From assembly GCF_026385525.1 (NCBI RefSeq), contig NZ_JANIDY010000001.1, forward strand, positions 868,001-932,000: a DNA stretch of 64,000 bases. Direction: 5' to 3'. Every line of letters starts with the position of its first letter. The first letter of the stretch is position 1. The DNA is from Bombella pluederhausensis. Its GTDB lineage: Bacteria > Pseudomonadota > Alphaproteobacteria > Acetobacterales > Acetobacteraceae. Under the pieces are notes generated by a model. It was not told the DNA's origin and made no database searches. It saw nothing but the letters and a program-made list of their open reading frames with translations. The translations under genes and the position numbers were made by a program. Positions 1 to 64,000 of the stretch are shown one piece after another.

Positions 1-645
1 GTCACCCTGCTGATCGACAATTCAGGTTCCATGCGAGGCCGCCCCATCACCACGGCGGCCATCTGCGGCGACATCCTTGCCCGCACGCTGGAACGCTGCG
101 GCATTAAGGTCGAAGTTCTCGGCTTCACCACACGGGCATGGAAAGGCGGTCAGAGCCGGGTGAAATGGAGCGAAGCGGGCCGCCCGAAAGAACCGGGCCG
201 CCTGAATGATCTCCGCCATATCATCTATAAATCGGCAGACACACCGTGGCGGCGTGCCCGGCGCAATATCGGCCTCATGCTGCGGGAAGGACTGCTGAAA
301 GAAAACATCGATGGTGAAGCCCTGCTCTGGGCATGGAAACGCCTGAAGCACCGCCCGGAACATCGCCGTATCCTCATGGTCATTTCTGACGGGGCACCAG
401 TGGATGACAGCACCTCCTCCGCCAATGGCCCGGAATATCTGGACCTCCACCTGCACCGTGTCATTCACCAGCTGGAAAATGACCCGTCCGGGGAGCTGCT
501 GGCCATCGGCATCGGGCATGATGTGACACGTTATTACGCCAATAGCGTAACCATCAGCTCTGCCGAAGACCTTGGGGATACCATGGTTGCCCAGCTCACA
601 GCTCTGTTTGCACCATCAACGACCAGAAAAGGACGGAGGGGATAA
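1..645 (+). CDS. cobT: CobT, cobaltochelatase large subunit (C-terminal part, 5' truncated by window)
   Basis: The reading frame is open from base 1, so only the C-terminal part is present. It is a von Willebrand A domain. The first residues contain the metal-ion-dependent adhesion motif DNSGSM, and the end carries GHDVTRYY followed by a VTI segment, as in CobT. In the aerobic cobalamin pathway CobT works with CobS (AAA+ ATPase) and CobN to insert cobalt into hydrogenobyrinic acid a,c-diamide in the cytoplasm. The protein ends in a short basic tail (TTRKGRRG). An exported protein of unknown function follows 55 bases later on the same strand and may be co-transcribed. The family call rests on the VWA motif and the C-terminal signature; cobS is not visible because the window starts here. 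Confidence 0.88.
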
Positions 646-700
646 TTTTCCCCTCCCCCCATTGCCAGAACTTCTGGTCTCCGCCACTCTCCGGAACATT

Positions 701-1597
701 ATGTTGCATTCTTCTGCCCGTTTTCTACGCACTCTGACCATGATGGGAGGCCTCTCCCTACTGGCCCTGACCAGCACCGGCGGTCTGTCATCTGCCGCTG
801 CCAGCACCCTGCCCCATCTTTCAGCAGACTGCTTTACCTACACGCCGGGGCAAATCGTCAAATCCGGTCAGGGTGTGCTCATCAAGGGGATGCAGGCAGA
901 GCTGACAGGGACGCAGCATCGTATCACCATCACCTCCAGCACGGTGGTTGACCATAAACGCAAAATGAATGACGAGGCTCTGGCACGCCTCAACGCTGCC
1001 GTGGCCTATGCGGCCCTGACGGCCTATCATCGCGGCATGACCGAAGCCTGTTCCACCCAGCCCTTGCCCGAAGTAAAGGAAGTTCAGAACACACTGCCAG
1101 AGCTGACCTGGAAGGGCATCACCATGACGAGACCAGACCGGGTCTCCACGGCGAACTCAGCCCATGTGAATGTTCTCAGCACAGCGCCAACCATTCATGT
1201 GGTTTTTGATGCCACAGGGCTGCATTCCGCTGGTGCTATCCTGCTACCTTCTACCCTTTCGGGTGACGTAACATTCGTTCCGACCTCTAAACCACCCTAT
1301 CACCTGACCATCAACAGGTTTCACACCATCCTCAATGGCAGTGATGTTGATGGTGAGGGACGGGTAACGGCTGGTGAAGGCTCTAAAAACCTTCAGGCAG
1401 ATGTGCATCTCGCCATAAGCAAAATCGGCGATATGATCGATCAGGTCGGCAAGGTTGCCCCGGCGAAAATTACCGCCGCACTCCTCATTGCCCGCCTCAT
1501 GGGCGAGCGGGAAGCCAATCACCGTACAGGCTGGCATATCATCGTGAATAATGGCACGATCCGGGTCAATGGCATCAAAGTGCCTGCCCCTTTCTGA
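701..1597 (+). CDS. Exported protein of unknown function, downstream of cobT
   Basis: This 298-residue protein starts at the ATG at 701. A longer in-frame start at 572 would overlap cobT and lacks a signal peptide at its own N-terminus. The N-terminus is a good Sec signal peptide: a basic stretch, a hydrophobic core (MMGGLSLLALTSTGG) and an AAAS-type cleavage region near residue 30. The mature part is soluble-looking, beta-rich and without membrane segments. It has two cysteines, near the mature start and about 60 residues later, that could form a disulfide in the periplasm. I do not recognise a domain. Its position behind cobT suggests co-transcription, but nothing links it to cobalamin synthesis. 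Confidence 0.7.
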   Translation: MLHSSARFLRTLTMMGGLSLLALTSTGGLSSAAASTLPHLSADCFTYTPGQIVKSGQGVLIKGMQAELTGTQHRITITSSTVVDHKRKMNDEALARLNAAVAYAALTAYHRGMTEACSTQPLPEVKEVQNTLPELTWKGITMTRPDRVSTANSAHVNVLSTAPTIHVVFDATGLHSAGAILLPSTLSGDVTFVPTSKPPYHLTINRFHTILNGSDVDGEGRVTAGEGSKNLQADVHLAISKIGDMIDQVGKVAPAKITAALLIARLMGEREANHRTGWHIIVNNGTIRVNGIKVPAPF

Positions 1598-1617
1598 GCC
1601 CTGCACTCAGATCATAC

Positions 1618-1654
1618 AAAAAAAGCCGCCCCTTTTTTGAGGCGGCTTTTTTTC
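1618..1654. terminator. Bidirectional Rho-independent terminator between the exported protein gene and dnaE
   Basis: The inverted repeat AAAAAAGCCGCC / GGCGGCTTTTTTT surrounds a short loop. The flanking A-run and T-run give a U-tract on both strands. It lies between two convergent genes and touches the dnaE stop codon. Confidence 0.88.
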
Positions 1655-4600
1655 ATGCCTGCTCCAGCTTCTGGATACCTTCAAGCGTGTGCATCTGCTC
1701 TGCCAGACGGGGCGTAATGCGATAGAAACCCGGTAGTCTGATTTCAATATCCTGCGTTTCTTCAAGCGTTGGCAGCAATACAATGCGCCCACGCCCTCCC
1801 TTCACGCTCTCCAGCATGTCATGGAGTGGGTCCAGTGCGGTTTCATGATCGATCCAGACCCGCAACTCACTCTTTTCATGCGCCGCAGCCGCTTCAAGGT
1901 CCTGCACGCTGTTCGCCGTGATGCGCAGAGCATCACCATCCAGTTTCAGCTCAGCCTGCACAAGCACGGCCTGCCCTGCTACCAGCAGGTCTCGACAGGC
2001 CTGCAAGGTCTCGGAGAATAACGTAACCTCACAGCCACCACTGGCATCCGTCAGCGTCACCCACGCCATCTTCTTGCCCGTCCGGGTGGGGCGTTCCTTC
2101 TTATCCACCACACAACCTGCAATGGAGACACGCATCACCCCCTGATGGGCTTTACTTTCCAACTGGAGAGACGGCGTCACACCAAGGCGCCGCAGCACAT
2201 GCTTATAAGCATCCAGCGGGTGAGCGCTCATATGAAAACCGATCACACTGGCCTCGTGAGACAGCCGCTCGAAATCCGGCCATGGGCGGACTTTCTTCAA
2301 CCGGAGAACTTCCCGCAGGCTGCTATCCACGCCACCACCGAACAGCCCCACCTGCCCCACTTCTTTCTCCTGCGCACGGGACTGTGCCCGGCGCAGGATG
2401 ATCTCCGCACTGGCAAACACCGTATGACGGTCTGGCTCCAGACTGTCGAAGGCTCCGGCTTTGGCCAGACTTTCCATCTGTATCTTGTTGATGTTGCGGG
2501 AATCGCATCGCTCCGCAAAATCCGTCAGGTCACAAAATGGCTTTGTCCCCCGATCCCGCACCAGCCCTTCCATCGCCACAAACCCAACACGCTTGACGGC
2601 TGCCAGAGCGTAACGGATGCCAAGCTGCCCATCCTCCATTTTTTCAATAGAGAAATCAGCCTGCGATTTATTGATGTCCACTGGCAGAACAGGAATCCCC
2701 ATCCGTCTGGCTTCCTGACAGAGAGCTGCCAGTTTTTCCGTCTTTTCCCGTGCCAGAGACATGCAGCCTGCGAGGAAGGCCACCGGGTGATTCGCTTTCA
2801 TCCAGGCTGTCTGATAGGAAACGAACGCATAAGCCGCCGCATGGGATTTGTTAAACCCGTAATTGGCGAATTTAGCCATGAGGTCGAAGACTTCTTCCGC
2901 CTTCTCCGCCGTAATGCCCCGCTTCGTGGCGCCTTCACAGAAGATAGCCCGCTGCTTTTCCATCTCCGAGGCAATTTTCTTACCCATGGCACGCCGCAGC
3001 AGGTCAGCACCACCAAGGCTGTAACCAGCCATTTTCTGGGCAATCTGCATCACCTGTTCCTGATAGACCATGATGCCATAGGTCTCTTCCAGAATCGGGC
3101 GGATTTCCTCATGGGGCGGCTCCCACGGAGCCCCATGTTTGCGGCGACAATATTCCGGAATGTTTTCCATCGGGCCGGGACGATAAAGCGACACACCGGC
3201 GATCAGGTCTTCCAGACGGCTGGCAGCCATCTGCTTGAGCATGTCCCTCATGCCCGCCCCTTCGAACTGGAACACGCCCGCCGTGTCACCACGGGCCATC
3301 ATCTCGAAGGTTTTCTTATCATCCAGAGGAATATGGGAGAGGTCCACCTCCACCCCCAGCTCCCGCAGGAAATCGACCCCCCGCTTGAGAATGGTCAGGG
3401 TCGTCAGCCCCAGAAAGTCGAACTTGACCAGCCCGGCCTGCTCCACGAACTTCATGTTATACTGGGTAACCAGCATTTCACTTCGAGGATCGCGGTAGAG
3501 CGGCACAAGCTCCACGAGGTCACGGTCACCAATCACCACACCGGCTGCATGAGTCGAGGCATGGCGATACAGCCCTTCCAGCTGCAAGGCGATTTCCAGA
3601 AGACGGCGGATCATCTCATCTGTATCCCGCATCTCCTGTAAGCGGGGTTCTTCCTCAATGGCCTGTGCCAGTGGTGTCGGCTTGGCCGGGTTGTTCGGGA
3701 TCAGCTCCGCAACACGATTGACCATGCCGTAAGGCAGGCCCAGCACACGCCCCACATCCCGCACCGCCGCCTTGGCCTGAAGCTTTCCGAAGGTGATGAT
3801 CTGCGCCACACGTTCATGGCCATATTCATTCCGCACATAGCGGATGACCTCATCCCGCCGGTCCTGACAGAAATCGATATCAAAGTCCGGCATGGATACA
3901 CGTTCAGGATTCAGGAAGCGTTCGAAAAGCAGCCCAAACGGAATGGGATCAATATCCGTGATGGTCAGTGCATAGGCGACCAGTGACCCTGCCCCGGACC
4001 CACGCCCCGGCCCTACCGGAATGTCATGCGCCTTGGCCCACTGAATAAAGTCCGCCACGATGAGGAAGTAACCGGGGAAGCCCATATCAGCGATGATGTT
4101 CAGCTCGGTCTCAAGCCGTTCCTCATATTCTGCCCGGCGTTCCTCACCATCCTTCATGACGGCCAGACGGTTCTCCAGTCCTTCCCGTGCCATCGCCCGG
4201 AGGGTTTCTTCTTCCGTACTGCCTTCACGAACTTTCGGACAGACCGGCAGAAGTGGCTTGCGGGTATTCACCGCTACGGCACAATGCCGGGCAATCACCA
4301 GCGTATTGTCGCAGGCTTCCGGCAGATCATGGAATAGTGCCCGCATTTCCTCCGGCGTCTTAAACCATGCCTGACGGGAGACACGCCAGCGATCTTCCTC
4401 CGCCATGGTGCGCCCTTGGGCAATGCAGAGCAGTGCATCATGTGCTTCATGCAGCTCCGGCTTGGGAAAGAAACATTCATTAGTCGCCACAAGCGGCAGG
4501 TCCAGCTCATCGGCCAGAGCGATCAGCTGCGGCTCGGTGATCTCCTCCCCGGCTTCGTCCAGCCGGTTGATCTCAACCGCTACATAACCCCCGAATGCTT

Positions 4601-5081
4601 CCTTGAAACGCTGAAGCATCTGCCTTGCAGCTGCAGTCTGTTCACCAAGCAACAGCCTATTGATTGGCCCTCTATTGCCGCCCGTCAACAGGAACAGTCC
4701 CTCGGCACGGCTACAGAGCACATCCAGCGGCATGGATGGGTCTGCCGAATCACCATTCAGAAAGCCCTGCGTGGAGAGATACTGAAGATTCTCCAGCCCT
4801 TCTTCCGTCCTGGCCAGAACAACCAGCGGTTCCGCCGGAACACCGGGCCTGCCCGAAGCTGATGGCAGAGCCAGCTGACACCCGATGATAGGCTGTACAC
4901 CGGCCTTGCGGCAGCTCTGGGAGAACTCCAGCCCACCGAACATATTGCCACTATCCGTCAGCGCTACGGCAGGCATGGCGTTCTTTTTGGCCAGCTCTAC
5001 AAGCTCGGAAACACGGATGGCTCCCTGACTGAGAGAGTAGGCAGAGTGATTACGGAGATGAACAAAACTGGCGTAAGACAT
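1653..5081 (-). CDS. dnaE: DNA polymerase III subunit alpha
   Basis: At 1142 residues this is the replicative C-family DNA polymerase that extends primers within the Pol III holoenzyme. An N-terminal PHP domain covers roughly residues 1-280. Its first metal motif reads HLRNHSAYS, so the usual HxH pair is not intact. The palm carries the catalytic motif PDFDIDF near residue 397, with two of the three catalytic aspartates. Helix-hairpin-helix and OB-fold segments follow, the OB-fold around residues 985-1040. Length and motif order match DnaE1 rather than the ImuA/ImuB-linked DnaE2. The ATG at 5079-5081 is the first possible start. The gene is convergent with the upstream exported protein gene and follows lolD by 48 bases, probably in the same transcript. 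Confidence 0.96.
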   Translation of the reverse strand: MSYASFVHLRNHSAYSLSQGAIRVSELVELAKKNAMPAVALTDSGNMFGGLEFSQSCRKAGVQPIIGCQLALPSASGRPGVPAEPLVVLARTEEGLENLQYLSTQGFLNGDSADPSMPLDVLCSRAEGLFLLTGGNRGPINRLLLGEQTAAARQMLQRFKEAFGGYVAVEINRLDEAGEEITEPQLIALADELDLPLVATNECFFPKPELHEAHDALLCIAQGRTMAEEDRWRVSRQAWFKTPEEMRALFHDLPEACDNTLVIARHCAVAVNTRKPLLPVCPKVREGSTEEETLRAMAREGLENRLAVMKDGEERRAEYEERLETELNIIADMGFPGYFLIVADFIQWAKAHDIPVGPGRGSGAGSLVAYALTITDIDPIPFGLLFERFLNPERVSMPDFDIDFCQDRRDEVIRYVRNEYGHERVAQIITFGKLQAKAAVRDVGRVLGLPYGMVNRVAELIPNNPAKPTPLAQAIEEEPRLQEMRDTDEMIRRLLEIALQLEGLYRHASTHAAGVVIGDRDLVELVPLYRDPRSEMLVTQYNMKFVEQAGLVKFDFLGLTTLTILKRGVDFLRELGVEVDLSHIPLDDKKTFEMMARGDTAGVFQFEGAGMRDMLKQMAASRLEDLIAGVSLYRPGPMENIPEYCRRKHGAPWEPPHEEIRPILEETYGIMVYQEQVMQIAQKMAGYSLGGADLLRRAMGKKIASEMEKQRAIFCEGATKRGITAEKAEEVFDLMAKFANYGFNKSHAAAYAFVSYQTAWMKANHPVAFLAGCMSLAREKTEKLAALCQEARRMGIPVLPVDINKSQADFSIEKMEDGQLGIRYALAAVKRVGFVAMEGLVRDRGTKPFCDLTDFAERCDSRNINKIQMESLAKAGAFDSLEPDRHTVFASAEIILRRAQSRAQEKEVGQVGLFGGGVDSSLREVLRLKKVRPWPDFERLSHEASVIGFHMSAHPLDAYKHVLRRLGVTPSLQLESKAHQGVMRVSIAGCVVDKKERPTRTGKKMAWVTLTDASGGCEVTLFSETLQACRDLLVAGQAVLVQAELKLDGDALRITANSVQDLEAAAAHEKSELRVWIDHETALDPLHDMLESVKGGRGRIVLLPTLEETQDIEIRLPGFYRITPRLAEQMHTLEGIQKLEQA

Positions 5082-5129
5082 GGCCCATAGTTACCATGCC
5101 CTCACACCACTGCGGAACAGAAAACGCCC

Positions 5130-5828
5130 TCACCCCTGAAAAGGAACGATGCGCCCTTCGTCCAATGTTACGGTGCGATCCATCGCTGCGGCCAGAGCCT
5201 CGTTATGGGTAGCGATCAGCGCCGCCACGCCTTCTTCCCGCACGACACGCATAAGCTCGGCAAACACAAGATCAGCCGTCTTCGTATCCAGATTGCCCGT
5301 TGGCTCATCGGCCAGAAGCAGACTAGGACGGTTTGCCAATGCACGGGCAATCGCCGTCCGCTGCTGCTCCCCGCCAGACATGCGGCCCGGCAGGGCCTCC
5401 AGCCGATGGGAGAGCCCAAAACGGACCAGCAGATCTTCCGCCCGCTTTCGGGCCTCAGCTGGTTTCACGCCCGCTGCCAGCTGGGGGAGCACAACATTCT
5501 CCACTGCCGTGAATTCCCGCAGCAAGTGATGAAACTGATACACGAAACCGATTTCATCCCGCCGCAGAGCCGTCCGACCTGCCTCGCCCATTCTGGAAGT
5601 CGCCTGTCCCCTGATGAAGACCTCGCCCTTATCAGGACGCTCCAGTAGGCCAGCGAGATGCAACAGAGTGGATTTACCTGTTCCACTCGGTGCAACGAGC
5701 GCTACCAGCTCACCACTTTTCAGGGTGAAGTCGGCCCCACGCAGAATATGCAGCTCCTCATCCCCAGAATGGAAGGACCGGCCCAATGCCTCAAGTGACA
5801 GGACCGTGTTCTGCTCTTTCTCACTCAT
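5130..5828 (-). CDS. lolD: Lipoprotein-releasing ABC transporter ATP-binding protein LolD
   Basis: This is the ATPase of the LolCDE complex, which extracts outer-membrane lipoproteins from the inner membrane and hands them to LolA. The Walker A motif is APSGTGKST, the signature is [10 protein letters not shown] and Walker B ends [12 protein letters not shown]. The start at ATG 5826-5828 (MSEKEQ) is preferred to a longer frame starting at 5864. It overlaps the 3' end of the permease gene by eight bases, a typical translational-coupling arrangement. The protein is about 232 residues, normal for LolD. The first Walker A position is Ala rather than Gly, which I believe is common in alphaproteobacterial LolD. 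Confidence 0.93.
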
Positions 5829-7068
5829 GGCGCAGAGCCTCCACCGGGTCCGTCTTTGCTGCACGCCATGAGGGATACAGTGTCGCCAGCAGGGACAGGA
5901 CCAGCGACAGCACCGCTACCTCCACCACCTGCGACCAGACCAGACGGGCAGGCAGACGGGCCAGAAAATAGACTTCCGGATTGAACAGGTCTGTCCCCGT
6001 CAGGGATTCCAGAACGTGACGGATGCGTTCGATATTCAGGGCGAAGCAGATGCCCAGCCCTGTTCCCACGACCGTGCCCACAACACCAACAGACGCCCCG
6101 CACATGAGGAAGATACGCATCACGCTCCCCCGACTGGCCCCGAAGGTCCGCAAGACGGCAATATCCCGTGTCTTGTCCTTCACCATCATGATGAGTGAGG
6201 AAATCACGTTGAAAGCCGCCACGAGAATGATGAGCGTGAGAATGAGGAACATCACGTTCTGCTCCACCGTCACGGCATCCAGAAAACCGTTGGCGCTCTG
6301 CGTCCAGTCCAGCACCTGAAGACGGGGATCATTCAGGGCCTCCGCAATCCTGCGGCTGACGGACTGGACATCCAGCGGGTCAGACGTGCTGACCTGCATA
6401 AGAGATACACCATCACCCAGCATCAGGAACTTCTGGGAGGCCGCCAGAGGCATCAGGATGATGTTGCTGTTATAGTCGTTCCAGTTGGCATCAAAGATCA
6501 GGGCCACATGCAGCTTCCGCACTCGTGGCATCGTGCCGAATGGTGTGGCCTGCCCGTTGGGGGACAGGATGGTCAGTGGTGAGCCGACATGCAGGCCAGC
6601 CCGTTCGGCCAGCGTAATCCCCACGGCCACGGCGGAATCACCCTGGAAGTCATCCAGACTTCCTTCCATGATTCCATCACTAAGGGCTTTCCAGTTCCGC
6701 AGATCATCCTGCGCCAACCCTTCCAGCATGGCGCCCGTGGAATAACGGCCCGCTTCCGCAAGGACCGTGCCCTGCGTCATGGGCAGGACCTGCGTCACAC
6801 CGGGAACCTTACGGATCAGCGCTGCATCATCCTTATATTCCCGGATGACCTGCCCGTAGGCATAGACGTTGAGGTCCCCATGCAGGCCAAGAATCCGACC
6901 CATGAGATCGGCCTTGAAGCCGTTCATCACGGCCATGACGATAATGAGCGTTGCTACCCCCAGAGCAATCCCCACAAGGGAAAAAAGCGCAATGACGGAT
7001 GCAAAACGCTCCCCCTTGCGGGCCCGCAGATAACGTAGGGCAACTGTCCGCTCAAATCGCCCGAACAT
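5821..7068 (-). CDS. lolC: Lipoprotein-releasing ABC transporter permease LolC/LolE
   Basis: This 415-residue inner-membrane protein has the MacB/FtsX-like layout. One transmembrane helix near the N-terminus follows a short basic start ([18 protein letters not shown], residues 14-31). A large periplasmic domain follows, about residues 50-265, then three membrane helices in the last 150 residues. Many alphaproteobacteria use a single LolC/E hybrid permease working as a homodimer with LolD. Only one permease gene is seen here, which fits that arrangement. Its stop overlaps the lolD start, and proS ends two bases upstream of its start codon, so proS-lolC-lolD form a tight operon. Confidence 0.92.
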
Positions 7069-7070
7069 GA

Positions 7071-8387
7071 TTAGCCAAGCCCCAGCTTCGCCAGAGCTTC
7101 CTCCAGAGGCAGCTCACTCCGCTCACCGGAAGCACGATGCTTCAGCTCCACCATGCCCGCCTTGGCCCCACGGGGACCAACGATGATCTGCCACGGATGA
7201 CCCATCAGGTCGGCATCGTTGAACTTCACGCCAGCACGATCGGAACGGTCATCATAGAGCAGCCCTTCCGGGTCACGGCTGTAGATGGTCTCGCAGAGCT
7301 GGTCACACAGCTCATCACCGGGGCGAAGATTAAGCAGAGCCGCCCGATAAGGCGCCACTTCCTCCGGCCAGATGATCCCGGCTTCGTCATGAGAGGCTTC
7401 GATAATGGCCCCGACCAGACGGGACACGCCAATGCCATAAGACCCCATATGCGGATGGAGAGGCGCACCATCGGCACCACTCACTTCCACGCCCATGGAT
7501 TCGGTATATTTCGTACCGAAATAGAAGATGTGGCCGACTTCAATCCCACGGCCCCCACGGCGGCGATCTTCCGGCACACTCTCCCATGCGGAAAGATCGT
7601 GCTTTTCATCCGTGGCGGAATAGGTCGTCTTCACGATCTCACGCAGCTTCTGGAAGTCTTCCTCCTCCTGCGGGTCGAGGCCGATGTTATCCCAGTCAAT
7701 CTCATCCCAGCCAGCATCATAGAAGACCTCGCTTTCCCCAGTCGGGGCGAGGACGAGGAATTCATGGCTCAGCTCACCACCGATTGGCCCGGTATCAGCG
7801 GCCATCGGCACGGCCTGCACGCCCAGACGGCGGAAAATCTTCAGATAGGACAGCATGATACGGTAATAGCTGCTTACCGCCTCATCATAGGAGAGGTCGA
7901 AGCTATAGCCGTCCTTCATGTAGAACTCACGGCCACGCATCACGCCAAAACGGGGGCGGATTTCATCCCGGAACTTCCACTGGATATGATAGAGCATCTT
8001 CGGCAGTTCACGGTAGGATTTCACCGTGCCACCAAACAGGTCCGTCACCATTTCCTCATTGGTCGGGCCGTAAAGCAGCTCACGATCCTGTCTGTCCTTG
8101 ATGCGCAGCATCTCTGGACCATAGGCATCGTAACGGCCGGAACGCCGCCACAGCTCGGCGGACTGAACGGTTGGCATCAGGATTTCCTGCCCACCAATTT
8201 TATCCTGCTCCTGCCGCACGATAGTGGCGATGTTCCGCAGGACACGCAGCCCCGCAGGCAGCCATGTATAGATACCTGATGAAGACTGACGCACGAGCCC
8301 TGCCCGCAGCATCAACCTGTGAGAGGCGATCTGTGCCTCAGCGGGGACTTCTTTCAGAGTAGGCTGAAACGCCTGACTTAACCGCAT
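7071..8387 (-). CDS. proS: Prolyl-tRNA synthetase, short alphaproteobacterial type
   Basis: This 438-residue class II aminoacyl-tRNA synthetase charges tRNA-Pro. Motif 2 is visible as [17 protein letters not shown] (about residues 140-155), and motif 3 as [13 protein letters not shown] (about residues 320-332). Typical bacterial ProRS has about 570 residues with an inserted editing domain between motifs 2 and 3. Here that insertion is missing, as in alphaproteobacterial and mitochondrial enzymes, so mischarged Ala-tRNA-Pro would need a trans-editing factor. A C-terminal anticodon-binding domain is present (GDELCDQL onward). A tRNA-Pro(GGG) gene lies elsewhere in the window at 43660. The gene follows the ribonuclease J gene by 12 bases. 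Confidence 0.96.
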
Positions 8388-8399
8388 ATTCCTGTTTCC

Positions 8400-10058
8400 T
8401 CAGACGCGCAGAAGGTGAACATCAACCAGCGGACGCTTCCGCAGTTTCCGGCCCAAAGCCCGGCGCAGCGCCGTACGGGCTGCATCCCGGAATGCCTGAT
8501 CGTCCTGACGGAACTCATCAGGTATCTCATCAATGGCATAGGCAAATTCTTCACGGATGCGGGAACTTTCAGGGTCATCCCGTTCCAGAAGACCCGGCGC
8601 ACTGATGCGCGGCTCACCGATGACATAGCCCTCATCATCCACGGCAAAGCTGGCCAGCACCATACCGTTGAACAGCATCCGGCGGCGGGCCGCCAGTACG
8701 CCGCCCGTCATGGGCAGAAGACGGTCGCCATCCAGGGCCAGCAGGCCGGTTGGTGCCGTATCGACCACTTCAACAGGCCCCGGCCCCAGATTAAGAATAT
8801 CACCATCTTCCAGCAGCACGGCCTCGGCACCGCATTCACGAGCCAGTGCCCCGTGAGCCGTCAGATGACGCCATTCCCCATGGGTAGGAATGCTGTAACG
8901 GGGACGGACCAGACTGTAGAGATGACGGATATCGCCACCAGTCGCATGGCCGGATGTATGCACCATGCCGTCCTTATCCGTCAGAACGGTCACACCGCGG
9001 CGGGTCAGGTTATCCTGTACGGTCATAACCGCCTGCTCATTCCCCGGAATAACACGGGAGCTGTAGATGACCGTATCCCCCTCGCCCAATGAGATGGTGG
9101 AGTGGGTATCACAGGCAATCCGAGACAGGGCGGAACGGGCCTCACCCTGACTGCCGGTGATAATCATCAGCAGGTTCTCATCCGGAACATCCTTGATGTC
9201 ATATTCCGTCAGGAACGGTGGCAGATCGGCGAAATAGCCGCATTCACGAGCAGCGGATTCAAGATTGCGGAGAGAACGCCCCACCACCATGATCTCACGA
9301 CCAGAGGCCAGACCAGCCTTGGCGATGCTTTCCACACGGGCCACGTTACTGGCAAAGCAGGTAACGGCGACACGCCCTTCCAGTTTGGCAATCATTTCCG
9401 TCAGGCCGACACGGACTTCCGCCTCGGACTGGGAGCGCCCTTCTTTCATGACATTCGTGCTGTCGCCCACCATGGCCAGCACGCCCTCATCACCCAGTGC
9501 ACGGAAGGCATCTTCATCTGTCACAGGACCAACCAGCGGGGTCGGGTCCAGCTTCCAGTCGCCAGTGTGAATGACAATGCCATGCGGGGTACGGATAGCA
9601 ATGGCCTGCCCTTCCACAATGGAATGTGTCACCGGAATGAACTGAAGGTCGAACGGCCCCACCTCAAACCGGGAACCCGGCATGACGATGTGAATGATGA
9701 CCTGATTCTGCAGTCCGGCTTCAGCCAGCTTGCGGCGCAGTACCGCTGCCGTGAAAGGCGTGGCATAGACCGGGCAACGCAAATAACGCCACAGATGGGC
9801 CACAGCCCCCACATGGTCCTCATGAGCATGTGTGATGACCAGCCCGTGCAGACTGTCCCTCCGTTCCGCAATGAAGGTCGGGTCAGACATGAGCACATCA
9901 GCTTCCGGTGTATCATTACCGGAGAAACCAATGCCGCAGTCAATCGCCAGCCAGTGCTCCTTACCGTCCTCACGCAGACGGTAAAGATTGAAATTCATGC
10001 CGATCTCGCCCGTCCCTCCCAAAGGAAGGTAGGCGAAATCACTTTTCTGTTCTGTCAT
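8400..10058 (-). CDS. rnj: Ribonuclease J
   Basis: This 552-residue metallo-beta-lactamase/beta-CASP nuclease provides endo- and 5'-3' exoribonuclease activity in RNA decay and rRNA maturation. The zinc motif HAHEDHVGA lies at about residues 76-84. Later metal and beta-CASP motifs include HTGDWKLD, CFASNVARV and HTSGHATGGD. Length fits the alphaproteobacterial RNase J. The gene sits between coaX and proS, all on the minus strand with spacings of 12-20 bases, matching the coaX-rnj-proS order common in alphaproteobacteria. Confidence 0.94.
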   Translation of the reverse strand: MTEQKSDFAYLPLGGTGEIGMNFNLYRLREDGKEHWLAIDCGIGFSGNDTPEADVLMSDPTFIAERRDSLHGLVITHAHEDHVGAVAHLWRYLRCPVYATPFTAAVLRRKLAEAGLQNQVIIHIVMPGSRFEVGPFDLQFIPVTHSIVEGQAIAIRTPHGIVIHTGDWKLDPTPLVGPVTDEDAFRALGDEGVLAMVGDSTNVMKEGRSQSEAEVRVGLTEMIAKLEGRVAVTCFASNVARVESIAKAGLASGREIMVVGRSLRNLESAARECGYFADLPPFLTEYDIKDVPDENLLMIITGSQGEARSALSRIACDTHSTISLGEGDTVIYSSRVIPGNEQAVMTVQDNLTRRGVTVLTDKDGMVHTSGHATGGDIRHLYSLVRPRYSIPTHGEWRHLTAHGALARECGAEAVLLEDGDILNLGPGPVEVVDTAPTGLLALDGDRLLPMTGGVLAARRRMLFNGMVLASFAVDDEGYVIGEPRISAPGLLERDDPESSRIREEFAYAIDEIPDEFRQDDQAFRDAARTALRRALGRKLRKRPLVDVHLLRV

Positions 10059-10076
10059 AAACGCATCATATCCTGT

Positions 10077-10928
10077 TCAAGCGTTATCAGGGTGCCCGGA
10101 GGCATTATGGGCCTGTTGCCCAGAAAAATCGGTAATGAAGCGATCCCGGTTCTGCGCTGCCAGCATCCGCAGCCCTTCCAGCGTCAGATCAGGCGCCACT
10201 TCATCAAATAACGTTGTCCCTTCAGAAAAGAGCGGGGCCAGACCGCCGGTCGCCACAACTCTGGGACGTTCATCCATCTCACCGGCAATGCGGTGTACAA
10301 TTCCTTCGACCAGACCCACATAACCCCAGAAAAGGCCTGATCGCATCGCAACACTCGTGCTGCGGCCTATTGCTTCCACCGGCCGCCCAACACTGACACG
10401 AGGCAACCGTGCCGCTGCCTGATGCAGCGCATCCATCGAGAGATTAACCCCCGGTGCAATCGCTCCGCCGCAATAGCGGCCCTGAGCATCGACAACATCA
10501 AAGGTTGTCGCCGTTCCAAAATCCACGACCACAAGCGGGCCACCACCATAAAGCTGGCGTGCCGCAAGGCCATTCAAAAGGCGATCCGCTCCCAGCTCGG
10601 CGGGCGTATCCACCAGTACATCCATCTGCCAGTCCAGCTCATGGTTGGCCACCAGGGGCTCGACATGCAGCCAACACCGGCATAAGCGCCGCAGATCATA
10701 CAATGCAGCCGGAACCACCGTACCGATGATTGCCTGCGTTATACAATCCGGGCTCAACCCGGTCCTCTCCATCAGGCTTAGGAGCCAGACAGCATATTCA
10801 TCTGCCGTTCTACGGTCATCTGTCGAAATGCGCCAGCGTCCTACCCATGATCTGCCATCATGAACGGCAAAAACCACGTTCGTATTGCCAGCATCAATGA
10901 CGAGCAGCACATCGTCCCCTTTACTCAC
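10077..10928 (-). CDS. coaX: Type III pantothenate kinase
   Basis: CoaX phosphorylates pantothenate in the first step of coenzyme A synthesis. The ASKHA-fold motifs are clear: [11 protein letters not shown] near the N-terminus (phosphate 1), [17 protein letters not shown] (adjacent subdomain, about residue 118) and [14 protein letters not shown] (phosphate 2, about residue 135). The frame opens with GTG at 10926-10928, overlapping the birA stop (GTGAGTAA). A second GTG seven codons later would start MLLVIDAGN and is an equally plausible start. The C-terminus runs about 15 residues past the usual end with a His/Asn-containing tail. Confidence 0.93.
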
Positions 10929-11664
10929 AGATCACATCACCCGTCACAACTGAAACCACGGCACCACCGTCCAGCGTGAGCAGAAGATGCCCCTGTGCAT
11001 CCAGCCCGGCAAAGCGGCCTACTGTCTCCCTACCATGTCTTTGAAGGATCAGTCGAGTACCCAGAGGGTGAGCCCGTTGCATCCAGCCTTCCCAAACAGC
11101 TTTATTCCCCTCACCCTGCCAGCGTTCGCGCCAGTCATCAAAAAAATGGAGGATGGCACGAGCACAGGAAACAGCATCTGGTGGAGGGCAGAAATCTGCC
11201 AGAGCGGCAAGCTGTCGCCCTTCAATGGCCGGGGCCTGCCGCAAATTGGCCCCCATACCGATGACGGCCCAGCACGCAGAAGGGTCAGCACCAGATAGAA
11301 AGCTGGTTTCTATGAGAATGCCCGCCATCTTACGCCCGGAAAGCAGAAGATCATTAGGCCATTTCAGCCGTAGCTGGTCAGACAATGTGTCGGAACCAGA
11401 CGCAGAAACCAGCCCATCATAAAAGGCCAGACTGACCAGATAGGGCAAAACCGCCCGAAAATCCTGATTGTCGGAAAAATGAAACAGGAAGGAAAAAGCG
11501 AGGTTTCCTTCACCACTATCCCAGCTTCGCCCACGGCTGCCCCGTGCGGCACTCTGTCGCTCTGCCAGTATAGCCAGCCTGTCTTGTTCGCCGGCTTCAG
11601 CCCGTTCCCGACAGAGATCGGAAGTGGATGCCAGCGTTTCATAATGTTCGAAACGCCAGTTCAT
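10921..11664 (-). CDS. birA: Biotin--[acetyl-CoA carboxylase] ligase (no DNA-binding domain)
   Basis: This protein activates biotin to biotinyl-AMP and transfers it to the carboxyl-carrier subunit of acetyl-CoA carboxylase. Motifs visible are [16 protein letters not shown] (biotinyl-AMP binding loop) and [18 protein letters not shown], including the catalytic lysine region. It begins directly with the catalytic domain, so it is a group I BirA without the helix-turn-helix repressor domain. The start MNWRFEH at 11664 is chosen because the longer frame from 11694 would run into the tRNA-Val gene. It is translationally coupled to coaX. Confidence 0.92.
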
Positions 11665-11684
11665 AAAAAAACTTGAATGTGGGG

Positions 11685-11759
11685 TGGTGGGCAATGACGG
11701 GATCGAACCGCCGACCCTCTCGGTGTAAACGAGACGCTCTACCGCTGAGCTAATTGCCC
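11685..11759 (-). tRNA. tRNA-Val (anticodon TAC)
   Basis: On the minus strand the sequence begins GGGCAATTAGCTCAGC. It has an anticodon loop TTTACAC, a T arm GGCGGTTCGATCCCGTC, and an acceptor 3' strand ATTGCCC followed by A and an encoded CCA. The acceptor halves GGGCAAT/ATTGCCC pair fully. It lies just upstream of birA. Confidence 0.95.
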
Positions 11760-11851
11760 GCCCCGACTTATATGCAAAAGCATCTCGGAGCGCAACGGGG
11801 AATTTTCATTTTTTTTCAAAAAATTATCTTCCCCGCCCGGTATCAGCAATC

Positions 11852-12139
11852 TTACTTGCTGACAGCGTCCTTCAGGCCCTTGCCCGGCTTGAAACGCACG
11901 GATGTGGAAGCCGGAATGTCGATTTCTTCCCCAGTGCGCGGGTTGCGACCCTTGGCAGCCTTGCGAGTGGCTGTCACGAAGCTGCCGAAGCCTACCAGAC
12001 GAACTTCCTGCCCTTTGGCCAGTGTCTTCTCGATCGTACCGAACACGGCATCCACGACATCACCAGCCTTTGCCTTGGGAAGATCAGCGGCCTCGGCAAC
12101 AGAAGCAATAAGTTCCTGCTTGTTCAGAGGTTTCTCCAT
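11852..12139 (-). CDS. hup: DNA-binding protein HU
   Basis: This 95-residue nucleoid protein binds and bends DNA without strong sequence preference. The family signature is GFGSFVTATRKAAKGRNPRTGEEI, given here by its GFGSF and GRNPRTG anchors, followed by the FKPGKGLKDAV C-terminus. The start MEKPLNK at 12139 gives normal HU length; the longer frame is not needed. It follows lon by 127 bases on the same strand, the usual lon-hup order. Two IHF subunit genes also occur in the window (46056, 56022). Confidence 0.95.
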   Translation of the reverse strand: MEKPLNKQELIASVAEAADLPKAKAGDVVDAVFGTIEKTLAKGQEVRLVGFGSFVTATRKAAKGRNPRTGEEIDIPASTSVRFKPGKGLKDAVSK

Positions 12140-12266
12140 GGTAAGCCTTTCCAATGGTTGGGTGAGACGGCCCCGGAAAGGGGCCAGAATCACATATTGC
12201 AATTTACATCTGCACTATGAAGCGGTTTTCGCCCGCGTCAACAGGTGGAGGGCAAGATACCCTCAC

Positions 12267-14885
12267 TTAGTGCCGAATTGAGCGAGAAATTCCTTCCCCG
12301 TTTGCCTTCTTGCTTTTTGTTCCTGCCACATGGCTTGCAGGCAAGGCTTTGGGAGATGATGTCAAGGCAATATTCAACACCTCATCCATGTGCTGCACGG
12401 GGATGATTTCCAGCCCCTGCTTCACATTCTCCGGGATCTCGGCGAGGTCTTTAACATTCATCTCCGGGATCATCACCGTCTTGATGCCAGCACGAAGGGC
12501 CGCCAGAAGCTTCTCCTTCAGCCCACCAATTTCCAGCACACGACCACGCAGAGTTACTTCCCCCGTCATGGCCACGTCATGCCGCACGGGAATGCGTGTC
12601 AGCACACTGACCATCGATGTTGTCAGGGCAGAACCGGCAGAAGGCCCATCCTTAGGGACCGCTCCTTCCGGCAGATGCACATGAATATCCGTTTTCTCCA
12701 GCACGGCCGGATCAATACCGAAATCTTCCGCACGGGACTTCACGTAAGAGAACGCCGCAGAGACACTCTCTTTCATCACGTCACCAAGCTTACCCGTGTG
12801 ACGGATCGTGCCCTTACCGGGCATGGTCAGGCTCTCGATGGTTAGAATCTCACCACCAACCTGTGTCCATGCCAGACCTGTCACGATACCGACCTGATCT
12901 TCCTGATCGGCCTCGCTATGGCGATAACGGGGCACGCCAGCGTAAGTCTCCAGCGTATCCGGCGTGACTTCAACTTTCTTGACCTTGCCAGACATGATCT
13001 CACGCACGGCCTTACGGGCCAGACGAGCAATCATCCGTTCCAGATTACGCACACCAGCTTCCCGTGTGTAGGAACGGATCAGAGCCAGCAGCGCCTCATC
13101 TGTTACATGCCATTCACCGGGCTTCAGGGCATGTTCCTTCGCCTGCTTCTCCAGAAGGTGCCGCTTGGCAATCTCCAGCTTCTCATCTTCCGTGTAACCG
13201 GACAGGCGGATGATCTCCATACGGTCCAGCAGCGGCTGAGGCATGTCGAGCGAGTTTGCCGTGGCGATGAACATGATATTGGACAGATCATATTCTACCT
13301 CAAGGTAGTGATCCCCGAACGTATTGTTCTGTTCCGGGTCCAGCACCTCCAGCAGAGCAGAAGACGGATCACCACGCCAGTCGGAACCGAGCTTATCCAC
13401 TTCATCCAGCAGGAACAGCGGGTTACTGACACCAGCCTTCTTGACGCCCTGAATGATCTTGCCCGGCATGGCCCCGATATAAGTCCGCCGATGACCACGG
13501 ATTTCGGACTCATCCTTCATGCCGCCCAAGGATACACGGACATATTTCCGGCCTGTTGCTCTGGCAATGGAGCGGGCCAGAGAGGTCTTACCAACACCCG
13601 GAGGACCAACCAGACAGAGAATCGGACCCTTCAGCTTCTTCGCACGGCTCTGAACGGCCAGATATTCAAGGATACGCTCCTTGATCTTCTCCAGCCCGTA
13701 ATGATCGGCTTCCAGAACATCTTCTGCCTTCTGGAGCGACTTGATCAGCTTGGACTGCTTCTTCCACGGCAGACCGACCAGCCAGTCCAGATAGCTGCGA
13801 ACGACCGTACCTTCAGCGGACATGGGGCTCATGTTGCGCAGCTTTTTCAGCTCGCCACGGGCCTTTTCCTTGGCTTCCTGACTGAGCCCCTGAGATTCGA
13901 TCTTGTCCTCGATCTCACCCAGCTCGTCACGCCCATCCTCGCCCTCACCCAGTTCCTTCTGAATGGCCTTCATCTGCTCATTCAGATAATATTCCCGCTG
14001 GGTCTTCTCCATCTGCTTCTTCACACGACTGCGGATGCGCTTCTCCACCTGAAGAACGTCAATTTCCGCTTCCATCCCTGCAAAGATACGCTCCAGCCTT
14101 TCTTCAACAGAAAGAGTTTCCAGAAGCTCCTGTCTCTCCGGAATGCGTAGGTTGAGATGGCTGGCGATCGTGTCTGCCAGACGGGACGGGTCTTCCAGCT
14201 GACTGACAGACGCCAGAACCTCTGGGGCCACCTTCTTGTTCAGGCGGGCATAATCCTCAAAGCGTTTCATGGCCGAACGGGCCAGAGCCTCACGCTCGCC
14301 ATCCCGCCCACTCAGCTCGTCAGGCAGGTCCTCAACTGAACTCTGGAAATAGCCATCCTGTTCCTTCAGACCGACCAGACGGACACGGCGCAGCCCTTCC
14401 ACAAGAACCTTCACCGTTCCATCAGGCAGCTTCAGGAGCTGAAGCACGCTGGCAACGGTCCCGACACGAAACACATCATCAACAGTCGGCTCGTCCTTGC
14501 CCACATCCTTCTGGGAGACGAGGATAATCTCACGCCCATCATCAGGCATCTGGTCCAGCGCATGGATGGATTTTTCACGCCCGACAAAGAGCGGCACAAT
14601 CATATGCGGAAAAACAACAATATTCCGCAACGGCAGCACGGGCAGAACAGGCTTTGCAGCACGAACCGTGCTGGTCTCGCTCTCTATCTTGAGGGTCTCA
14701 ACCTTGGCCTTGGCAGTGACAGCCTTCTTGCGAGGGGTAACCGTCTTCTTAGATTCCTTCACCTTACCTGCGGCGGCACTAGTGGAGGATGCACGCCGGG
14801 TCCGGGTTGTTGTAGTCTTGTTACCCGTCTTTTTGCTTTCAGTCGTCTTACGCCGGACTGTCTTTGGTTTTTTTTCGTCACTCAT
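12267..14885 (-). CDS. lon: ATP-dependent protease Lon with a basic N-terminal extension
   Basis: Lon is the cytoplasmic AAA+ serine protease that removes damaged and regulatory proteins. The LON substrate-binding domain starts near residue 80 (LPVLPLRNIVVFPHM). Walker A GPPGVGKTS lies near residue 428, and the catalytic Ser sits in KDGPSAGS near residue 748 with Lys in GLKEKLLAA. At 872 residues it is longer than the usual 780-820. The excess is an N-terminal tract of about 80 residues rich in Lys, Arg, Thr and Ser (for example KKTGNKTTTTRTRRASS) before the conserved domain. The ATG at 14883-14885 begins this tract; a start nearer the LON domain cannot be excluded. It lies 167 bases downstream of clpX. 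Confidence 0.95.
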   Translation of the reverse strand: MSDEKKPKTVRRKTTESKKTGNKTTTTRTRRASSTSAAAGKVKESKKTVTPRKKAVTAKAKVETLKIESETSTVRAAKPVLPVLPLRNIVVFPHMIVPLFVGREKSIHALDQMPDDGREIILVSQKDVGKDEPTVDDVFRVGTVASVLQLLKLPDGTVKVLVEGLRRVRLVGLKEQDGYFQSSVEDLPDELSGRDGEREALARSAMKRFEDYARLNKKVAPEVLASVSQLEDPSRLADTIASHLNLRIPERQELLETLSVEERLERIFAGMEAEIDVLQVEKRIRSRVKKQMEKTQREYYLNEQMKAIQKELGEGEDGRDELGEIEDKIESQGLSQEAKEKARGELKKLRNMSPMSAEGTVVRSYLDWLVGLPWKKQSKLIKSLQKAEDVLEADHYGLEKIKERILEYLAVQSRAKKLKGPILCLVGPPGVGKTSLARSIARATGRKYVRVSLGGMKDESEIRGHRRTYIGAMPGKIIQGVKKAGVSNPLFLLDEVDKLGSDWRGDPSSALLEVLDPEQNNTFGDHYLEVEYDLSNIMFIATANSLDMPQPLLDRMEIIRLSGYTEDEKLEIAKRHLLEKQAKEHALKPGEWHVTDEALLALIRSYTREAGVRNLERMIARLARKAVREIMSGKVKKVEVTPDTLETYAGVPRYRHSEADQEDQVGIVTGLAWTQVGGEILTIESLTMPGKGTIRHTGKLGDVMKESVSAAFSYVKSRAEDFGIDPAVLEKTDIHVHLPEGAVPKDGPSAGSALTTSMVSVLTRIPVRHDVAMTGEVTLRGRVLEIGGLKEKLLAALRAGIKTVMIPEMNVKDLAEIPENVKQGLEIIPVQHMDEVLNIALTSSPKALPASHVAGTKSKKANGEGISRSIRH

Positions 14886-14980
14886 GCTTCAGGATCTCCA
14901 TAACGGACGATCAAACCCTTACCGCCCTACATGAAAGGCACGGCAAAGGCTCTTTCATTCTTGATCTCTATGTGGGGTAT

Positions 14981-15004
14981 CAGGGTATGGGGGACAATAC
15001 CCTG
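14981..15004. other. Perfect 8-bp inverted repeat between clpX and lon
   Basis: CAGGGTAT and ATACCCTG enclose an 8-base loop. There is no U-tract on the minus strand, so it is not a standard terminator. It lies about 50 bases downstream of the clpX stop and about 100 bases upstream of the lon start. It could be a transcript-end stem or an operator. Confidence 0.4.
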
Positions 15005-15052
15005 CCGCCATGAAGTGCCGGCAGAAAGGAGAAATCTGCCAGCATCTTCCCG

Positions 15053-16315
15053 TCAGTCAGCCACGTTTTCTTCACTGGCCGGCTGATCGTGGACATAAAC
15101 GGGCTCCGCCTTACCCTCGGCCACGTCACGATTAACAACAACCTTTTTGACGTTCTTTCTACCCGGCAGGTCAAACATCGTTTCCATCAGGATTTTCTCC
15201 ATAATGGAACGCAGGCCACGAGCCCCCGTCTGCCGCTCAATCGCACGGGCGGCGATCCCCTTAATGGCATCTTCCTCAAACTCCAGCTCAACCCCTTCCA
15301 TCTGGAAAAGGCGCTGATACTGTTTGACCAGAGCGTTCTTCGGCTCTGTCAGAATCTGCACCAGAGCGGCCTCATCAAGGTCATTCAGCGTGGCAATGAC
15401 GGGAAGACGACCAATGAACTCAGGAATGAGACCATATTTCATGAGGTCTTCCGGCTCGATATCCCGCAGAATATCCCCCAACTTCCGATCATCCTCAGAG
15501 CGTACATCAGCACCAAAGCCGATCCCGCTCCCTTTGCCACGAGCACTGATGACCTTATCCAGCCCAGCAAAAGCCCCGCCACAGATGAAAAGCATGTTGG
15601 TCGTGTCGACCTGCACAAACTCCTGCTGAGGATGCTTGCGGCCACCCTGCGGCGGCACGGAAGCCACGGTGCCTTCCATCAGTTTCAACAGAGCCTGCTG
15701 CACCCCCTCACCGGATACGTCACGGGTGATAGAAGGATTCTCAGCCTTGCGTGAAATCTTGTCGATCTCATCAATATAGACAATGCCCCGCTGAGCCCGT
15801 TCCACATTGTAATCACAGGCCTGAAGAAGCTTGAGAATGATGTTCTCGACATCCTCCCCCACATAGCCTGCTTCCGTCAGGGTCGTGGCATCAGCCATAG
15901 TGAAGGGCACATCCAGAATACGGGCCAGTGTCTGGGCCAGCAGAGTCTTACCCGTACCTGTCGGGCCAATCAGCATAATATTGGCCTTGCCGATCTCAAC
16001 ATCGCCGGCTTTCTCAGCCTGCTCAAGGCGCTTGTAATGATTATGCACAGCGACAGAAAGCACCTTCTTGGCGTCACTCTGGCCAATGACATAATCATTG
16101 AGAATCTGGCAGATCTCACGGGGAGTTGGCACTCCCTCACCGCTGGTTACAGGGCCTGTGCCACGCTCCTCCCGGATAATGTCCGTGCACAGCTCAACAC
16201 ATTCATTACAGATGAATACGGTCGGACCGGCGATGAGTTTCTTCACCTCATGCTGGGATTTACCACAGAATGAACAATAAAGCGTATTCTTGGAGTCGCT
16301 ATCTTTTCCGCTCAT
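15053..16315 (-). CDS. clpX: ATP-dependent Clp protease ATP-binding subunit ClpX
   Basis: This 420-residue AAA+ unfoldase feeds substrates into ClpP. The N-terminal zinc-binding domain has CSFC and CNEC cysteine pairs at about residues 14-38. Walker A is GPTGTGKT (about residue 120), Walker B includes [10 protein letters not shown], and the GGRK pore-side segment and sensor motifs follow. Length is standard. It is 70 bases downstream of clpP, the conserved tig-clpP-clpX order, so the three are likely one transcript with additional internal promoters. Confidence 0.97.
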
Positions 16316-16385
16316 TACAGCTCCTCAAACCCGTATGGGAAACGGGTATGTTCAGACCTCTGAATGCCCTGCCAGAACAATCAGA

Positions 16386-17027
16386 TCAGGCCCCTTTCGT
16401 CTCTGTGGGATGTCGTACCACCACCTCATCCACCAGCCCGAATTCTTTGGCTTCCGTGGCGGAAAGGTAACGGTCACGCTCCAGAGCTTCTTCAATCTCC
16501 TCCAGAGCACGACCTGTATGTTCACGATAAATCTCATTCAGGCGGCGGCGTATCTGAAGGATCTCACGAGCCTGAATCTCAATATCCGAAGCCTGACCCT
16601 GCGCCCCACCGGAAGGCTGATGCACCATCACACGGGCATTTGGCAGACAGAAGCGCCGACCAGCTTCACCAGCCGCCAGAAGCAGCGACCCCATAGATGC
16701 TGCCTGACCAATACAGACCGTGCTGACGGGTGAGCGGATATACTGCATGGTATCGTACATCGCCAGACCAGCCGAAACCACACCGCCGGGACTATTGATG
16801 TAGAAGGAAATTTCCTTGGTTGGGCTGACGCTCTCCAGATAAAGCAGCTGGGCGCAGATCAATGAAGACACCTGATCGTAGACAGGGCCTGTCAGAAAGA
16901 TGATGCGCTCCTGCAGAAGCCGGGAATAGATGTCGAAAGAGCGTTCACCCCGTGAGGTCTGCTCAACCACCATTGGAACAAGCGTGTTATTGAACACATC
17001 CAGAGGATTACGATCTTCAATGCCCAT
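16386..17027 (-). CDS. clpP: ATP-dependent Clp protease proteolytic subunit ClpP
   Basis: This 213-residue serine peptidase forms the double-heptamer ClpP chamber. The catalytic Ser is in [11 protein letters not shown] (about residue 108), His in [11 protein letters not shown] (about residue 133), and the Asp follows in the EIYREHTGR region downstream. Length fits a normal ClpP. It lies between tig and clpX, consistent with a partnership with ClpX. Confidence 0.97.
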
Positions 17028-17136
17028 AGGTATTTTCCTTTACAGCTCCCCTTAGCCTAGCACAGCACACCTGCCCCTGTCTTTGCACAGATGAGAGTAG
17101 AATGGGCTTAAGCCAGTGGCCTCTCCCTGCCAAGAG

Positions 17137-17170
17137 CAAAAAAAAGGGGCAGCGGCTGCTGCCCCTTTTC
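17137..17170 (-). terminator. Rho-independent terminator downstream of tig
   Basis: The stem AAAAGGGGCAGC / GCTGCCCCTTTT has a four-base loop. On the minus strand it ends in a run of eight T. It follows the tig stop and precedes clpP, so clpP either relies on read-through or has its own promoter in the 17040-17135 gap. Confidence 0.85.
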
Positions 17171-17185
17171 CAGTCAGCATGACAA

Positions 17186-18514
17186 TCAGTCAGCGTCCGG
17201 CATGGCTGCCAGTTCTTCTGCTGTCACTTCCTTCTCTGTTACCTCGGCCAGCTCGATCAGATAATCAACGACCTTGTTCTCCAGAATCGGGCCACGCAGG
17301 CTTTCGATAGCCTGAGGATTCTTCGTGAAGAACTCGAACACCATCTGTTCCTGACCCGGATAACGGCGTGCTTCCTGCTGCATGGCAGCCAGCAGTTCTT
17401 CCTGAGAAATCTGGATCTCCTGCTTGCGACCAATTTCAGCCAGCAACAGACCAAGCTTCACACGGCGTTCTGCAATGTTGCGGTAGTCAGCACGCAGTGT
17501 TTCTTCGTCCTTGGCGGCATCTTTCTCATCGAGGCTGCCATTCTTGCGTTCTTCCTCGATGCGGCTCCAGATCTGGCCAAACTCAGCATCAACCATGCTG
17601 GCCGGAGCTTCAAAATCCACCTTCTCAGCCAGAGCATCCAGCAGGTCACGCTTGATGCGCATACGGGAGAGCTGCTTATACTCACCCTCAGCCTGCTCGG
17701 TGATGAGCTTGCGCATCTGCTCAACGCTCTCCAGCCCGAGGGACTTGGCGAATTCGTCATCAATGGCCGGATTCACAGCCTTCTTCAGGGCATTTGCCTT
17801 GATCTCGAAGGTAGCTTCCTGACCCGCCAGTTCTTTGGCCTGATAATTCTCAGGGAATGTCACGGTGATAGTGCGTTCTTCGCCCGGCTTCATGCCTTCC
17901 ATCTGCTCAGCGAAGCCCGGGATGAACCCTTCCCCACCGATCTCGACATTGACATCCTCGGCCGTACCGCCATCAAACGGTGTGCCGTCTTTCTTGCCAA
18001 CGAAGTTGACATTCAGCACGTCACCCTTAACAGCTGGACGATCTTCTTCAACGGTCTCGAACTTACGGTTACGCTGCGCCACTTCGTTCAGAGCCTTCTC
18101 GATGACCTCATCGGCCACCTTGGCGCTGTAGCGTGTCAGCTTCGTGCCGGACATGTCGGGAGTCGGAATCTCAGGCAGGATTTCCATTTCCAGCGTGAAC
18201 TCAAGGTCCTTGCCTTCAGTGCCAGCAGAAACGAGGTCAACCTTGGGCTGCATGGCGGGGCGAATATCACGCTCCTCCAGCAGGTTCCGGACGCTCTCCT
18301 GCACCAGCTTTTCCGTCACTTCAGCCTGAACGGATTCACCAAAACGCTGCTTGACGACAGCGGCAGGAACCTTGCCAGGACGGAAGCCAGGAAGCTTCAC
18401 ATCACGCCCCAGTTCGGCCAGACGGGCATCACAACGGCCCTGCAGGTCAGCAGCGGGGATAACTACGGTGAAGGACCGTTTCAGACCTTCGTTGAGTGTG
18501 GGCGTAACCTGCAT
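17186..18514 (-). CDS. tig: Trigger factor
   Basis: This 442-residue ribosome-associated chaperone and prolyl isomerase binds nascent chains at the exit tunnel. The ribosome-docking loop GFRPGKVP is at about residues 43-50. The FKBP-type domain follows (GDVLNVNFVGKKDGTPFDGG, anchors GDV and FDGG, about residues 165-185). The C-terminal arm domain ends in a Glu/Ala-rich tail. It is the first gene of the tig-clpP-clpX set, downstream of a tRNA-Leu gene. Confidence 0.96.
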   Translation of the reverse strand: MQVTPTLNEGLKRSFTVVIPAADLQGRCDARLAELGRDVKLPGFRPGKVPAAVVKQRFGESVQAEVTEKLVQESVRNLLEERDIRPAMQPKVDLVSAGTEGKDLEFTLEMEILPEIPTPDMSGTKLTRYSAKVADEVIEKALNEVAQRNRKFETVEEDRPAVKGDVLNVNFVGKKDGTPFDGGTAEDVNVEIGGEGFIPGFAEQMEGMKPGEERTITVTFPENYQAKELAGQEATFEIKANALKKAVNPAIDDEFAKSLGLESVEQMRKLITEQAEGEYKQLSRMRIKRDLLDALAEKVDFEAPASMVDAEFGQIWSRIEEERKNGSLDEKDAAKDEETLRADYRNIAERRVKLGLLLAEIGRKQEIQISQEELLAAMQQEARRYPGQEQMVFEFFTKNPQAIESLRGPILENKVVDYLIELAEVTEKEVTAEELAAMPDAD

Positions 18515-18580
18515 GAATCCGCTATTCCTTCTCTATAAATCAGGGGATCACCAACATGGTGCATCAGGTGGAGAGTGCCG

Positions 18581-18665
<85 letters not shown>

Positions 18666-18818
18666 ATAATACCAGCCGGCCTGCTCTCCAGTATCTGGAC
18701 CTATACGCTCAAGGCCAGACCCTTCATCGTCTGCGGATTTAGCGCATGAAACCCGCTGCGGCAAGGCCCCTCTCCCTGCATTTCCTTCATTTTTGAGAGA
18801 AATGCACACTTATCCCTC

Positions 18819-20264
18819 TCATGCCGGACAGGATGCCGCCTGTCGGGCCCGGCCTAGCTCATAAAAAAGATCTTCTGGCACGATCCAGCCTGCCTTCTTT
18901 TCCGCTGCCCTCTGTCCGGCTTCGCCATGAACCCAAACAGCCGCCGCTGCCGCCTCCCATGCTGGCATACCTGCCGCAAGAAACGCAGCGACAAGACCGC
19001 TCAGCACATCCCCTGCACCAGCCACCGCCAAAGCCGGCGTTGCATGAACATTCACAGCCACACGCCCATCCGGTGCAGCGATCAGCGTGTCCGCTCCCTT
19101 TAGAATCACCACCGTATCAAGCTCAGCCGCCGCCCGCCGTGCCGCATCCAGCCGACTGCCTGTAAGATCACCAAAAAGGCGTGAGAACTCACCCATATGC
19201 GGCGTAATGACAGAAACACCTTTTAAAGCTTCAGTCTTGCCGGCTGCCCATGACAGCGCACCTGCATCCGCCACAACCTGACGCCCAGCCTTCAGCAATA
19301 AGGGCAATGTCTGTTCGGCTTCTTCCATCCCAAGGCCGGGACCGCACACCCATACATGGCGCCGTTCATCCTTCAGGGCCTGCTCCAGCGGCTGCGTATC
19401 AACAATCGCCGCCGGTGATGCGAGTCGATATAAGAGCGCCGCATCGGATGGGACTGTCAGCCGCACCAACCCCGCCCCGACATGGCGAGCAGCCTCAAAC
19501 GCAAACAGCGCTGCACCGTGCATCTCTGCACCACCGCAAATACTGACCACACCCCGCTTATATTTGTGATCATCCGCTGCCTGAACAGGAATGCTCCACA
19601 AAGATGGACCGTTCTCCCAAACGCGCACATCCATCTCCGCCATAATGGCTTCCGGAATAGCCAGATCTGCACAGACGACCTCACCACAAATCTCACGACC
19701 CGGTGACAGAAGGTGCCCCGGCCTTTTACGGATCAAGGCAATGCTCATCCAGCACGGTGTCACCTGCCCCCTGACTGCGCCAGTAGCTCCATCGAGGCCA
19801 GACGGAACGTCAATGGCAACAATTTGCCCTGCCGCTGCAAAAAACCGTTCAACAGCTTCTGGTAAGTCCCGATTCATGCCCGCACCAAAAACGGCATCAA
19901 TCACAAGGTCAGCCTGCTGAGCTTCTTCTGGCACAAAAGGCACCATAGCCCCCTTCCAGCGCCGTGCCATCTGATCCGCCAGACTACCCTCCCGTGGCAA
20001 CTGAAAAGAAGCCACGCTGACAGGCCACCCCCATTCTGACAGATAGCGGGCAGCCACATACCCATCCCCACCATTATTCCCCGGACCACATGCCACCAAA
20101 ACACGACAAGGACGCCTGTGCTGGCGGATTAGCCGGGCCACCATCATACCCGCCCGCTCCATGACCATAGGAAGAATCGAGGCCATTTCACGATCCATAC
20201 GCTGCGTGTCTTCCGGGCTCAAAAGAGCCGAAGCCAATGCTTTCCCGCACTGAAAACAGGACAT
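18819..20264 (-). CDS. nnr: Bifunctional NAD(P)H-hydrate epimerase / ADP-dependent dehydratase
   Basis: This 481-residue fused enzyme repairs hydrated NAD(P)H. The N-terminal YjeF_N domain (about residues 1-210) epimerises R- to S-NAD(P)HX; ACGPGNNGGDGYVAARYL and VIDAVFGAGM are typical anchors. The C-terminal ribokinase-like YjeF_C domain (about residues 230-475) dehydrates S-NAD(P)HX using ADP; ITPHMGEFSRLFG, VVILKGADTLI and the AGAGDVLSGL nucleotide motif are visible. Fusion of the two domains is usual in bacteria. It stands alone between tRNA-Leu and the divergent membrane protein gene. Confidence 0.94.
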   Translation of the reverse strand: MSCFQCGKALASALLSPEDTQRMDREMASILPMVMERAGMMVARLIRQHRRPCRVLVACGPGNNGGDGYVAARYLSEWGWPVSVASFQLPREGSLADQMARRWKGAMVPFVPEEAQQADLVIDAVFGAGMNRDLPEAVERFFAAAGQIVAIDVPSGLDGATGAVRGQVTPCWMSIALIRKRPGHLLSPGREICGEVVCADLAIPEAIMAEMDVRVWENGPSLWSIPVQAADDHKYKRGVVSICGGAEMHGAALFAFEAARHVGAGLVRLTVPSDAALLYRLASPAAIVDTQPLEQALKDERRHVWVCGPGLGMEEAEQTLPLLLKAGRQVVADAGALSWAAGKTEALKGVSVITPHMGEFSRLFGDLTGSRLDAARRAAAELDTVVILKGADTLIAAPDGRVAVNVHATPALAVAGAGDVLSGLVAAFLAAGMPAWEAAAAAVWVHGEAGQRAAEKKAGWIVPEDLFYELGRARQAASCPA

Positions 20265-20328
20265 AACGGAATCTTCCCTTTATAAGACATGACCGATCAT
20301 TCATTCAGTTACACATCATGGATTGACT

Positions 20329-20772
20329 ATGACCAGCTCCCTTACATGGGGTCTCATCCTCGCCCTGCACCTTCTCTGCATCACCTATTGGGTTGGCGGG
20401 GCCATCTTCTGTCTCCAGTCCCGCCGCACCACCCGTCTGCTGGAAGCCCAACAGGCCAGCACTGTACTACTCCAGACATATGGCCGTTTCCTCAAGGCGC
20501 TCTGCCATGTGGTTCCTCTGGCCGTCCTGACCGGGATTGCCCTCATCATCCACGCAGGGGCCTACCTGCCATGGCCGTTCCATCTCATGGCGCTCTGCGG
20601 CGTTGTCATGATCGGGATCTTCCTGAGCATGCTGTTTGGTCCGCTGAAGGCCGCACGCCGTGCCATCCGCCCACAGCCCCAGCTTTTCACGAGCCTGCAC
20701 CGGCGGGCGGCCCTCATGGCCATTATTGGCATCATTGCGATCATCGCAGGGGCTCTGGGTGGCGGGGCCTGA
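20329..20772 (+). CDS. Small four-helix membrane protein of unknown function
   Basis: This protein of about 147 residues starts at ATG 20329; an in-frame TTG lies two codons upstream. Four hydrophobic segments are evident: roughly residues 5-25, 53-72, 78-97 and 120-143. The two loops carry Arg-rich stretches (QSRRTTRLLEAQ and KAARRAIRP), suggesting cytoplasmic loops. The layout resembles small CopD-like or DUF-type integral membrane proteins, but I see no metal-binding or catalytic motif that settles it. It is divergent from the NAD(P)HX repair gene with a 64-base gap and could share that promoter region. Confidence 0.7.
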   Translation: MTSSLTWGLILALHLLCITYWVGGAIFCLQSRRTTRLLEAQQASTVLLQTYGRFLKALCHVVPLAVLTGIALIIHAGAYLPWPFHLMALCGVVMIGIFLSMLFGPLKAARRAIRPQPQLFTSLHRRAALMAIIGIIAIIAGALGGGA

Positions 20773-20847
20773 CCTCCTCCACCTTCATCAACTGAAAAGC
20801 TGTCTATCTTGCCAAAAAAGGCATTTAACGATAACGAACGGTAATGA

Positions 20848-20912
20848 ACCGGGAATTATGGAACCTCCACTTTCCCGGTCATCTTCCATCTGCCCGACAG
20901 GGTGCCGGGCAG
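20848..20912 (+). promoter_or_regulatory. Two leader hairpins in front of the DEAD-box helicase gene
   Basis: The leader holds ACCGGGAA / TTCCCGGT (20848-20879, perfect 8 bp, 16-base loop) and CTGCCCG / CGGGCAG (20890-20912, perfect 7 bp, 9-base loop). They lie 33-98 bases upstream of the proposed TTG start. Neither is followed by a U-tract. They may be 5' untranslated structure of the helicase mRNA or binding sites. Confidence 0.45.
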
Positions 20913-20945
20913 TCCGACCCGTAACAGAAACATTCCGAGAGTCAT

Positions 20946-23282
20946 TTGAGCAGTAAACCATCCTCTGGTCCGTCCAAAACCCGCAGCAGCGCCAGCCGCA
21001 CGCGGAAAACGTCCTCTACCCGCACGAAGACACCCCGTACCGGGACAGAAACCGGGATGGAACAGCCAGTAGATGATGCCGTGCAGAATGAGGAAGCGAC
21101 CCCGGCCGCTCCCAAAACAGCCCGCCGCCGTACGGCAGCCAGCACCAGAAAAAAAGCCTCTGCCGCTTCCGTACCAGTCGAGACGGCTACGCCAGCAGAC
21201 TCTGACGATGAAAATGCGGAAAAACCAAAACGCACGGTTCGCCGCCGCAGCGTGAAGACAAAAACCGAAGAAAACGCCTCGCCTGAAAAGGTTAAGGACG
21301 CAGCCGAGCCCGTCAAGAAGCCTGTGAGGCGGACCCGCCGGAAAGCTGCCACCGAAACGCCAGAAGCCGACAGCGTGACGGAAGATGCACAGGCCGCTGT
21401 GTCGGAAGCAGAAGCACCATCTCGTGCCCGCAAGGCACCGACACGCCGCAAATCTGCGACTGGCACAACAAAAGCCGCCAGCAGCCGCACCAAAAAAGCG
21501 GAAACCGAGGCTTCCAGCACAGAGACTGAAGAAAAGAAACCGGCCAAAACGACACGTACACGCCGGAAGAAGGTCGCCGAAGCTGAAGATGCTGCTCCCG
21601 TAACAGACACCGAGGCTGACGAGACAGCAGAGGCTAAGCCTGCAAAGAAAACCACTCGGCGCCGCACAACAGTCAAGACAACCGATGCAGAGGCATCCAC
21701 CTCTACGACTGAGGAAAAGAAGCCTGCTGCAAAACCTGCCCGCCGCCGGAAAGCCGCCCCCAAACCAGAACCAGAGACTGAGGAGGTCCTCCCTCAGGAC
21801 ACTCCCGCCAGCGTAACGAAAGACGTGCTGGAAACGGATGACCGTATCCGCTTCAGCGATCTTGCCCTATCCCAGCCTATTCTCCGAGCTGTCGAGGAAA
21901 TGGGCTATACACACCCAACACCGATTCAGGCGCAGGCCGTGCCGGAGATTCTGGCAGGGCGTGACGTTCTGGGCGTTGCACAGACAGGAACCGGAAAAAC
22001 GGCGTCCTTTACCCTGCCCATGCTGGAGAAACTCTCAAAATCCCGTGCTCGGGCCCGGATGCCTCGCTCGCTGATTCTTGAGCCAACCCGTGAGCTGGCC
22101 CTTCAGGTGGCCGAGAACTTCAAGCAGTATGGTGCGCATCTTCGCCTTACCCATGCCCTGCTGATCGGCGGCGGAAAGATGAATGAACAGCGGGAGCTGC
22201 TCAACCGTGGGGTTGATGTTCTCATCGCCACACCGGGGCGCCTGCTCGACATGTTCGAGCGTGGTGGCCTGCTGATGACGCAAACGGACCTGCTTGTCAT
22301 TGATGAAGCAGACCGGATGCTGGATATGGGCTTCATCCCCGATATCGAGCGCATTGTGGGCCTGCTACCCAAGCGGCGCCAGACACTTTTCTTCTCCGCC
22401 ACCATGGCACCGGAGATTCGCCGTCTGGCTGATGACTTCCTGAATAACCCCAAGGAAATCACCGTAGCCCGCCAGTCTTCCGTTGCCAGCACCATCACCG
22501 AAGGGCTGCTGGTTGTAGAGAAGAAAGATAAGAACCGTGCCCTCTGCGCCCTGCTGCGGCAGGATGATGTGCAGAACGCCATCATCTTCTGCAACCGCAA
22601 GCGTGATGTGGACATGCTGGAGAGCCATCTGACACGACAGAAATTCTCTGTCGGCCATCTGCATGGCGATCTAACACAGGACCTGCGTTTTGAGACGCTG
22701 GAACGCTTCCGCACAGGTGACCTCCAGATTCTGGTCTGCTCGGATGTTGCTGCCCGTGGTATCGATATTGGCGGGCTTTCCCACGTCTTCAATTATGACC
22801 TGCCTTTCAATGCGGAAGACTATGTCCACCGCATTGGCCGCACAGGCCGTGCAGGCAAGGAAGGCAAAGCCTACAGCTTGGCCACACCAGATGAGCAGAA
22901 GCTGCTCGAAGCGGTCGAAACTCTGACGGGTAAGACCATCGAGCCTGTGGCCGTGAAAGGTTTCCGTCATCTTGAATGGCGTGGTGAAGAAGAAAACGCA
23001 CCAGCTCCCGGTAAGCCTGAAAATAAGGAACGTCATCGGGGCGGCAAGGGTAAAAAACCTTCCGATGCCAAGCAGGAGGAGCGCCCTGCCCGCAAGAAGC
23101 AGGCGGAACGTGACCCTCTGCCGGAAGCCCGCAAACATGACCACAAGCAGCGCTCTGGTCGTGCCGAACTTCTTCCCCCTGTGCCGGAAAAGAACGGGAT
23201 TCAGGATGGCTTTGGCGAGAATGTACCGGCCTTCATGAAGGTCAGCTTCCTGCCGGAACCGCGCGATCCGTCTGACGCATGA
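20946..23282 (+). CDS. DEAD-box RNA helicase with a long low-complexity N-terminus
   Basis: At 778 residues it is far longer than an RhlE-type helicase. Residues 1-290 are low-complexity, dominated by Lys, Arg, Ala, Thr and Glu with many RRR/TRRK blocks. The core begins near residue 297: Q-motif (FSDLALSQPILRAVEEMGY), Walker A AQTGTGKT (about residue 345), DEAD (about residue 452), SAT (about residue 482) and HRIGRTGR (about residue 630). A basic tail of about 100 residues follows. The frame starts with TTG at 20946, preceded by GAGAG; the first ATG is at 21057 inside the low-complexity part. Such proteins unwind RNA in ribosome assembly or decay. Its stop overlaps the longer possible start of the next gene (ATGA). 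Confidence 0.9.
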   Translation: MSSKPSSGPSKTRSSASRTRKTSSTRTKTPRTGTETGMEQPVDDAVQNEEATPAAPKTARRRTAASTRKKASAASVPVETATPADSDDENAEKPKRTVRRRSVKTKTEENASPEKVKDAAEPVKKPVRRTRRKAATETPEADSVTEDAQAAVSEAEAPSRARKAPTRRKSATGTTKAASSRTKKAETEASSTETEEKKPAKTTRTRRKKVAEAEDAAPVTDTEADETAEAKPAKKTTRRRTTVKTTDAEASTSTTEEKKPAAKPARRRKAAPKPEPETEEVLPQDTPASVTKDVLETDDRIRFSDLALSQPILRAVEEMGYTHPTPIQAQAVPEILAGRDVLGVAQTGTGKTASFTLPMLEKLSKSRARARMPRSLILEPTRELALQVAENFKQYGAHLRLTHALLIGGGKMNEQRELLNRGVDVLIATPGRLLDMFERGGLLMTQTDLLVIDEADRMLDMGFIPDIERIVGLLPKRRQTLFFSATMAPEIRRLADDFLNNPKEITVARQSSVASTITEGLLVVEKKDKNRALCALLRQDDVQNAIIFCNRKRDVDMLESHLTRQKFSVGHLHGDLTQDLRFETLERFRTGDLQILVCSDVAARGIDIGGLSHVFNYDLPFNAEDYVHRIGRTGRAGKEGKAYSLATPDEQKLLEAVETLTGKTIEPVAVKGFRHLEWRGEEENAPAPGKPENKERHRGGKGKKPSDAKQEERPARKKQAERDPLPEARKHDHKQRSGRAELLPPVPEKNGIQDGFGENVPAFMKVSFLPEPRDPSDA

Positions 23283-23293
23283 TAGGAACCTCC

Positions 23294-24577
23294 ATGCAGA
23301 TTCATGCCACTGTCGAACAGCTTGGCCGTTCGGGAGACGGGATGGTGCGGCACGATGGGCAGGTCTGGTACATCCCCGGCACATTGCCGGGCGAGCGGCT
23401 TCACCTGCGCTTCCATAATGGTCAGGTAGAGCTACTGGAGCGGGAAAGCTCCTCTCCCCACCGTGTAGCCCCTCCCTGTTCCCTCTCTGAACGCTGCGGA
23501 GGCTGTGCTCTCCAGCATATGGACCAGACCGCCCTTCTGGATTGGAAAAAGGATCACGTCCAGCGGGCTCTGAACAAAGGCGGTTTTACAGACCTGCCTG
23601 AGCCCACTCTGTACCAGACGCCTCCTCACAGCCGCCAACGGCTTGACGTGGCCCTGCAACGGGTACCGGGGGGTATGGTTCTTGGACTGCATCAGCGAGG
23701 TGGCGATCCGGTGGACATGACAGAATGTCCCCTCATCCGCCCGGAACTGTTTGATCTGCTCCAACCCCTCCGCCAGTGCCTATCCTCTCTTGGCGCTCTG
23801 ACAGGGCGTGGCAATCTGGCCATCAATCTTCTGGAAAGTGGCCCTGATCTCACACTGGAAACTCCGTCTCCTCTCAGCGGGTCCGACAGGGAGAAGCTGG
23901 CCGCTTTTGCACGGGAACATCACATCCCCCGCATCACATGGCGTCCGGCTCCCGGCAAGGTGATGGAAACGGCGGCTCAGTCTGGGCCGGTTTTTCATCA
24001 TTTTGGGGGTGTGAAGATCTCTCCGCCTCCGGCCAGTTTCCTTCAGGCCAGTCAGGAAGGAGAACGGGCCATCTGCGAGGCGGTTCTCGCCGGTCTGCCT
24101 CCACTGAACCGGAAAGACCGAATCATTGAGCTTTACGCCGGTTGCGGCACCCTGACCTTTCCATTAGCTCAACACGGATTCGTACAGGCCTATGAAGGCG
24201 ATAAAGCCGCCATTGCCGCCCTGCGTGTAGCCACCCATGGCAGCCGTGCCGAAGGATTCGAGCGGGATCTGAATCGTCAGCCCCTTCTACCGCCGGAACT
24301 AAACCAAGCCCGTGTGGTCATGCTGGACCCGCCTTATGCCGGTACCGGCAAACAGCTTGCTTCCCTCCTGCGCTCTAAAGTGCAGGATATGGTTTATGTG
24401 AGCTGCAACCCGGCTGCACTGGAAAAGGAACTCCCAGCCCTGAAACAGGCTGGCTTTGCCGTGCTGTCATGGACCGTGATCGACCAGTTTCTCTGGTCCA
24501 CGGAAGTGGAGACCGTACTGGTTCTTTCCAGAGACCCCAAACGCATCCGCAAGGCCGAAAAAAAGCGGAAGGGATAA
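23294..24577 (+). CDS. Class I SAM-dependent RNA methyltransferase, TrmA/RlmD-like with iron-sulfur cysteines
   Basis: This protein of about 427 residues has a TRAM-like N-terminus (HATVEQLGRSGDG). A 4Fe-4S cysteine set follows: the C-x6-C-x2-C group in the SERCGGCALQ region plus the Cys of TECPL. The SAM-binding part shows ELYAGCGTLTFPLA and MLDPPYAG. The catalytic Cys is in MVYVSCNPAALEKEL. These point to uridine-5 methylation of rRNA or tRNA; which uridine is not determined here. ATG 23294 has a good Shine-Dalgarno (TAGGA) eight bases upstream. An upstream ATG at 23279 overlaps the helicase stop. The last bases of the gene form a hairpin that acts as terminator for the convergent suf operon. 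Confidence 0.9.
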   Translation: MQIHATVEQLGRSGDGMVRHDGQVWYIPGTLPGERLHLRFHNGQVELLERESSSPHRVAPPCSLSERCGGCALQHMDQTALLDWKKDHVQRALNKGGFTDLPEPTLYQTPPHSRQRLDVALQRVPGGMVLGLHQRGGDPVDMTECPLIRPELFDLLQPLRQCLSSLGALTGRGNLAINLLESGPDLTLETPSPLSGSDREKLAAFAREHHIPRITWRPAPGKVMETAAQSGPVFHHFGGVKISPPPASFLQASQEGERAICEAVLAGLPPLNRKDRIIELYAGCGTLTFPLAQHGFVQAYEGDKAAIAALRVATHGSRAEGFERDLNRQPLLPPELNQARVVMLDPPYAGTGKQLASLLRSKVQDMVYVSCNPAALEKELPALKQAGFAVLSWTVIDQFLWSTEVETVLVLSRDPKRIRKAEKKRKG

Positions 24578-24591
24578 TCTCCCTTCCGCTT
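24558..24591 (-). terminator. Terminator of the suf operon, embedded in the convergent methyltransferase gene
   Basis: The stem AAGCGGAAGGGA / TCCCTTCCGCTT is perfect over 12 bp with a five-base loop containing the methyltransferase TAA. On the minus strand it is followed by a run of seven to eight T at 24557-24564, so it should terminate suf transcription inside the neighbouring coding sequence. Confidence 0.8.
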
Positions 24592-24605
24592 CATCCTTGC
24601 AAAGC

Positions 24606-24631
24606 AGCTTTCACGATCAAACGTGAAAGCT
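24606..24631. other. Perfect hairpin spanning the sufA stop codon
   Basis: AGCTTTCACG and CGTGAAAGCT form a perfect 10-bp stem with a six-base loop that contains part of the sufA TGA. There is no U-tract directly after it. It stands 15 bases from the suf terminator stem, so the two convergent genes each end in a hairpin with the stop codon in or near the loop. Confidence 0.6.
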
Positions 24632-24973
24632 TTCCCCACAGCCGCAACGGCCTTTTTCATTGGGATTGGTGAAGGTAAAGCCTGACTCCAGCTCCTTCAC
24701 CTCATAATCCATGACCGTCCCGATCAGGAACAGCGTGGCCTTGCTGTCCACAAGCAAGGTCAGACCGTGATCCTCGATCCGCTCGTCCCCCTTCTGGATT
24801 TCCGGGACGAAATTCATTTCATAGGACATACCGGAACAGCCACGCTTGCCCACGCTGATACGCAGGAATTTTCCCTGTTCGGCTCCTTCGTACAGAGCCT
24901 TAAGACGGGCAGCGGCACGGTCGGTCATGGTCATCAAAGGTGGCAGGCTGCGTTTAGGGGCAGTATCTGTCAT
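24617..24973 (-). CDS. sufA: A-type iron-sulfur carrier SufA/IscA
   Basis: This 118-residue A-type carrier receives Fe-S clusters from the SufBCD scaffold and delivers them to apoproteins. The three conserved cysteines are present: one in KRGCSGMSY and two in the C-terminal GRCGCGESF. ATG 24973 (MTDTAPK) is chosen over a longer frame because it gives standard length. It is the last gene of the suf operon, 39 bases after sufT. Confidence 0.93.
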   Translation of the reverse strand: MTDTAPKRSLPPLMTMTDRAAARLKALYEGAEQGKFLRISVGKRGCSGMSYEMNFVPEIQKGDERIEDHGLTLLVDSKATLFLIGTVMDYEVKELESGFTFTNPNEKGRCGCGESFHV

Positions 24974-25012
24974 GAAAGTTACCCTCCCGGTTCCAGTTTC
25001 CAGCGTTTGCAA

Positions 25013-25459
25013 TCAGAACATATTCAGGGCCAGACGAGCATTGTCGCTCATCCGGCTCATATCCCACGGTGGATCCCATACCACCTTGACGGTCACTTCC
25101 CGCACGGTCGGAACAGACAGCACGGCATAACGCACCATCTGGGGCAGCTCCTGTGCACTGGGGCAGTTCGGTGCCGTAAGAGACATCTCAATATCCACAC
25201 GCCCGTCATCATGCAGGTCGATGGCGTAAATCAGCCCCAGCTCATACACATTGACCGGGATTTCCGGGTCAAAAACGGTCTCAATAGCAGCGATGACTTC
25301 ATCCTGCTGCGGCGGAGCATCCACAGGCGGCGGAACAAGCTCCTCCTGCCCCTCATAGGCCTGCTCCCGTGTCGGAACAGACGGCCCAGCGGGAACAGTC
25401 TCCTCCACAGCGGGAGAAACCGCTTCTTCTCTGATCTTCAGGTCGTCTGCTTCTCTCAT
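25013..25459 (-). CDS. sufT: SUF system Fe-S assembly protein SufT (DUF59/MIP18 family)
   Basis: This 148-residue protein has a variable acidic/proline-rich N-terminus (about 65 residues) followed by a DUF59 domain: VFDPEIPVNVYELGLIY and the conserved LTAPNCPSAQELP with its reactive Cys. SufT assists maturation of Fe-S proteins, especially under high demand. ATG 25459 lies eight bases downstream of the sufS stop, and the position between sufS and sufA supports the assignment. Confidence 0.92.
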   Translation of the reverse strand: MREADDLKIREEAVSPAVEETVPAGPSVPTREQAYEGQEELVPPPVDAPPQQDEVIAAIETVFDPEIPVNVYELGLIYAIDLHDDGRVDIEMSLTAPNCPSAQELPQMVRYAVLSVPTVREVTVKVVWDPPWDMSRMSDNARLALNMF

Positions 25460-25466
25460 GATGTCC

Positions 25467-26678
25467 TCACGCAAGTAAGGCACGCGCACGCTCAATGCCA
25501 TGGGCCAGAGCGTCTATCTCGTCACGTGTCGTATAAATGGCAAAACTGGCTCTAGCGGTGGCCTGCACTCCAAGCTCCTGCATCAGCGGTTCCGCACAAT
25601 GCTGTCCGGCACGGATGGCAATCCCCTGCTGATCCAGCAGAACGGCCAGATCATGAGGATGGGCCCCCTCCACCTCGAGCGAGAACACACCGCCCCGCTC
25701 TACCGGGTTACCCATGATGCGCACTCCATCCGTCTTTTCAAGCACTGTCTGGGCATAAGCGACCAGATCACGCTCATGCGCCTCAATCGCCTCCGCCCCC
25801 AGACTTTCCACGAAACGGATGGCCGCCCCAAGACCCAGAACCTCCAGAATGGCTGGCGTACCGGCCTCGAACTTATGCGGCACATCCGCCCATGTCGCTT
25901 TCTCGAACGAGACGGACTGGATCATGTCGCCACCACCAAGGAAAGGCGGCATTTCCTCCAACAGAGGCAACTTTCCCCAAAGGATGCCAACCCCCGTCGG
26001 GCCATAAAGCTTATGGCCGGTAAAGACGAAGAAATCCGCTCCCAGAGCCTGCACGTCCACCCTGCGGTGCACGATGGACTGGGAGCCATCAACGATGATC
26101 TTTGCTCCATAACGATGCGCCAGCTCTGCCAGCTTCGTTACGGGGGTGATGGTCCCCAGCACGTTGGACATATGCGTGACCGAGACCAGAGCCACCCGGC
26201 CATCCCGCAGCAGCTCCTCATAGGCGGCAAGGTCAATGTCACCATCCGCATTGATCGGCGCAACACGCAGCTCAATGCCCAGACGGTCCCGCAGCATAAG
26301 CCACGGCACGATGTTGGCATGATGTTCCAGCGCAGAAATCAATACGGCCTGACCGGGCTTCAGCTGGTTCCCCAGCGAATGGGCCAAAAGATTGAGGCCT
26401 TCCGTACTATTCTTGGTAAAGACAATCTCCCGCCGGTCTGCCGCATTCAGGAAACGGGCCACATCATCCCGCACAGCCTCATAGGCCTGCGTGGTCCGTT
26501 CGCTCATATCGTACAGACCACGGTGAATATTGGCGTAACAATGCCGTGCCGCTTCACCCATGGCCTCTATGACGCAATCCGGCTTCTGGGCGGAAGCCGC
26601 ACTATCCAGAAAGACCAGCGGGCGACCATGAGCCGTTTCGGAAAGAATGGGGAAGCGGGCACGCACGTTATCAAACAT
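25467..26678 (-). CDS. sufS: Cysteine desulfurase SufS
   Basis: This 403-residue class V PLP enzyme supplies sulfur for SufBCD by converting cysteine to alanine and a protein persulfide. The PLP-lysine lies in FTGHKLYGPTGVG (about residue 227), and the persulfide Cys in RAGQHCAEP (about residue 363). Its ATG overlaps the end of sufD by eight bases, indicating coupled translation. No SufE gene is seen beside it. Confidence 0.96.
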   Translation of the reverse strand: MFDNVRARFPILSETAHGRPLVFLDSAASAQKPDCVIEAMGEAARHCYANIHRGLYDMSERTTQAYEAVRDDVARFLNAADRREIVFTKNSTEGLNLLAHSLGNQLKPGQAVLISALEHHANIVPWLMLRDRLGIELRVAPINADGDIDLAAYEELLRDGRVALVSVTHMSNVLGTITPVTKLAELAHRYGAKIIVDGSQSIVHRRVDVQALGADFFVFTGHKLYGPTGVGILWGKLPLLEEMPPFLGGGDMIQSVSFEKATWADVPHKFEAGTPAILEVLGLGAAIRFVESLGAEAIEAHERDLVAYAQTVLEKTDGVRIMGNPVERGGVFSLEVEGAHPHDLAVLLDQQGIAIRAGQHCAEPLMQELGVQATARASFAIYTTRDEIDALAHGIERARALLA

Positions 26679-27870
26679 GGCCGGGCAATGCCTTCAGCAG
26701 ATAATCACGCAGGCTTTCATGCTCAACCAGCTCTACCGTTTCCAGCAGGAAGGCCTGAACCAGCAGGTCACGGGCCTGCTCCTCCTGAACACCACGGGAA
26801 CGGAGATAAAACAGCTGATCTTCATCCAGTGCACCAACGGTTGCCCCGTGGCTGCACTTAACGTCATCAGCGTAAATCTCAAGCTCCGGCTTGCTGTTCA
26901 TCTGCGCCTTTTCGGAAAGGAGCAGAGCCTGATTCATCTGGTAGCCATCGGTCTTCTGGGCAATCTGATCCACCAGAATCTTGCCCTGAAACACACCCTG
27001 TCCGTTTTCAGACAGCACCGTCCGCACCGTCTGGCGGGATGTGCAGTCCGGCGAAGCATGATGGATCATAGAGGACAGATCATTCAGCCGGCTGCCATCA
27101 ACGAGCTGGATGGCATTGACATTCGTGTTGCTGAACGGACCGGAAAGCTGGCTGACCACCTCCTGACGAGCCAGCACACCACCCTGATTGAGGGTGAAGC
27201 TGTCATAATTGCCACGCTCACCAATACAGGCACCAATGATCCCCAGACGGGCAGCCTCACGGCTTTCCGCCTGATGCGTGACATGGCTGAGATGGGCATT
27301 GTCCGCACAATGAACATCCATCTGCGGGTTCGTCAGATACTGTCCTTCACCAAGCTGGATATCCAACAGGGTCAGAGACGCCCCTTCATCCAGCGTGACA
27401 CTGTGATGAAGGTGAGTGGAGACACCATTTCCTTCTGTCAGACTGACCATGACGATCAGACCGGCATCTTTCCCGGCCGGAACATGCAGCCGTGCCCCCG
27501 GCTGGCGCAGGGCCGCATTCAGCCCCGCAGAGAAACGCCCAGCCAGAAGCGGCTGTACGGCAGAACCATCACCATATTCCTGCACATCCATGCAGGCTGG
27601 CAGATGAGACAGAGCCTTACAGAACCGCCCATTGGCAAAAACAAGCAGACCATCATGCTTCGGCAGGGCCAGCCCATCCACACGCTGCTTCACGGCAGCA
27701 TCATCAAGGGCCGGTGCGGCCTGCCATGCGACACCATTCAGGGACTGAAGCGGCGTATAATGCCATGCTTCAACCCGCCTTGTCGGCAGCCCTTCCGTCC
27801 CCAGCAGGGCTGCACGCTCCCCGGCACGACCCGTCAGGGCCTGCCAGGCTGCTGCATTGTTCTCACTCAC
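26671..27870 (-). CDS. sufD: Fe-S cluster assembly protein SufD
   Basis: This 399-residue scaffold subunit pairs with SufB and the SufC ATPase. The C-terminal half carries the SufB/SufD beta-helix core with KCSHGATVG (given here as its anchor DVKCSHGATV), QLFYLRSRG and a final helix bundle ending LKALPGHV. The frame opens with GTG at 27868-27870, overlapping the sufC stop (GTGA). Length is normal for alphaproteobacterial SufD. Confidence 0.95.
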   Translation of the reverse strand: MSENNAAAWQALTGRAGERAALLGTEGLPTRRVEAWHYTPLQSLNGVAWQAAPALDDAAVKQRVDGLALPKHDGLLVFANGRFCKALSHLPACMDVQEYGDGSAVQPLLAGRFSAGLNAALRQPGARLHVPAGKDAGLIVMVSLTEGNGVSTHLHHSVTLDEGASLTLLDIQLGEGQYLTNPQMDVHCADNAHLSHVTHQAESREAARLGIIGACIGERGNYDSFTLNQGGVLARQEVVSQLSGPFSNTNVNAIQLVDGSRLNDLSSMIHHASPDCTSRQTVRTVLSENGQGVFQGKILVDQIAQKTDGYQMNQALLLSEKAQMNSKPELEIYADDVKCSHGATVGALDEDQLFYLRSRGVQEEQARDLLVQAFLLETVELVEHESLRDYLLKALPGHV

Positions 27871-28637
27871 GCTGCTGCCTCAAGAAACTGTTTGTAGCCC
27901 TGTTTTTCCAGCAGGGTGGCCACTTCCGGCCCGCCACTATGGATGATGCGGCCATGCGCCATGACATGCACACGGTCCGGCACGATATAGTCCAAAAGAC
28001 GCTGATGATGAGTAATCACCAGAGAGGAGAAATCCGGCCCACGCAGGGAATTGACGCCATCTGCCACGATGCGCAGCGCATCAATATCCAGCCCGCTATC
28101 CGTCTCGTCCAGAATGGCAAGTGACGGCTTGAGCAGACGCATCTGAAGCACTTCGTTGCGCTTCTTCTCACCACCGGAGAAGCCGACATTCACGGCACGC
28201 TTAAGCATCTCGCCGGACATGGAAAGACGGGCCGTTTCCTCCCGTGCCAGCTTGAGGAAGGACACCGCATCCAGCTCCTCCTCACCACGGGCCTTGCGCA
28301 CAGCATTTACGGCTGTCCGCAGGAAGTTGGCGTTATTGACACCCGGCAGCTCCACAGGGGACTGGAAAGCCAGAAACACGCCCAGCGCAGCACGTTCTTC
28401 CGGTTCCAGCTCCAGCAGGTCCTGTCCCTTGAAGTGAGCGGACCCACCCGTCACCTCATAATCCTCACGTCCTGCCAGAACGTAAGACAGCGTGGATTTA
28501 CCGGACCCGTTCGGCCCCATGATGGCATGGACTTCCCCCTTGGGGATCGTCAGGTCCAGACCCTTCAGAATTTCCTTGGGGGTTCCGTCAGCATCGATCT
28601 GGGCTTTCAGCCCTTCAATCTTCAGAAAATCACTCAT
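27867..28637 (-). CDS. sufC: Fe-S cluster assembly ATPase SufC
   Basis: This 256-residue ABC-type ATPase drives conformational change of SufB-SufD during cluster building. Walker A is GPNGSGKST (about residue 40), the signature is FSGGEKKRNEV and Walker B ends AILDETDSGLD, all characteristic of SufC. It starts at ATG 28637, three bases after the sufB stop, and its own stop overlaps the sufD start. Confidence 0.97.
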   Translation of the reverse strand: MSDFLKIEGLKAQIDADGTPKEILKGLDLTIPKGEVHAIMGPNGSGKSTLSYVLAGREDYEVTGGSAHFKGQDLLELEPEERAALGVFLAFQSPVELPGVNNANFLRTAVNAVRKARGEEELDAVSFLKLAREETARLSMSGEMLKRAVNVGFSGGEKKRNEVLQMRLLKPSLAILDETDSGLDIDALRIVADGVNSLRGPDFSSLVITHHQRLLDYIVPDRVHVMAHGRIIHSGGPEVATLLEKQGYKQFLEAAA

Positions 28638-28640
28638 AGC

Positions 28641-30122
28641 TTAACCCACGCTCCCTTCCAGACTGATCTGAAGCAGCTTCTGTGCTTCCACAGCAAATTC
28701 CATCGGAAGTTCCTTGAGGACTTCCCGGCAGAAACCGTTCACGATCAGGCCAACGGCTTCTTCTTCTGAAAAACCACGAGACCGGCAATAGAAGAGCTGG
28801 TCCTCGGAAATCTTGGATGTTGTCGCCTCATGCTCGACACGGGCACTCATGTTGCGGCTCTCGATATAGGGAACCGTATGGGCACCGCACTGATTGCCGA
28901 TCAGCAGGCTGTCACACTGCGTAAAGTTACGGCCATTACGGGCCTTGGGCTGCATACGGACCAGTCCACGATAGGTACTGTCCGACTTCCCGGCAGAGAT
29001 GGTCTTGGCCACAATGGTGGACCGTGTATCCGGGGCAAGATGGATCATCTTCGTGCCCGTGTCGGCCTGCTGGTGCCCATTGGTCACGGCAACGGAATAG
29101 AACTCACCGACCGACCCCTTCCCCGCCAGAATGCAGGATGGATACTTCCATGTGATGGCAGAGCCGGTTTCCACCTGTGTCCATGAGATGCGGGCACGGT
29201 CACCTTTGCAGATGCCCCGCTTGGTCACGAAGTTATAGATACCGCCCTTGCCGTTTTCATCACCCGGATACCAGTTCTGCACCGTGGAATATTTGATGAA
29301 GGCATCTTCCATCGCCACCAGCTCAACCACAGCAGCATGAAGCTGGTTCTCATCACGCTGCGGAGCCGTGCATCCCTCCAGATAGGATACGGTAGCCTGA
29401 TCCTCGGCAATGATCAGCGTCCGCTCAAATTGCCCGGTGTTACGGGCATTGATGCGGAAATAGGTGGACAGTTCCATCGGGCAGCGCACCCCTTTGGGCA
29501 CATAAACGAAGGAACCATCGGTAAAGACGGCCGAGTTCAGGGCCGAGAAGAAATTATCAGCAACAGGCACGACCGTGCCCAGATATTTCTTCACCAACTC
29601 GGGATGTTCGATAATCGCCTCGGAGATCGGGCAGAAAATCACGCCTGCTTCAGCCAGCGTCTTGCGGAAGGTTGTTGCCACGGAGACGCTGTCAAACACG
29701 GCGTCAACAGCCACAGGCGTTTTCTGGCCTGCACCTTCCACACCAGCCAGCATCTCCTGCTCGTGAAGCGGAATGCCAAGCTTCTCGTAGGTCTTCAGCA
29801 GCTCGGGATCGACTTCATCAAGGCTTTTCGGACCGGGCTTCTTCTTGGGCTGAGCGAAATAATGGGCATCCTGATAATCAATCGGCGGATGTTTGATCTT
29901 TGCCCAATTCGGCTCGCTCATTTCCTGCCACGCACGGAAGGCCTTCAGTCGCCATTCCAGCATCCACTGAGGCTCTTTCTTGCGAGCGGAAATCAGCCGG
30001 ACGATGTCCTCATTCAACCCTTTCGGGGCGAGGTCCATCTCCACATTCGTCTCAAAACCCCATTCGTAATTGGACTTGGCCAGTTTCTCAACGGCTTCAC
30101 GGGTTTCCGACACAGCCGGCAT
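28641..30122 (-). CDS. sufB: Fe-S cluster assembly protein SufB
   Basis: This 493-residue scaffold subunit carries the nascent Fe-S cluster. Conserved stretches include [34 protein letters not shown] and [21 protein letters not shown], with the C-terminal [16 protein letters not shown] holding the sulfur-accepting Cys. ATG 30122 is chosen because a strong Shine-Dalgarno (AGGGAGG) precedes it. It lies inside the last codons of the regulator gene, so the two genes overlap by 26 bases. Confidence 0.96.
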
Positions 30123-30591
30123 GACATCCTCCCTGTTTCTCAGGCCTATGCATTGTCGCTTCCGCCGAGGTGGCAGAGGACGGATCAAATTTCAGATCGG
30201 GGTTGGCCATATCTGCCAGAGTAATGGTCTCCAGAGCCTGACGGACCGCTCCATTAACCATATCCCACTGCCCGGACAGGCCGCAGGTTTCCCCATGTGC
30301 ACATTCCTTGCCATCACAGCAGGCCGTCACACAGATGGGACCATCCACAACGGTAATGACCCGTGCCACGGAGATGTCTTTCAACGCCTCCGCCAGACGA
30401 TACCCGCCCCGTGCACCACGATAGGACACGACCAGCCCACCGGCTGCCAGTCCCTTCAGCAGCTTGGCAACTGTTGGTTCGGGCACGCCGGTCTCCTGTG
30501 CCAGAGAGGCGGCGGTAGCCAGATCGCCACGCACACCCAAGCGCACAAGAACAACAGTTGCATAGTCAGCCAGTTTGGACAGTCTCAGCAC
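30097..30591 (-). CDS. Rrf2-family Fe-S regulator of the suf operon (IscR/SufR-like)
   Basis: This 164-residue winged-helix regulator has an N-terminal DNA-binding domain ([19 protein letters not shown]) and a Cys-rich loop with Cys at about residues 87, 91, 92, 97 and 103, suited to bind a 2Fe-2S or related cluster. As the first gene of sufBCDSTA it most likely represses the operon when clusters are plentiful. The C-terminus carries an extra CHAGC pair of cysteines, encoded where the gene overlaps the sufB start. A palindrome lies about 31 bases upstream of the start and is a candidate operator. Confidence 0.9.
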
Positions 30592-30621
30592 AATGAAAAA
30601 CCTACAGCCTGTATCAATGAT

Positions 30622-30634
30622 TCTTAATTTAAGA
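30622..30634. promoter_or_regulatory. Candidate operator upstream of the suf operon
   Basis: TCTTAA-T-TTAAGA is a perfect 6-1-6 inverted repeat in an AT-rich stretch, about 31 bases upstream of the Rrf2 regulator start. Position and symmetry fit a binding site for a dimeric repressor or a promoter-overlapping element. No experimental consensus is matched here. Confidence 0.45.
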
Positions 30635-30725
30635 CCCTACTGGTCCCCATTCAAGGAAGTGACCCATATTTTTCTTAGGGTCAAGCTTTATGTAATGCTT
30701 ATCCACGGCGCCCCTCCAGTCTTCA

Positions 30726-31982
30726 TCATGGGACGAGAATAAGGAGCAAGGCTTCCAGTACCGCTCCTACCACAAAACCGACCACAGTGCCATTAACACG
30801 GATATAAGCCAGGTCCTTCCCGATGCCGGACTCCAACCGGGATGACAGGCTCTCCGCATCCCAGCGTCCCACCACACGGGCAATCATTCCCGCTACATTC
30901 CGCTGCATCTGCGGCAGGGCCTGAAGAACAGCCTGACGAACCGCCTGATCTAACTGACTGGAGAGCTCCGTCTTATTTTCCAGCATCTCCACCAACTGCT
31001 GATAAGCCGTCTTCAGGGCTTGCATGTTCAGCCCATCATCACGCCGGCTATCATCTTCCACCATCTGGCACAGGCGCCGCCACAGCCCTCCGCTCCATTC
31101 TTTCACACTATCGTGAGAGAAAAAGGCTGCAATACTATCCATCAGATCATGGGCACTCTGCGGGTCTTCATCCAGATCACGGAGTTTTCTCCGTACCCAA
31201 CGGGTAAAACCGTGCCTGATTTCAGAATCCATCGGGTCCACCCGGCTTAGCTCCGCTTTTAGAGCCGTAAGCACCTGCGTAGCTACTGAGGTTCCAATCG
31301 CCCAACCGATTAGACGCCCTCCCTGCTCCCGTACCCGCCGCTCCACGAAATGATGGAGGTCCGCTTCCTTCGTACTGACCAGCTCCTTGAACTGAGCAAG
31401 AAAGAACGAAAAAACTTCCTGATGCACATCGCCATCTACCATGGCTCGCAGGCCCCTGATGACCAGCGCCGTGATGTCATCCCGTTTCATCAGGGTTGGA
31501 AACAGGCTGACCAGAAAGGAACTGCCCCGTCCATCACCCATCCGCTCCAGCATGGCAGGGGCCAGCCCCCGCAAATGCCGAAGCAAACGCTCCTCTGTTT
31601 CTTCCTTCTTAAGAAGGCAAGCCAGAGCGGCAGGCAGGTCAGTACGCTCCAGCAGTCGCAGCATTTCTTCTTCCGTCAGAAAATGCTCGACCATGAAACG
31701 CCCAAGCGCCTCCCCCAGCTGGGCCTTACGCTGTGGCAGGATAGCCGTATGTGGAATGGGTAAGCCCAGCGGATGCCGGAACAGGGCCGTAACGGCAAAC
31801 CAGTCTGCCACCCCTCCCACAACACCCGCCTGACTGCCCGCACGCAGCATTTCCAGCCAGATGGACGGACCAAAAAGCTTCTGCCAAAGGCTCAGCCGGC
31901 TAATGACTGCCAGCAGGGACGCCCCCACCAGCAGCAGAGTGGCCCAGAGAGAAACCCGATTTTTACGCGCTGGAACGGACAT
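30726..31982 (-). CDS. DUF445 domain membrane-associated protein
   Basis: This 418-residue protein has an N-terminal hydrophobic helix (about residues 10-30). The DUF445 signature GVVGGVADWFAVTALFRHPLGLPIPHTAI follows, seen here through its ADWFAVTALF anchor. Long helical regions come next, and a final hydrophobic segment (VVGFVVGAVLEALLLILV) sits at the C-terminus. The two-anchor layout suggests inner-membrane association with a large cytoplasmic helical body. The function of DUF445 proteins is unknown. ATG 31982 (MSVPARK) is preferred over a slightly longer frame. It is divergent from ppc across a 226-base gap. Confidence 0.88.
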   Translation of the reverse strand: MSVPARKNRVSLWATLLLVGASLLAVISRLSLWQKLFGPSIWLEMLRAGSQAGVVGGVADWFAVTALFRHPLGLPIPHTAILPQRKAQLGEALGRFMVEHFLTEEEMLRLLERTDLPAALACLLKKEETEERLLRHLRGLAPAMLERMGDGRGSSFLVSLFPTLMKRDDITALVIRGLRAMVDGDVHQEVFSFFLAQFKELVSTKEADLHHFVERRVREQGGRLIGWAIGTSVATQVLTALKAELSRVDPMDSEIRHGFTRWVRRKLRDLDEDPQSAHDLMDSIAAFFSHDSVKEWSGGLWRRLCQMVEDDSRRDDGLNMQALKTAYQQLVEMLENKTELSSQLDQAVRQAVLQALPQMQRNVAGMIARVVGRWDAESLSSRLESGIGKDLAYIRVNGTVVGFVVGAVLEALLLILVP

Positions 31983-32208
31983 AATAACGGACTGACTCCT
32001 CAACACCGTCTTGCACGGGGCTGAGCACAGTCCCCGTCATTTCAAGAAAATACCAGCAGAACACAGGCAAAACAGACGGAAAACACTTCTTAACAACACT
32101 TGGCGCATTACCATAATTAAGCCTATACAGGAACGACCGTGCCGGTGCAGTGAGCCACTGCTCTCCTCCCGGCTGACATGAGATCAAGACCAAGCGAGAC
32201 TGTTCCCC

Positions 32209-35001
32209 ATGCCAGATTGCGCCTCCCAGACTGACGCATCGCCTGCCGAACTGATTGAATCCTGCGCCACAACACTGAAGCGCACACCACATGAGCTTTC
32301 CAGCCTGATCATTTCCATTGCGGAAAAAACAGGGCAGGAAAATGGGCTGGAAACAATCGGTCAGGCCATCCGTCTGTTGCGGGACCGCAACTTTGTAACC
32401 CGTGCCGATGCCCTGCGCCGCTATATCGGGCTGGAACGTGATGGTGCGGAGTGCCCACCAGAGCCACGCCTCCGTAAAGTAGCCGAACAGCTTGTTGCCC
32501 AAGCACGGACACCGGAAGACCTTGCCTCTACCGGCTTTGCGGCGGTCTTCACCGCTCACCCGACCTTTGCACTGGCCAATGACGTTTACGAACTTCTGGC
32601 CCGCCGTGCAGAAGACCCCGCCTGCCCGGTGCCGTCCCTGCCAAGCCATCGCCGTCAGGCTCCCCCCACGCTGGATGAAGAACAGTCTCTTGCTCTTGCC
32701 GCTATCACCCGTGGGCGTGATGCGCTGGACAAGCTGGCAGCAGAAATCTTTCAGGCCGCCCGCCGCCGCTGGCCCGATACCGAAGAACTGACCCCGGCCC
32801 CTGTTCGCCTCGCAAGCTGGGTCGGGTTCGATACGGATGGCCGTAACGATATTGGCTGGTGGGATACCATCCGTATTCGTCTGGGCCTCAAAATCGCCCA
32901 GCTGGAACGCCTGCTCGAAGGGCTGGACAAGATCGGCCTGAAAGAATCTGCCCTCGGCAAGCGGGTTGAGTCCGCCCTGCATGCCACGCAGAAACAGCGT
33001 GATGCCTGCCCCCGCTCCGTCCCCGGCCAGACCATGCAGCCGGAAGACATTGCCCGTTTCTCCCATATTCTCATTGATCTGCGGGAAACAGCTCTCCTCA
33101 GTGCCGAAGACCTGCTTCCCCTGTTCCGGGATGAGGCGGCAAAACTGGATAACGCCACAGCCCAGCAACTGGACGTCATCCGCACAGGTTTCCTGAATCA
33201 CGGGCTGGGACTGTCCCACATCCATACCCGCCTCAATGCGGCACAGATTTACAACGTGGCCCGCACACGACTGGGCCTGACCGATGACCCAACCCTGCCG
33301 TTCCATCGCCGGGCATTGCTCTCCCATATTGATGCCGCCATGGATAATCTGAAGCCACTGGCCATTGATTTCGGGGCGTTGCTGGTAGAGCCCAGTGCGG
33401 CATCACGCCTGATGATGACCATGGCGCAGATCCTCAAGCATGTTGATTCTGGGTCACCCATTCGCTTCCTGATCGCCGAAACAGAAAGTGGCTATACGCT
33501 GCTTGCTACGCTCTGGCTGGCCCGCCTGTTTGGAATCCGGGACGACCAGATCGAAATCTCCCCACTCTTTGAAACAGAAACAGCCTTGGAGAACGGGGAA
33601 GAAATTCTGGAAGAAGCCTTCCGTTCTCCCCACTGGCGAGCTTATCTCCGGGCTAATGGCCGTCTCTCGCTTCAGTTCGGCTATTCGGATTCCGGGCGTT
33701 ATGTCGGCCAGCTGGCCGCTGGGCCTATGGTCGAACGGCTGCGCCTGCGTACGCTGGAGCTGATGAAAGAGCATGGGCTGGACGATATCGCCCTGACCAT
33801 GTTCGATACACATGGTGAAAGCATCGGTCGTGGTGCCCATCCTTTCAGCCTGAAAGAACGTCTGGAATATTTCTCTCCGGCCAATACACGCCATGCCCTG
33901 CATGAGGCAGGCATTACAAGCCGAGTTGAAGCGGCTTTCCAAGGGGGAGATGGCTACCTCTCTTTCGGAACGGACAAGCTTGCTTCCTCCACCATTGCTA
34001 CACTGGCCGAGTTCGTAGCCTCACAGGGGGAACCCATTGCGAAAGACAAGCTGAATGACCCGCTTTTCAGCAAGCCTGATTTCGCCATGGATTTCTTCTC
34101 CACCATTGCCTTGAAAATGGGCGATCTGGTGAATGACCCCGGCTATACTGCTCTGCTAAGTGCCTTCGGCCCTGCGTTGGTGGACAAAACTGGCTCTCGT
34201 CCCTCTGCCCGCCAGTCCGATACGGCTCGGGTGACACGCATCACCCATCCCAGCCAGATACGGGCCATCCCTAATAATGCTATCCTCCAGCAGCTGGGCT
34301 GGTGGGCCAATGTTCTGCATGGTCTCGGTGGGGCAGCCCGCCGCCATACGGAACAGTTTGAACAGCTTCGCCATAGCTCACCCCGCTTCCGCCAGCTGAT
34401 GGATTTTGCCTCTCAGGCCCTGAAACATTCAGACCTTGATGTGCTGCGGGCCACCATCCATCAGCTGGACCCCGGCACATGGCTGAACCGTGCAGCAGAC
34501 TGCGACAATGCTGATGAGCGGGTTCACTTCCTCAATATCGCCCGTGATCTGGAGGAGCTGGAATTTTGGAAAAGTGTCCCGGCTCTGTTCCGCCGTATCC
34601 AGCGGGAAGACATCGCCCTGCGTTCTGCGTGGCCGGAAGCGCCCCGCATGGATGTGGATGAAAAACTGCTGCATGTCATCCGCTTTGCCCTGATGGATCG
34701 TATCTGGACACTGGGAACACACATTCCCTATTTCGGCCCTCGTGGCGGCCTGACACGAGAAGCCATCACAACGCTCATTCTCTGCCTTGACGTCCCACGG
34801 GCACTACGCCTTCTGGATGATCTGTTCCCCATCACTGCCCCCAGCATTGCTGATCTTGATTTCGGGGAACCCGGCGGGGCCGGTGTAGCACAGGGCTTTG
34901 CCCGTGAGCATCGGGAAATCTTCCAGCCACTGCGAGACGCTTTCGACCTCCTTCGGGAAGTCGGCGTGGCCATCATGCACGCCAATCACTGCTTCGGCTG
35001 A
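32209..35001 (+). CDS. ppc: Phosphoenolpyruvate carboxylase homologue with divergent active-site motifs
   Basis: This 930-residue protein has PEPC length and layout and would make oxaloacetate from PEP and bicarbonate for anaplerosis. The catalytic His motif VFTAHPT is intact (about residue 116). Other normally near-invariant motifs differ. The GGDRDGNP position reads GFDTDGRND (about residue 206). The GYSDSxKDxG position reads GYSDSGRYVG (about residue 490). The glycine loop reads THGESIGRGAHP (about residue 534). The usual C-terminal RNTG is replaced by HANHCFG. GSRP (about residue 662) is kept. It is either a functional divergent subfamily or an altered enzyme. It is divergent from the DUF445 gene and convergent with the monooxygenase gene. 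Confidence 0.82.
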   Translation: MPDCASQTDASPAELIESCATTLKRTPHELSSLIISIAEKTGQENGLETIGQAIRLLRDRNFVTRADALRRYIGLERDGAECPPEPRLRKVAEQLVAQARTPEDLASTGFAAVFTAHPTFALANDVYELLARRAEDPACPVPSLPSHRRQAPPTLDEEQSLALAAITRGRDALDKLAAEIFQAARRRWPDTEELTPAPVRLASWVGFDTDGRNDIGWWDTIRIRLGLKIAQLERLLEGLDKIGLKESALGKRVESALHATQKQRDACPRSVPGQTMQPEDIARFSHILIDLRETALLSAEDLLPLFRDEAAKLDNATAQQLDVIRTGFLNHGLGLSHIHTRLNAAQIYNVARTRLGLTDDPTLPFHRRALLSHIDAAMDNLKPLAIDFGALLVEPSAASRLMMTMAQILKHVDSGSPIRFLIAETESGYTLLATLWLARLFGIRDDQIEISPLFETETALENGEEILEEAFRSPHWRAYLRANGRLSLQFGYSDSGRYVGQLAAGPMVERLRLRTLELMKEHGLDDIALTMFDTHGESIGRGAHPFSLKERLEYFSPANTRHALHEAGITSRVEAAFQGGDGYLSFGTDKLASSTIATLAEFVASQGEPIAKDKLNDPLFSKPDFAMDFFSTIALKMGDLVNDPGYTALLSAFGPALVDKTGSRPSARQSDTARVTRITHPSQIRAIPNNAILQQLGWWANVLHGLGGAARRHTEQFEQLRHSSPRFRQLMDFASQALKHSDLDVLRATIHQLDPGTWLNRAADCDNADERVHFLNIARDLEELEFWKSVPALFRRIQREDIALRSAWPEAPRMDVDEKLLHVIRFALMDRIWTLGTHIPYFGPRGGLTREAITTLILCLDVPRALRLLDDLFPITAPSIADLDFGEPGGAGVAQGFAREHREIFQPLRDAFDLLREVGVAIMHANHCFG

Positions 35002-35028
35002 TGTAACTACGTCAGAATAACAGACCTA

Positions 35029-35067
35029 CAAAAAGGGCCTCTTTCTCTCCCGGAAAGAGGCCCTTTT
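35029..35067. terminator. Bidirectional terminator after ppc
   Basis: AAAAGGGCCTCTTT and AAAGAGGCCCTTTT pair over 14 bp around a nine-base loop. A and T runs sit at the outer ends, serving both the ppc gene and the convergent monooxygenase gene. Confidence 0.85.
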
Positions 35068-35087
35068 CACATCTGATTCATTAGAGC

Positions 35088-35378
35088 TCAGAGTTCCCTA
35101 CACCAAATATTTTCAATCCTGCCGCCAAGGGCCTCAATGGCCTTAAAACTGGCCTGAACATGCTCCGAGGCCAGATGCGCCTGAAGGCTGGCTTCATCCG
35201 CCCATTCCTCATTAAGCGTGAAGACACCTTCTGTCTCTTTGTCCTCATACGCCACAAAGCGAAGGCAGCCCTCATCCTGCCGTGACCTCTGCACAATCTT
35301 TCTGAAAAGGTCTCTCGCTTGATTATGATGGGCTACCGGGAAACGGATAATCGCCGTCACACAGTCTTTATTGTTCAT
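35088..35378 (-). CDS. Antibiotic-biosynthesis-monooxygenase (ABM) fold protein
   Basis: This 96-residue single-domain protein has the dimeric ferredoxin-like ABM fold pattern: VTAIIRFPVAHHNQARDLFRKI, then CLRFVAYEDKET, FTLNEEWADEASLQAHLASEHV. Members include quinol monooxygenase YgiN and heme-degrading proteins. The substrate here is unknown. ATG 35378 begins MNNKDCV; a longer frame would overlap the CLC gene. It starts only five bases after the CLC gene stop, so it probably lies in the same transcript and under the same fluoride riboswitch. Confidence 0.78.
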   Translation of the reverse strand: MNNKDCVTAIIRFPVAHHNQARDLFRKIVQRSRQDEGCLRFVAYEDKETEGVFTLNEEWADEASLQAHLASEHVQASFKAIEALGGRIENIWCREL

Positions 35379-35382
35379 GTCC

Positions 35383-36723
35383 TCAAACCTTTGGCTCTTC
35401 TTTCCAGATACCTTCCCTCGTGCGGCGCAGAGCGATCCCCGGCACGAAATCAGGCCGCCAAATCTTGGGTACGCCGACCTTCTGGGACAGATAGATACCC
35501 GTATGGCCGGAACAGAGATAGGCGATGAAACAGCCTGTCGCATAATAGACGATATTCGTCCCCCCAAAGAGTTCCACCCCCATAACCGTACAGGCCAGCG
35601 GCGTATTCACGGCACCACCGAACACGGCCACCATGCCCACACCCGCCAGAAGATCACCAGGCACACCCAACACAGGCGCAAGAGCGTTCCCCAGCCCTGC
35701 CCCAACAAAGAACAGAGGCGTGACTTCACCCCCTTTATACCCTGTGGCAAGAGCAATGACGGTGAAGACCAGCTTCAGCAGCCAGCTCCAGTCATAATGG
35801 GCCGTACTGAAGAAATTGACGATGGAGGCCCCTCCTGCTTCCGGAGCCATGACACCCAACCCCAGATAATCCCGTGTTCCCAGAAGCCAGACCAGCAGAA
35901 TGGTCGCCACGCCACCAATGGCAGGCTGCAACCACGGTGTCGGGCAGATTTTCTTGATGATGGGGCTGAGCCTGTACACACCTTCCGCAAAAGCACGGCT
36001 GGCAAAGCCAAAGGCTACGGCAGCAATGGCAACCTTCACCCACAATACGGCATCAACATGAAACGGTACCTGCCCCGGTGCTGCAAGCCCCTTGAAGGTA
36101 ACAGGATAGACAGCGTGATGAATCCCCCACTGATGGCATGTCCAGTCTGCAATGATGGACGTCACCGCCACAGGGAGCAAAGCTGAATAATCCAATGCAC
36201 CAAGGGTCAAAACTTCCAGCCCAAAGACAGCCCCCGTAATGGGCGTGCCATACACGGCCCCCAGACCGGACGCCACACCGGCCGTTAGAAGGATACTCGT
36301 GCTGCGTTTATCCAACCGGAACCATGTAGCAAAACTGCTGGCAAGACTGCCCCCCATCTGTACGGCAGTTCCTTCTCGCCCCACGGACGCCCCAAAAAGA
36401 TGACTAACAACCGTCCCGATAAAGACCAGCGGCGCCATACGCAGGGGAACCCCTTCTGATGGCTTATGGATCTCATCAATAATCAAGTTATTGCCACCAC
36501 CAGCACGGCCGCCCCACCAATAATAGGACAGGGCCACAGCCACACCAGCAAAGGGCAACCCATACAGAATGGCCGGATGAACAAAACGATAATGCGTCAC
36601 CCACTCCAACATCCAGAGGAACAAGGCGCAAGAACTACCTACGACCACGGCCAGAGGCACAAGCAGGCCCAGCCAGCGCAGAAGATTCAACAAAAAAGAG
36701 ACGATTTCTTTAAAAGGCGGCAT
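35383..36723 (-). CDS. CLC-family channel/antiporter, probable fluoride exporter (CLC-F/EriC-F type)
   Basis: This 446-residue protein has the many-helix CLC membrane architecture. The filter motifs differ from chloride CLCs: GNNLI in place of GSGIP (about residues 77-81), GREGT in place of GREGP (about residues 115-119), and GYKGGEVTP in place of GIFAP near the last third. From memory these alternatives mark the fluoride-exporting CLC-F branch. A fluoride riboswitch directly upstream supports export of fluoride by F-/H+ antiport across the inner membrane. ATG 36723 (MPPFKE) has a Shine-Dalgarno (GAGGGAG) at the right distance; the frame also permits starts at 36750 and 36768, within the leader. 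Confidence 0.86.
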   Translation of the reverse strand: MPPFKEIVSFLLNLLRWLGLLVPLAVVVGSSCALFLWMLEWVTHYRFVHPAILYGLPFAGVAVALSYYWWGGRAGGGNNLIIDEIHKPSEGVPLRMAPLVFIGTVVSHLFGASVGREGTAVQMGGSLASSFATWFRLDKRSTSILLTAGVASGLGAVYGTPITGAVFGLEVLTLGALDYSALLPVAVTSIIADWTCHQWGIHHAVYPVTFKGLAAPGQVPFHVDAVLWVKVAIAAVAFGFASRAFAEGVYRLSPIIKKICPTPWLQPAIGGVATILLVWLLGTRDYLGLGVMAPEAGGASIVNFFSTAHYDWSWLLKLVFTVIALATGYKGGEVTPLFFVGAGLGNALAPVLGVPGDLLAGVGMVAVFGGAVNTPLACTVMGVELFGGTNIVYYATGCFIAYLCSGHTGIYLSQKVGVPKIWRPDFVPGIALRRTREGIWKEEPKV

Positions 36724-36772
36724 GACAGACTCCCTCACCAGTCCCTCCATATACGCTATGGAAGGCATTATT

Positions 36773-36846
36773 GGCAGGAATCATCAGCCTTTCCCGATGA
36801 ACCGGGTGGCGGTTCGGCCATTCTGGCCCGGTGGTAATCCATCACC
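36773..36846 (-). promoter_or_regulatory. Fluoride riboswitch (crcB motif) upstream of the CLC gene
   Basis: On the minus strand the leader reads GGTGATGGATTACCACC, then a GC-rich arm with a GAACCGCC segment, then GGCTGATGATTCCTGCC. This combination of a 5' GGTGATGG...CCACC stem with a 3' CTGATG-N-TCCTGCC is the conserved core of the fluoride-sensing crcB motif. A hairpin (CCTTCCATA / TATGGAGGG, about 36745-36768) follows and may be the expression platform. It ends about 50 bases before the preferred start codon. A TTGACA element lies at 36879-36884 but I see no good -10 at standard spacing. Confidence 0.88.
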
Positions 36847-36892
36847 TTTTTTCAAGGAAACACCATCATACGACCGTCTGTCAATACAGGCG

Positions 36893-36929
36893 TAAAAGAA
36901 AACCCTCCGCCAGAAACCTGACGGAGGGC
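36893..36929 (-). terminator. Rho-independent terminator of fusA
   Basis: CCCTCCG and CGGAGGG pair around a 12-base spacer. On the minus strand the stem is followed by TTTTCTTTT. It lies 32 bases past the fusA stop. Confidence 0.82.
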
Positions 36930-36960
36930 CTTCCTGAAAGAACAATCGCTAAAGAGCGTA

Positions 36961-39072
36961 TCAGGCGCGCTCTGCGATGATCTCATCCTGCACGTTGCGC
37001 GGCACAGGCTCGTAATGGTGGAACTGCATGGTGAAGGATGCACGACCCTTCGTGGCAGAACGCAGATGGGAAATGTAACCAAACATTTCCTTCAGCGGCA
37101 CCTGAGAGCGGATCAGAACGGTGGAGCCGGATGTCTCCTGGTTCTGAATGATACCACGGCGGCGGTTCAGGTCACCCACCACGTCACCAACGTGATCGTT
37201 CGGTGTGGTGATCTCCACATCCATGATCGGCTCCAGAATGACCGGACCGGCCTTCTTCATACCTTCACGGAAGCAGGCCTTGGCAGCAATTTCGAAGGCC
37301 AGAGCGGAGGAGTCAACGTCGTGGTACTTACCGTCTTCCAGAGTGAACTTGAAGCCCACCGTATCGAAGCCAGCCAGCACGCCCGTCGTGGACTGCATAC
37401 GCACGCCCTTTTCGACAGCCGGGATATATTCCTTCGGCACGGCACCACCAACGATCTTGTTCTCGAACAGGATCTCCTCGGCACCCTTCTCTGTCAGCGG
37501 CTCGAAGGTGATCTTCACCTCAGCGAACTGACCGGAACCACCGGACTGCTTCTTGTGGGTGTAGGTCTCGGTGTGGGACTGAGTGATCGTCTCACGATAA
37601 GCAACCTGCGGAGCACCGATGTTTGCATCAACGCCATACTCACGGCGCAGACGGTCCACGATGATGTCCAGATGCAGCTCACCCATACCGGAAAGAATGG
37701 TCTGACCCGTTTCCTGATCTGTCCGCAGGTGCAGGGACGGATCTTCAGCTGTCAGCTTCTGGAGAGCCAGAGTCATCTTCTCGACAGCATCCTTGGTCTT
37801 CGGCTCGACAGAGATGTCAATCACCGGAACCGGGAACTGCATACGCTCCAGAACAACCGGATCAGCAGCATCGGCCAGCGTATCACCTGTCACGGTGTCT
37901 TTCAGACCAACGAAGGCAGCAATGTCACCAGCACCGACAGACTTCACTTCCTGACGCTTGTCAGCGTGCATCTGGAACATGCGGCCAACGCGTTCCTTCG
38001 TGCCCTTGGTGGTGTTCAGCACGGTATCACCCGTGTTCAGCACGCCACGATAGACACGGACGAAGGTCAGTGTACCGTACTTGTCGGAGATAATCTTAAA
38101 GGCCAGACCAGCAAACTTGCCTTCCGGGTCAACCGGGATGATCGGCAGGAAGCTCTCATCAACTTCCTTGTCTTCCGGCGGAGCAATGCGGATGCCCTCA
38201 ACCTCATCCGGAGCCGGGAGGTAGTCGATCACGGCATCCAGCAGCGGCTGCACACCCTTGTTCTTAAAGGCCGTACCGCACAGCACAGGGCGGAACTCAC
38301 CGGAGATCGTACCCTTCTTGATGCAGCGCTTCAGGGTGGCAACATCCACTTCACCCTTGTCGAAGTACTCCTCCATAGCGTTGGTATCAACGCTCAGAGC
38401 CGTGTCGAGCAGGTTCTGACGTGCTTCTTCAGCACGCTCCTTCATGTCAGCCGGAATTTCCTCATAGTGGAACTTAGCGCCCAGCTCACCGCCTTCCCAG
38501 ACGATGGCACGCATTTCCACCAGGTCAACAACGCCAACCATGTTTTCTTCAGTACCGATCGGCAGCTGAAGCGGAATGGCCACGATGTCCAGCTTCTCCT
38601 TCAGGGTGCTGAAGGCGTAATCGAAGTCGGCACCGGTACGGTCCAGCTTGTTGATGAAGATGATGCGGGGCACGTTGTAGCGGTCAGCCAGACGCCAGTT
38701 GGTCTCGGACTGCGGCTGCACACCGGCCACACCTTCGATCACGAAGATGGCGCCATCGAGCACACGGAGAGAACGGTTCACTTCGATGTTGAAGTCGATG
38801 TGACCAGGTGTATCGATGATGTTGATGCGATGACCTTCCCACTCACAGGTCACAGCAGCAGAGGTGATGGTGATGCCACGCTCACGCTCCTGCTCCATAT
38901 AGTCGGTTGTGGTGTTCCCGTCATGCACTTCACCGATACGGTGGGACATACCAGTGTAGTAGAGCATACGCTCTGTTGTTGTCGTCTTACCGGCGTCAAT
39001 ATGCGCGGTAATACCGATGTTGCGAATCTTTGAGAGAGCGGACTTCGCGCCCTGGACGCTGTCGTCGGTCAC
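36961..39072 (-). CDS. fusA: Elongation factor G
   Basis: This 703-residue translational GTPase moves the ribosome along mRNA after each peptide bond. G-domain motifs are [13 protein letters not shown] (G1), RGITITSAA (G2), DTPGH (G3) and NKLDRTGAD (G4). Domains II-V follow with normal lengths. ATG 39072 is preceded by GGAGG. Here fusA is not beside rpsL/rpsG/tuf but 152 bases downstream of rpmB. The leader contains two hairpins, GGTGCC/GGCACC at 39098-39122 and GCTCATCCC/GGGATGAGC at 39188-39210. Confidence 0.97.
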
Positions 39073-39187
39073 GGGAAACCTCCAAAATGCAAGGAAAGGT
39101 GCCCCGGCTGTACCAAGGCACCCTCATCAGACCCTGTTATGAATACTGGAAAACAGCCCTCTCCGGCAGAGCCAGCCCGGAGCAGCC

Positions 39188-39210
39188 GCTCATCCCTCAA
39201 GGGGATGAGC
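39188..39210. other. Perfect hairpin in the rpmB-fusA gap
   Basis: GCTCATCCC and GGGATGAGC form a 9-bp stem with a five-base loop just after the rpmB stop. There is no U-tract, so it may be a weak terminator, a processing site or an mRNA 3'-end stem. Confidence 0.45.
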
Positions 39211-39224
39211 TTCCAGAGCCCTGA

Positions 39225-39530
39225 TCAGGCAGCTGGCTGGGCAGCCTTACGCTCCTGAACGCGCAGGATACGGCGCTTGATGACCAGAGCTTCCGGTGTC
39301 AGCTTCCGGTTCGGCGTACCCAGCAGGAAGGAATCAAGCCCGCCATTGTGCTCAACCGTACGGATACCCTTGGCAGAAAGGCGCATACGCACCGGAGCTT
39401 CCAGAATATCGGAAAGGAGTGTGGCTTCCTGCAGGTTCGGCAGGAAACGGCGACGGGACTTGTTGTTGGCGTGGCTGACGTTATTGCCCGTCAGTACCCC
39501 TTTGCCCGTGACATGGCAACGGCGAGACAT
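39225..39530 (-). CDS. rpmB: 50S ribosomal protein L28
   Basis: This 101-residue ribosomal protein starts [11 protein letters not shown], contains [16 protein letters not shown] and [13 protein letters not shown], the L28 signature, and ends with an alphaproteobacterial C-terminal extension (RKAAQPAA). ATG 39530 is preferred; a longer frame reaching 39722 has no homology. Confidence 0.96.
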
Positions 39531-39664
39531 AGAACTTCCTCGATACTGTGATACGCAGAGCCGCATAAGCAGCCCGGCATGTTCCGTAAATAAGGCGGGC
39601 TTATGACTTACTGACGCTGATACGTCAAGTCTTTCCTGCCTTTCATACCGACAGAAGCAGCCCG

Positions 39665-41503
39665 CTACCCCTCTACATCCGAATGCGTTTCCGCGAAACC
39701 CCCTCTTGCCTGCAATCTCCACATTCCTGCGTAAATACCCGCTTTTTCCAGAAGTTCATGGTGCGTTCCCTCCTCCACGACCTGCCCGGCCTCCATTACA
39801 AGAATATGGTCCGCATGTTGAATAGTGGAAAGCCGATGAGCGATCGCAAGGGTCGTTCTGCCAGATGATAAAGTCATCAGCGCCTTCTGGATGTCCGCTT
39901 CCGTTCTGGTATCAAGGGCGCTACTGGCCTCATCCAAAACCAGCAGGCGGGGATTACGCAGGATCACACGGGCAATTGCCATCCGCTGCCTCTCCCCGCC
40001 TGAAAGACGCACACCCCGCTCCCCGACCAGCGTTTCCAGCCCATCCGGCAGGCGATCCAGAAAGCTCCCCAACTGGGCGAGCTCTGCCGCATGACGGATT
40101 TCTTCAGAACTAGCCCCTGTCCGTCCGTAAGCGATATTTTCGGCAATCGTGGCATTGAACAGCGATGTCTCCTGCGCCACCACGCCAATCTGTGCCCGAA
40201 GGTCTTCAAGAGACAAAGACGGCAAAGGAACACCCGCCATCAGAACATTGCCGTCCAAAGGGTCATAAAGGCGGCTCACAAGCTTTGCGAGAGTGGACTT
40301 ACCCGAACCACTGCGCCCCACGACAGCCAGCATCCTACCTGCCTCCAGCCGAAAATTAACATCCTTCAGGATCAGCCTCTCTGGCGTGTAGCCGAAAGAA
40401 ACATGCTTCATTTCCAGCATCACATCGCCTTCCTGAACCTCCGGCAGGGGTACAGGTGTGGCGGGAGACTGTATTTCCGGTTTCAGTGCCAGAAGCTCAA
40501 GATAAGCTTCCATATCGACCCGGGCATTCCGCCATCCAGCACCAACGTAATTCAGTGCCCCAACAGAGGCATAAACACTCCGCAGATAGGTGCCCATCAA
40601 CACGAACTGGGCAACACCGAGTCTATGCGCTGCAATATCGGCGATCGCCATCCCCAGTAAAGAAGCTGTTGCCAGCGCAATCAAACAATTCCGTACGGCC
40701 TGAGAACTTCCAATCAGCCATTGTAAATGCATTTCTGCCGTACCCAGCTCCTGCCACGCACGCTCCTGCCGTCTGCATTCATGGCTTTCATTACCGAAAG
40801 CACGGACAATATCAGCATTGAGAAGGCTATCCACCAAATGCCGATGGACATTACCATTAGCCTTATTACGAGCCCGCCGTGCCTGCATGCGCCAGCGTGT
40901 GAACAGGTAGGAAATCCCCCCATAAAGCACCATCGTCCCACAGAGCAGACCAAGATAGAGCCCATCAAACACACGCAGTACAACAAGAAAGGTCAGCCCT
41001 AACCCCAGCAGGTTCGGCAGAACATTGGAGAACACCATATCTACGATCGTACTGGCCGCATCGGCGCCACGGTCGATGATGCGGGTCAGTGCCCCCGTCT
41101 GTCGTCCCTGATGGAACCGAGCACTGAGGCGATGAATATGTTCCAACCCCAGAAGGCTGATCCGCTCCCGCAGCGACACCCGCACCGGCACCATGAGCAA
41201 ACTGCGGACCGGGCCAGCAATACCCCCCAGAACACGCAGGACCGTATATTGCGCCAGCAAAGCCATAATTGCCGCCATGATGACCTCATGACTGGAAACA
41301 TGCCCCACCATGCCACTGAACAACCATGGCGTTGCAACGGTAGCCAAACTCTCCAGCAGCAACAGCGCACAAGAAAGCCAGAAACGTATCGCCCATCCCC
41401 GTAGAGAGGGGGGACGGACCAACCGCCAGAATGCCCGTAGAGACAGACGCCTCACTTTTGTTGCTGCCATAAAAACCTGATAGAGAGTCCTGTGATGCTG
41501 CAT
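39665..41503 (-). CDS. ABC exporter, fused permease and ATPase (MsbA/NdvA-like)
   Basis: This 612-residue half-transporter has an N-terminal membrane domain of about six helices (residues 30-330). An ATPase domain follows with Walker [10 protein letters not shown] (about residue 390), signature [11 protein letters not shown] and Walker [13 protein letters not shown]. It would dimerise in the inner membrane. The family covers exporters of lipid A, cyclic glucans and peptides; the substrate cannot be told from the sequence. The start is uncertain: the frame opens at 41503 (MQHHR) or at ATG 41470 (MAATKVRR). It is not clearly in an operon; the Nudix gene is divergent. Confidence 0.85.
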
Positions 41504-41610
41504 CTGGCAGCCGCCAATGAAGCAGGTTCTTACACTGTCCGGCCCTGTCTGCCATCAGCCAACAGAGTCCTTTCCCTTACTCCCCGCCCGATAACCGTCT
41601 GAGAGAGATC

Positions 41611-42453
41611 ATGCTGTCCCCTGCCGCATCCCCTTTCCTCCGCCACATAGAACGCTGCAACAATGTCACTCTCCCGGCGGGGCGACTGCCCCTGCTCCAT
41701 AGGAACGACAGGATCGGCCTGATCGACCCAGCCTGTCTGGACTGGCTGACCAACCCCGCCATGGCCGGTCTGGTGAATGTCACGAATGAGGCCATCATTC
41801 TGCCAGAAGGTCAGAATCTCAGGGAGATCAGCAGCCTCCTTGTTCAGCAGGGGCATTGTGTTCCTTTTCGTGAATGGTTTGATGTCCGCTCTCCTGAAGG
41901 AGACATCATCGGGCAGATTGACCGTGCCCTGATCCCCATCTTCGGCGTAGAAGCATCTGGCGTGCACATGAACGGCCTTGTGAAGAAAGAGAGCGGTCTG
42001 CACCTGTGGGTTGCCCGCCGCAGCCCCCATAAACGGCTTGACCCCGGTAAGCTGGACCATCTCGTGGCGGGCGGCATGAGCAGCGGCCTTACCCCAGACG
42101 AAACCCTCGCCAAAGAAGCGGAAGAAGAAGCCGCCATTCCGGCCACGCTCATCCAGCAGGCCCACCATGCCAGCACGCTCCATTACGCCATGACCCGCCC
42201 GGAAGGACTCCGCCGGGACCGGCTATACTGCTATGACCTTGTGCTGCCAGACAGTTTTGTTCCTCGTGCCAATGATGGCGAGGTGGAGTCTTTCCGCCTT
42301 ACACCTATTGATGAGGTTTTCGAACGTGTTCGGGATAGTGATGATTTCAAATTTAACGTTAATCTTGTCCTGACAGACCTTTTCCTTCGCCTTGGGATGT
42401 TCGATAAGCAGGATGCTCTGGTTCTGGCAGACATTTTACATGCAAAAGGCTGA
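41611..42453 (+). CDS. NUDIX hydrolase with DUF4743 N-terminal domain
   Basis: This 280-residue protein has an N-terminal DUF4743-type domain (about residues 1-110) and a NUDIX domain with a helix reading GLTPDETLAKEAEEEA (about residues 158-173). The box keeps the core glutamates (KExxEE) that bind metal, while its first conserved acidic position is Leu. This arrangement is known from the thiamine-pyrophosphate-related Tnr3-like family, whose members hydrolyse nucleoside-diphosphate-linked or oxidised thiamine compounds. The substrate here is not determined. It is followed by the AI-2E-type permease gene 59 bases later. Confidence 0.82.
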   Translation: MLSPAASPFLRHIERCNNVTLPAGRLPLLHRNDRIGLIDPACLDWLTNPAMAGLVNVTNEAIILPEGQNLREISSLLVQQGHCVPFREWFDVRSPEGDIIGQIDRALIPIFGVEASGVHMNGLVKKESGLHLWVARRSPHKRLDPGKLDHLVAGGMSSGLTPDETLAKEAEEEAAIPATLIQQAHHASTLHYAMTRPEGLRRDRLYCYDLVLPDSFVPRANDGEVESFRLTPIDEVFERVRDSDDFKFNVNLVLTDLFLRLGMFDKQDALVLADILHAKG

Positions 42454-42512
42454 GAAAAAGCCGTTGCCTGACTGTCCCACCGGATTGGGGCCTCTATTTT
42501 TATTCTGGCTGG

Positions 42513-43646
42513 ATGACTGAGATACCACGCAACATGACTGACACCACGCACAGGGAGCCACAGCTCAAACTGCCTCCCCCTTCCAAAACCTTGCAGAAGC
42601 GTGCCCGTGGCTTTCTGGCCCTGTTCTTCGTGCTGGCTGCGCTCTGGACACTCAGAAGCATGCTTCCGGCCCTGCTCTGGGGTGGCATCTTCGCCATCGC
42701 GCTCTGGCCTCTCTACAAACGGTCAGAAAAGAGCCTTGGCCGGTCCATCCTGCTGCCAATCCTCTTTACAGGGGTGCTTGCACTCATCTTTCTCGTGCCT
42801 GTCTCCTTCATCAGTATTAAAACGGCCGATGAAATCCGGGGGGCCCTACTCTGGATCGACCGTATCCGCCATGAAGGGATTCCAACACCGACATGGCTGG
42901 ACCGCCTACCCGTGGCTGCTGGACAGACCAAGGCGCTATGGTCGCAGTATCTTGGCAATCCTGATGCTCTGAATGAGCTGTTCCACTCCATGAATGTGGG
43001 TCATGGCGTTGCTGTGGGGAAACAGTTCGGCTCCGAGGTGCTGCATAGAGGCATCTTGTTCGGCTTCTCCATGCTGACCCTGTTCTTCCTGCTCAAGGAT
43101 GGCGATATTATCATCCGGAAATGCTCGATCGCCTCACAGCGGCTCTTTGGCCCGCAAGGGGAAAGTCTGGCACGGCAGATCATTTCCTCCATCCATGGCA
43201 CGGTGTCCGGCCTCGTACTGGTCGGACTTGGTGAAGGGGCCATCATGGGCATCTGCTACATCGTAGCCGGTGCGCCTCAGCCTCTGATCTTCGGACTGGC
43301 CACCGCTATTGCAGCAATGGTCCCCCTATTGGGCTGGATTGCCGTCTCAGGCGTTTGCCTGCTTATCGCCTTCAAGGGGACTGTCGTCACCGCTGCCATC
43401 GTATGGCTGATTGGTGCCGTTGTGCTCTTTGTCGCTGATCACTTCATCCGTCCTGTCCTGATTGGTGGCAGCACGAAGGTACCGTTCCTCTGGGTCCTGC
43501 TTGGTATTCTCGGTGGTGCGGAAACATGGCAGTTGATGGGGCTGTTCATCGGGCCGGCCATCATGGCAGCGCTTCATCTGCTCTGGACACTCTGGACCAG
43601 CAGCAAAGGCTCCGGACCGAGCATCATACGCCATAAAAAGAGGTGA
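42513..43646 (+). CDS. AI-2E family transporter (DUF20 permease)
   Basis: This 377-residue integral membrane protein has about eight hydrophobic segments and the AI-2E/UPF0118 pattern, notably the C-terminal helices PLLGWIAVSG and VADHFIRPVLIGGSTKVPFLWVLLGILGG. Members export AI-2, ions or act as Na+/H+ antiporters; the specificity is not predictable here. Two in-frame ATGs, 42513 and 42534, are possible starts. The basic C-terminus ends in RHKKR. Confidence 0.86.
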   Translation: MTEIPRNMTDTTHREPQLKLPPPSKTLQKRARGFLALFFVLAALWTLRSMLPALLWGGIFAIALWPLYKRSEKSLGRSILLPILFTGVLALIFLVPVSFISIKTADEIRGALLWIDRIRHEGIPTPTWLDRLPVAAGQTKALWSQYLGNPDALNELFHSMNVGHGVAVGKQFGSEVLHRGILFGFSMLTLFFLLKDGDIIIRKCSIASQRLFGPQGESLARQIISSIHGTVSGLVLVGLGEGAIMGICYIVAGAPQPLIFGLATAIAAMVPLLGWIAVSGVCLLIAFKGTVVTAAIVWLIGAVVLFVADHFIRPVLIGGSTKVPFLWVLLGILGGAETWQLMGLFIGPAIMAALHLLWTLWTSSKGSGPSIIRHKKR

Positions 43647-43659
43647 GAACCGCAGGAGA

Positions 43660-43736
43660 TGGTCGGGCAGGCGGGATTCGAACCCACGACCCCCAGTCCC
43701 CCAGACTGATGCGCTACCAGACTGCGCTACTGCCCG
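43660..43736 (-). tRNA. tRNA-Pro (anticodon GGG)
   Basis: The minus strand reads CGGGCAGTAGCGCAGTC, has an anticodon loop TGGGGGA, a T arm GTGGGTTCGAATCCCGC and an acceptor 3' strand CTGCCCG followed by A and an encoded CCA. The 77-base length is standard. Confidence 0.95.
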
Positions 43737-43762
43737 TCGTCCTGCGGTGAGGAAGCTCTAGC

Positions 43763-43804
43763 AGCCCCGGACCATTCCTGCAATGGACCGGGGCCTTTTT
43801 TTTA
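43763..43804 (+). terminator. Rho-independent terminator, plus strand
   Basis: GCCCCGG-A-CCATT and AATGG-A-CCGGGGC pair with one A/A mismatch around a five-base loop and are followed by eight T. It should end the AI-2E permease transcript, after it has read through the antisense side of tRNA-Pro. Confidence 0.8.
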
Positions 43805-43812
43805 ATGTTTTT

Positions 43813-46059
43813 TCAGTCAGTAATAATTTTTTTCATCTGGGATAGCTCACCAAGAAGCGCATGAAGCACATCATCAAGCTGTTTCTTTCGCTTCATCTGA
43901 AGGCGATGCTGCTCATCCTGAGCCTCCAGCGTATTCCGCAGGGCTGTCCCTTCTTCCTCAAGAAGGCCGATCCGTTCAAGCGCCTGTGCATGACGCTTCC
44001 TTTCATCCACGAACCCGACCTGCTCCTGCTTCATTGTGCCATTTTCGGCTTCCAGAGCCTGTACCTTGCCAGAAAGCAGGTCACGCTCCTTCTGCACTGC
44101 CTCCCCTTCCTTGAGAGAGCGCTTCAAACGCACATTCTCATCCTCAAGAGACTGCATAATCAGCACAGACTGTTCCAGCTTACGTACAATCTCCTGCCGT
44201 TCCGTACCGGCAGTTTCCAGCTTGTCCTCCAACTCCTGACGGCGTGTCTCAGTTGCATCATGTTGCGACACGAGCTCTTTCTGTTTCTTCTCCTGCTCGG
44301 CAACTGTCGCCTGAAGCGTTGCCAATGTTTCCTGACGAGATTCAGCTTCTTTCTGCCATTTCTGAACCTCTGCCGTCAGGTGCTCCACCGTTTCTTCAAG
44401 AGTCTTATGCTGTTCTGTCTGCTCACGGTTACGGGCCTCATTCAGCTCACGCTGTTTCTGAGCGTCCTCACGCAGTTCCTTATTGGCCACTTCCAGATCA
44501 TGACACCGCTTCGCTTCCGCCTGGGCAGCCTCCAGCTCTTTGCGTAGCGGCTGCATCTGAGCGTTTTCACTCTCAAGAGTCGCTACTTTTTTCCGTAGAG
44601 CTTCAAGCTGGACCTTCTGAGCTTCAATAACCTGATGCTGTTCCTTTGTTTCAGCCATCAGCTTTTTTACAGTTCCCTGAAGCTCGTGATAACGCTCCTC
44701 CTGCTCCCGGCTCCGCTCCACTTCGGCTTCACGCAATTTGCGCCCGGTTTCACGCAGTTCCTTGTTTTCGGCCTCCAGAGCACGGCATCGTCCAGCCTCT
44801 GCCTGTACGACTTCCAGCTCCTCCCGAAGCGCCTGAATCTGCCCATGTTCAGCCTGCATAGTGGCCAACTTTGCCCGCAGAACCTCAAGCTGCGCCTGCC
44901 GCTCTTTGCGAAGCTCAGCTTCACGATGCTGGTCTTTCAATTCGGCAGACAAGCGTTCAATCGTCTTCTGCAAAGCCTGATCGTGCTCGGCCTGCTGACG
45001 CTGCCGTACAGCCTCTGCTTCACGCTGCTTCTGAGCAGCCTCACGCAGCTCCCGGTTTGTGGCCTCCAGAGCACGACACCGCCCGGCTTCCGCCTGAGCA
45101 GCCTCCAGCTCCTTACGCAGGGCCGCAACCTGCTGTTCCTGCTGGGAAGACGCTGCTTGACGCTGTTCTTCCAACTCGGCCGTCAGGCGCTCAACAGTTT
45201 TCTGCAATGCCTGATTATGCTCGGCTTGCTGGCGCTCTCGAGCAGCCTCGGCTTCACGCTGCTTCTGCGCAGCCTCACGCAGCTCCCGGTTCGTGGCCTC
45301 CAGAGCACGGCACTGTTCAGCTTCCAACTGGACAGTCTCAAGCTCCTGACGCAGGGACTGAATCTGCCCGTGCTCGGCCTGCATAGTGGCCAGCTTTGCC
45401 CGCAATGCCTCAAGTTGAGCCTGCTTTTCCTGCTGAGAAGCAGCTTCCTGACGCTGTTCTTTCAGCTCAGCCGTAAGATGCTCAATAGAGTCCTGAAGGG
45501 TAAGATTCTGCTCCTCCAGCTCCTGCACATAGGCGGCCTGCCCTTCTTTTGGAGCAGAAGCTGAACGTGCAGCCTCCAAAGCTTCCTTGAGGGACGCATT
45601 TTCATCTTCCAGAGTCTTGAGGGACACAGCGATGCGCCCGAACTCCTCCAGACGTTCATTGAGGCGTGCATTATCCTGCTGAAGCTTTGCCAGAGCTTCA
45701 GACGAAACAGCCCCCTCCGTCCCAGACGGAGCCGCCGCAGGTGCGTCTCTGGCTATGCTCTGCTCTGGCTGAGCTGCGGGTGTTCCCTCCGCTGCGATGA
45801 GTCCCTCACGCCTGAGCAAAGGAACGATCTCATGGCTTTTGGCCCCCTCCTGATACAGCAGTCGGGCGATGTTCCGCACGATAGCAACGGCCTGCTCATC
45901 GTAATAGCTCTGCCCATCCTCACGCTGCTCCGTCCTGAAAACGGGATAAAGACTCTCCCACGACCGCAGACGGTACAAAGGAAGCCCCAGCTCCTCGGCG
46001 ACACTGACTGCCGGACGCATGCCGCCCTGATGAAGCTGACGTGATTCTTCTGATGTCAT
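43813..46059 (-). CDS. MerR-like DNA-binding head fused to a long repetitive coiled coil
   Basis: This 748-residue protein has an N-terminal MerR-type domain (about residues 14-85): VAEELGLPLYRLRSWES followed by GQSYYDEQAVAIVRNIARLLYQEG, typical of the short MerR protein that usually follows ihfA. An Ala/Pro-rich linker (about residues 90-115) leads into about 600 residues of heptad coiled coil. Residues 193-545 are tandem repeats. Each repeat carries one Cys (250, 328, 425, 519), and these are the only cysteines. There is no signal peptide or membrane segment, so it is probably cytoplasmic and oligomeric. The ATG overlaps the ihfA stop (ATGA), implying coupled translation with a DNA-bending partner. 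Known MerR relatives in this slot are far shorter. Function unknown. Confidence 0.88.
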   Translation of the reverse strand: MTSEESRQLHQGGMRPAVSVAEELGLPLYRLRSWESLYPVFRTEQREDGQSYYDEQAVAIVRNIARLLYQEGAKSHEIVPLLRREGLIAAEGTPAAQPEQSIARDAPAAAPSGTEGAVSSEALAKLQQDNARLNERLEEFGRIAVSLKTLEDENASLKEALEAARSASAPKEGQAAYVQELEEQNLTLQDSIEHLTAELKEQRQEAASQQEKQAQLEALRAKLATMQAEHGQIQSLRQELETVQLEAEQCRALEATNRELREAAQKQREAEAARERQQAEHNQALQKTVERLTAELEEQRQAASSQQEQQVAALRKELEAAQAEAGRCRALEATNRELREAAQKQREAEAVRQRQQAEHDQALQKTIERLSAELKDQHREAELRKERQAQLEVLRAKLATMQAEHGQIQALREELEVVQAEAGRCRALEAENKELRETGRKLREAEVERSREQEERYHELQGTVKKLMAETKEQHQVIEAQKVQLEALRKKVATLESENAQMQPLRKELEAAQAEAKRCHDLEVANKELREDAQKQRELNEARNREQTEQHKTLEETVEHLTAEVQKWQKEAESRQETLATLQATVAEQEKKQKELVSQHDATETRRQELEDKLETAGTERQEIVRKLEQSVLIMQSLEDENVRLKRSLKEGEAVQKERDLLSGKVQALEAENGTMKQEQVGFVDERKRHAQALERIGLLEEEGTALRNTLEAQDEQHRLQMKRKKQLDDVLHALLGELSQMKKIITD
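44425..45483 (-). repeat. Tandem repeats of about 78-97 codons inside the coiled-coil gene
   Basis: Units begin at the Cys codons near 45312, 45078, 44787 and 44505 (spacings 78, 97 and 94 codons). A half unit precedes the first. The conserved core reads CRALEATNRELREAAQKQRE and later LRAKLATMQAEHGQIQ; the second unit lacks the latter segment. Similarity is visible at DNA level, so the copies arose by duplication, not only by heptad bias. Confidence 0.85.
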
Positions 46060-46367
46060 GAGCGGGCACCCTGCGTCCGTAATTTACCATTGACATTTTC
46101 CCGCAAGAGGCGGGATGGACGGAAAAATGGCACACGCCGGGCTGAAATGACGGCCTCCTGCCCTGTCAGCGGGTTTCGTCCCAGCCGGGTTGCCTTGTCC
46201 CGTACAGCAAATGTCCCAAACCCACTGATCTTCAGAGACTCGCCCTGCTCAAGAGTCTGGACAAACAGCTCAAACATCTCTTCCAGAAACAGGATAGCCT
46301 GTTGCCGGGAAAAGCCATGCTCCTCCTGAAGGAGCTCTACCAAATCAGCGCGTGCAATCGTCTCCAT
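46056..46367 (-). CDS. ihfA: Integration host factor subunit alpha
   Basis: This 103-residue HU/IHF-fold protein binds specific DNA sites and bends them as a heterodimer with IHF-beta (a candidate at 56022). Anchors are METIARADLVELLQEE, ISGFGTFAVRDKATRLGRNP and ARRVPFFRPS. ATG 46367 gives standard length. Its stop overlaps the start of the MerR coiled-coil gene; fabH lies 103 bases upstream. Confidence 0.95.
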   Translation of the reverse strand: METIARADLVELLQEEHGFSRQQAILFLEEMFELFVQTLEQGESLKISGFGTFAVRDKATRLGRNPLTGQEAVISARRVPFFRPSRLLRENVNGKLRTQGARS

Positions 46368-46469
46368 AATAACAAGACGTATCACGAGCCATCTGATTAG
46401 CACACTGAAAAAAACAAAAACTCTGAGCAATAACGGAAGGGAAGCCTCTAAAAGCCTTTCCGCCACCTT

Positions 46470-47465
46470 TTACATACGGATGAGAGCTGAACCCCATGTG
46501 AGTCCGCCGCCCAGAGCTTCCATAAGGACAAGCTCGCCCTTTTTAATCCGCCCATCCCGAACAGCTTCATCCAGCGCCAGCGGAATAGATGCTGCGGAGG
46601 TATTGGCATGACGATCCACCGTCACCACAACCCGGTCGGACGGCAGGGACAGTTTCTTGGCCATACCGTCAATGATACGCAGATTCGCCTGATGCGGCAC
46701 CATCCACTGAATGTCCGTGCCCTGCAATCCGTTCGCTTCCAACGCTTCATCAACAGCAGCAGCCAGATTAACCACAGCATGACGGAACACTTCCCGCCCA
46801 TGCATTTTCAGTGCCACCTTACCGGAAGCACAACCGACAGCCCCATCCACATAAAGCAGATCACCAAGACGGCCATCGGCATGAAGATGCGTAGAAAGGA
46901 TGCCTTCCCCAGCCTTAGCGCCACCTTCCAACAGAACAGCCCCGGCACCATCCCCAAACAGAACACAAGTAGAACGGTCTTCCCAGTCCAAAAGACGGGA
47001 AAACACCTCAACACCAACCACAAGGATACGCCCGGCCTGACCAGAACGGATCATCGAATCAGCAACAGTCAGCGCATAAACAAAACCGGAACAGGCAGCG
47101 CTGACGTCAAAACCAAAGCCCCGCTTCATGCCCAGTGCTGCCTGTACACGCACGGCAACGGACGGGAAAACCTGATCTGGCGTTGACGTCGCTACAATGA
47201 CAGCATCGACCTCGTCAGCCGTTCTACCTGAATAATCCAGAGCACGCTGTGCTGCCGCATGAGCAAGGGATACGGCCGTCTCGTCACCAGACACGATATG
47301 ACGCTGGCAGATGCCGGTACGGCTCCGAATCCAGTCATCAGATGTATCGAGGTTGAACTCGGCAGCAAGCTCATCATTGCTGAAAGCACGCTTCGGGAGA
47401 GCTCCGCCAACACCCGTCAGGCGGGTCCCTCCTACGCTGTGCTGAACTGCTTGATCCTGCGCCAT
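46470..47465 (-). CDS. fabH: Beta-ketoacyl-ACP synthase III
   Basis: This 331-residue enzyme condenses acetyl-CoA with malonyl-ACP to start fatty-acid synthesis. The catalytic Cys is in SAACSGFVYAL (about residue 120), His in VPHQANLRI (about residue 257) and Asn in RHANTSAAS (about residue 287). It lies eight bases after plsX, the usual plsX-fabH pair. Confidence 0.97.
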   Translation of the reverse strand: MAQDQAVQHSVGGTRLTGVGGALPKRAFSNDELAAEFNLDTSDDWIRSRTGICQRHIVSGDETAVSLAHAAAQRALDYSGRTADEVDAVIVATSTPDQVFPSVAVRVQAALGMKRGFGFDVSAACSGFVYALTVADSMIRSGQAGRILVVGVEVFSRLLDWEDRSTCVLFGDGAGAVLLEGGAKAGEGILSTHLHADGRLGDLLYVDGAVGCASGKVALKMHGREVFRHAVVNLAAAVDEALEANGLQGTDIQWMVPHQANLRIIDGMAKKLSLPSDRVVVTVDRHANTSAASIPLALDEAVRDGRIKKGELVLMEALGGGLTWGSALIRM

Positions 47466-47473
47466 GAGCGACC

Positions 47474-48577
47474 TTACTCCTGCTCTTTGCTTTCTACGGG
47501 CTGCCCCAGCATCCCCAACTGCTCCAGCCGATGGCGAATCTTGTCATTCAGATTATTTTCCACGGCATCAATGGCCACATCCACCGCCGAGGCGAACCCT
47601 TCAGCATCAGCGCCACCATGGGACTTCACGACAATACCATTCAGTCCGACAAAAAGCGCACCATTGTAACGGCTGGGATCAATCCATTCTCTCATACGCC
47701 GCAAACCGGGACGAACCAGAAGATAACCAAGCTTCGTCAGCCAGTTGGTTCTGAAGACATGGCCCAGCAGCCCGAATGCCAGTTTCAGAGCCCCTTCACC
47801 TGTCTTCAGGGCAACATTGCCGGTAAAACCATCCGTAACCACAACATCCGTCACACCGGCAGTGATGTCGTGCCCTTCCACAAAACCGTGGAAACGGTCA
47901 GCCAGAACACTATCCCGTAGCCGTTCGGCAGCCTGCTTCAGTCGCTCATCGCCTTTCAGCTCCTCAGAGCCAACATTAAGCAGACCGATGCTCGGTGCCT
48001 TGAGGGACAGCGCTGCCTGAGCAAAAGCCTCCCCCATAATGGCAAACTCGACCAGATTACGGGCATCACAAACGATATTGGCACCGAGGTCCAACATAAC
48101 CACATCGCCACGAGCCGAAGGCTGCACAGCGGCCATAGCCGGGCGTGAAATACCCGGAAGGGCTTTGACGATGATTTTGGCCAGCGCCAGCATGGCACCA
48201 CTATTGCCAGCAGAGACGACACCGCGTGCCTCACCAGAGGCAACGGCCTCCATAGCGACACGCATGGACGAGCCACGCAGGCGCAAGGCGGCTGTAGGCT
48301 TCATTTCCATAGGGATGCTTTCCGGCGCATGGCGCACGGTACAGATAGCTGCCAGCTTGGGATGGGTCCTGAGTGCGGCATTCAGGACCGTTTCATCACC
48401 AATGAGAAGAACCCGGATATCGGGGTGACGGATAGCCGTCATCTCCAACCCGGCGAGAACGATCTCAGGGGCTTTATCTCCCCCCATGGCATCAACGGCT
48501 AGGGTAAAAGGAACCGAAGACTGTGCAGCCTGTCTGCTGCCCTCACCCTCAGCTCTAACGCCAGACGCCTCCGTCAT
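47474..48577 (-). CDS. plsX: Phosphate acyltransferase PlsX
   Basis: This protein of about 367 residues makes acyl-phosphate from acyl-ACP for phosphatidic acid synthesis. It shows VDAMGGDKAPEIVLAGLEM near the N-terminus, GVVSAGNSGAMLALAKIIV and ALPGISRPAMAA, all typical of PlsX. ATG 48577 (MTEASGV) gives a slight N-terminal extension before the conserved domain. Gene order rpmF-plsX-fabH links lipid synthesis with the ribosome. Confidence 0.95.
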   Translation of the reverse strand: MTEASGVRAEGEGSRQAAQSSVPFTLAVDAMGGDKAPEIVLAGLEMTAIRHPDIRVLLIGDETVLNAALRTHPKLAAICTVRHAPESIPMEMKPTAALRLRGSSMRVAMEAVASGEARGVVSAGNSGAMLALAKIIVKALPGISRPAMAAVQPSARGDVVMLDLGANIVCDARNLVEFAIMGEAFAQAALSLKAPSIGLLNVGSEELKGDERLKQAAERLRDSVLADRFHGFVEGHDITAGVTDVVVTDGFTGNVALKTGEGALKLAFGLLGHVFRTNWLTKLGYLLVRPGLRRMREWIDPSRYNGALFVGLNGIVVKSHGGADAEGFASAVDVAIDAVENNLNDKIRHRLEQLGMLGQPVESKEQE

Positions 48578-48688
48578 GAGTGCAGCTCCCTGAAGATTCC
48601 CTGTTTTCCTGCCTATGCAGGCTTCACGCACATAGTGCCCCGGACTGAGGAATAGCCCGGGGCGTCATCCATTCGCAGGATGAAAAAA

Positions 48689-48895
48689 TCAGGCGCGGAC
48701 GGCTGTCTTCAGCGCGCGGCCCTCAGCACTGACAACCTCACGGCCATCATAATGCCCGCAATGGCTGCACACATGGTGCGGACGCTTCATCTCACCGCAA
48801 TTAGCGCATTCTGCATGAGCCTCGATGCGAAGCGCATGGTGGCTGCGGCGCATGCCACGACGGGACGGTGTAGTCTTTCTCTTAGGAACGGCCAT
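48689..48895 (-). CDS. rpmF: 50S ribosomal protein L32
   Basis: This 68-residue ribosomal protein begins [20 protein letters not shown] and has a zinc-ribbon C-x2-C pair in CANCGE and CSHCGH. It heads the plsX-fabH group. Confidence 0.96.
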
Positions 48896-49019
48896 GGGTA
48901 TCTGCCTCTCACTGGGTTGTGTATCCGGCTTCTGCTACCGCACAGCGCGGCCTCAAGCCAGAGAAATCTCATAATTCTCACCACCGCCATAAGCCACGGT
49001 GCTCAGGCGTGGGGCTCTA

Positions 49020-49040
49020 GCAGAGAGATCGCCTCTCTGC
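49020..49040. other. Perfect 8-bp hairpin between rpmF and yceD
   Basis: GCAGAGAG and CTCTCTGC flank a five-base loop. There is no U-tract. It lies in the 218-base gap between yceD and rpmF on the minus strand, where I otherwise see only an AT-poor leader. It may be an mRNA structural element. Confidence 0.4.
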
Positions 49041-49113
49041 AAGCCATCAATGCCATCACGGCATCATTCATTGCAGTAGAACTTACCAGTACTGCATGAA
49101 AATTACCACTCCC

Positions 49114-49719
49114 CTACTGCTTTTCCTTCAGCTTTTTCAGTGCTTCAAAAGGATTTTTCCGCCCTTCGCCGGGATGGGCCTCCAACTCGTCATCAGAGGG
49201 TGTGACCTCCACAAATCGCTCCAGCCCTGCCCCTTCACGCCGCGGATAAGGATCAAGGCAGAGAGCCAGCTGCTCGGCCGCAGCTTCGCCCAGATCAATC
49301 ATCCGCCCATCATAAGGGACATCATCTGTATCTTCCTGAAGAAGCGCTTCAATATCCAGATCTTCATCATCCGGCATGTCGGCTTCCGGCACGAAACGAA
49401 GGCTAAACTGTTCGTCCACCACTTCTTTTACCGGCTCTCCTGTAATGATGCAGGCTTGCTCTGCTTCTGCCTGAATATGCCCCTCTGCCAGCACGATACT
49501 ATCCGCCCCTCGCCGAAGCTGAAACACACAAACCAATTTTGCCAGAGACAGAAGCCCGAAACGCTCCTGCAATGCAGCTCGCTCCTCAGCGCTGGCCTCA
49601 ACCACGTCTTTCAGCGGGCGACCTATTTTTGCCAAAGGAACACGGCGGGAGAACTCAGGGGCAATACGCTCTCCCTGACCAGCCCCGACAGGTTCGTTTT
49701 TGTCTTTAGATGACATCAT
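49114..49719 (-). CDS. yceD: YceD/DUF177 family protein
   Basis: This protein of about 201 residues is in the usual position upstream of rpmF-plsX-fabH. Its middle carries the family-type ITGEPVKEVVDEQFSLRFV and a strongly acidic stretch (DDEDLDIEALLQED). The C-terminus matches the GRKNPFEALKKLKE signature of DUF177. YceD has been linked to 23S rRNA accumulation and is near-universal beside rpmF in proteobacteria. Two adjacent ATGs (49719, 49716) are possible starts. It is divergent from bamE across a 205-base gap. Confidence 0.88.
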   Translation of the reverse strand: MMSSKDKNEPVGAGQGERIAPEFSRRVPLAKIGRPLKDVVEASAEERAALQERFGLLSLAKLVCVFQLRRGADSIVLAEGHIQAEAEQACIITGEPVKEVVDEQFSLRFVPEADMPDDEDLDIEALLQEDTDDVPYDGRMIDLGEAAAEQLALCLDPYPRREGAGLERFVEVTPSDDELEAHPGEGRKNPFEALKKLKEKQ

Positions 49720-49924
49720 GACCTCATGAAGATGGAATAATATAGCTCTGAAACTGCCTCTTTCAGAAAGGGACATGTCTGGGAAGTCAAGGTAAAACTA
49801 TACTGTTCCACCCCCTGCATCATGAACGGCATTTCATGAAAAAGATTGACATGCAGCCCTTTTCTGGGGCACCGGGAGAGCACGTACGGCTTGCCCGCCA
49901 TATCATCAGGACAGTTTGCCCTTC

Positions 49925-50542
49925 ATGACCAGCCTTTCTACCGCCTCCACTCCAGATCAGGGTTCCCGTTTCTCACGCATGGCCCGTTACATGGCAACGC
50001 ACCGCCGCTGCTGGGCGGGTGTTCTGGCAGGCGGGCTGCTCATGCTCAGCGGCTGTGAAGCCATCAGCCCGCCCCCTATTCCCCGTGGGGCTCTTATTGA
50101 GAAGATGGATTACGACCAGCTGGTCCTGAACTCCAGCACCCAGAATGATGCGCTGAGCATACTGGGTTCGCCGACCGCCCATGCGACCTTCAATGACAAT
50201 ACATGGATTTACATCTCCATGACGAAGGACCTCGTCCCTCTCGCCCACCCGGTCGTGGATAAACAACAGGTTCTGGTGCTGAACTTTGATAATGCTGGCG
50301 TGCTTCGCAAAATGAACGTGCTGAACAAGCGTGACGCTATTCCCGTCAATATGGCCAGCGGCGTAACACCAACACCGGGTACCCATATTTCCGTCATTCA
50401 GGAACTGCTGGGCAATGTGGGTCATTACAACCCGATGAGCAGCATGGGCAGCACATTCGGCGGTATGGGTGGTGGCATGGGCGGCGGCCCAATGAGCGGT
50501 CAGGGAACCGGCAATGGTGGTGTTGGCAACTCCATGCCCTGA
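49925..50542 (+). CDS. bamE: Outer membrane assembly lipoprotein BamE (SmpA/OmlA)
   Basis: This protein of about 205 residues is a lipoprotein of the BAM complex. A basic, hydrophobic signal ends in the lipobox LMLSGC at about residues 39-44. The SmpA/OmlA domain follows (TQNDALSILGSPTAHATFNDNTWIYIS, anchors DALSILGSP and WIYIS). The tail (about residues 170-205) is rich in Gly, Met and Ser (GGMGGGMGGGPMSG) and is longer than in well-known BamE proteins. ATG 49925 is preferred to the in-frame ATG at 49916. The pair bamE/yceD divergent upstream of rpmF is a conserved alphaproteobacterial layout. Confidence 0.9.
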   Translation: MTSLSTASTPDQGSRFSRMARYMATHRRCWAGVLAGGLLMLSGCEAISPPPIPRGALIEKMDYDQLVLNSSTQNDALSILGSPTAHATFNDNTWIYISMTKDLVPLAHPVVDKQQVLVLNFDNAGVLRKMNVLNKRDAIPVNMASGVTPTPGTHISVIQELLGNVGHYNPMSSMGSTFGGMGGGMGGGPMSGQGTGNGGVGNSMP

Positions 50543-50572
50543 CGGCCTCTCCTGATAAACAGCGAACCAGAA

Positions 50573-50608
50573 AGAAGGGGAGCGCCTTTACGGGCACTTC
50601 CCTTTTTT
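50573..50608 (+). terminator. Rho-independent terminator after bamE
   Basis: AAGGGGAGCGCC and GGGCACTTCCCTT pair imperfectly around TTTAC and are followed by TTTTTT. It lies 30 bases past the bamE stop. Confidence 0.7.
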
Positions 50609-50632
50609 CATGCTAAGGCTCCAGCCGTCAGT

Positions 50633-51112
50633 TCAGTCCCGCCCATCCCAATCCGGATGATCCACGGCCCGCAGAACACGGCGGAAACCATCCACGGCAT
50701 TTCCATCAACCCGCCTATATGCCTGCGTCAAAACGGTGCGGATGGCTGAAAAGAGCTCCGCTTCCAGCTGTCTGCCCTCCTCTGTCAGATAGACAGGTCG
50801 CCGCCGCCTGTCCGCCTCATCCTCACGCTGTTCGACCAGCCTTTTTTCTTTCAACTCACCCAGCGCACGCCCAAGCGACTGTTTGGTGATTCCCAGACGC
50901 CTGCATAGTTCACTCGGCAGAAGCCCTTCGTGACTCCCCGCAAGAAACAGGATGCGGTGATGCGCCGGCCCCAACCCATAACGGCCCAGCCCCTTCTCGC
51001 AGGCCAGAGAGAGATATCGCCAGACAACCAGAAGCCCTTCGAAGGACTGTCTGATGGAATCTTCCCGCAAATACAGGTGCGCATCGACTACGGCACATGG
51101 TCCATTCTGCAT
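50633..51112 (-). CDS. MarR-family transcriptional regulator
   Basis: This protein of about 159 residues has the winged-helix MarR domain: RILFLAGSHEGLLPSELCRRLGITKQSLGRALGELKEKRLVEQRED (anchors GITKQSLGR and LVEQRED), then a DEADRRRRPVYLTEEG wing. MarR proteins commonly repress nearby efflux or stress genes in response to small phenolic ligands. ATG 51112 is the better start; a GTG precedes it by one codon. It stands alone between bamE and rpsU, so the target is not evident. Confidence 0.87.
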   Translation of the reverse strand: MQNGPCAVVDAHLYLREDSIRQSFEGLLVVWRYLSLACEKGLGRYGLGPAHHRILFLAGSHEGLLPSELCRRLGITKQSLGRALGELKEKRLVEQREDEADRRRRPVYLTEEGRQLEAELFSAIRTVLTQAYRRVDGNAVDGFRRVLRAVDHPDWDGRD

Positions 51113-51375
51113 CACAGTCTCCCCTCCTGTTGCTTTCCTGATTAAGGCTGTCCCCTCACAGCATACGCCTCTCCCTCATGAGGTGCCATCAGACATGACA
51201 GATAATCCACAGATAAAAAGGCTGTTCACTCTTTCAGCCTGTCAGAAACTATTGTCTCATGTTTTGGATTATGATAGGCCACTTCACACTGTAATCGGAT
51301 CCGCGTCCTTCAAAATGGGTGATGCTACAGACACCGCTCGGGAAGGATCAGAACCCCAAAGGAGATGACGACACC

Positions 51376-51579
51376 GTGCAGGTTCTCGTTCGTGATAATA
51401 ATGTTGACCAGGCGCTGAAAGCCCTCAAGAAGAAAATGCAGCGCGAAGGCGTCTTCCGTGAGATGAAGCTTCGCCGCCATTTTGAAAAGCCCTCTGAGCG
51501 TCGTGCCCGCGAGGTGGCTGAGGCCGTGCGCCGCGCCCGCAAGATGGAGCGCAAGCGTCTGGAGCGCGAAGGCTTCTAA
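51376..51579 (+). CDS. rpsU: 30S ribosomal protein S21
   Basis: This 67-residue ribosomal protein has the typical [18 protein letters not shown] start and [12 protein letters not shown] end. The start is GTG at 51376, with AGGAG about 12 bases upstream. An ATG at 51365 is out of frame, and the upstream frame (MMLQTPL) is not S21-like. It is followed by a strong terminator. Confidence 0.94.
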
Positions 51580-51606
51580 TCGCAGCCTTTCGTACTTTAC
51601 GAATGA

Positions 51607-51636
51607 GAAAGCCATCCATTAGGGTGGCTTTTTTCA
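51607..51636 (+). terminator. Rho-independent terminator after rpsU
   Basis: AAGCCATCC and GGGTGGCTT pair (one G/T pair) around a short loop and are followed by TTTTTTC. Confidence 0.85.
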
Positions 51637-51653
51637 TATCTACCCAGCGTGTT

Positions 51654-53057
51654 TCACCATATCCACCAGCCGCTCAGATCATGCCGCACCTCAAGGCGGT
51701 AGGTCCGCACGGGATGCGCCCCATCATGGCGCCATGATGACATCACCCCTGCCGGAACAGGCCCATAATGAGCATCCTCAACATACAGGACCGTCTTCAC
51801 TGCCGGGTGCTGTAGTCCCTGTATGTAGCTCCATCGTTCATCCCGTCCCAGAATCATGACACCCTCCGGCTTCTGAAAAGCGAGAGCCGAAGCAAGGGCA
51901 TAATCATCGGTTACCAATGCTGACGCCCCTGCCTCATGAGCTTTCAATACCAGCTCATGCGCCAGATCACTCCAGCCAGCGCTTAACCGTGCAATAGGGT
52001 TCAGATGAGCAGGCAGCGGCACAATGCCTGTCAGACATTGTGCATAGACCAGCAAAGTACAGGCCCCGCCTGTCAGAACAGCCCCTTTCAGACGTCCTCC
52101 ATAGCCAGCCCCTGTCAGGATCAATAGCGGGTATAATACCCAGACCCAGTTGGCCTGCACACGGTCCCCTGTCACATGCCACAGAAATACCAGCATGGCC
52201 GGTACTGAAAGCCAGAGAAAAACGCCATTTTCCCGTCGGGATCGCCACAGCCCCACACAGCAGAGCACGGCAACCCATGGTGTCAGCATGGCGAGCTGCC
52301 CCGCCAGCAGTTCTCCCAGAAACTGACCTGCCCGTCCCGGATGCCATTGTGTCGCCCGTCCCCCCTGTTTCAGAAACCCAGCCCAGCCATGACGGCCATT
52401 CCAGACAAGAGTGGGAATCAGCGCCAGAAAGGCACAACCTCCCCCTATCCATGGGCCCGGTGCTTTCCAGAATTTCCGCTGACTGAACAGAACAAAACCC
52501 GCCAGCCCCACAGCCCAGAGTATGGCAGTATATTTCGAATCCAGTGCCAGCCCCAATCCAGTACCAGCCAGCCCCCACCAGCCCCAGACTTCACGGGACC
52601 ACGGCCCACCCAGCCCTCTGTCCCTAATGGCATGAGACAGAGCCCACATCGTCAGGCTGAGGAAAACGAACAGGGGCACGTCCGGCGTAGCAGGAATAAG
52701 CCCTATCCCGGCCATTAGAGTGGCATTCAGCAGCAGAATGGCCCGCAATCCGGCATTGCCCCGCTGGGGAAAAAACTGTTTTGCCGCCAAAAATAAAAAG
52801 AGAGTGGCCAGCCCAAACCCGACCAGACCACCAAAGCGCACACCAAAGGCCGTATCACCCCACAGAAACGTCCCCAGACGGATAAGAAACGCCACCATGA
52901 AAGGATGGTCCAGATACCCACCCTGTATATGCCGGGACCAGAGCCAGTAATAGGCTTCATCCGGTACAAGAGGCACTTGTGCTGCCACGACCAACCGTAA
53001 CAGACACAGAAGGGCCAGCCCTCCCCAAAGTAACAGACGTTTATGCGAGGGCACCAT
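51654..53057 (-). CDS. Membrane glycosyltransferase, GT39/ArnT-like (PMT_2 family)
   Basis: This protein of about 467 residues has roughly ten membrane helices. The characteristic first periplasmic motif VPDEAYYWLWS (about residues 31-41) supplies the catalytic acidic residue of lipid-linked sugar transferases, followed by GYLDHPFMVAFLIR. Such proteins transfer a sugar from a polyprenyl-phosphate donor to lipids, proteins or glycans on the periplasmic face. Acceptor and sugar are unknown. ATG 53057 is chosen; a TTG precedes it. Lrp-family regulator lies immediately upstream. Confidence 0.87.
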   Translation of the reverse strand: MVPSHKRLLLWGGLALLCLLRLVVAAQVPLVPDEAYYWLWSRHIQGGYLDHPFMVAFLIRLGTFLWGDTAFGVRFGGLVGFGLATLFLFLAAKQFFPQRGNAGLRAILLLNATLMAGIGLIPATPDVPLFVFLSLTMWALSHAIRDRGLGGPWSREVWGWWGLAGTGLGLALDSKYTAILWAVGLAGFVLFSQRKFWKAPGPWIGGGCAFLALIPTLVWNGRHGWAGFLKQGGRATQWHPGRAGQFLGELLAGQLAMLTPWVAVLCCVGLWRSRRENGVFLWLSVPAMLVFLWHVTGDRVQANWVWVLYPLLILTGAGYGGRLKGAVLTGGACTLLVYAQCLTGIVPLPAHLNPIARLSAGWSDLAHELVLKAHEAGASALVTDDYALASALAFQKPEGVMILGRDERWSYIQGLQHPAVKTVLYVEDAHYGPVPAGVMSSWRHDGAHPVRTYRLEVRHDLSGWWIW

Positions 53058-53072
53058 CAAACGCTTCCCCTC

Positions 53073-53537
53073 TTACAGGGGAACGCCAGCCCTCTCGCAG
53101 CTCGTTCTGATGACCTGAAATGTCTGAACCCGCACAACATGATTCACTTCGATCAGGTCCCGCGTCAGACGATTCTGATGCTCGACATCACGGGCCATGA
53201 GATGCAGGAGAAAATCCTCCCCGCCCCGGATCATATGGCATTCCCGTGTTTCCGGCCATTCTGCCACGTGGGCCTCAAACTCCTCCAGTACCTTGCCCTT
53301 CTGGCTGTCCAGCCCCACCAGAACGTAAAAACTGATGGACCAGCCCAGCATCGCCGGGGCCAGTATGGCATGATATCCCTGAATGAGCCCCATCTCCTCC
53401 AGCCGCCTCACACGGCGTAGGCACGGCGGTGCGGAAATCCCAACCCTGCGAGCCAGCTCCACATTCGTGACCCGACCATCCTGCTGAAGTTCGGAGAGAA
53501 TGCTGCGGTCAATATCATCAAGGTCTGCAATGCTCAT
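53073..53537 (-). CDS. Lrp/AsnC-family transcriptional regulator
   Basis: This 154-residue protein has an N-terminal helix-turn-helix (DDIDRSILSELQQDGRVTNVELARRVGISAPPCLRRVRRLEEMGLI; anchor GISAPPCLRRV) and a C-terminal RAM ligand-binding domain. It probably binds an amino acid and regulates amino-acid metabolism or transport. It is divergent from trxB across about 298 bases, where I see no further gene. Confidence 0.9.
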   Translation of the reverse strand: MSIADLDDIDRSILSELQQDGRVTNVELARRVGISAPPCLRRVRRLEEMGLIQGYHAILAPAMLGWSISFYVLVGLDSQKGKVLEEFEAHVAEWPETRECHMIRGGEDFLLHLMARDVEHQNRLTRDLIEVNHVVRVQTFQVIRTSCERAGVPL

Positions 53538-53835
53538 ACGGTTTCCAGCAACTCTACGTGATGGCCCTTAACGGCCCCAGAAGAAACAGATTCACCCGGA
53601 ACGGGGCGTTATCCCCGCCTATATAGCTTTATCTTTCTTATGTGGAAACTCTTTACACCCATGAGCGAAAGATTGTTGCGTCCACTATAGGAATCTAATC
53701 ATTTTTATCGACATCTTTCATACAGGATATCTGTTACCCTGCATCCCGTCCCGCACCTAGTATCACCCCACCCCTCGAAACCACCCTTCTTCCGCCCCTA
53801 TATTCGGAACAGATTTCTTGATTACGGAGTTCTCA

Positions 53836-54807
53836 ATGGCAGAAACACATCATACCGATATGCTGATTGTTGGTGCTGGCCCGGCAGGCTATACCGCCGC
53901 CATCTATGCAGCCCGAGCAGGCATGCAGCCGCTTCTCGTCACAGGGATGCAGCCGGGTGGGCAGCTCACCATCACCGATGAAATTGAAAACTTTCCCGGC
54001 TTTGCCAAACCTGTTCAGGGCCCTTGGCTCATGGAACAGATGCGTGAACAGGCCGAACATGTCGGCACACGGCTGATCTATGACCTCATCACCGAGGCCT
54101 CCCTGAAACAGGGCCCCGATGCCGAAGGCTATTTTCATCTCACTGGAGATTCCGGCGACCAGTTCCGTGCCCGTACGGTTGTCATTGCTACGGGTGCTCA
54201 GGCCCGCTGGCTCGGTCTGGACTCTGAACAGAAATATCAGGGTGCTGGTGTGTCCGCCTGCGCCACATGTGACGGTTTCTTCTACCGTGGCAAAGAAGTC
54301 GCCGTCATTGGTGGCGGTAACACAGCCGTGGAAGAAGCTCTCTACCTGACGCACCACGCATCCACCGTTCATCTGGTTCACCGCCGTGATAGCCTGAGAG
54401 CCGAACGTATCCTTCAGAAACGCCTTCAGGATAACCCGAAGATCAAGGTTCACTGGAACAGGGCTGTCCGGGAAGTCATCGGCGAAGGGACGCCTGCTGT
54501 GGTCACCGCTCTTGAGCTAACCGATACGCAGGACCCGACCAAGACGGAACGGCTGGCTGTTGATGGTGTCTTCGTGGCCATCGGGCACAGCCCCAGCACC
54601 GGCCCCTTCCGCCACGAAGTGGACTGCGATGCCGAAGGCTACATCATAACCAAACCGGGAACGGCCACGACATCCATCCCCGGAGTCTTTGCAGCGGGTG
54701 ATATTCAGGATAAAACCTACCGTCAGGCCGTGACTGCCGCTGGCACGGGCTGCATGGCAGCTCTGGAAGCCGAACGTTACCTTGCCGAACGGAATTACGC
54801 AGACTGA
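53836..54807 (+). CDS. trxB: Thioredoxin reductase
   Basis: This 323-residue flavoenzyme passes electrons from NADPH to thioredoxin. The FAD site GAGPAGYTAAIYAARAG is at about residues 14-30, the redox-active CATC is in SACATCDGFFY (about residues 141-144), and the NADPH site is GGGNTAVEEAL (about residues 162-172). ATG 53836 (MAETHHTD) is chosen; an in-frame TTG six codons upstream is possible. Confidence 0.96.
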   Translation: MAETHHTDMLIVGAGPAGYTAAIYAARAGMQPLLVTGMQPGGQLTITDEIENFPGFAKPVQGPWLMEQMREQAEHVGTRLIYDLITEASLKQGPDAEGYFHLTGDSGDQFRARTVVIATGAQARWLGLDSEQKYQGAGVSACATCDGFFYRGKEVAVIGGGNTAVEEALYLTHHASTVHLVHRRDSLRAERILQKRLQDNPKIKVHWNRAVREVIGEGTPAVVTALELTDTQDPTKTERLAVDGVFVAIGHSPSTGPFRHEVDCDAEGYIITKPGTATTSIPGVFAAGDIQDKTYRQAVTAAGTGCMAALEAERYLAERNYAD

Positions 54808-54828
54808 TCTTTCAGACAGATGGTACGA

Positions 54829-54861
54829 GTCATTTTCCGGTTTACCGTATCGGAAAATGAC
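54829..54861. other. Perfect 11-bp hairpin after trxB
   Basis: GTCATTTTCCG and CGGAAAATGAC flank an 11-base loop, 22 bases past the trxB stop. No T-run follows directly. It is likely a 3' mRNA-stabilising or terminator-like stem, but could bind a protein. The rest of the 289-base gap up to the LysR gene is AT-rich and should hold its promoter. Confidence 0.6.
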
Positions 54862-55096
54862 CGGACCATATCAATACATCCCCGGACAAGAAAATAGGAA
54901 AAGGCCTTTTTTGTTCACATTGTCTTTTTCTGAATTCGTAACCAGAAGATAACGTATTCCGGTACCATTCTACTCTTGACCGATCGTTGCTTTTCGGGAA
55001 TTTTTTACGGATTAGATGTACGGTAAGGTTACAGTGTAGGGTGTTATGAGCAGAGCGGGCCATGATTATTGCGAAGGGGCATACGGGAATCAAAAA

Positions 55097-56041
55097 ATGG
55101 ACTGGGATAAACTCCGTATCTTTCACACCGTGGCCGAAGCTGGCTCCTTTACCCATGCTGGGGACCGGCTCAATCTAAGCCAGTCTGCCGTGTCACGACA
55201 GATATCCGCCCTTGAAGATGTACTGGGCGTTCCCCTGTTTCACCGTCATGCCCGTGGCCTTATCCTGACAGAACAGGGCGAAGTACTCCATCGCACCGCA
55301 CGGGAAGTATTCTCCAAGCTCGCTCTGACGCAGGCCTTCCTGAGTGAGAACCGGGAAAAAGCAGCCGGCAAGATCAAGGTCACCACGACATCAGGCTTTG
55401 GGCTTTCGTGGCTGACACCACGCCTACACCGCTTTGTGGAACGCCACCCCCATGTAGAGGTCACGCTTCTTCTGGAAGATTCCGATCTCGACCTGAGCAT
55501 GAGAGAGGCTGACGTTGCCATCCGCCTGCATCCCCCTACCCAGCCTGATCTGATCCAGCGTCATCTGGCCAGCTTCCATATGCCGATCTATGCCAGCAAG
55601 GAATATCTTGAGGAACACGGCACCCCTACCACCCTTACAGACCTTGCGAACCATAATCTGATTGGTTTTGCAGGCTGGCATCTTCCCCTCCCGCATGTAA
55701 ACTGGCTGATCGAACGCCTTGTGAAGGACAAAATCATCCTTCAGCCTAAGGTCCGTCTCGCCGTCAATAATATTGCCGCTGTTGGCATGGCCATTGCACA
55801 GGGCAACGGCATCGGGACGCTACCTTTCTACACGGCCTCCGCCCATCCCAACCTCGTCCGCATCCTGCCGGACGTTCATGGTCCGCTGGCAGAAGCCTTC
55901 TTCGTCTATCCAGAAGAACTGAAAAGCTCCAAGCGCATCTCCGTCTTCCGGGATTTCCTGCTGGAAGAACTCAGCAGCGCCCGCACAGGCAAGGACATCC
56001 CTTCACACAGTGCTGAGCCCTTCATTTCTTCAGGCGATTAA
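55097..56041 (+). CDS. LysR-family transcriptional regulator
   Basis: This 314-residue regulator has an N-terminal winged HTH (LRIFHTVAEAGSFTHAGDRLNLSQSAVSRQISALE; anchor LSQSAVSRQI) and a periplasmic-binding-like effector domain (KIKVTTTSGFGLSWLTPRL onward). ATG 55097 (MDWDKLRIF) matches the usual LysR start; the longer frame begins 17 codons earlier. Its target is not evident because trxB and ihfB are not typical LysR targets. Its 3' end overlaps the convergent ihfB gene by 20 bases. Confidence 0.89.
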   Translation: MDWDKLRIFHTVAEAGSFTHAGDRLNLSQSAVSRQISALEDVLGVPLFHRHARGLILTEQGEVLHRTAREVFSKLALTQAFLSENREKAAGKIKVTTTSGFGLSWLTPRLHRFVERHPHVEVTLLLEDSDLDLSMREADVAIRLHPPTQPDLIQRHLASFHMPIYASKEYLEEHGTPTTLTDLANHNLIGFAGWHLPLPHVNWLIERLVKDKIILQPKVRLAVNNIAAVGMAIAQGNGIGTLPFYTASAHPNLVRILPDVHGPLAEAFFVYPEELKSSKRISVFRDFLLEELSSARTGKDIPSHSAEPFISSGD

Positions 56042-56309
56042 CCCTTTCACGCAGCTCCTTCCCCGCACGGAAGAACGGAACACGTTTTGCCTCCACAGCA
56101 ACAGACTGGCCCGTCCTCGGGTTTCGCCCCTGATGGGCCGTATGCTGGCGTGTTCCGAAACTGCCAATACCCCGCAGTTCTGCCCTGTTACCTGACGCCA
56201 GACCGTCAGCAATGTGCGAGAAAACACCATCAACAGCCTGACCGACTTTCTCCCGTGAGAGGCCTTCCAGACGGGACGTCAATAAAGCGACAAATTCTGA
56301 GCGTGTCAT
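56022..56309 (-). CDS. ihfB: Integration host factor subunit beta
   Basis: This 95-residue HU/IHF-fold protein shows MTRSEFVALLTSRLEG, LRGIGSFGTRQHTAHQGRNPRTGQSV and AKRVPFFRAGKELRERV, the IHF-beta pattern. It should dimerise with the IHF-alpha at 46056. It overlaps the convergent LysR gene by 20 bases and is preceded by a strong terminator that isolates it from mucR. Confidence 0.92.
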   Translation of the reverse strand: MTRSEFVALLTSRLEGLSREKVGQAVDGVFSHIADGLASGNRAELRGIGSFGTRQHTAHQGRNPRTGQSVAVEAKRVPFFRAGKELRERVNRLKK

Positions 56310-56385
56310 CCATACTCTCCGTCACTGGTTACTCTATGGAGAGTGACAAGGGAAAGGCTAAAGCGTCAAGAAAAAACGGCACCTC

Positions 56386-56421
56386 ACAAAAAAAGGCCGG
56401 GAATAAACCCGGCCTTTTTTA
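56386..56421. terminator. Rho-independent terminator between mucR and ihfB
   Basis: AAAAAAAGGCCGGG and CCCGGCCTTTTTT flank a six-base loop. The long A/T runs give a U-tract on either strand, ending mucR transcription before the ihfB promoter. Confidence 0.87.
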
Positions 56422-56442
56422 TAAGAATGTTAATGAAACATT

Positions 56443-56925
56443 TCACGCTTTACTATCGTTATCACGTTTGTTCTCAGCGGAAACACCAATATTACGCCCT
56501 AAACCGATTGTTCTGGCCAGTTCAGACCGGCGTGCCGCATAAGCCGGAGCCACCATGGGATAATCGGCGGGAAGCCCCCACTTTTCCCGGTACTGCTCTG
56601 GTGTCATGTCATATGTGCTCTTGAGGTGGCGCTTCAACATCTTGAGCTTTTTTCCGTCTTCCAGACAGATGATATAATCAGGGAATACCGACTTACGAAC
56701 AGGAACAGCCGGCTGCTGTTTGGACTGGTCCACTGTCTCCCGGTTTTCATTCCCCTGACCAGCCAGAGCGTCATAGACCTGACGGATCAGTCCTGGCAAG
56801 CTGTCGGCAGAGACATCAGACCCGGCCAACTTGGCCACGACAATATCAGCCGTCAGCTCAAGGAGCTTCCGGCGCTCGTCATTATGGGAGGTCTGACTTT
56901 CTCTGGCCACTGTATTGTCCGTCAT
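56443..56925 (-). CDS. MucR/Ros-family zinc-finger transcriptional regulator
   Basis: This protein of about 160 residues has a variable N-terminus (about 75 residues) and the MucR domain: YIICLEDGKKLKMLKRHLKS, TPEQYREKWGLPADYPMVAP and RSELARTIGLGR. The zinc site has one clear Cys and Asp in CLED with His from KRHL, as in the Ros subfamily. MucR proteins are global H-NS-like regulators of exopolysaccharide, motility and stress in alphaproteobacteria. ATG 56925 (MTDNTVARE) is chosen; a further ATG at 56955 is possible. The 211-base gap to the FUSC gene is AT-rich and probably holds divergent promoters. Confidence 0.9.
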   Translation of the reverse strand: MTDNTVARESQTSHNDERRKLLELTADIVVAKLAGSDVSADSLPGLIRQVYDALAGQGNENRETVDQSKQQPAVPVRKSVFPDYIICLEDGKKLKMLKRHLKSTYDMTPEQYREKWGLPADYPMVAPAYAARRSELARTIGLGRNIGVSAENKRDNDSKA

Positions 56926-57136
56926 TGAATAACCTTCATCGCTATAAGTCTTCATGGGAGGTTTCATACAAATTTTACTATTTTTCCCTTGGACACAAAA
57001 GAGAAATATTCTCCGTTCCTCAAAAAAACATTTCGACTGCAATCACAATGATTTTTTTGTTCACTTGTAAGTGTCCCCCCTCGCATCTACAGGCAAAGAA
57101 AAGTAGGCTCCCGCACGAGAACCCACTGGACATACA

Positions 57137-59341
57137 ATGATCACCCGCCTCCTCTCCCTACTCACTTTCAGGACGCCACCTTTTCTTTACTGGGTCTTTA
57201 CCCCTTCCTTGAACGGGTTCCTCTTTGCCCTGCGCACAACCATTGCTGCCTGCCTCTCTCTTGGGATTGCCCTATGGCTGGAGCTGGACAGTCCCATCTG
57301 GGCCCCTATGACGGTCTGGTCCGTAGCGCAGCTGACACGTGGAGAAAGTCTTTCCAAAGCACGCTGGCGTATTGTCGGGACACTGACAGGCGGTACGGCG
57401 GCCCTGATCTTTGTCGGCATCTACCCGCAGGCCCCTTGGGTGTTCTTTCCCCTCATAGCCCTCTGGATCGGCCTCTGTAGTGGGCTGGCAACATTTGTCA
57501 GTAATTTTCGCTCTTATGCGCTGGTACTCTCCGGTTATACCTGCGCCATCATCTGCATGGATGTCATTCCCAATACGGGCAACATTTTTATGTTTGCCGT
57601 CTCCCGGGCCAGCTACATCATTCTCGGCGTTCTGTGTGAGGCTTTTATCGGGCTGCTCTTTGCCGTCAATCAGGACCGTCTGGCCCATATCAAAATCAGG
57701 CAGAAACTGGAATCAGCCCTCACTCTGGTGGCGGACACTCTCTATCATATTCTCAAGCAAGACACGGGCGCCCTGACAGAAGCCCGCAACCTGTTTGGCA
57801 CCATCCTCTCCATTAATGACCAGATCGAATTTGCTGAAGTGGAAATGGGCGCTCACGGGCATGAGGGTGACCATGCACGTGCAGCTCTGGCTGCTGTCTC
57901 TGCCCTGCTCTCCCGCAGCTTTGGCATGGCGGCACGACTGGCCCTTCTCTCCACCAATCACAAAGATTTCGATACGGTCGTCCGGGCCTTCATCCAATTC
58001 CTTAAAACATTCTCGGAAAGACTACGCAAAGAAGATGAAATATCCGAACTTCTGGCCGAGCTTCAGCATCTTCGGGACATCTGCCGCCGTTACGCCACAC
58101 CACACCGCCGCAAAGTCGTCCCAGCCCCCCATATGGAGGCGGACATAGAGGAAGCATCAACCGTCATCACCAATTCTGCACTCGATGAGCGCATCCTTTT
58201 CTCATCACTCGGTGACCTGATTGGTGATCTGGAAGAAGCCATTACAGAATATCACGCCAGTACCCATACCATTCGTGGTGATCATTTCCAGTTTCAGCAT
58301 CATACCTATCGGGATGGACGCCTTGCCTTCAATAATGGCTTCCGGGCGGCACTGGCCATTCTGGTCACATCCCTCATTTATGAAGTCACAGCATGGTCCA
58401 ACGGGAATACGCTCATCAGTATCACGGCTCTGATCTGCGGGCTATTCGCCACAAAGGAAAACCCTGTTCTGGGAACCGTCAAATTCCTGAAAGGGCTGGC
58501 TGTGGCATGGTGTGTGGCATGGCTGCTCTGTTTTGTCTTCATTCCCATGGTCACGACCTATGAGCCGCTCATGCTCATCCTCTCCTGCGCCATGATGATT
58601 GGCGGCCTCGCCCGTGCCAACCCGGCAACAGCCCCGGCGGCTTCGGCCTTCAACCTGCTCATGCCCCTCATGCTGGGCATCCAGAATCATCATGTCATTG
58701 ATGAAAGCAAGTTCTACAACACCAATCTGGCCATCATACTTTCTGGCGTGACCGCCGTGCTCATCTTCCGCAGCATCCTACCGTTCGACAGCAAAGCCGA
58801 AGGCTTCCGCCTGCGGAAAGCCACACTACGGGAACTCCGTAACCTCGCCAATCTGAATAGCACCCCCCAGATCAGTGCCTGGATCGGTCACAGCACAGAC
58901 CGCTTTTCTCGCCTGCTCCGCCACGCCCCCACCATGACCCCACTTGTGGAGGCAGGCATACAGGGCACGCTGGCAACCCTGACATTGGGGCTGAACATCA
59001 TCCGCCTTCGTCATCTCCTCAACCGTGAATATCTGCCAGAGAGCGCCCGGCGGCCTATCACGCTTGTGCTCTATCATATTGAACACGCCTCCCGGCGCCA
59101 TGACCGTGCCGCTCGCCTCACCCGTGCCGCTATCCGCCGCCTGCGTGAACTGGATACACAGGACCATGAGGCCATCATCCGGCTGGAGATCACCCGTGCC
59201 CTGACCTATCTTGTGGTGGTCGAGCACACGCTGCGCACCAACGAGGACTTTCTGGATGCCAGCCGTCCCTTCCTTGGAACAGGTTTCTCGGTCTTCCCCG
59301 GTCATGAAACGCCCCATGAGGCTGCTCTGGAAAAGGCTTGA
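57137..59341 (+). CDS. FUSC-family inner-membrane efflux protein (fusaric acid/aromatic acid exporter type)
   Basis: This 734-residue protein has two membrane halves, about residues 30-170 and 420-560, separated by a soluble cytoplasmic region, plus a long C-terminal helical domain, the AaeB/FUSC layout. PIWAPMTVWSVAQ near residue 55 is the first FUSC repeat signature. Such proteins export aromatic acids, often with a periplasmic adaptor (AaeA) that is not seen here. It starts at ATG 57137. Confidence 0.85.
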   Translation: MITRLLSLLTFRTPPFLYWVFTPSLNGFLFALRTTIAACLSLGIALWLELDSPIWAPMTVWSVAQLTRGESLSKARWRIVGTLTGGTAALIFVGIYPQAPWVFFPLIALWIGLCSGLATFVSNFRSYALVLSGYTCAIICMDVIPNTGNIFMFAVSRASYIILGVLCEAFIGLLFAVNQDRLAHIKIRQKLESALTLVADTLYHILKQDTGALTEARNLFGTILSINDQIEFAEVEMGAHGHEGDHARAALAAVSALLSRSFGMAARLALLSTNHKDFDTVVRAFIQFLKTFSERLRKEDEISELLAELQHLRDICRRYATPHRRKVVPAPHMEADIEEASTVITNSALDERILFSSLGDLIGDLEEAITEYHASTHTIRGDHFQFQHHTYRDGRLAFNNGFRAALAILVTSLIYEVTAWSNGNTLISITALICGLFATKENPVLGTVKFLKGLAVAWCVAWLLCFVFIPMVTTYEPLMLILSCAMMIGGLARANPATAPAASAFNLLMPLMLGIQNHHVIDESKFYNTNLAIILSGVTAVLIFRSILPFDSKAEGFRLRKATLRELRNLANLNSTPQISAWIGHSTDRFSRLLRHAPTMTPLVEAGIQGTLATLTLGLNIIRLRHLLNREYLPESARRPITLVLYHIEHASRRHDRAARLTRAAIRRLRELDTQDHEAIIRLEITRALTYLVVVEHTLRTNEDFLDASRPFLGTGFSVFPGHETPHEAALEKA

Positions 59342-59402
59342 TCTCCTGATCTTATGACGCCAGAGTTCCGGGACCTTTTCCTTACCTGAGACCCTCTGCT
59401 TC

Positions 59403-60491
59403 ATGAAGATCCATTACATCGTTACCAGCCTGGAAACAGGCGGTGCCGAATTTGCCATCCCCGACATCGTCAAAGCACTTGAACAGTTCGGTCATCAGGT
59501 TGATGTCACCGCCTGCGAAGCCCGTGATATGGGGGCAGCCCCTTATCTGGAACGTGCAGGCATTCCCTACAGGCTGATTGACACAAAACGCCGCAATTTC
59601 TTTCTCGCCCTGTTCCGCATCCTGCGCCTGCTTATCAAAAACCGCCCTGACATCATCTGGACTTCACTGAGCCGTGCCACGCTTTTGGGGCAACTTGCCG
59701 GGAAAATCCTCAATATTCCGGTCGTGAGCTGGAAGAACAGCGCCAGCATACGCTTCACAACAACAGCGGGACGTCCCATCACCCGGCTTTGGGTTGCAGA
59801 CTCATCCTATGTCGCGCGGTTCCTGCATGAAAAAATGAACATTCCGCCAGAGAAGATCACATCATGGCCTCTCTATGTGGCCGCTCCCAATACACACCCC
59901 GCTCCCAACTGGAATGGCCAGACGCTCCTCCACATAGGCAGCACGGGGCGGCTTCATGAAGTAAAGAACTATCCTCTCCTCATTGAGGGCTTAGCCCTGT
60001 TCCGGGAGCGTCATCCCCAATGGGCGGACCTTGTTCATCTCTCCTTCGCTGGTGATGGCCCCCAGCGGGCCGAGCTGGAAGCGCTCATCCAGACGCACGG
60101 GCTGAAGAAACATGTCTCGCTGAAGGGCTTCCAGACGGATGTTCCGGCTTTCCTCAGCACGCTTCAGCTTTATACCCAGCCATCACGCTATGAAGGCATG
60201 TGCCTTGCCGCCCATGAAGCCATGAATATGAGCCTGCCCGTGGTGGCAACACCTGTCGGAGAAATGCGCAACAGCGTCCAGCCCGGCAAGACGGGCTTCC
60301 TTCTCCAACCCGACAGGATTCCGGAAACATTCTGTGAGACACTGGCGGAAATCTTCCAGAATCCCGGTCTGCTTCACCGCTATGGGGAGGCTGCAAAGCA
60401 GCACATTGAGCGCCATTACAGCCGGGAGGCCTTTCTGCAACGCTGCGGGCAGATTTCTGAAAGACTGCATCAGATGGTTCCGGGGAAATAG
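59403..60491 (+). CDS. Glycosyltransferase family 4 (GT-B fold)
   Basis: This 362-residue glycosyltransferase has a GT-B fold. The N-terminal glycine loop is TSLETGGAEFAI, the donor-binding region carries GSTGRLHEVKNYPLLIEGL, and the retaining GT4 E-x7-E pattern lies in PSRYEGMCLAAHEAMN (about residues 260-275) with ATPVGEMRNSV next. It transfers a sugar from a nucleotide-sugar to a lipid or glycan acceptor in polysaccharide or lipid glycosylation; the specificity is unknown. A decayed copy of its 3' end lies at 61392. Confidence 0.88.
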   Translation: MKIHYIVTSLETGGAEFAIPDIVKALEQFGHQVDVTACEARDMGAAPYLERAGIPYRLIDTKRRNFFLALFRILRLLIKNRPDIIWTSLSRATLLGQLAGKILNIPVVSWKNSASIRFTTTAGRPITRLWVADSSYVARFLHEKMNIPPEKITSWPLYVAAPNTHPAPNWNGQTLLHIGSTGRLHEVKNYPLLIEGLALFRERHPQWADLVHLSFAGDGPQRAELEALIQTHGLKKHVSLKGFQTDVPAFLSTLQLYTQPSRYEGMCLAAHEAMNMSLPVVATPVGEMRNSVQPGKTGFLLQPDRIPETFCETLAEIFQNPGLLHRYGEAAKQHIERHYSREAFLQRCGQISERLHQMVPGK

Positions 60492-60648
60492 ACACCATGA
60501 CAAAACTCTGCCGCTATGGCCTTGCTGGCTCAGAAAAACCGGGGCTGATCGACAGTGCGGGAACACTGCGTGACCTATCCAGCCTCTGGCATGACCTGAC
60601 ACCTGAACGCCTGTCTCCCCAGTCTCTTGCTCGTCTGGCTGAATATGA
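60413..60648 (+). repeat. Parent copy of the duplicated GT4/FAH junction
   Basis: This segment covers the last 26 codons of the GT4 gene, the six-base spacer and roughly the first 50 codons of the FAH-family gene. A degenerate direct copy lies at 61392-61600, so the FAH gene sits between two direct repeats. Confidence 0.85.
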
Positions 60649-61360
60649 TGTGTCATCCCTGCCAGTCGTTGAGGGGTCGCCACGTTTCGGAATTCCTGTC
60701 AGTCATGTTTCCAAATGTGTCTGCATCGGGCTGAACTATGCCGACCATGCGGAAGAAGCTGGCCTCCCCATCCCGCAGGAACCCATTGTGTTCCTCAAGG
60801 CGCCTTCAGCACTGTGCGGTGCTTATGATGCCATTCCCATTCCTCCCCATGCTTCCAAAATGGACTGGGAAGTCGAACTGGGCATTGTCATCGGTAGTAC
60901 AGCACGCCATGTGACCGAAGCCGATGCCCTGAAGCATGTTGCCGGTTACTGCATCATCAATGATGTTTCAGAACGCAGCTTCCAGATGCAGTCATCACAG
61001 TGGGACAAAGGGAAAGGCTGCGACAATTTCGGGCCTGTTGGTCCTTTTCTTGTAACGGCGGATGAAATTGCTGATCCGCAGAATCTGCGTCTCTGGCTGG
61101 ATGTCAACGGCGTCCGGCGTCAGGATGGCTCAACGGCCACCATGATATTTTCCGTGCGTGAGATCATTGCTTATCTCAGCCGCTACATGACACTTCTGCC
61201 CGGCGACATCATCGCTACCGGCACACCGCCCGGCGTTGGTATGGGCCATACTCCGCCGGTCTGGCTACAGGAAGGAGATGGAATGCGCCTCGGTATCGAA
61301 GGGCTGGGCGAACAGAGGCAGACACTCGTCAGATGGCACCGTGATCTCCCGGCCAGATAG
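60497..61360 (+). CDS. Fumarylacetoacetate hydrolase (FAH) family protein
   Basis: This 287-residue FAH-superfamily enzyme has metal ligands in DWEVELGIVIG (two Glu, about residues 122-132) and an Asp in INDVSERS (about residue 155), followed by GDIIATGTPPGVGMG. Members hydrolyse or decarboxylate beta-diketo/oxo-acids. The substrate is unknown. The start ATG 60497 follows the GT4 stop by five bases, so the pair is probably co-transcribed. The gene is flanked by direct repeats (60413-60648 and 61392-61600). Confidence 0.87.
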   Translation: MTKLCRYGLAGSEKPGLIDSAGTLRDLSSLWHDLTPERLSPQSLARLAEYDVSSLPVVEGSPRFGIPVSHVSKCVCIGLNYADHAEEAGLPIPQEPIVFLKAPSALCGAYDAIPIPPHASKMDWEVELGIVIGSTARHVTEADALKHVAGYCIINDVSERSFQMQSSQWDKGKGCDNFGPVGPFLVTADEIADPQNLRLWLDVNGVRRQDGSTATMIFSVREIIAYLSRYMTLLPGDIIATGTPPGVGMGHTPPVWLQEGDGMRLGIEGLGEQRQTLVRWHRDLPAR

Positions 61361-61391
61361 TTCCACGAAACAGAAACAGACAGGACAGTAG

Positions 61392-61600
61392 CATTAGCCG
61401 GGAAGCCTTCCTGCAACGCTGCGGGCACATTTCTGAAAAACTGCACCAGATGGTTACGAAGGAACAGACATCAGACGAAACTCTGCCGCTATGGCCTTGC
61501 AGGCTCCGAAAAACCGGGATTGAATCGACAGTTCAGGGACGCTGCGTGACCTGACACCTGAATGCCTGTCCCCCCAGTCTCTTGCGCAGCTGACTGATAC
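61392..61600 (+). pseudogene. Decayed duplicate of the GT4 3' end and FAH 5' end
   Basis: This region aligns in order with 60413-60648: the GT4 end (AGCCGGGAAGCCTTCCTGC), the MVxxKE-like junction, then the FAH start (ACTCTGCCGCTATGGCCTTG). The FAH ATG has become CAG. There are base insertions in the GGGATTGAATCGAC stretch and a 21-base deletion that removes the codons between two GACCT sequences. No open frame survives. The copy stops at FAH codon about 50 and the AT-rich racemase gene begins about 40 bases later. Confidence 0.85.
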
Positions 61601-61642
61601 CAGCATACGCTTACACCCTCGGTTTATCTTATAGGATAGAAA

Positions 61643-62341
61643 ATGAAGAAACTTGGATTGATTGGTGGGACAGGCCCAGAGTCAACACTTATATATTACA
61701 AGAAAATAGTATATGGCGCAAAGGAGATGTCTGGAAAAGACTTCTTCCCAAATATAAATATTGATAGCGTCAATGTATTTGATATACTGAACTTCTGCTC
61801 ACAGAGTGACTATAACTCACTAACAGAATATCTCATGAAAAGTATTCACAATCTTATCCGGGCAGAATGTGAAATCATTGCCCTTACCGGAAATACCCCG
61901 CATATCGTTTTCGAAAAATTATGTGAGCGTTCTGCCGTACCACTCATCAGCATGGTGGATGCAACCAGAGACAAAGCTGTAGAGCAAAACATCAAACGGG
62001 CAGGCCTGCTGGGAACAGCATTCACGATGGTAGAGGATTTTTTCAGGAAACCCTTCATCGAAGCAGGTATCGACATCTTCATTCCCGACGAAGATGGCAT
62101 CCGATTCCTATCGGAGAAAATAGCCTCTGAATTGGAGGTTGGGATCGTCAACCCCGCTACACAAAAGAAAATCCTCGAAATTATCAATGAGATGCAGCGG
62201 CAGCATAACATAGAGGCCATAATTCTGGGCTGTACAGAACTGCCACTCCTGTTCTCAGATCAACCAATTCCTTTACCATGTCTGGACACGCTGAGCATCC
62301 ATACGGAAGCTCTTCTCTCAGCAATGAATACCCATTGCTAA
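61643..62341 (+). CDS. Aspartate/glutamate racemase family protein, AT-rich
   Basis: This 232-residue protein shows the amino-acid racemase pattern: LGLIGGTGPESTLIYY at the start, GNTPH in the N-terminal active-site loop (about residues 83-87) and GCTELPLLF with the second catalytic Cys (about residue 192). At the first active-site position, where Cys (or Thr in some members) precedes NT, this protein has Gly (TGNT). Base composition and codons (many ATA, AAA, TAT) are clearly more AT-rich than neighbours. It has no partner on the plus strand; the convergent permease gene is on the minus strand. Together with the duplication scar upstream this points to horizontal transfer. Confidence 0.82.
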   Translation: MKKLGLIGGTGPESTLIYYKKIVYGAKEMSGKDFFPNINIDSVNVFDILNFCSQSDYNSLTEYLMKSIHNLIRAECEIIALTGNTPHIVFEKLCERSAVPLISMVDATRDKAVEQNIKRAGLLGTAFTMVEDFFRKPFIEAGIDIFIPDEDGIRFLSEKIASELEVGIVNPATQKKILEIINEMQRQHNIEAIILGCTELPLLFSDQPIPLPCLDTLSIHTEALLSAMNTHC

Positions 62342-62357
62342 AAACAGATCCACACAA

Positions 62358-62377
62358 GGAGCCATTAAAATGGCTCC
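62358..62377. terminator. Stem-loop between the racemase and permease genes
   Basis: GGAGCCATT and AATGGCTCC form a near-perfect stem between convergent genes. No strong T-run follows, so terminator function is only probable. Confidence 0.5.
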
Positions 62378-62404
62378 CTCATGCAATAAGCCATAAAGCT
62401 ATCA

Positions 62405-63811
62405 TCAGCAGGCAGACAACAGGAACAGGCAGGACAGCAGCATCAGGGCCAGCACCACAAAGATGGAGACATAAAGAACCATCTTCTGAATCCAATGCCT
62501 GTCCGTCCCTGTCGCTCCCGGAATGAGCTGCAAGGCCATCTCAATCTTGCTGGGAGAGGCCATCAGCAGGAACGATGCTGCAACATTATGGATACCCATG
62601 AACCACAGCACGCTGAAATGCAGCGAACGGGCAATATCCGCCTGAGTTGCCGCAAACATGGCATTGGCCCCGCTATTGGACCCCGTCACGAAACCACCTA
62701 ATGCCGCCACCAGAGGCGCCATCACAGCATAACCCGGCCCGGCCTGTGCCAGTGTTCTGGCAAGGCACTCCGCCATGCCGGATATGGACATCAAAATACC
62801 GATGACAAGAAACAGCCCCGTTACGGAGGCACTCTGCACCCATGAGTCCCATGCTTTCCGCACAGGTGACCTCTGAGGCAATCCTTTTGCCGCAAACAAA
62901 GATGCCACGAACAGCCAGACGGCTGGAGACGCCAGATAATGCCAGCCAGCAGGCAGTTTCAGCAGTCCCACAATCCAGCTCGTCAGCAGAACACCAGACA
63001 GCAGGACAGCGTAACTATACAGAGCGTTGCGTCCTTCCCTGTTCAGATGAGGCACCTGCCTTTTACCGCCCAGCATCAGATAAAAGACAATCATGATAAG
63101 CGCCGCCAAAGCCCCAGCGGGCGCCGTGCCAACCACCAGATTCATCACGCTTATCAGCAGGCACAGGCACAGGCCGGACAAGAAGCCGTAGAACACATCC
63201 CGTCTGCGATGTTCGGCAGACCCGCTCAGCAGAGCTGCGGCCATACCTGTCAGCGTAAAGGGAATGAAACTGATGACCGCTGATACGATACCGAGCTTAT
63301 AGAAGGACACGTCAGCCATTGTGGCCGCAATCAGCGTGCCCGGTCCCATTGAGCCCCACGGAACAGCACACAACCCCATCAGGCCAATCACAGCCACCCG
63401 TGACGCCGACAGCCCTAAATGCACCAGCAAAGGAATGGCAATGGTAATGCCTATGCCAAACCCCGTCACAGATTCAGCAAAAGGCGTAATGCCATGAACA
63501 ATCAGCAGAATCGTGCCGATATTATTGCCAGACCGTTCCTCAATCCATTTTGCCAGAGCAGCCTGTCCCCTATTATGCTGAAGCACGTTGGACAGCAGCA
63601 GGCCACCAGCAATGATGGCAATGACTTCTGTCAGGATAGGCCCCCAGCGTAAGGATGCCGCTCCTATCTGGGATAAAGACAAAGGAAACGCCAATGCGAT
63701 GGCCATGATCGTTGCGACAACACCCAGCAGGGCCGCATGAAGTGCCTTCATTCTAAGCCCTAATGCCAGAATGGTCAGTAGAATGGGAAAGAAGCTGAGA
63801 AAAATGGTCAT
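62405..63811 (-). CDS. L-lactate permease family transporter (LctP/LldP)
   Basis: This protein of about 468 residues has 11-13 hydrophobic helices and the LctP signature: ITPFAESVTGFGIGITIAIPLL (anchor TGFGIG), AVPWGSMGPGTLIAA, and near the end GGFVTGSNSGANAMFAATQ. The family imports lactate, glycolate or related 2-hydroxy acids. The start is unclear: the frame opens at TTG 63823, and ATG 63811 is the first ATG. An XRE-type regulator gene is divergent, separated by a short AT-rich region with an inverted repeat. Confidence 0.87.
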   Translation of the reverse strand: MTIFLSFFPILLTILALGLRMKALHAALLGVVATIMAIALAFPLSLSQIGAASLRWGPILTEVIAIIAGGLLLSNVLQHNRGQAALAKWIEERSGNNIGTILLIVHGITPFAESVTGFGIGITIAIPLLVHLGLSASRVAVIGLMGLCAVPWGSMGPGTLIAATMADVSFYKLGIVSAVISFIPFTLTGMAAALLSGSAEHRRRDVFYGFLSGLCLCLLISVMNLVVGTAPAGALAALIMIVFYLMLGGKRQVPHLNREGRNALYSYAVLLSGVLLTSWIVGLLKLPAGWHYLASPAVWLFVASLFAAKGLPQRSPVRKAWDSWVQSASVTGLFLVIGILMSISGMAECLARTLAQAGPGYAVMAPLVAALGGFVTGSNSGANAMFAATQADIARSLHFSVLWFMGIHNVAASFLLMASPSKIEMALQLIPGATGTDRHWIQKMVLYVSIFVVLALMLLSCLFLLSAC

Positions 63812-63824
63812 CGGCCACCACAAC

Positions 63825-63858
63825 TTTCATATACGAAAACTAATTTTCTAATATGAAA
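63825..63858. promoter_or_regulatory. Inverted repeat between the permease and XRE regulator genes
   Basis: TTTCATAT at 63825-63832 and ATATGAAA at 63851-63858 are a perfect inverted repeat with an 18-base AT-rich spacer in the divergent gap. It is a good candidate operator for the adjacent regulator and overlaps the likely promoters. Confidence 0.5.
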
Positions 63859-63868
63859 ATTATCGGAG

Positions 63869-64000
63869 ATGAGTCAATTGGACAAGACACCACAGAAGCA
63901 TGATGCCACCTTTGGCAGTGCCATCCGCCTGCGCCGCAACCGTCTGGGGGTGACGCTGGATCAACTTTCAGAACAGACAGGTATTTCAACAGCCGTGCTC
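63869..64000 (+). CDS. XRE-family transcriptional regulator (5' part, cut by window end)
   Basis: The frame starts at ATG 63869 with CGGAG upstream and is open to the window edge (44 codons). After a short leader (MSQLDKTPQKHDATFG) comes an XRE helix-turn-helix: IRLRRNRLGVTLDQLSEQTGISTAV. The pattern fits regulators with an N-terminal HTH and a C-terminal cupin domain, but that part is outside the window. It is divergent from the lactate-permease-type gene and probably controls it. Confidence 0.82.
   Translation, partial: MSQLDKTPQKHDATFGSAIRLRRNRLGVTLDQLSEQTGISTAVL

Follow-up and report, generated by a model that had tools for sequence, protein, structure and literature searches.

The window, that is the whole stretch of 64,000 nucleotides from Bombella pluederhausensis analysed here, contains a CLC gene preceded by a fluoride riboswitch, and our data make it very probable that the two together form a fluoride-inducible exporter: the leader would adopt an OFF fold held by an anti-Shine-Dalgarno strand, Mg-fluoride would trigger its release and the CLC-F protein would be made. 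The aptamer, the identity of the exporter as CLC-F, its likely start, a conserved alternative pairing in the leader and the absence of FluC matches from the genus are computed results. A preliminary description of this DNA had proposed a fluoride-sensing and fluoride-export unit at this site, a proposal that is supported by the covariance model, the signature motifs, the nearest solved structures and a protein tree. For the most part, the system is an ordinary one, with a standard fluoride sensor placed before a standard fluoride exporter. The features of the unit and its flanks are as follows:

35027..35071, minus strand: intrinsic-terminator-like site after the ABM gene, in the gap to the convergent ppc (terminator scan)
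35088..35378, minus strand: gene for an ABM-fold protein (PF03992) of 96 aa (Pfam, 56.5 bits against a cut-off of 23.1)
35383..36723, minus strand: probable CLC-F fluoride/proton antiporter gene, 446 aa from the ATG at 36723 (PF00654, PDB matches, signatures, tree, comparison of starts)
36728..36734, minus strand: putative Shine-Dalgarno sequence GGGAGUC of the CLC gene (GGAGTC aligned just before the conserved ATG; GGAATT in L036)
36743..36765, minus strand: hairpin between aptamer and Shine-Dalgarno sequence, not followed by a U run (five of eight counted pairs changed on both sides among ten leaders)
36768..36855, minus strand: fluoride riboswitch aptamer (RF01734; cmscan)
36776..36782, minus strand: GAUUCCU, 3' strand of the aptamer and predicted anti-Shine-Dalgarno sequence (pairs with 36728-36734 in the consensus fold of ten leaders)
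36879..36884, minus strand: TTGACA, possible -35 element of a promoter of the unit's own, with no clear -10 (upstream alignment)
36903..36928, minus strand: inverted repeat and T-rich run after fusA, probable fusA terminator (read directly; aligned in the Bombella rows)

The covariance search upstream of the CLC gene returned RF01734 from end to end (36855-36768, minus strand; model positions 1-64 of 64; 42.3 bits against a gathering score of 34; E 2.3e-8), directly 5' of the CLC-F gene and on the same strand. The strings of the crcB-motif core that the preliminary description had reported for the minus strand are present there. This aptamer is the one RF01734 match in the genome of 2.0 Mb, and RF01734 is found above cut-off in all 11 genomes of the genus. 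Moreover, an Rfam scan of 20 CLC-F-like loci (L051-L060 and L092-L101, of which L051 lies within the genus) revealed an aptamer upstream of the gene, on the gene's strand, in 15 cases. PMC11139923 puts the share of CLC-F genes under riboswitch control at about 30%. As in other members of the RF01734 class, a full-length aptamer scoring above the gathering threshold is located 5' of a fluoride exporter gene, and the aptamer's 3' strand serves a second time in the expression platform. The Bombella leaders differ from the class in that they share a specific anti-Shine-Dalgarno helix around a covarying hairpin, which is a local detail and constitutes no new class.

Judged by its sequence, the CLC protein is a fluoride/proton antiporter of the CLC-F type. 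It matches PF00654 at 221.2 bits (Pfam) and carries GNNLI, GREGT and GGEVTP, as previously described, and thus all three signatures given for CLC-F proteins in PMC11139923 (GNNLI or GMGLI, GREGT/V, GEVTP). In the PDB, phmmer found three sequences at E up to 0.001, namely 6d0j, 6d0k and 6d0n, all of them CLC-F antiporters (209.5 bits). Enterococcus casseliflavus CLC-F (6d0j) shares the family and the signature motifs with the window protein, whereas its filter reads GMNLV in place of the Asn-type GNNLI, and the two sequences are distant. For the tree, 27 of the 42 proteins read were combined with 6d0j; 12 near-copies (L038, L039 and L041-L050) and three other CLCs (L063, L065, L066) were left out. 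In the resulting tree of 28 proteins, a single branch (support 100/99) separates 21 rows labelled CLC-F, among them the window protein, from seven other CLCs, the labels having been assigned beforehand from match strength. The branches of 6d0j, L069, L061 and L062 are long, which makes the place of 6d0j inside CLC-F unsure. Among named records, the nearest to the window protein come from Bombella dulcis (96% identity), Acetobacteraceae bacterium B3987 (95%) and B. mellum (93%), in a comparison from which the window genome's own records were possibly excluded.

Membership in the CLC superfamily would also accommodate a chloride-type CLC that happens to stand under a fluoride switch, and the sole NCBIfam matches of the protein are indeed to chloride-type or general ion channel models, all of them far below their cut-offs. 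However, the complete set of CLC-F signatures, PDB matches exclusively to CLC-F antiporters and the grouping in the tree away from chloride-type proteins leave this reading extremely improbable, and we retain the assignment to CLC-F. As a side observation, two CLC-F relatives, L057_b and L060 (genomes G075 and G039), which are paired in the tree with 100/100 support, are devoid of the GNNLI filter motif and have GRTG or FNHL at the aligned position; the L057_b copy lies in tandem behind a normal riboswitch-linked CLC-F in G075.

The longest CLC frame comprises 461 codons and begins with an ATG at 36768, where the aptamer match ends. Among ten related loci, four (L036, L037, L038 and L039, the latter three near-identical to one another) have an in-frame stop just upstream, and the sole remaining ATG aligns with position 36723. 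In-frame stops are also present in L032 and L033, further upstream. Therefore, comparison with these relatives places the CLC gene most likely at 35383-36723, encoding 446 aa, with the ATG at 36723 rather than that at 36768 as the true start.

How might the aptamer communicate with this start site? An alignment of ten leaders (window and L031-L039; L040 and L051 stand outside) gave a consensus fold in which GAUUCCU pairs with GGGAGUC, with the hairpin bridged between them, and all seven of these anti-Shine-Dalgarno pairs are formed in each of the ten leaders. In the 19-pair structure, 96.3% of the cells pair as compared to 40-58% after a shift of the partner strand by one to three columns, although the structure comes from these very sequences and so has an advantage over the shifted versions. 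Changes on both sides that keep the pairing occur in ten cells in five pairs, all of them in the hairpin (shuffled mean 3.3; reached by none of 500 shuffles), whereas further pair types are not raised (12, versus 13.5 on average in the shuffles, 486 of 500 of which attain at least 12). Changes in the anti-Shine-Dalgarno helix across the ten leaders are one-sided only, because its aptamer side is nearly invariant. In minimum-energy folds, the anti-Shine-Dalgarno pairing is present in 11 of 12 leaders, L051 included; in the leader from Saccharibacter, L040, it is not formed (probability 0.07-0.09). The window leader folds better than all of its 200 shuffles (z -3.44), with pair probabilities of 0.83-0.99 in the anti-Shine-Dalgarno helix. 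Holding GAUUCCU unpaired, as a mimic of its use in the pseudoknot, frees the bases of the Shine-Dalgarno sequence only in part (0.29, 0.41, 0.83, 0.39 and 0.02), in a nested model that cannot represent the pseudoknot itself.

These folds suggest that the riboswitch most likely acts on translation. A mode of action through transcription termination could draw on the strong hairpin between aptamer and gene and on PMC13273304, which describes fluoride riboswitches ending in intrinsic terminators, 323 of 1901 having worked in a transcriptional assay. Nonetheless, termination is improbable here: the hairpin lacks a following U run in all ten aligned leaders, which renders termination unlikely, the terminator scan reports no site on the minus strand between aptamer and gene, and the Shine-Dalgarno sequence lies within the helix that encloses the hairpin. 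According to PMC13273304, the terminators of transcriptional fluoride riboswitches involve pseudoknot nucleotides; the same paper offers precedent for an expression platform that competes with the pseudoknot, and it employs fluoride riboswitches of P. syringae and B. pseudomallei as translational controls. What is described here is consistent with this known scheme, and the leader suggests control of translation as in those riboswitches.

That the aptamer binds fluoride, that the switch works in the direction set out below and that the protein transports fluoride are inferences. In cells devoid of fluoride, GAUUCCU would pair with GGGAGUC across the intervening hairpin, and the exporter would be poorly translated. 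Upon binding of Mg-fluoride, the aptamer would close its pseudoknot with the same strand, thereby releasing the Shine-Dalgarno sequence, so that CLC-F protein would be made. The latter would exchange outside protons for cytoplasmic fluoride.

The unit is flanked by genes that we take to be fusA and ppc from reading their translations. Since an inverted repeat and a T-rich run follow fusA upstream of the unit, the latter probably has its own promoter; the terminator scan did not list this repeat. The TTGAC of the possible -35 element is kept in 12 of 13 aligned upstream regions, and a consensus promoter scan recognised no promoter upstream of the unit.

Bombella species are bee-associated acetic acid bacteria. 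Each of the 11 genus genomes encodes a CLC-F with at least 75% identity, and the preliminary description had noted that no crcB/fluC gene was visible, a statement that holds for the entire genome, in which PF02537 finds no FluC match. The same search was positive in 10 of 14 control genomes. Of all 147 genomes searched, 109 gave a FluC match; the 11 of the genus gave none. Among known types of fluoride exporter, riboswitch-controlled CLC-F is thus the only one found in these 11 genomes, for which reason an annotation of the gene as a 'chloride channel' would be wrong.

Fluoride riboswitches occur in other settings as well. One genome of the same family (G067; L120-L123) has six of them over cut-off and a seventh under it, with no FluC match and no CLC-F-like match (best CLC match at E 3.9e-11), that is, its exporter, if any, was not recognised; the ORFs beside these riboswitches include NUDIX, HEAT-repeat, DUF4129, MutS domain V and NADH-dehydrogenase-like proteins. 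At locus L124 (genome G046), five fluoride riboswitches are located within about 6.6 kb, near CLC-F, FluC, enolase and histidine phosphatase. At locus L094, a TPP riboswitch and a ThiC gene come after a CLC-F gene with its fluoride riboswitch, all on one strand (2856-2927, 1233-1330).

Behind the CLC gene, the window carries the ABM gene, a clear member of PF03992, whose ATG at 35378 follows the CLC stop after four bases (GGAC), confirming the direct succession noted before. The preliminary description had considered this gene an unusual partner under fluoride control. When the 11 genus loci (L041-L051) were read together with some 1.5 kb of flanking DNA on each side, ABM was seen behind CLC in two of them, namely L041, which belongs to the window genome, and L043 (genome G005; L033 is apparently on the same contig). 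The distance between CLC and ppc was measured in eight Bombella loci that lack ABM: in six it is 72-76 bases, while the gap amounts to 216 bases in B. mellum (L035) and to 145 bases in B. apis (L036). The B. mellum gap harbours a decayed ABM relic, with a score that none of 1000 mononucleotide shuffles reached with either reference. In B. apis, a weak similarity was reached by five of 1000 such shuffles with the L033 reference and by 368 of 1000 with the window copy, and since this score depends on the reference, we do not count it as a relic. The B. mellum relic implies that ABM was once more widespread and then lost, or that it was transferred. Comparison of the two intact copies yielded dN 0.041 and dS 0.567 (CLC: dN 0.025 and dS 0.497), and this purifying selection indicates that the surviving ABM gene is probably functional. 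A species tree from fusA and ppc of nine loci (L038 left out) does not resolve window, L031 and L033, which precludes a finer ordering of the gain and loss of ABM. Such proteins are common in B. pluederhausensis: three further relatives are encoded elsewhere in the window genome (G000), on contigs C7, C8 and C9, making four PF03992 matches in all.

Beyond two close species, a role of ABM as partner under fluoride control finds no support. We scanned 23 CLC-F-like loci (L051-L060 and L092-L104, L051 being of the same genus) for same-strand ORFs of at least 60 codons starting between 60 nt before and 600 nt after the CLC stop. L098 gave none, and the other 22 loci gave 45 ORFs, none of which is an ABM protein according to a Pfam scan. 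Among 397 genomes of the family searched, ABM homologues with 41-53% identity occur in five genomes of two other genera. The 16 kb stretches around the five best of these other-genus homologues contain neither an Rfam match nor a tblastn match (E up to 1e-3) to the CLC, FusA or Ppc of the window. Their neighbours include LacI-type regulators, a xylose-isomerase-like protein, an MFS transporter and a nitroreductase. Our literature search found no paper joining fluoride, riboswitch and antibiotic biosynthesis monooxygenase, and no fluoride link of the PF03992 family; for Bombella together with fluoride it turned up one paper, on bacteria of the cereal leaf beetle. On the basis of the genus loci, the other CLC-F loci and the surroundings of the homologues, we reject ABM as a conserved partner in a fluoride operon and conclude that it is no general fluoride partner and is co-transcribed at most incidentally. 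The case shows how an appealing operon partner can fail the comparative test.

A narrower proposal is that in these species ABM truly assists fluoride resistance as an accessory and that selection keeps it behind the riboswitch. The short gap to the CLC stop with a similarly tight junction in L033, the low dN relative to dS and the terminator-like site after ABM, which makes one transcript plausible, speak for it. Still, we regard it as unlikely by a wide measure, given that the gene is confined to two of the 11 loci and decayed in B. mellum, is missing from the ORFs downstream of CLC-F elsewhere, has its five nearest other-genus homologues at sites with neither riboswitch nor CLC-F matches closer than about 7 kb, and that our literature search found no paper connecting the family name with fluoride and riboswitches. 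As the switch apparently acts on translation, fluoride could control ABM only via translational coupling or mRNA stability. It is very unlikely, too, that a small Bombella clade recruited ABM as a fluoride-responsive accessory and lost it later where exposure fell. If this were true, ABM might, for example, clear a metabolite that accumulates upon inhibition of an enzyme by fluoride, and the B. mellum relic would be a trace of the loss. We therefore keep to incidental co-transcription at most, as concluded above.

With five matches, DUF190 (PF02641) is the commonest family among the 45 downstream ORFs: L054, L096, L097 and L099 are over the cut-off and L103 is just under it. We rejected DUF190 as a true partner, since it accounts for only five of the 45 ORFs, abuts the CLC-F gene in L099 alone and has no match in the 11 genus genomes. 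The distances from the CLC-F stop in the other cases are 44 nt (L054), 442 nt (L096), 412 nt (L097) and 187 nt (L103), and judged by titles, no link between DUF190 and fluoride is apparent in the literature. While the ORF directly at the CLC-F stop of L099 is thus DUF190, small ORFs of 121-142 aa, for which no Pfam family was found at E up to 0.001, take this position in L093, L096, L097 and L101. They represent a recurrent and tightly placed neighbour, starting at the end of the CLC-F stop in L093 and overlapping it by four bases in L096, L097 and L101.
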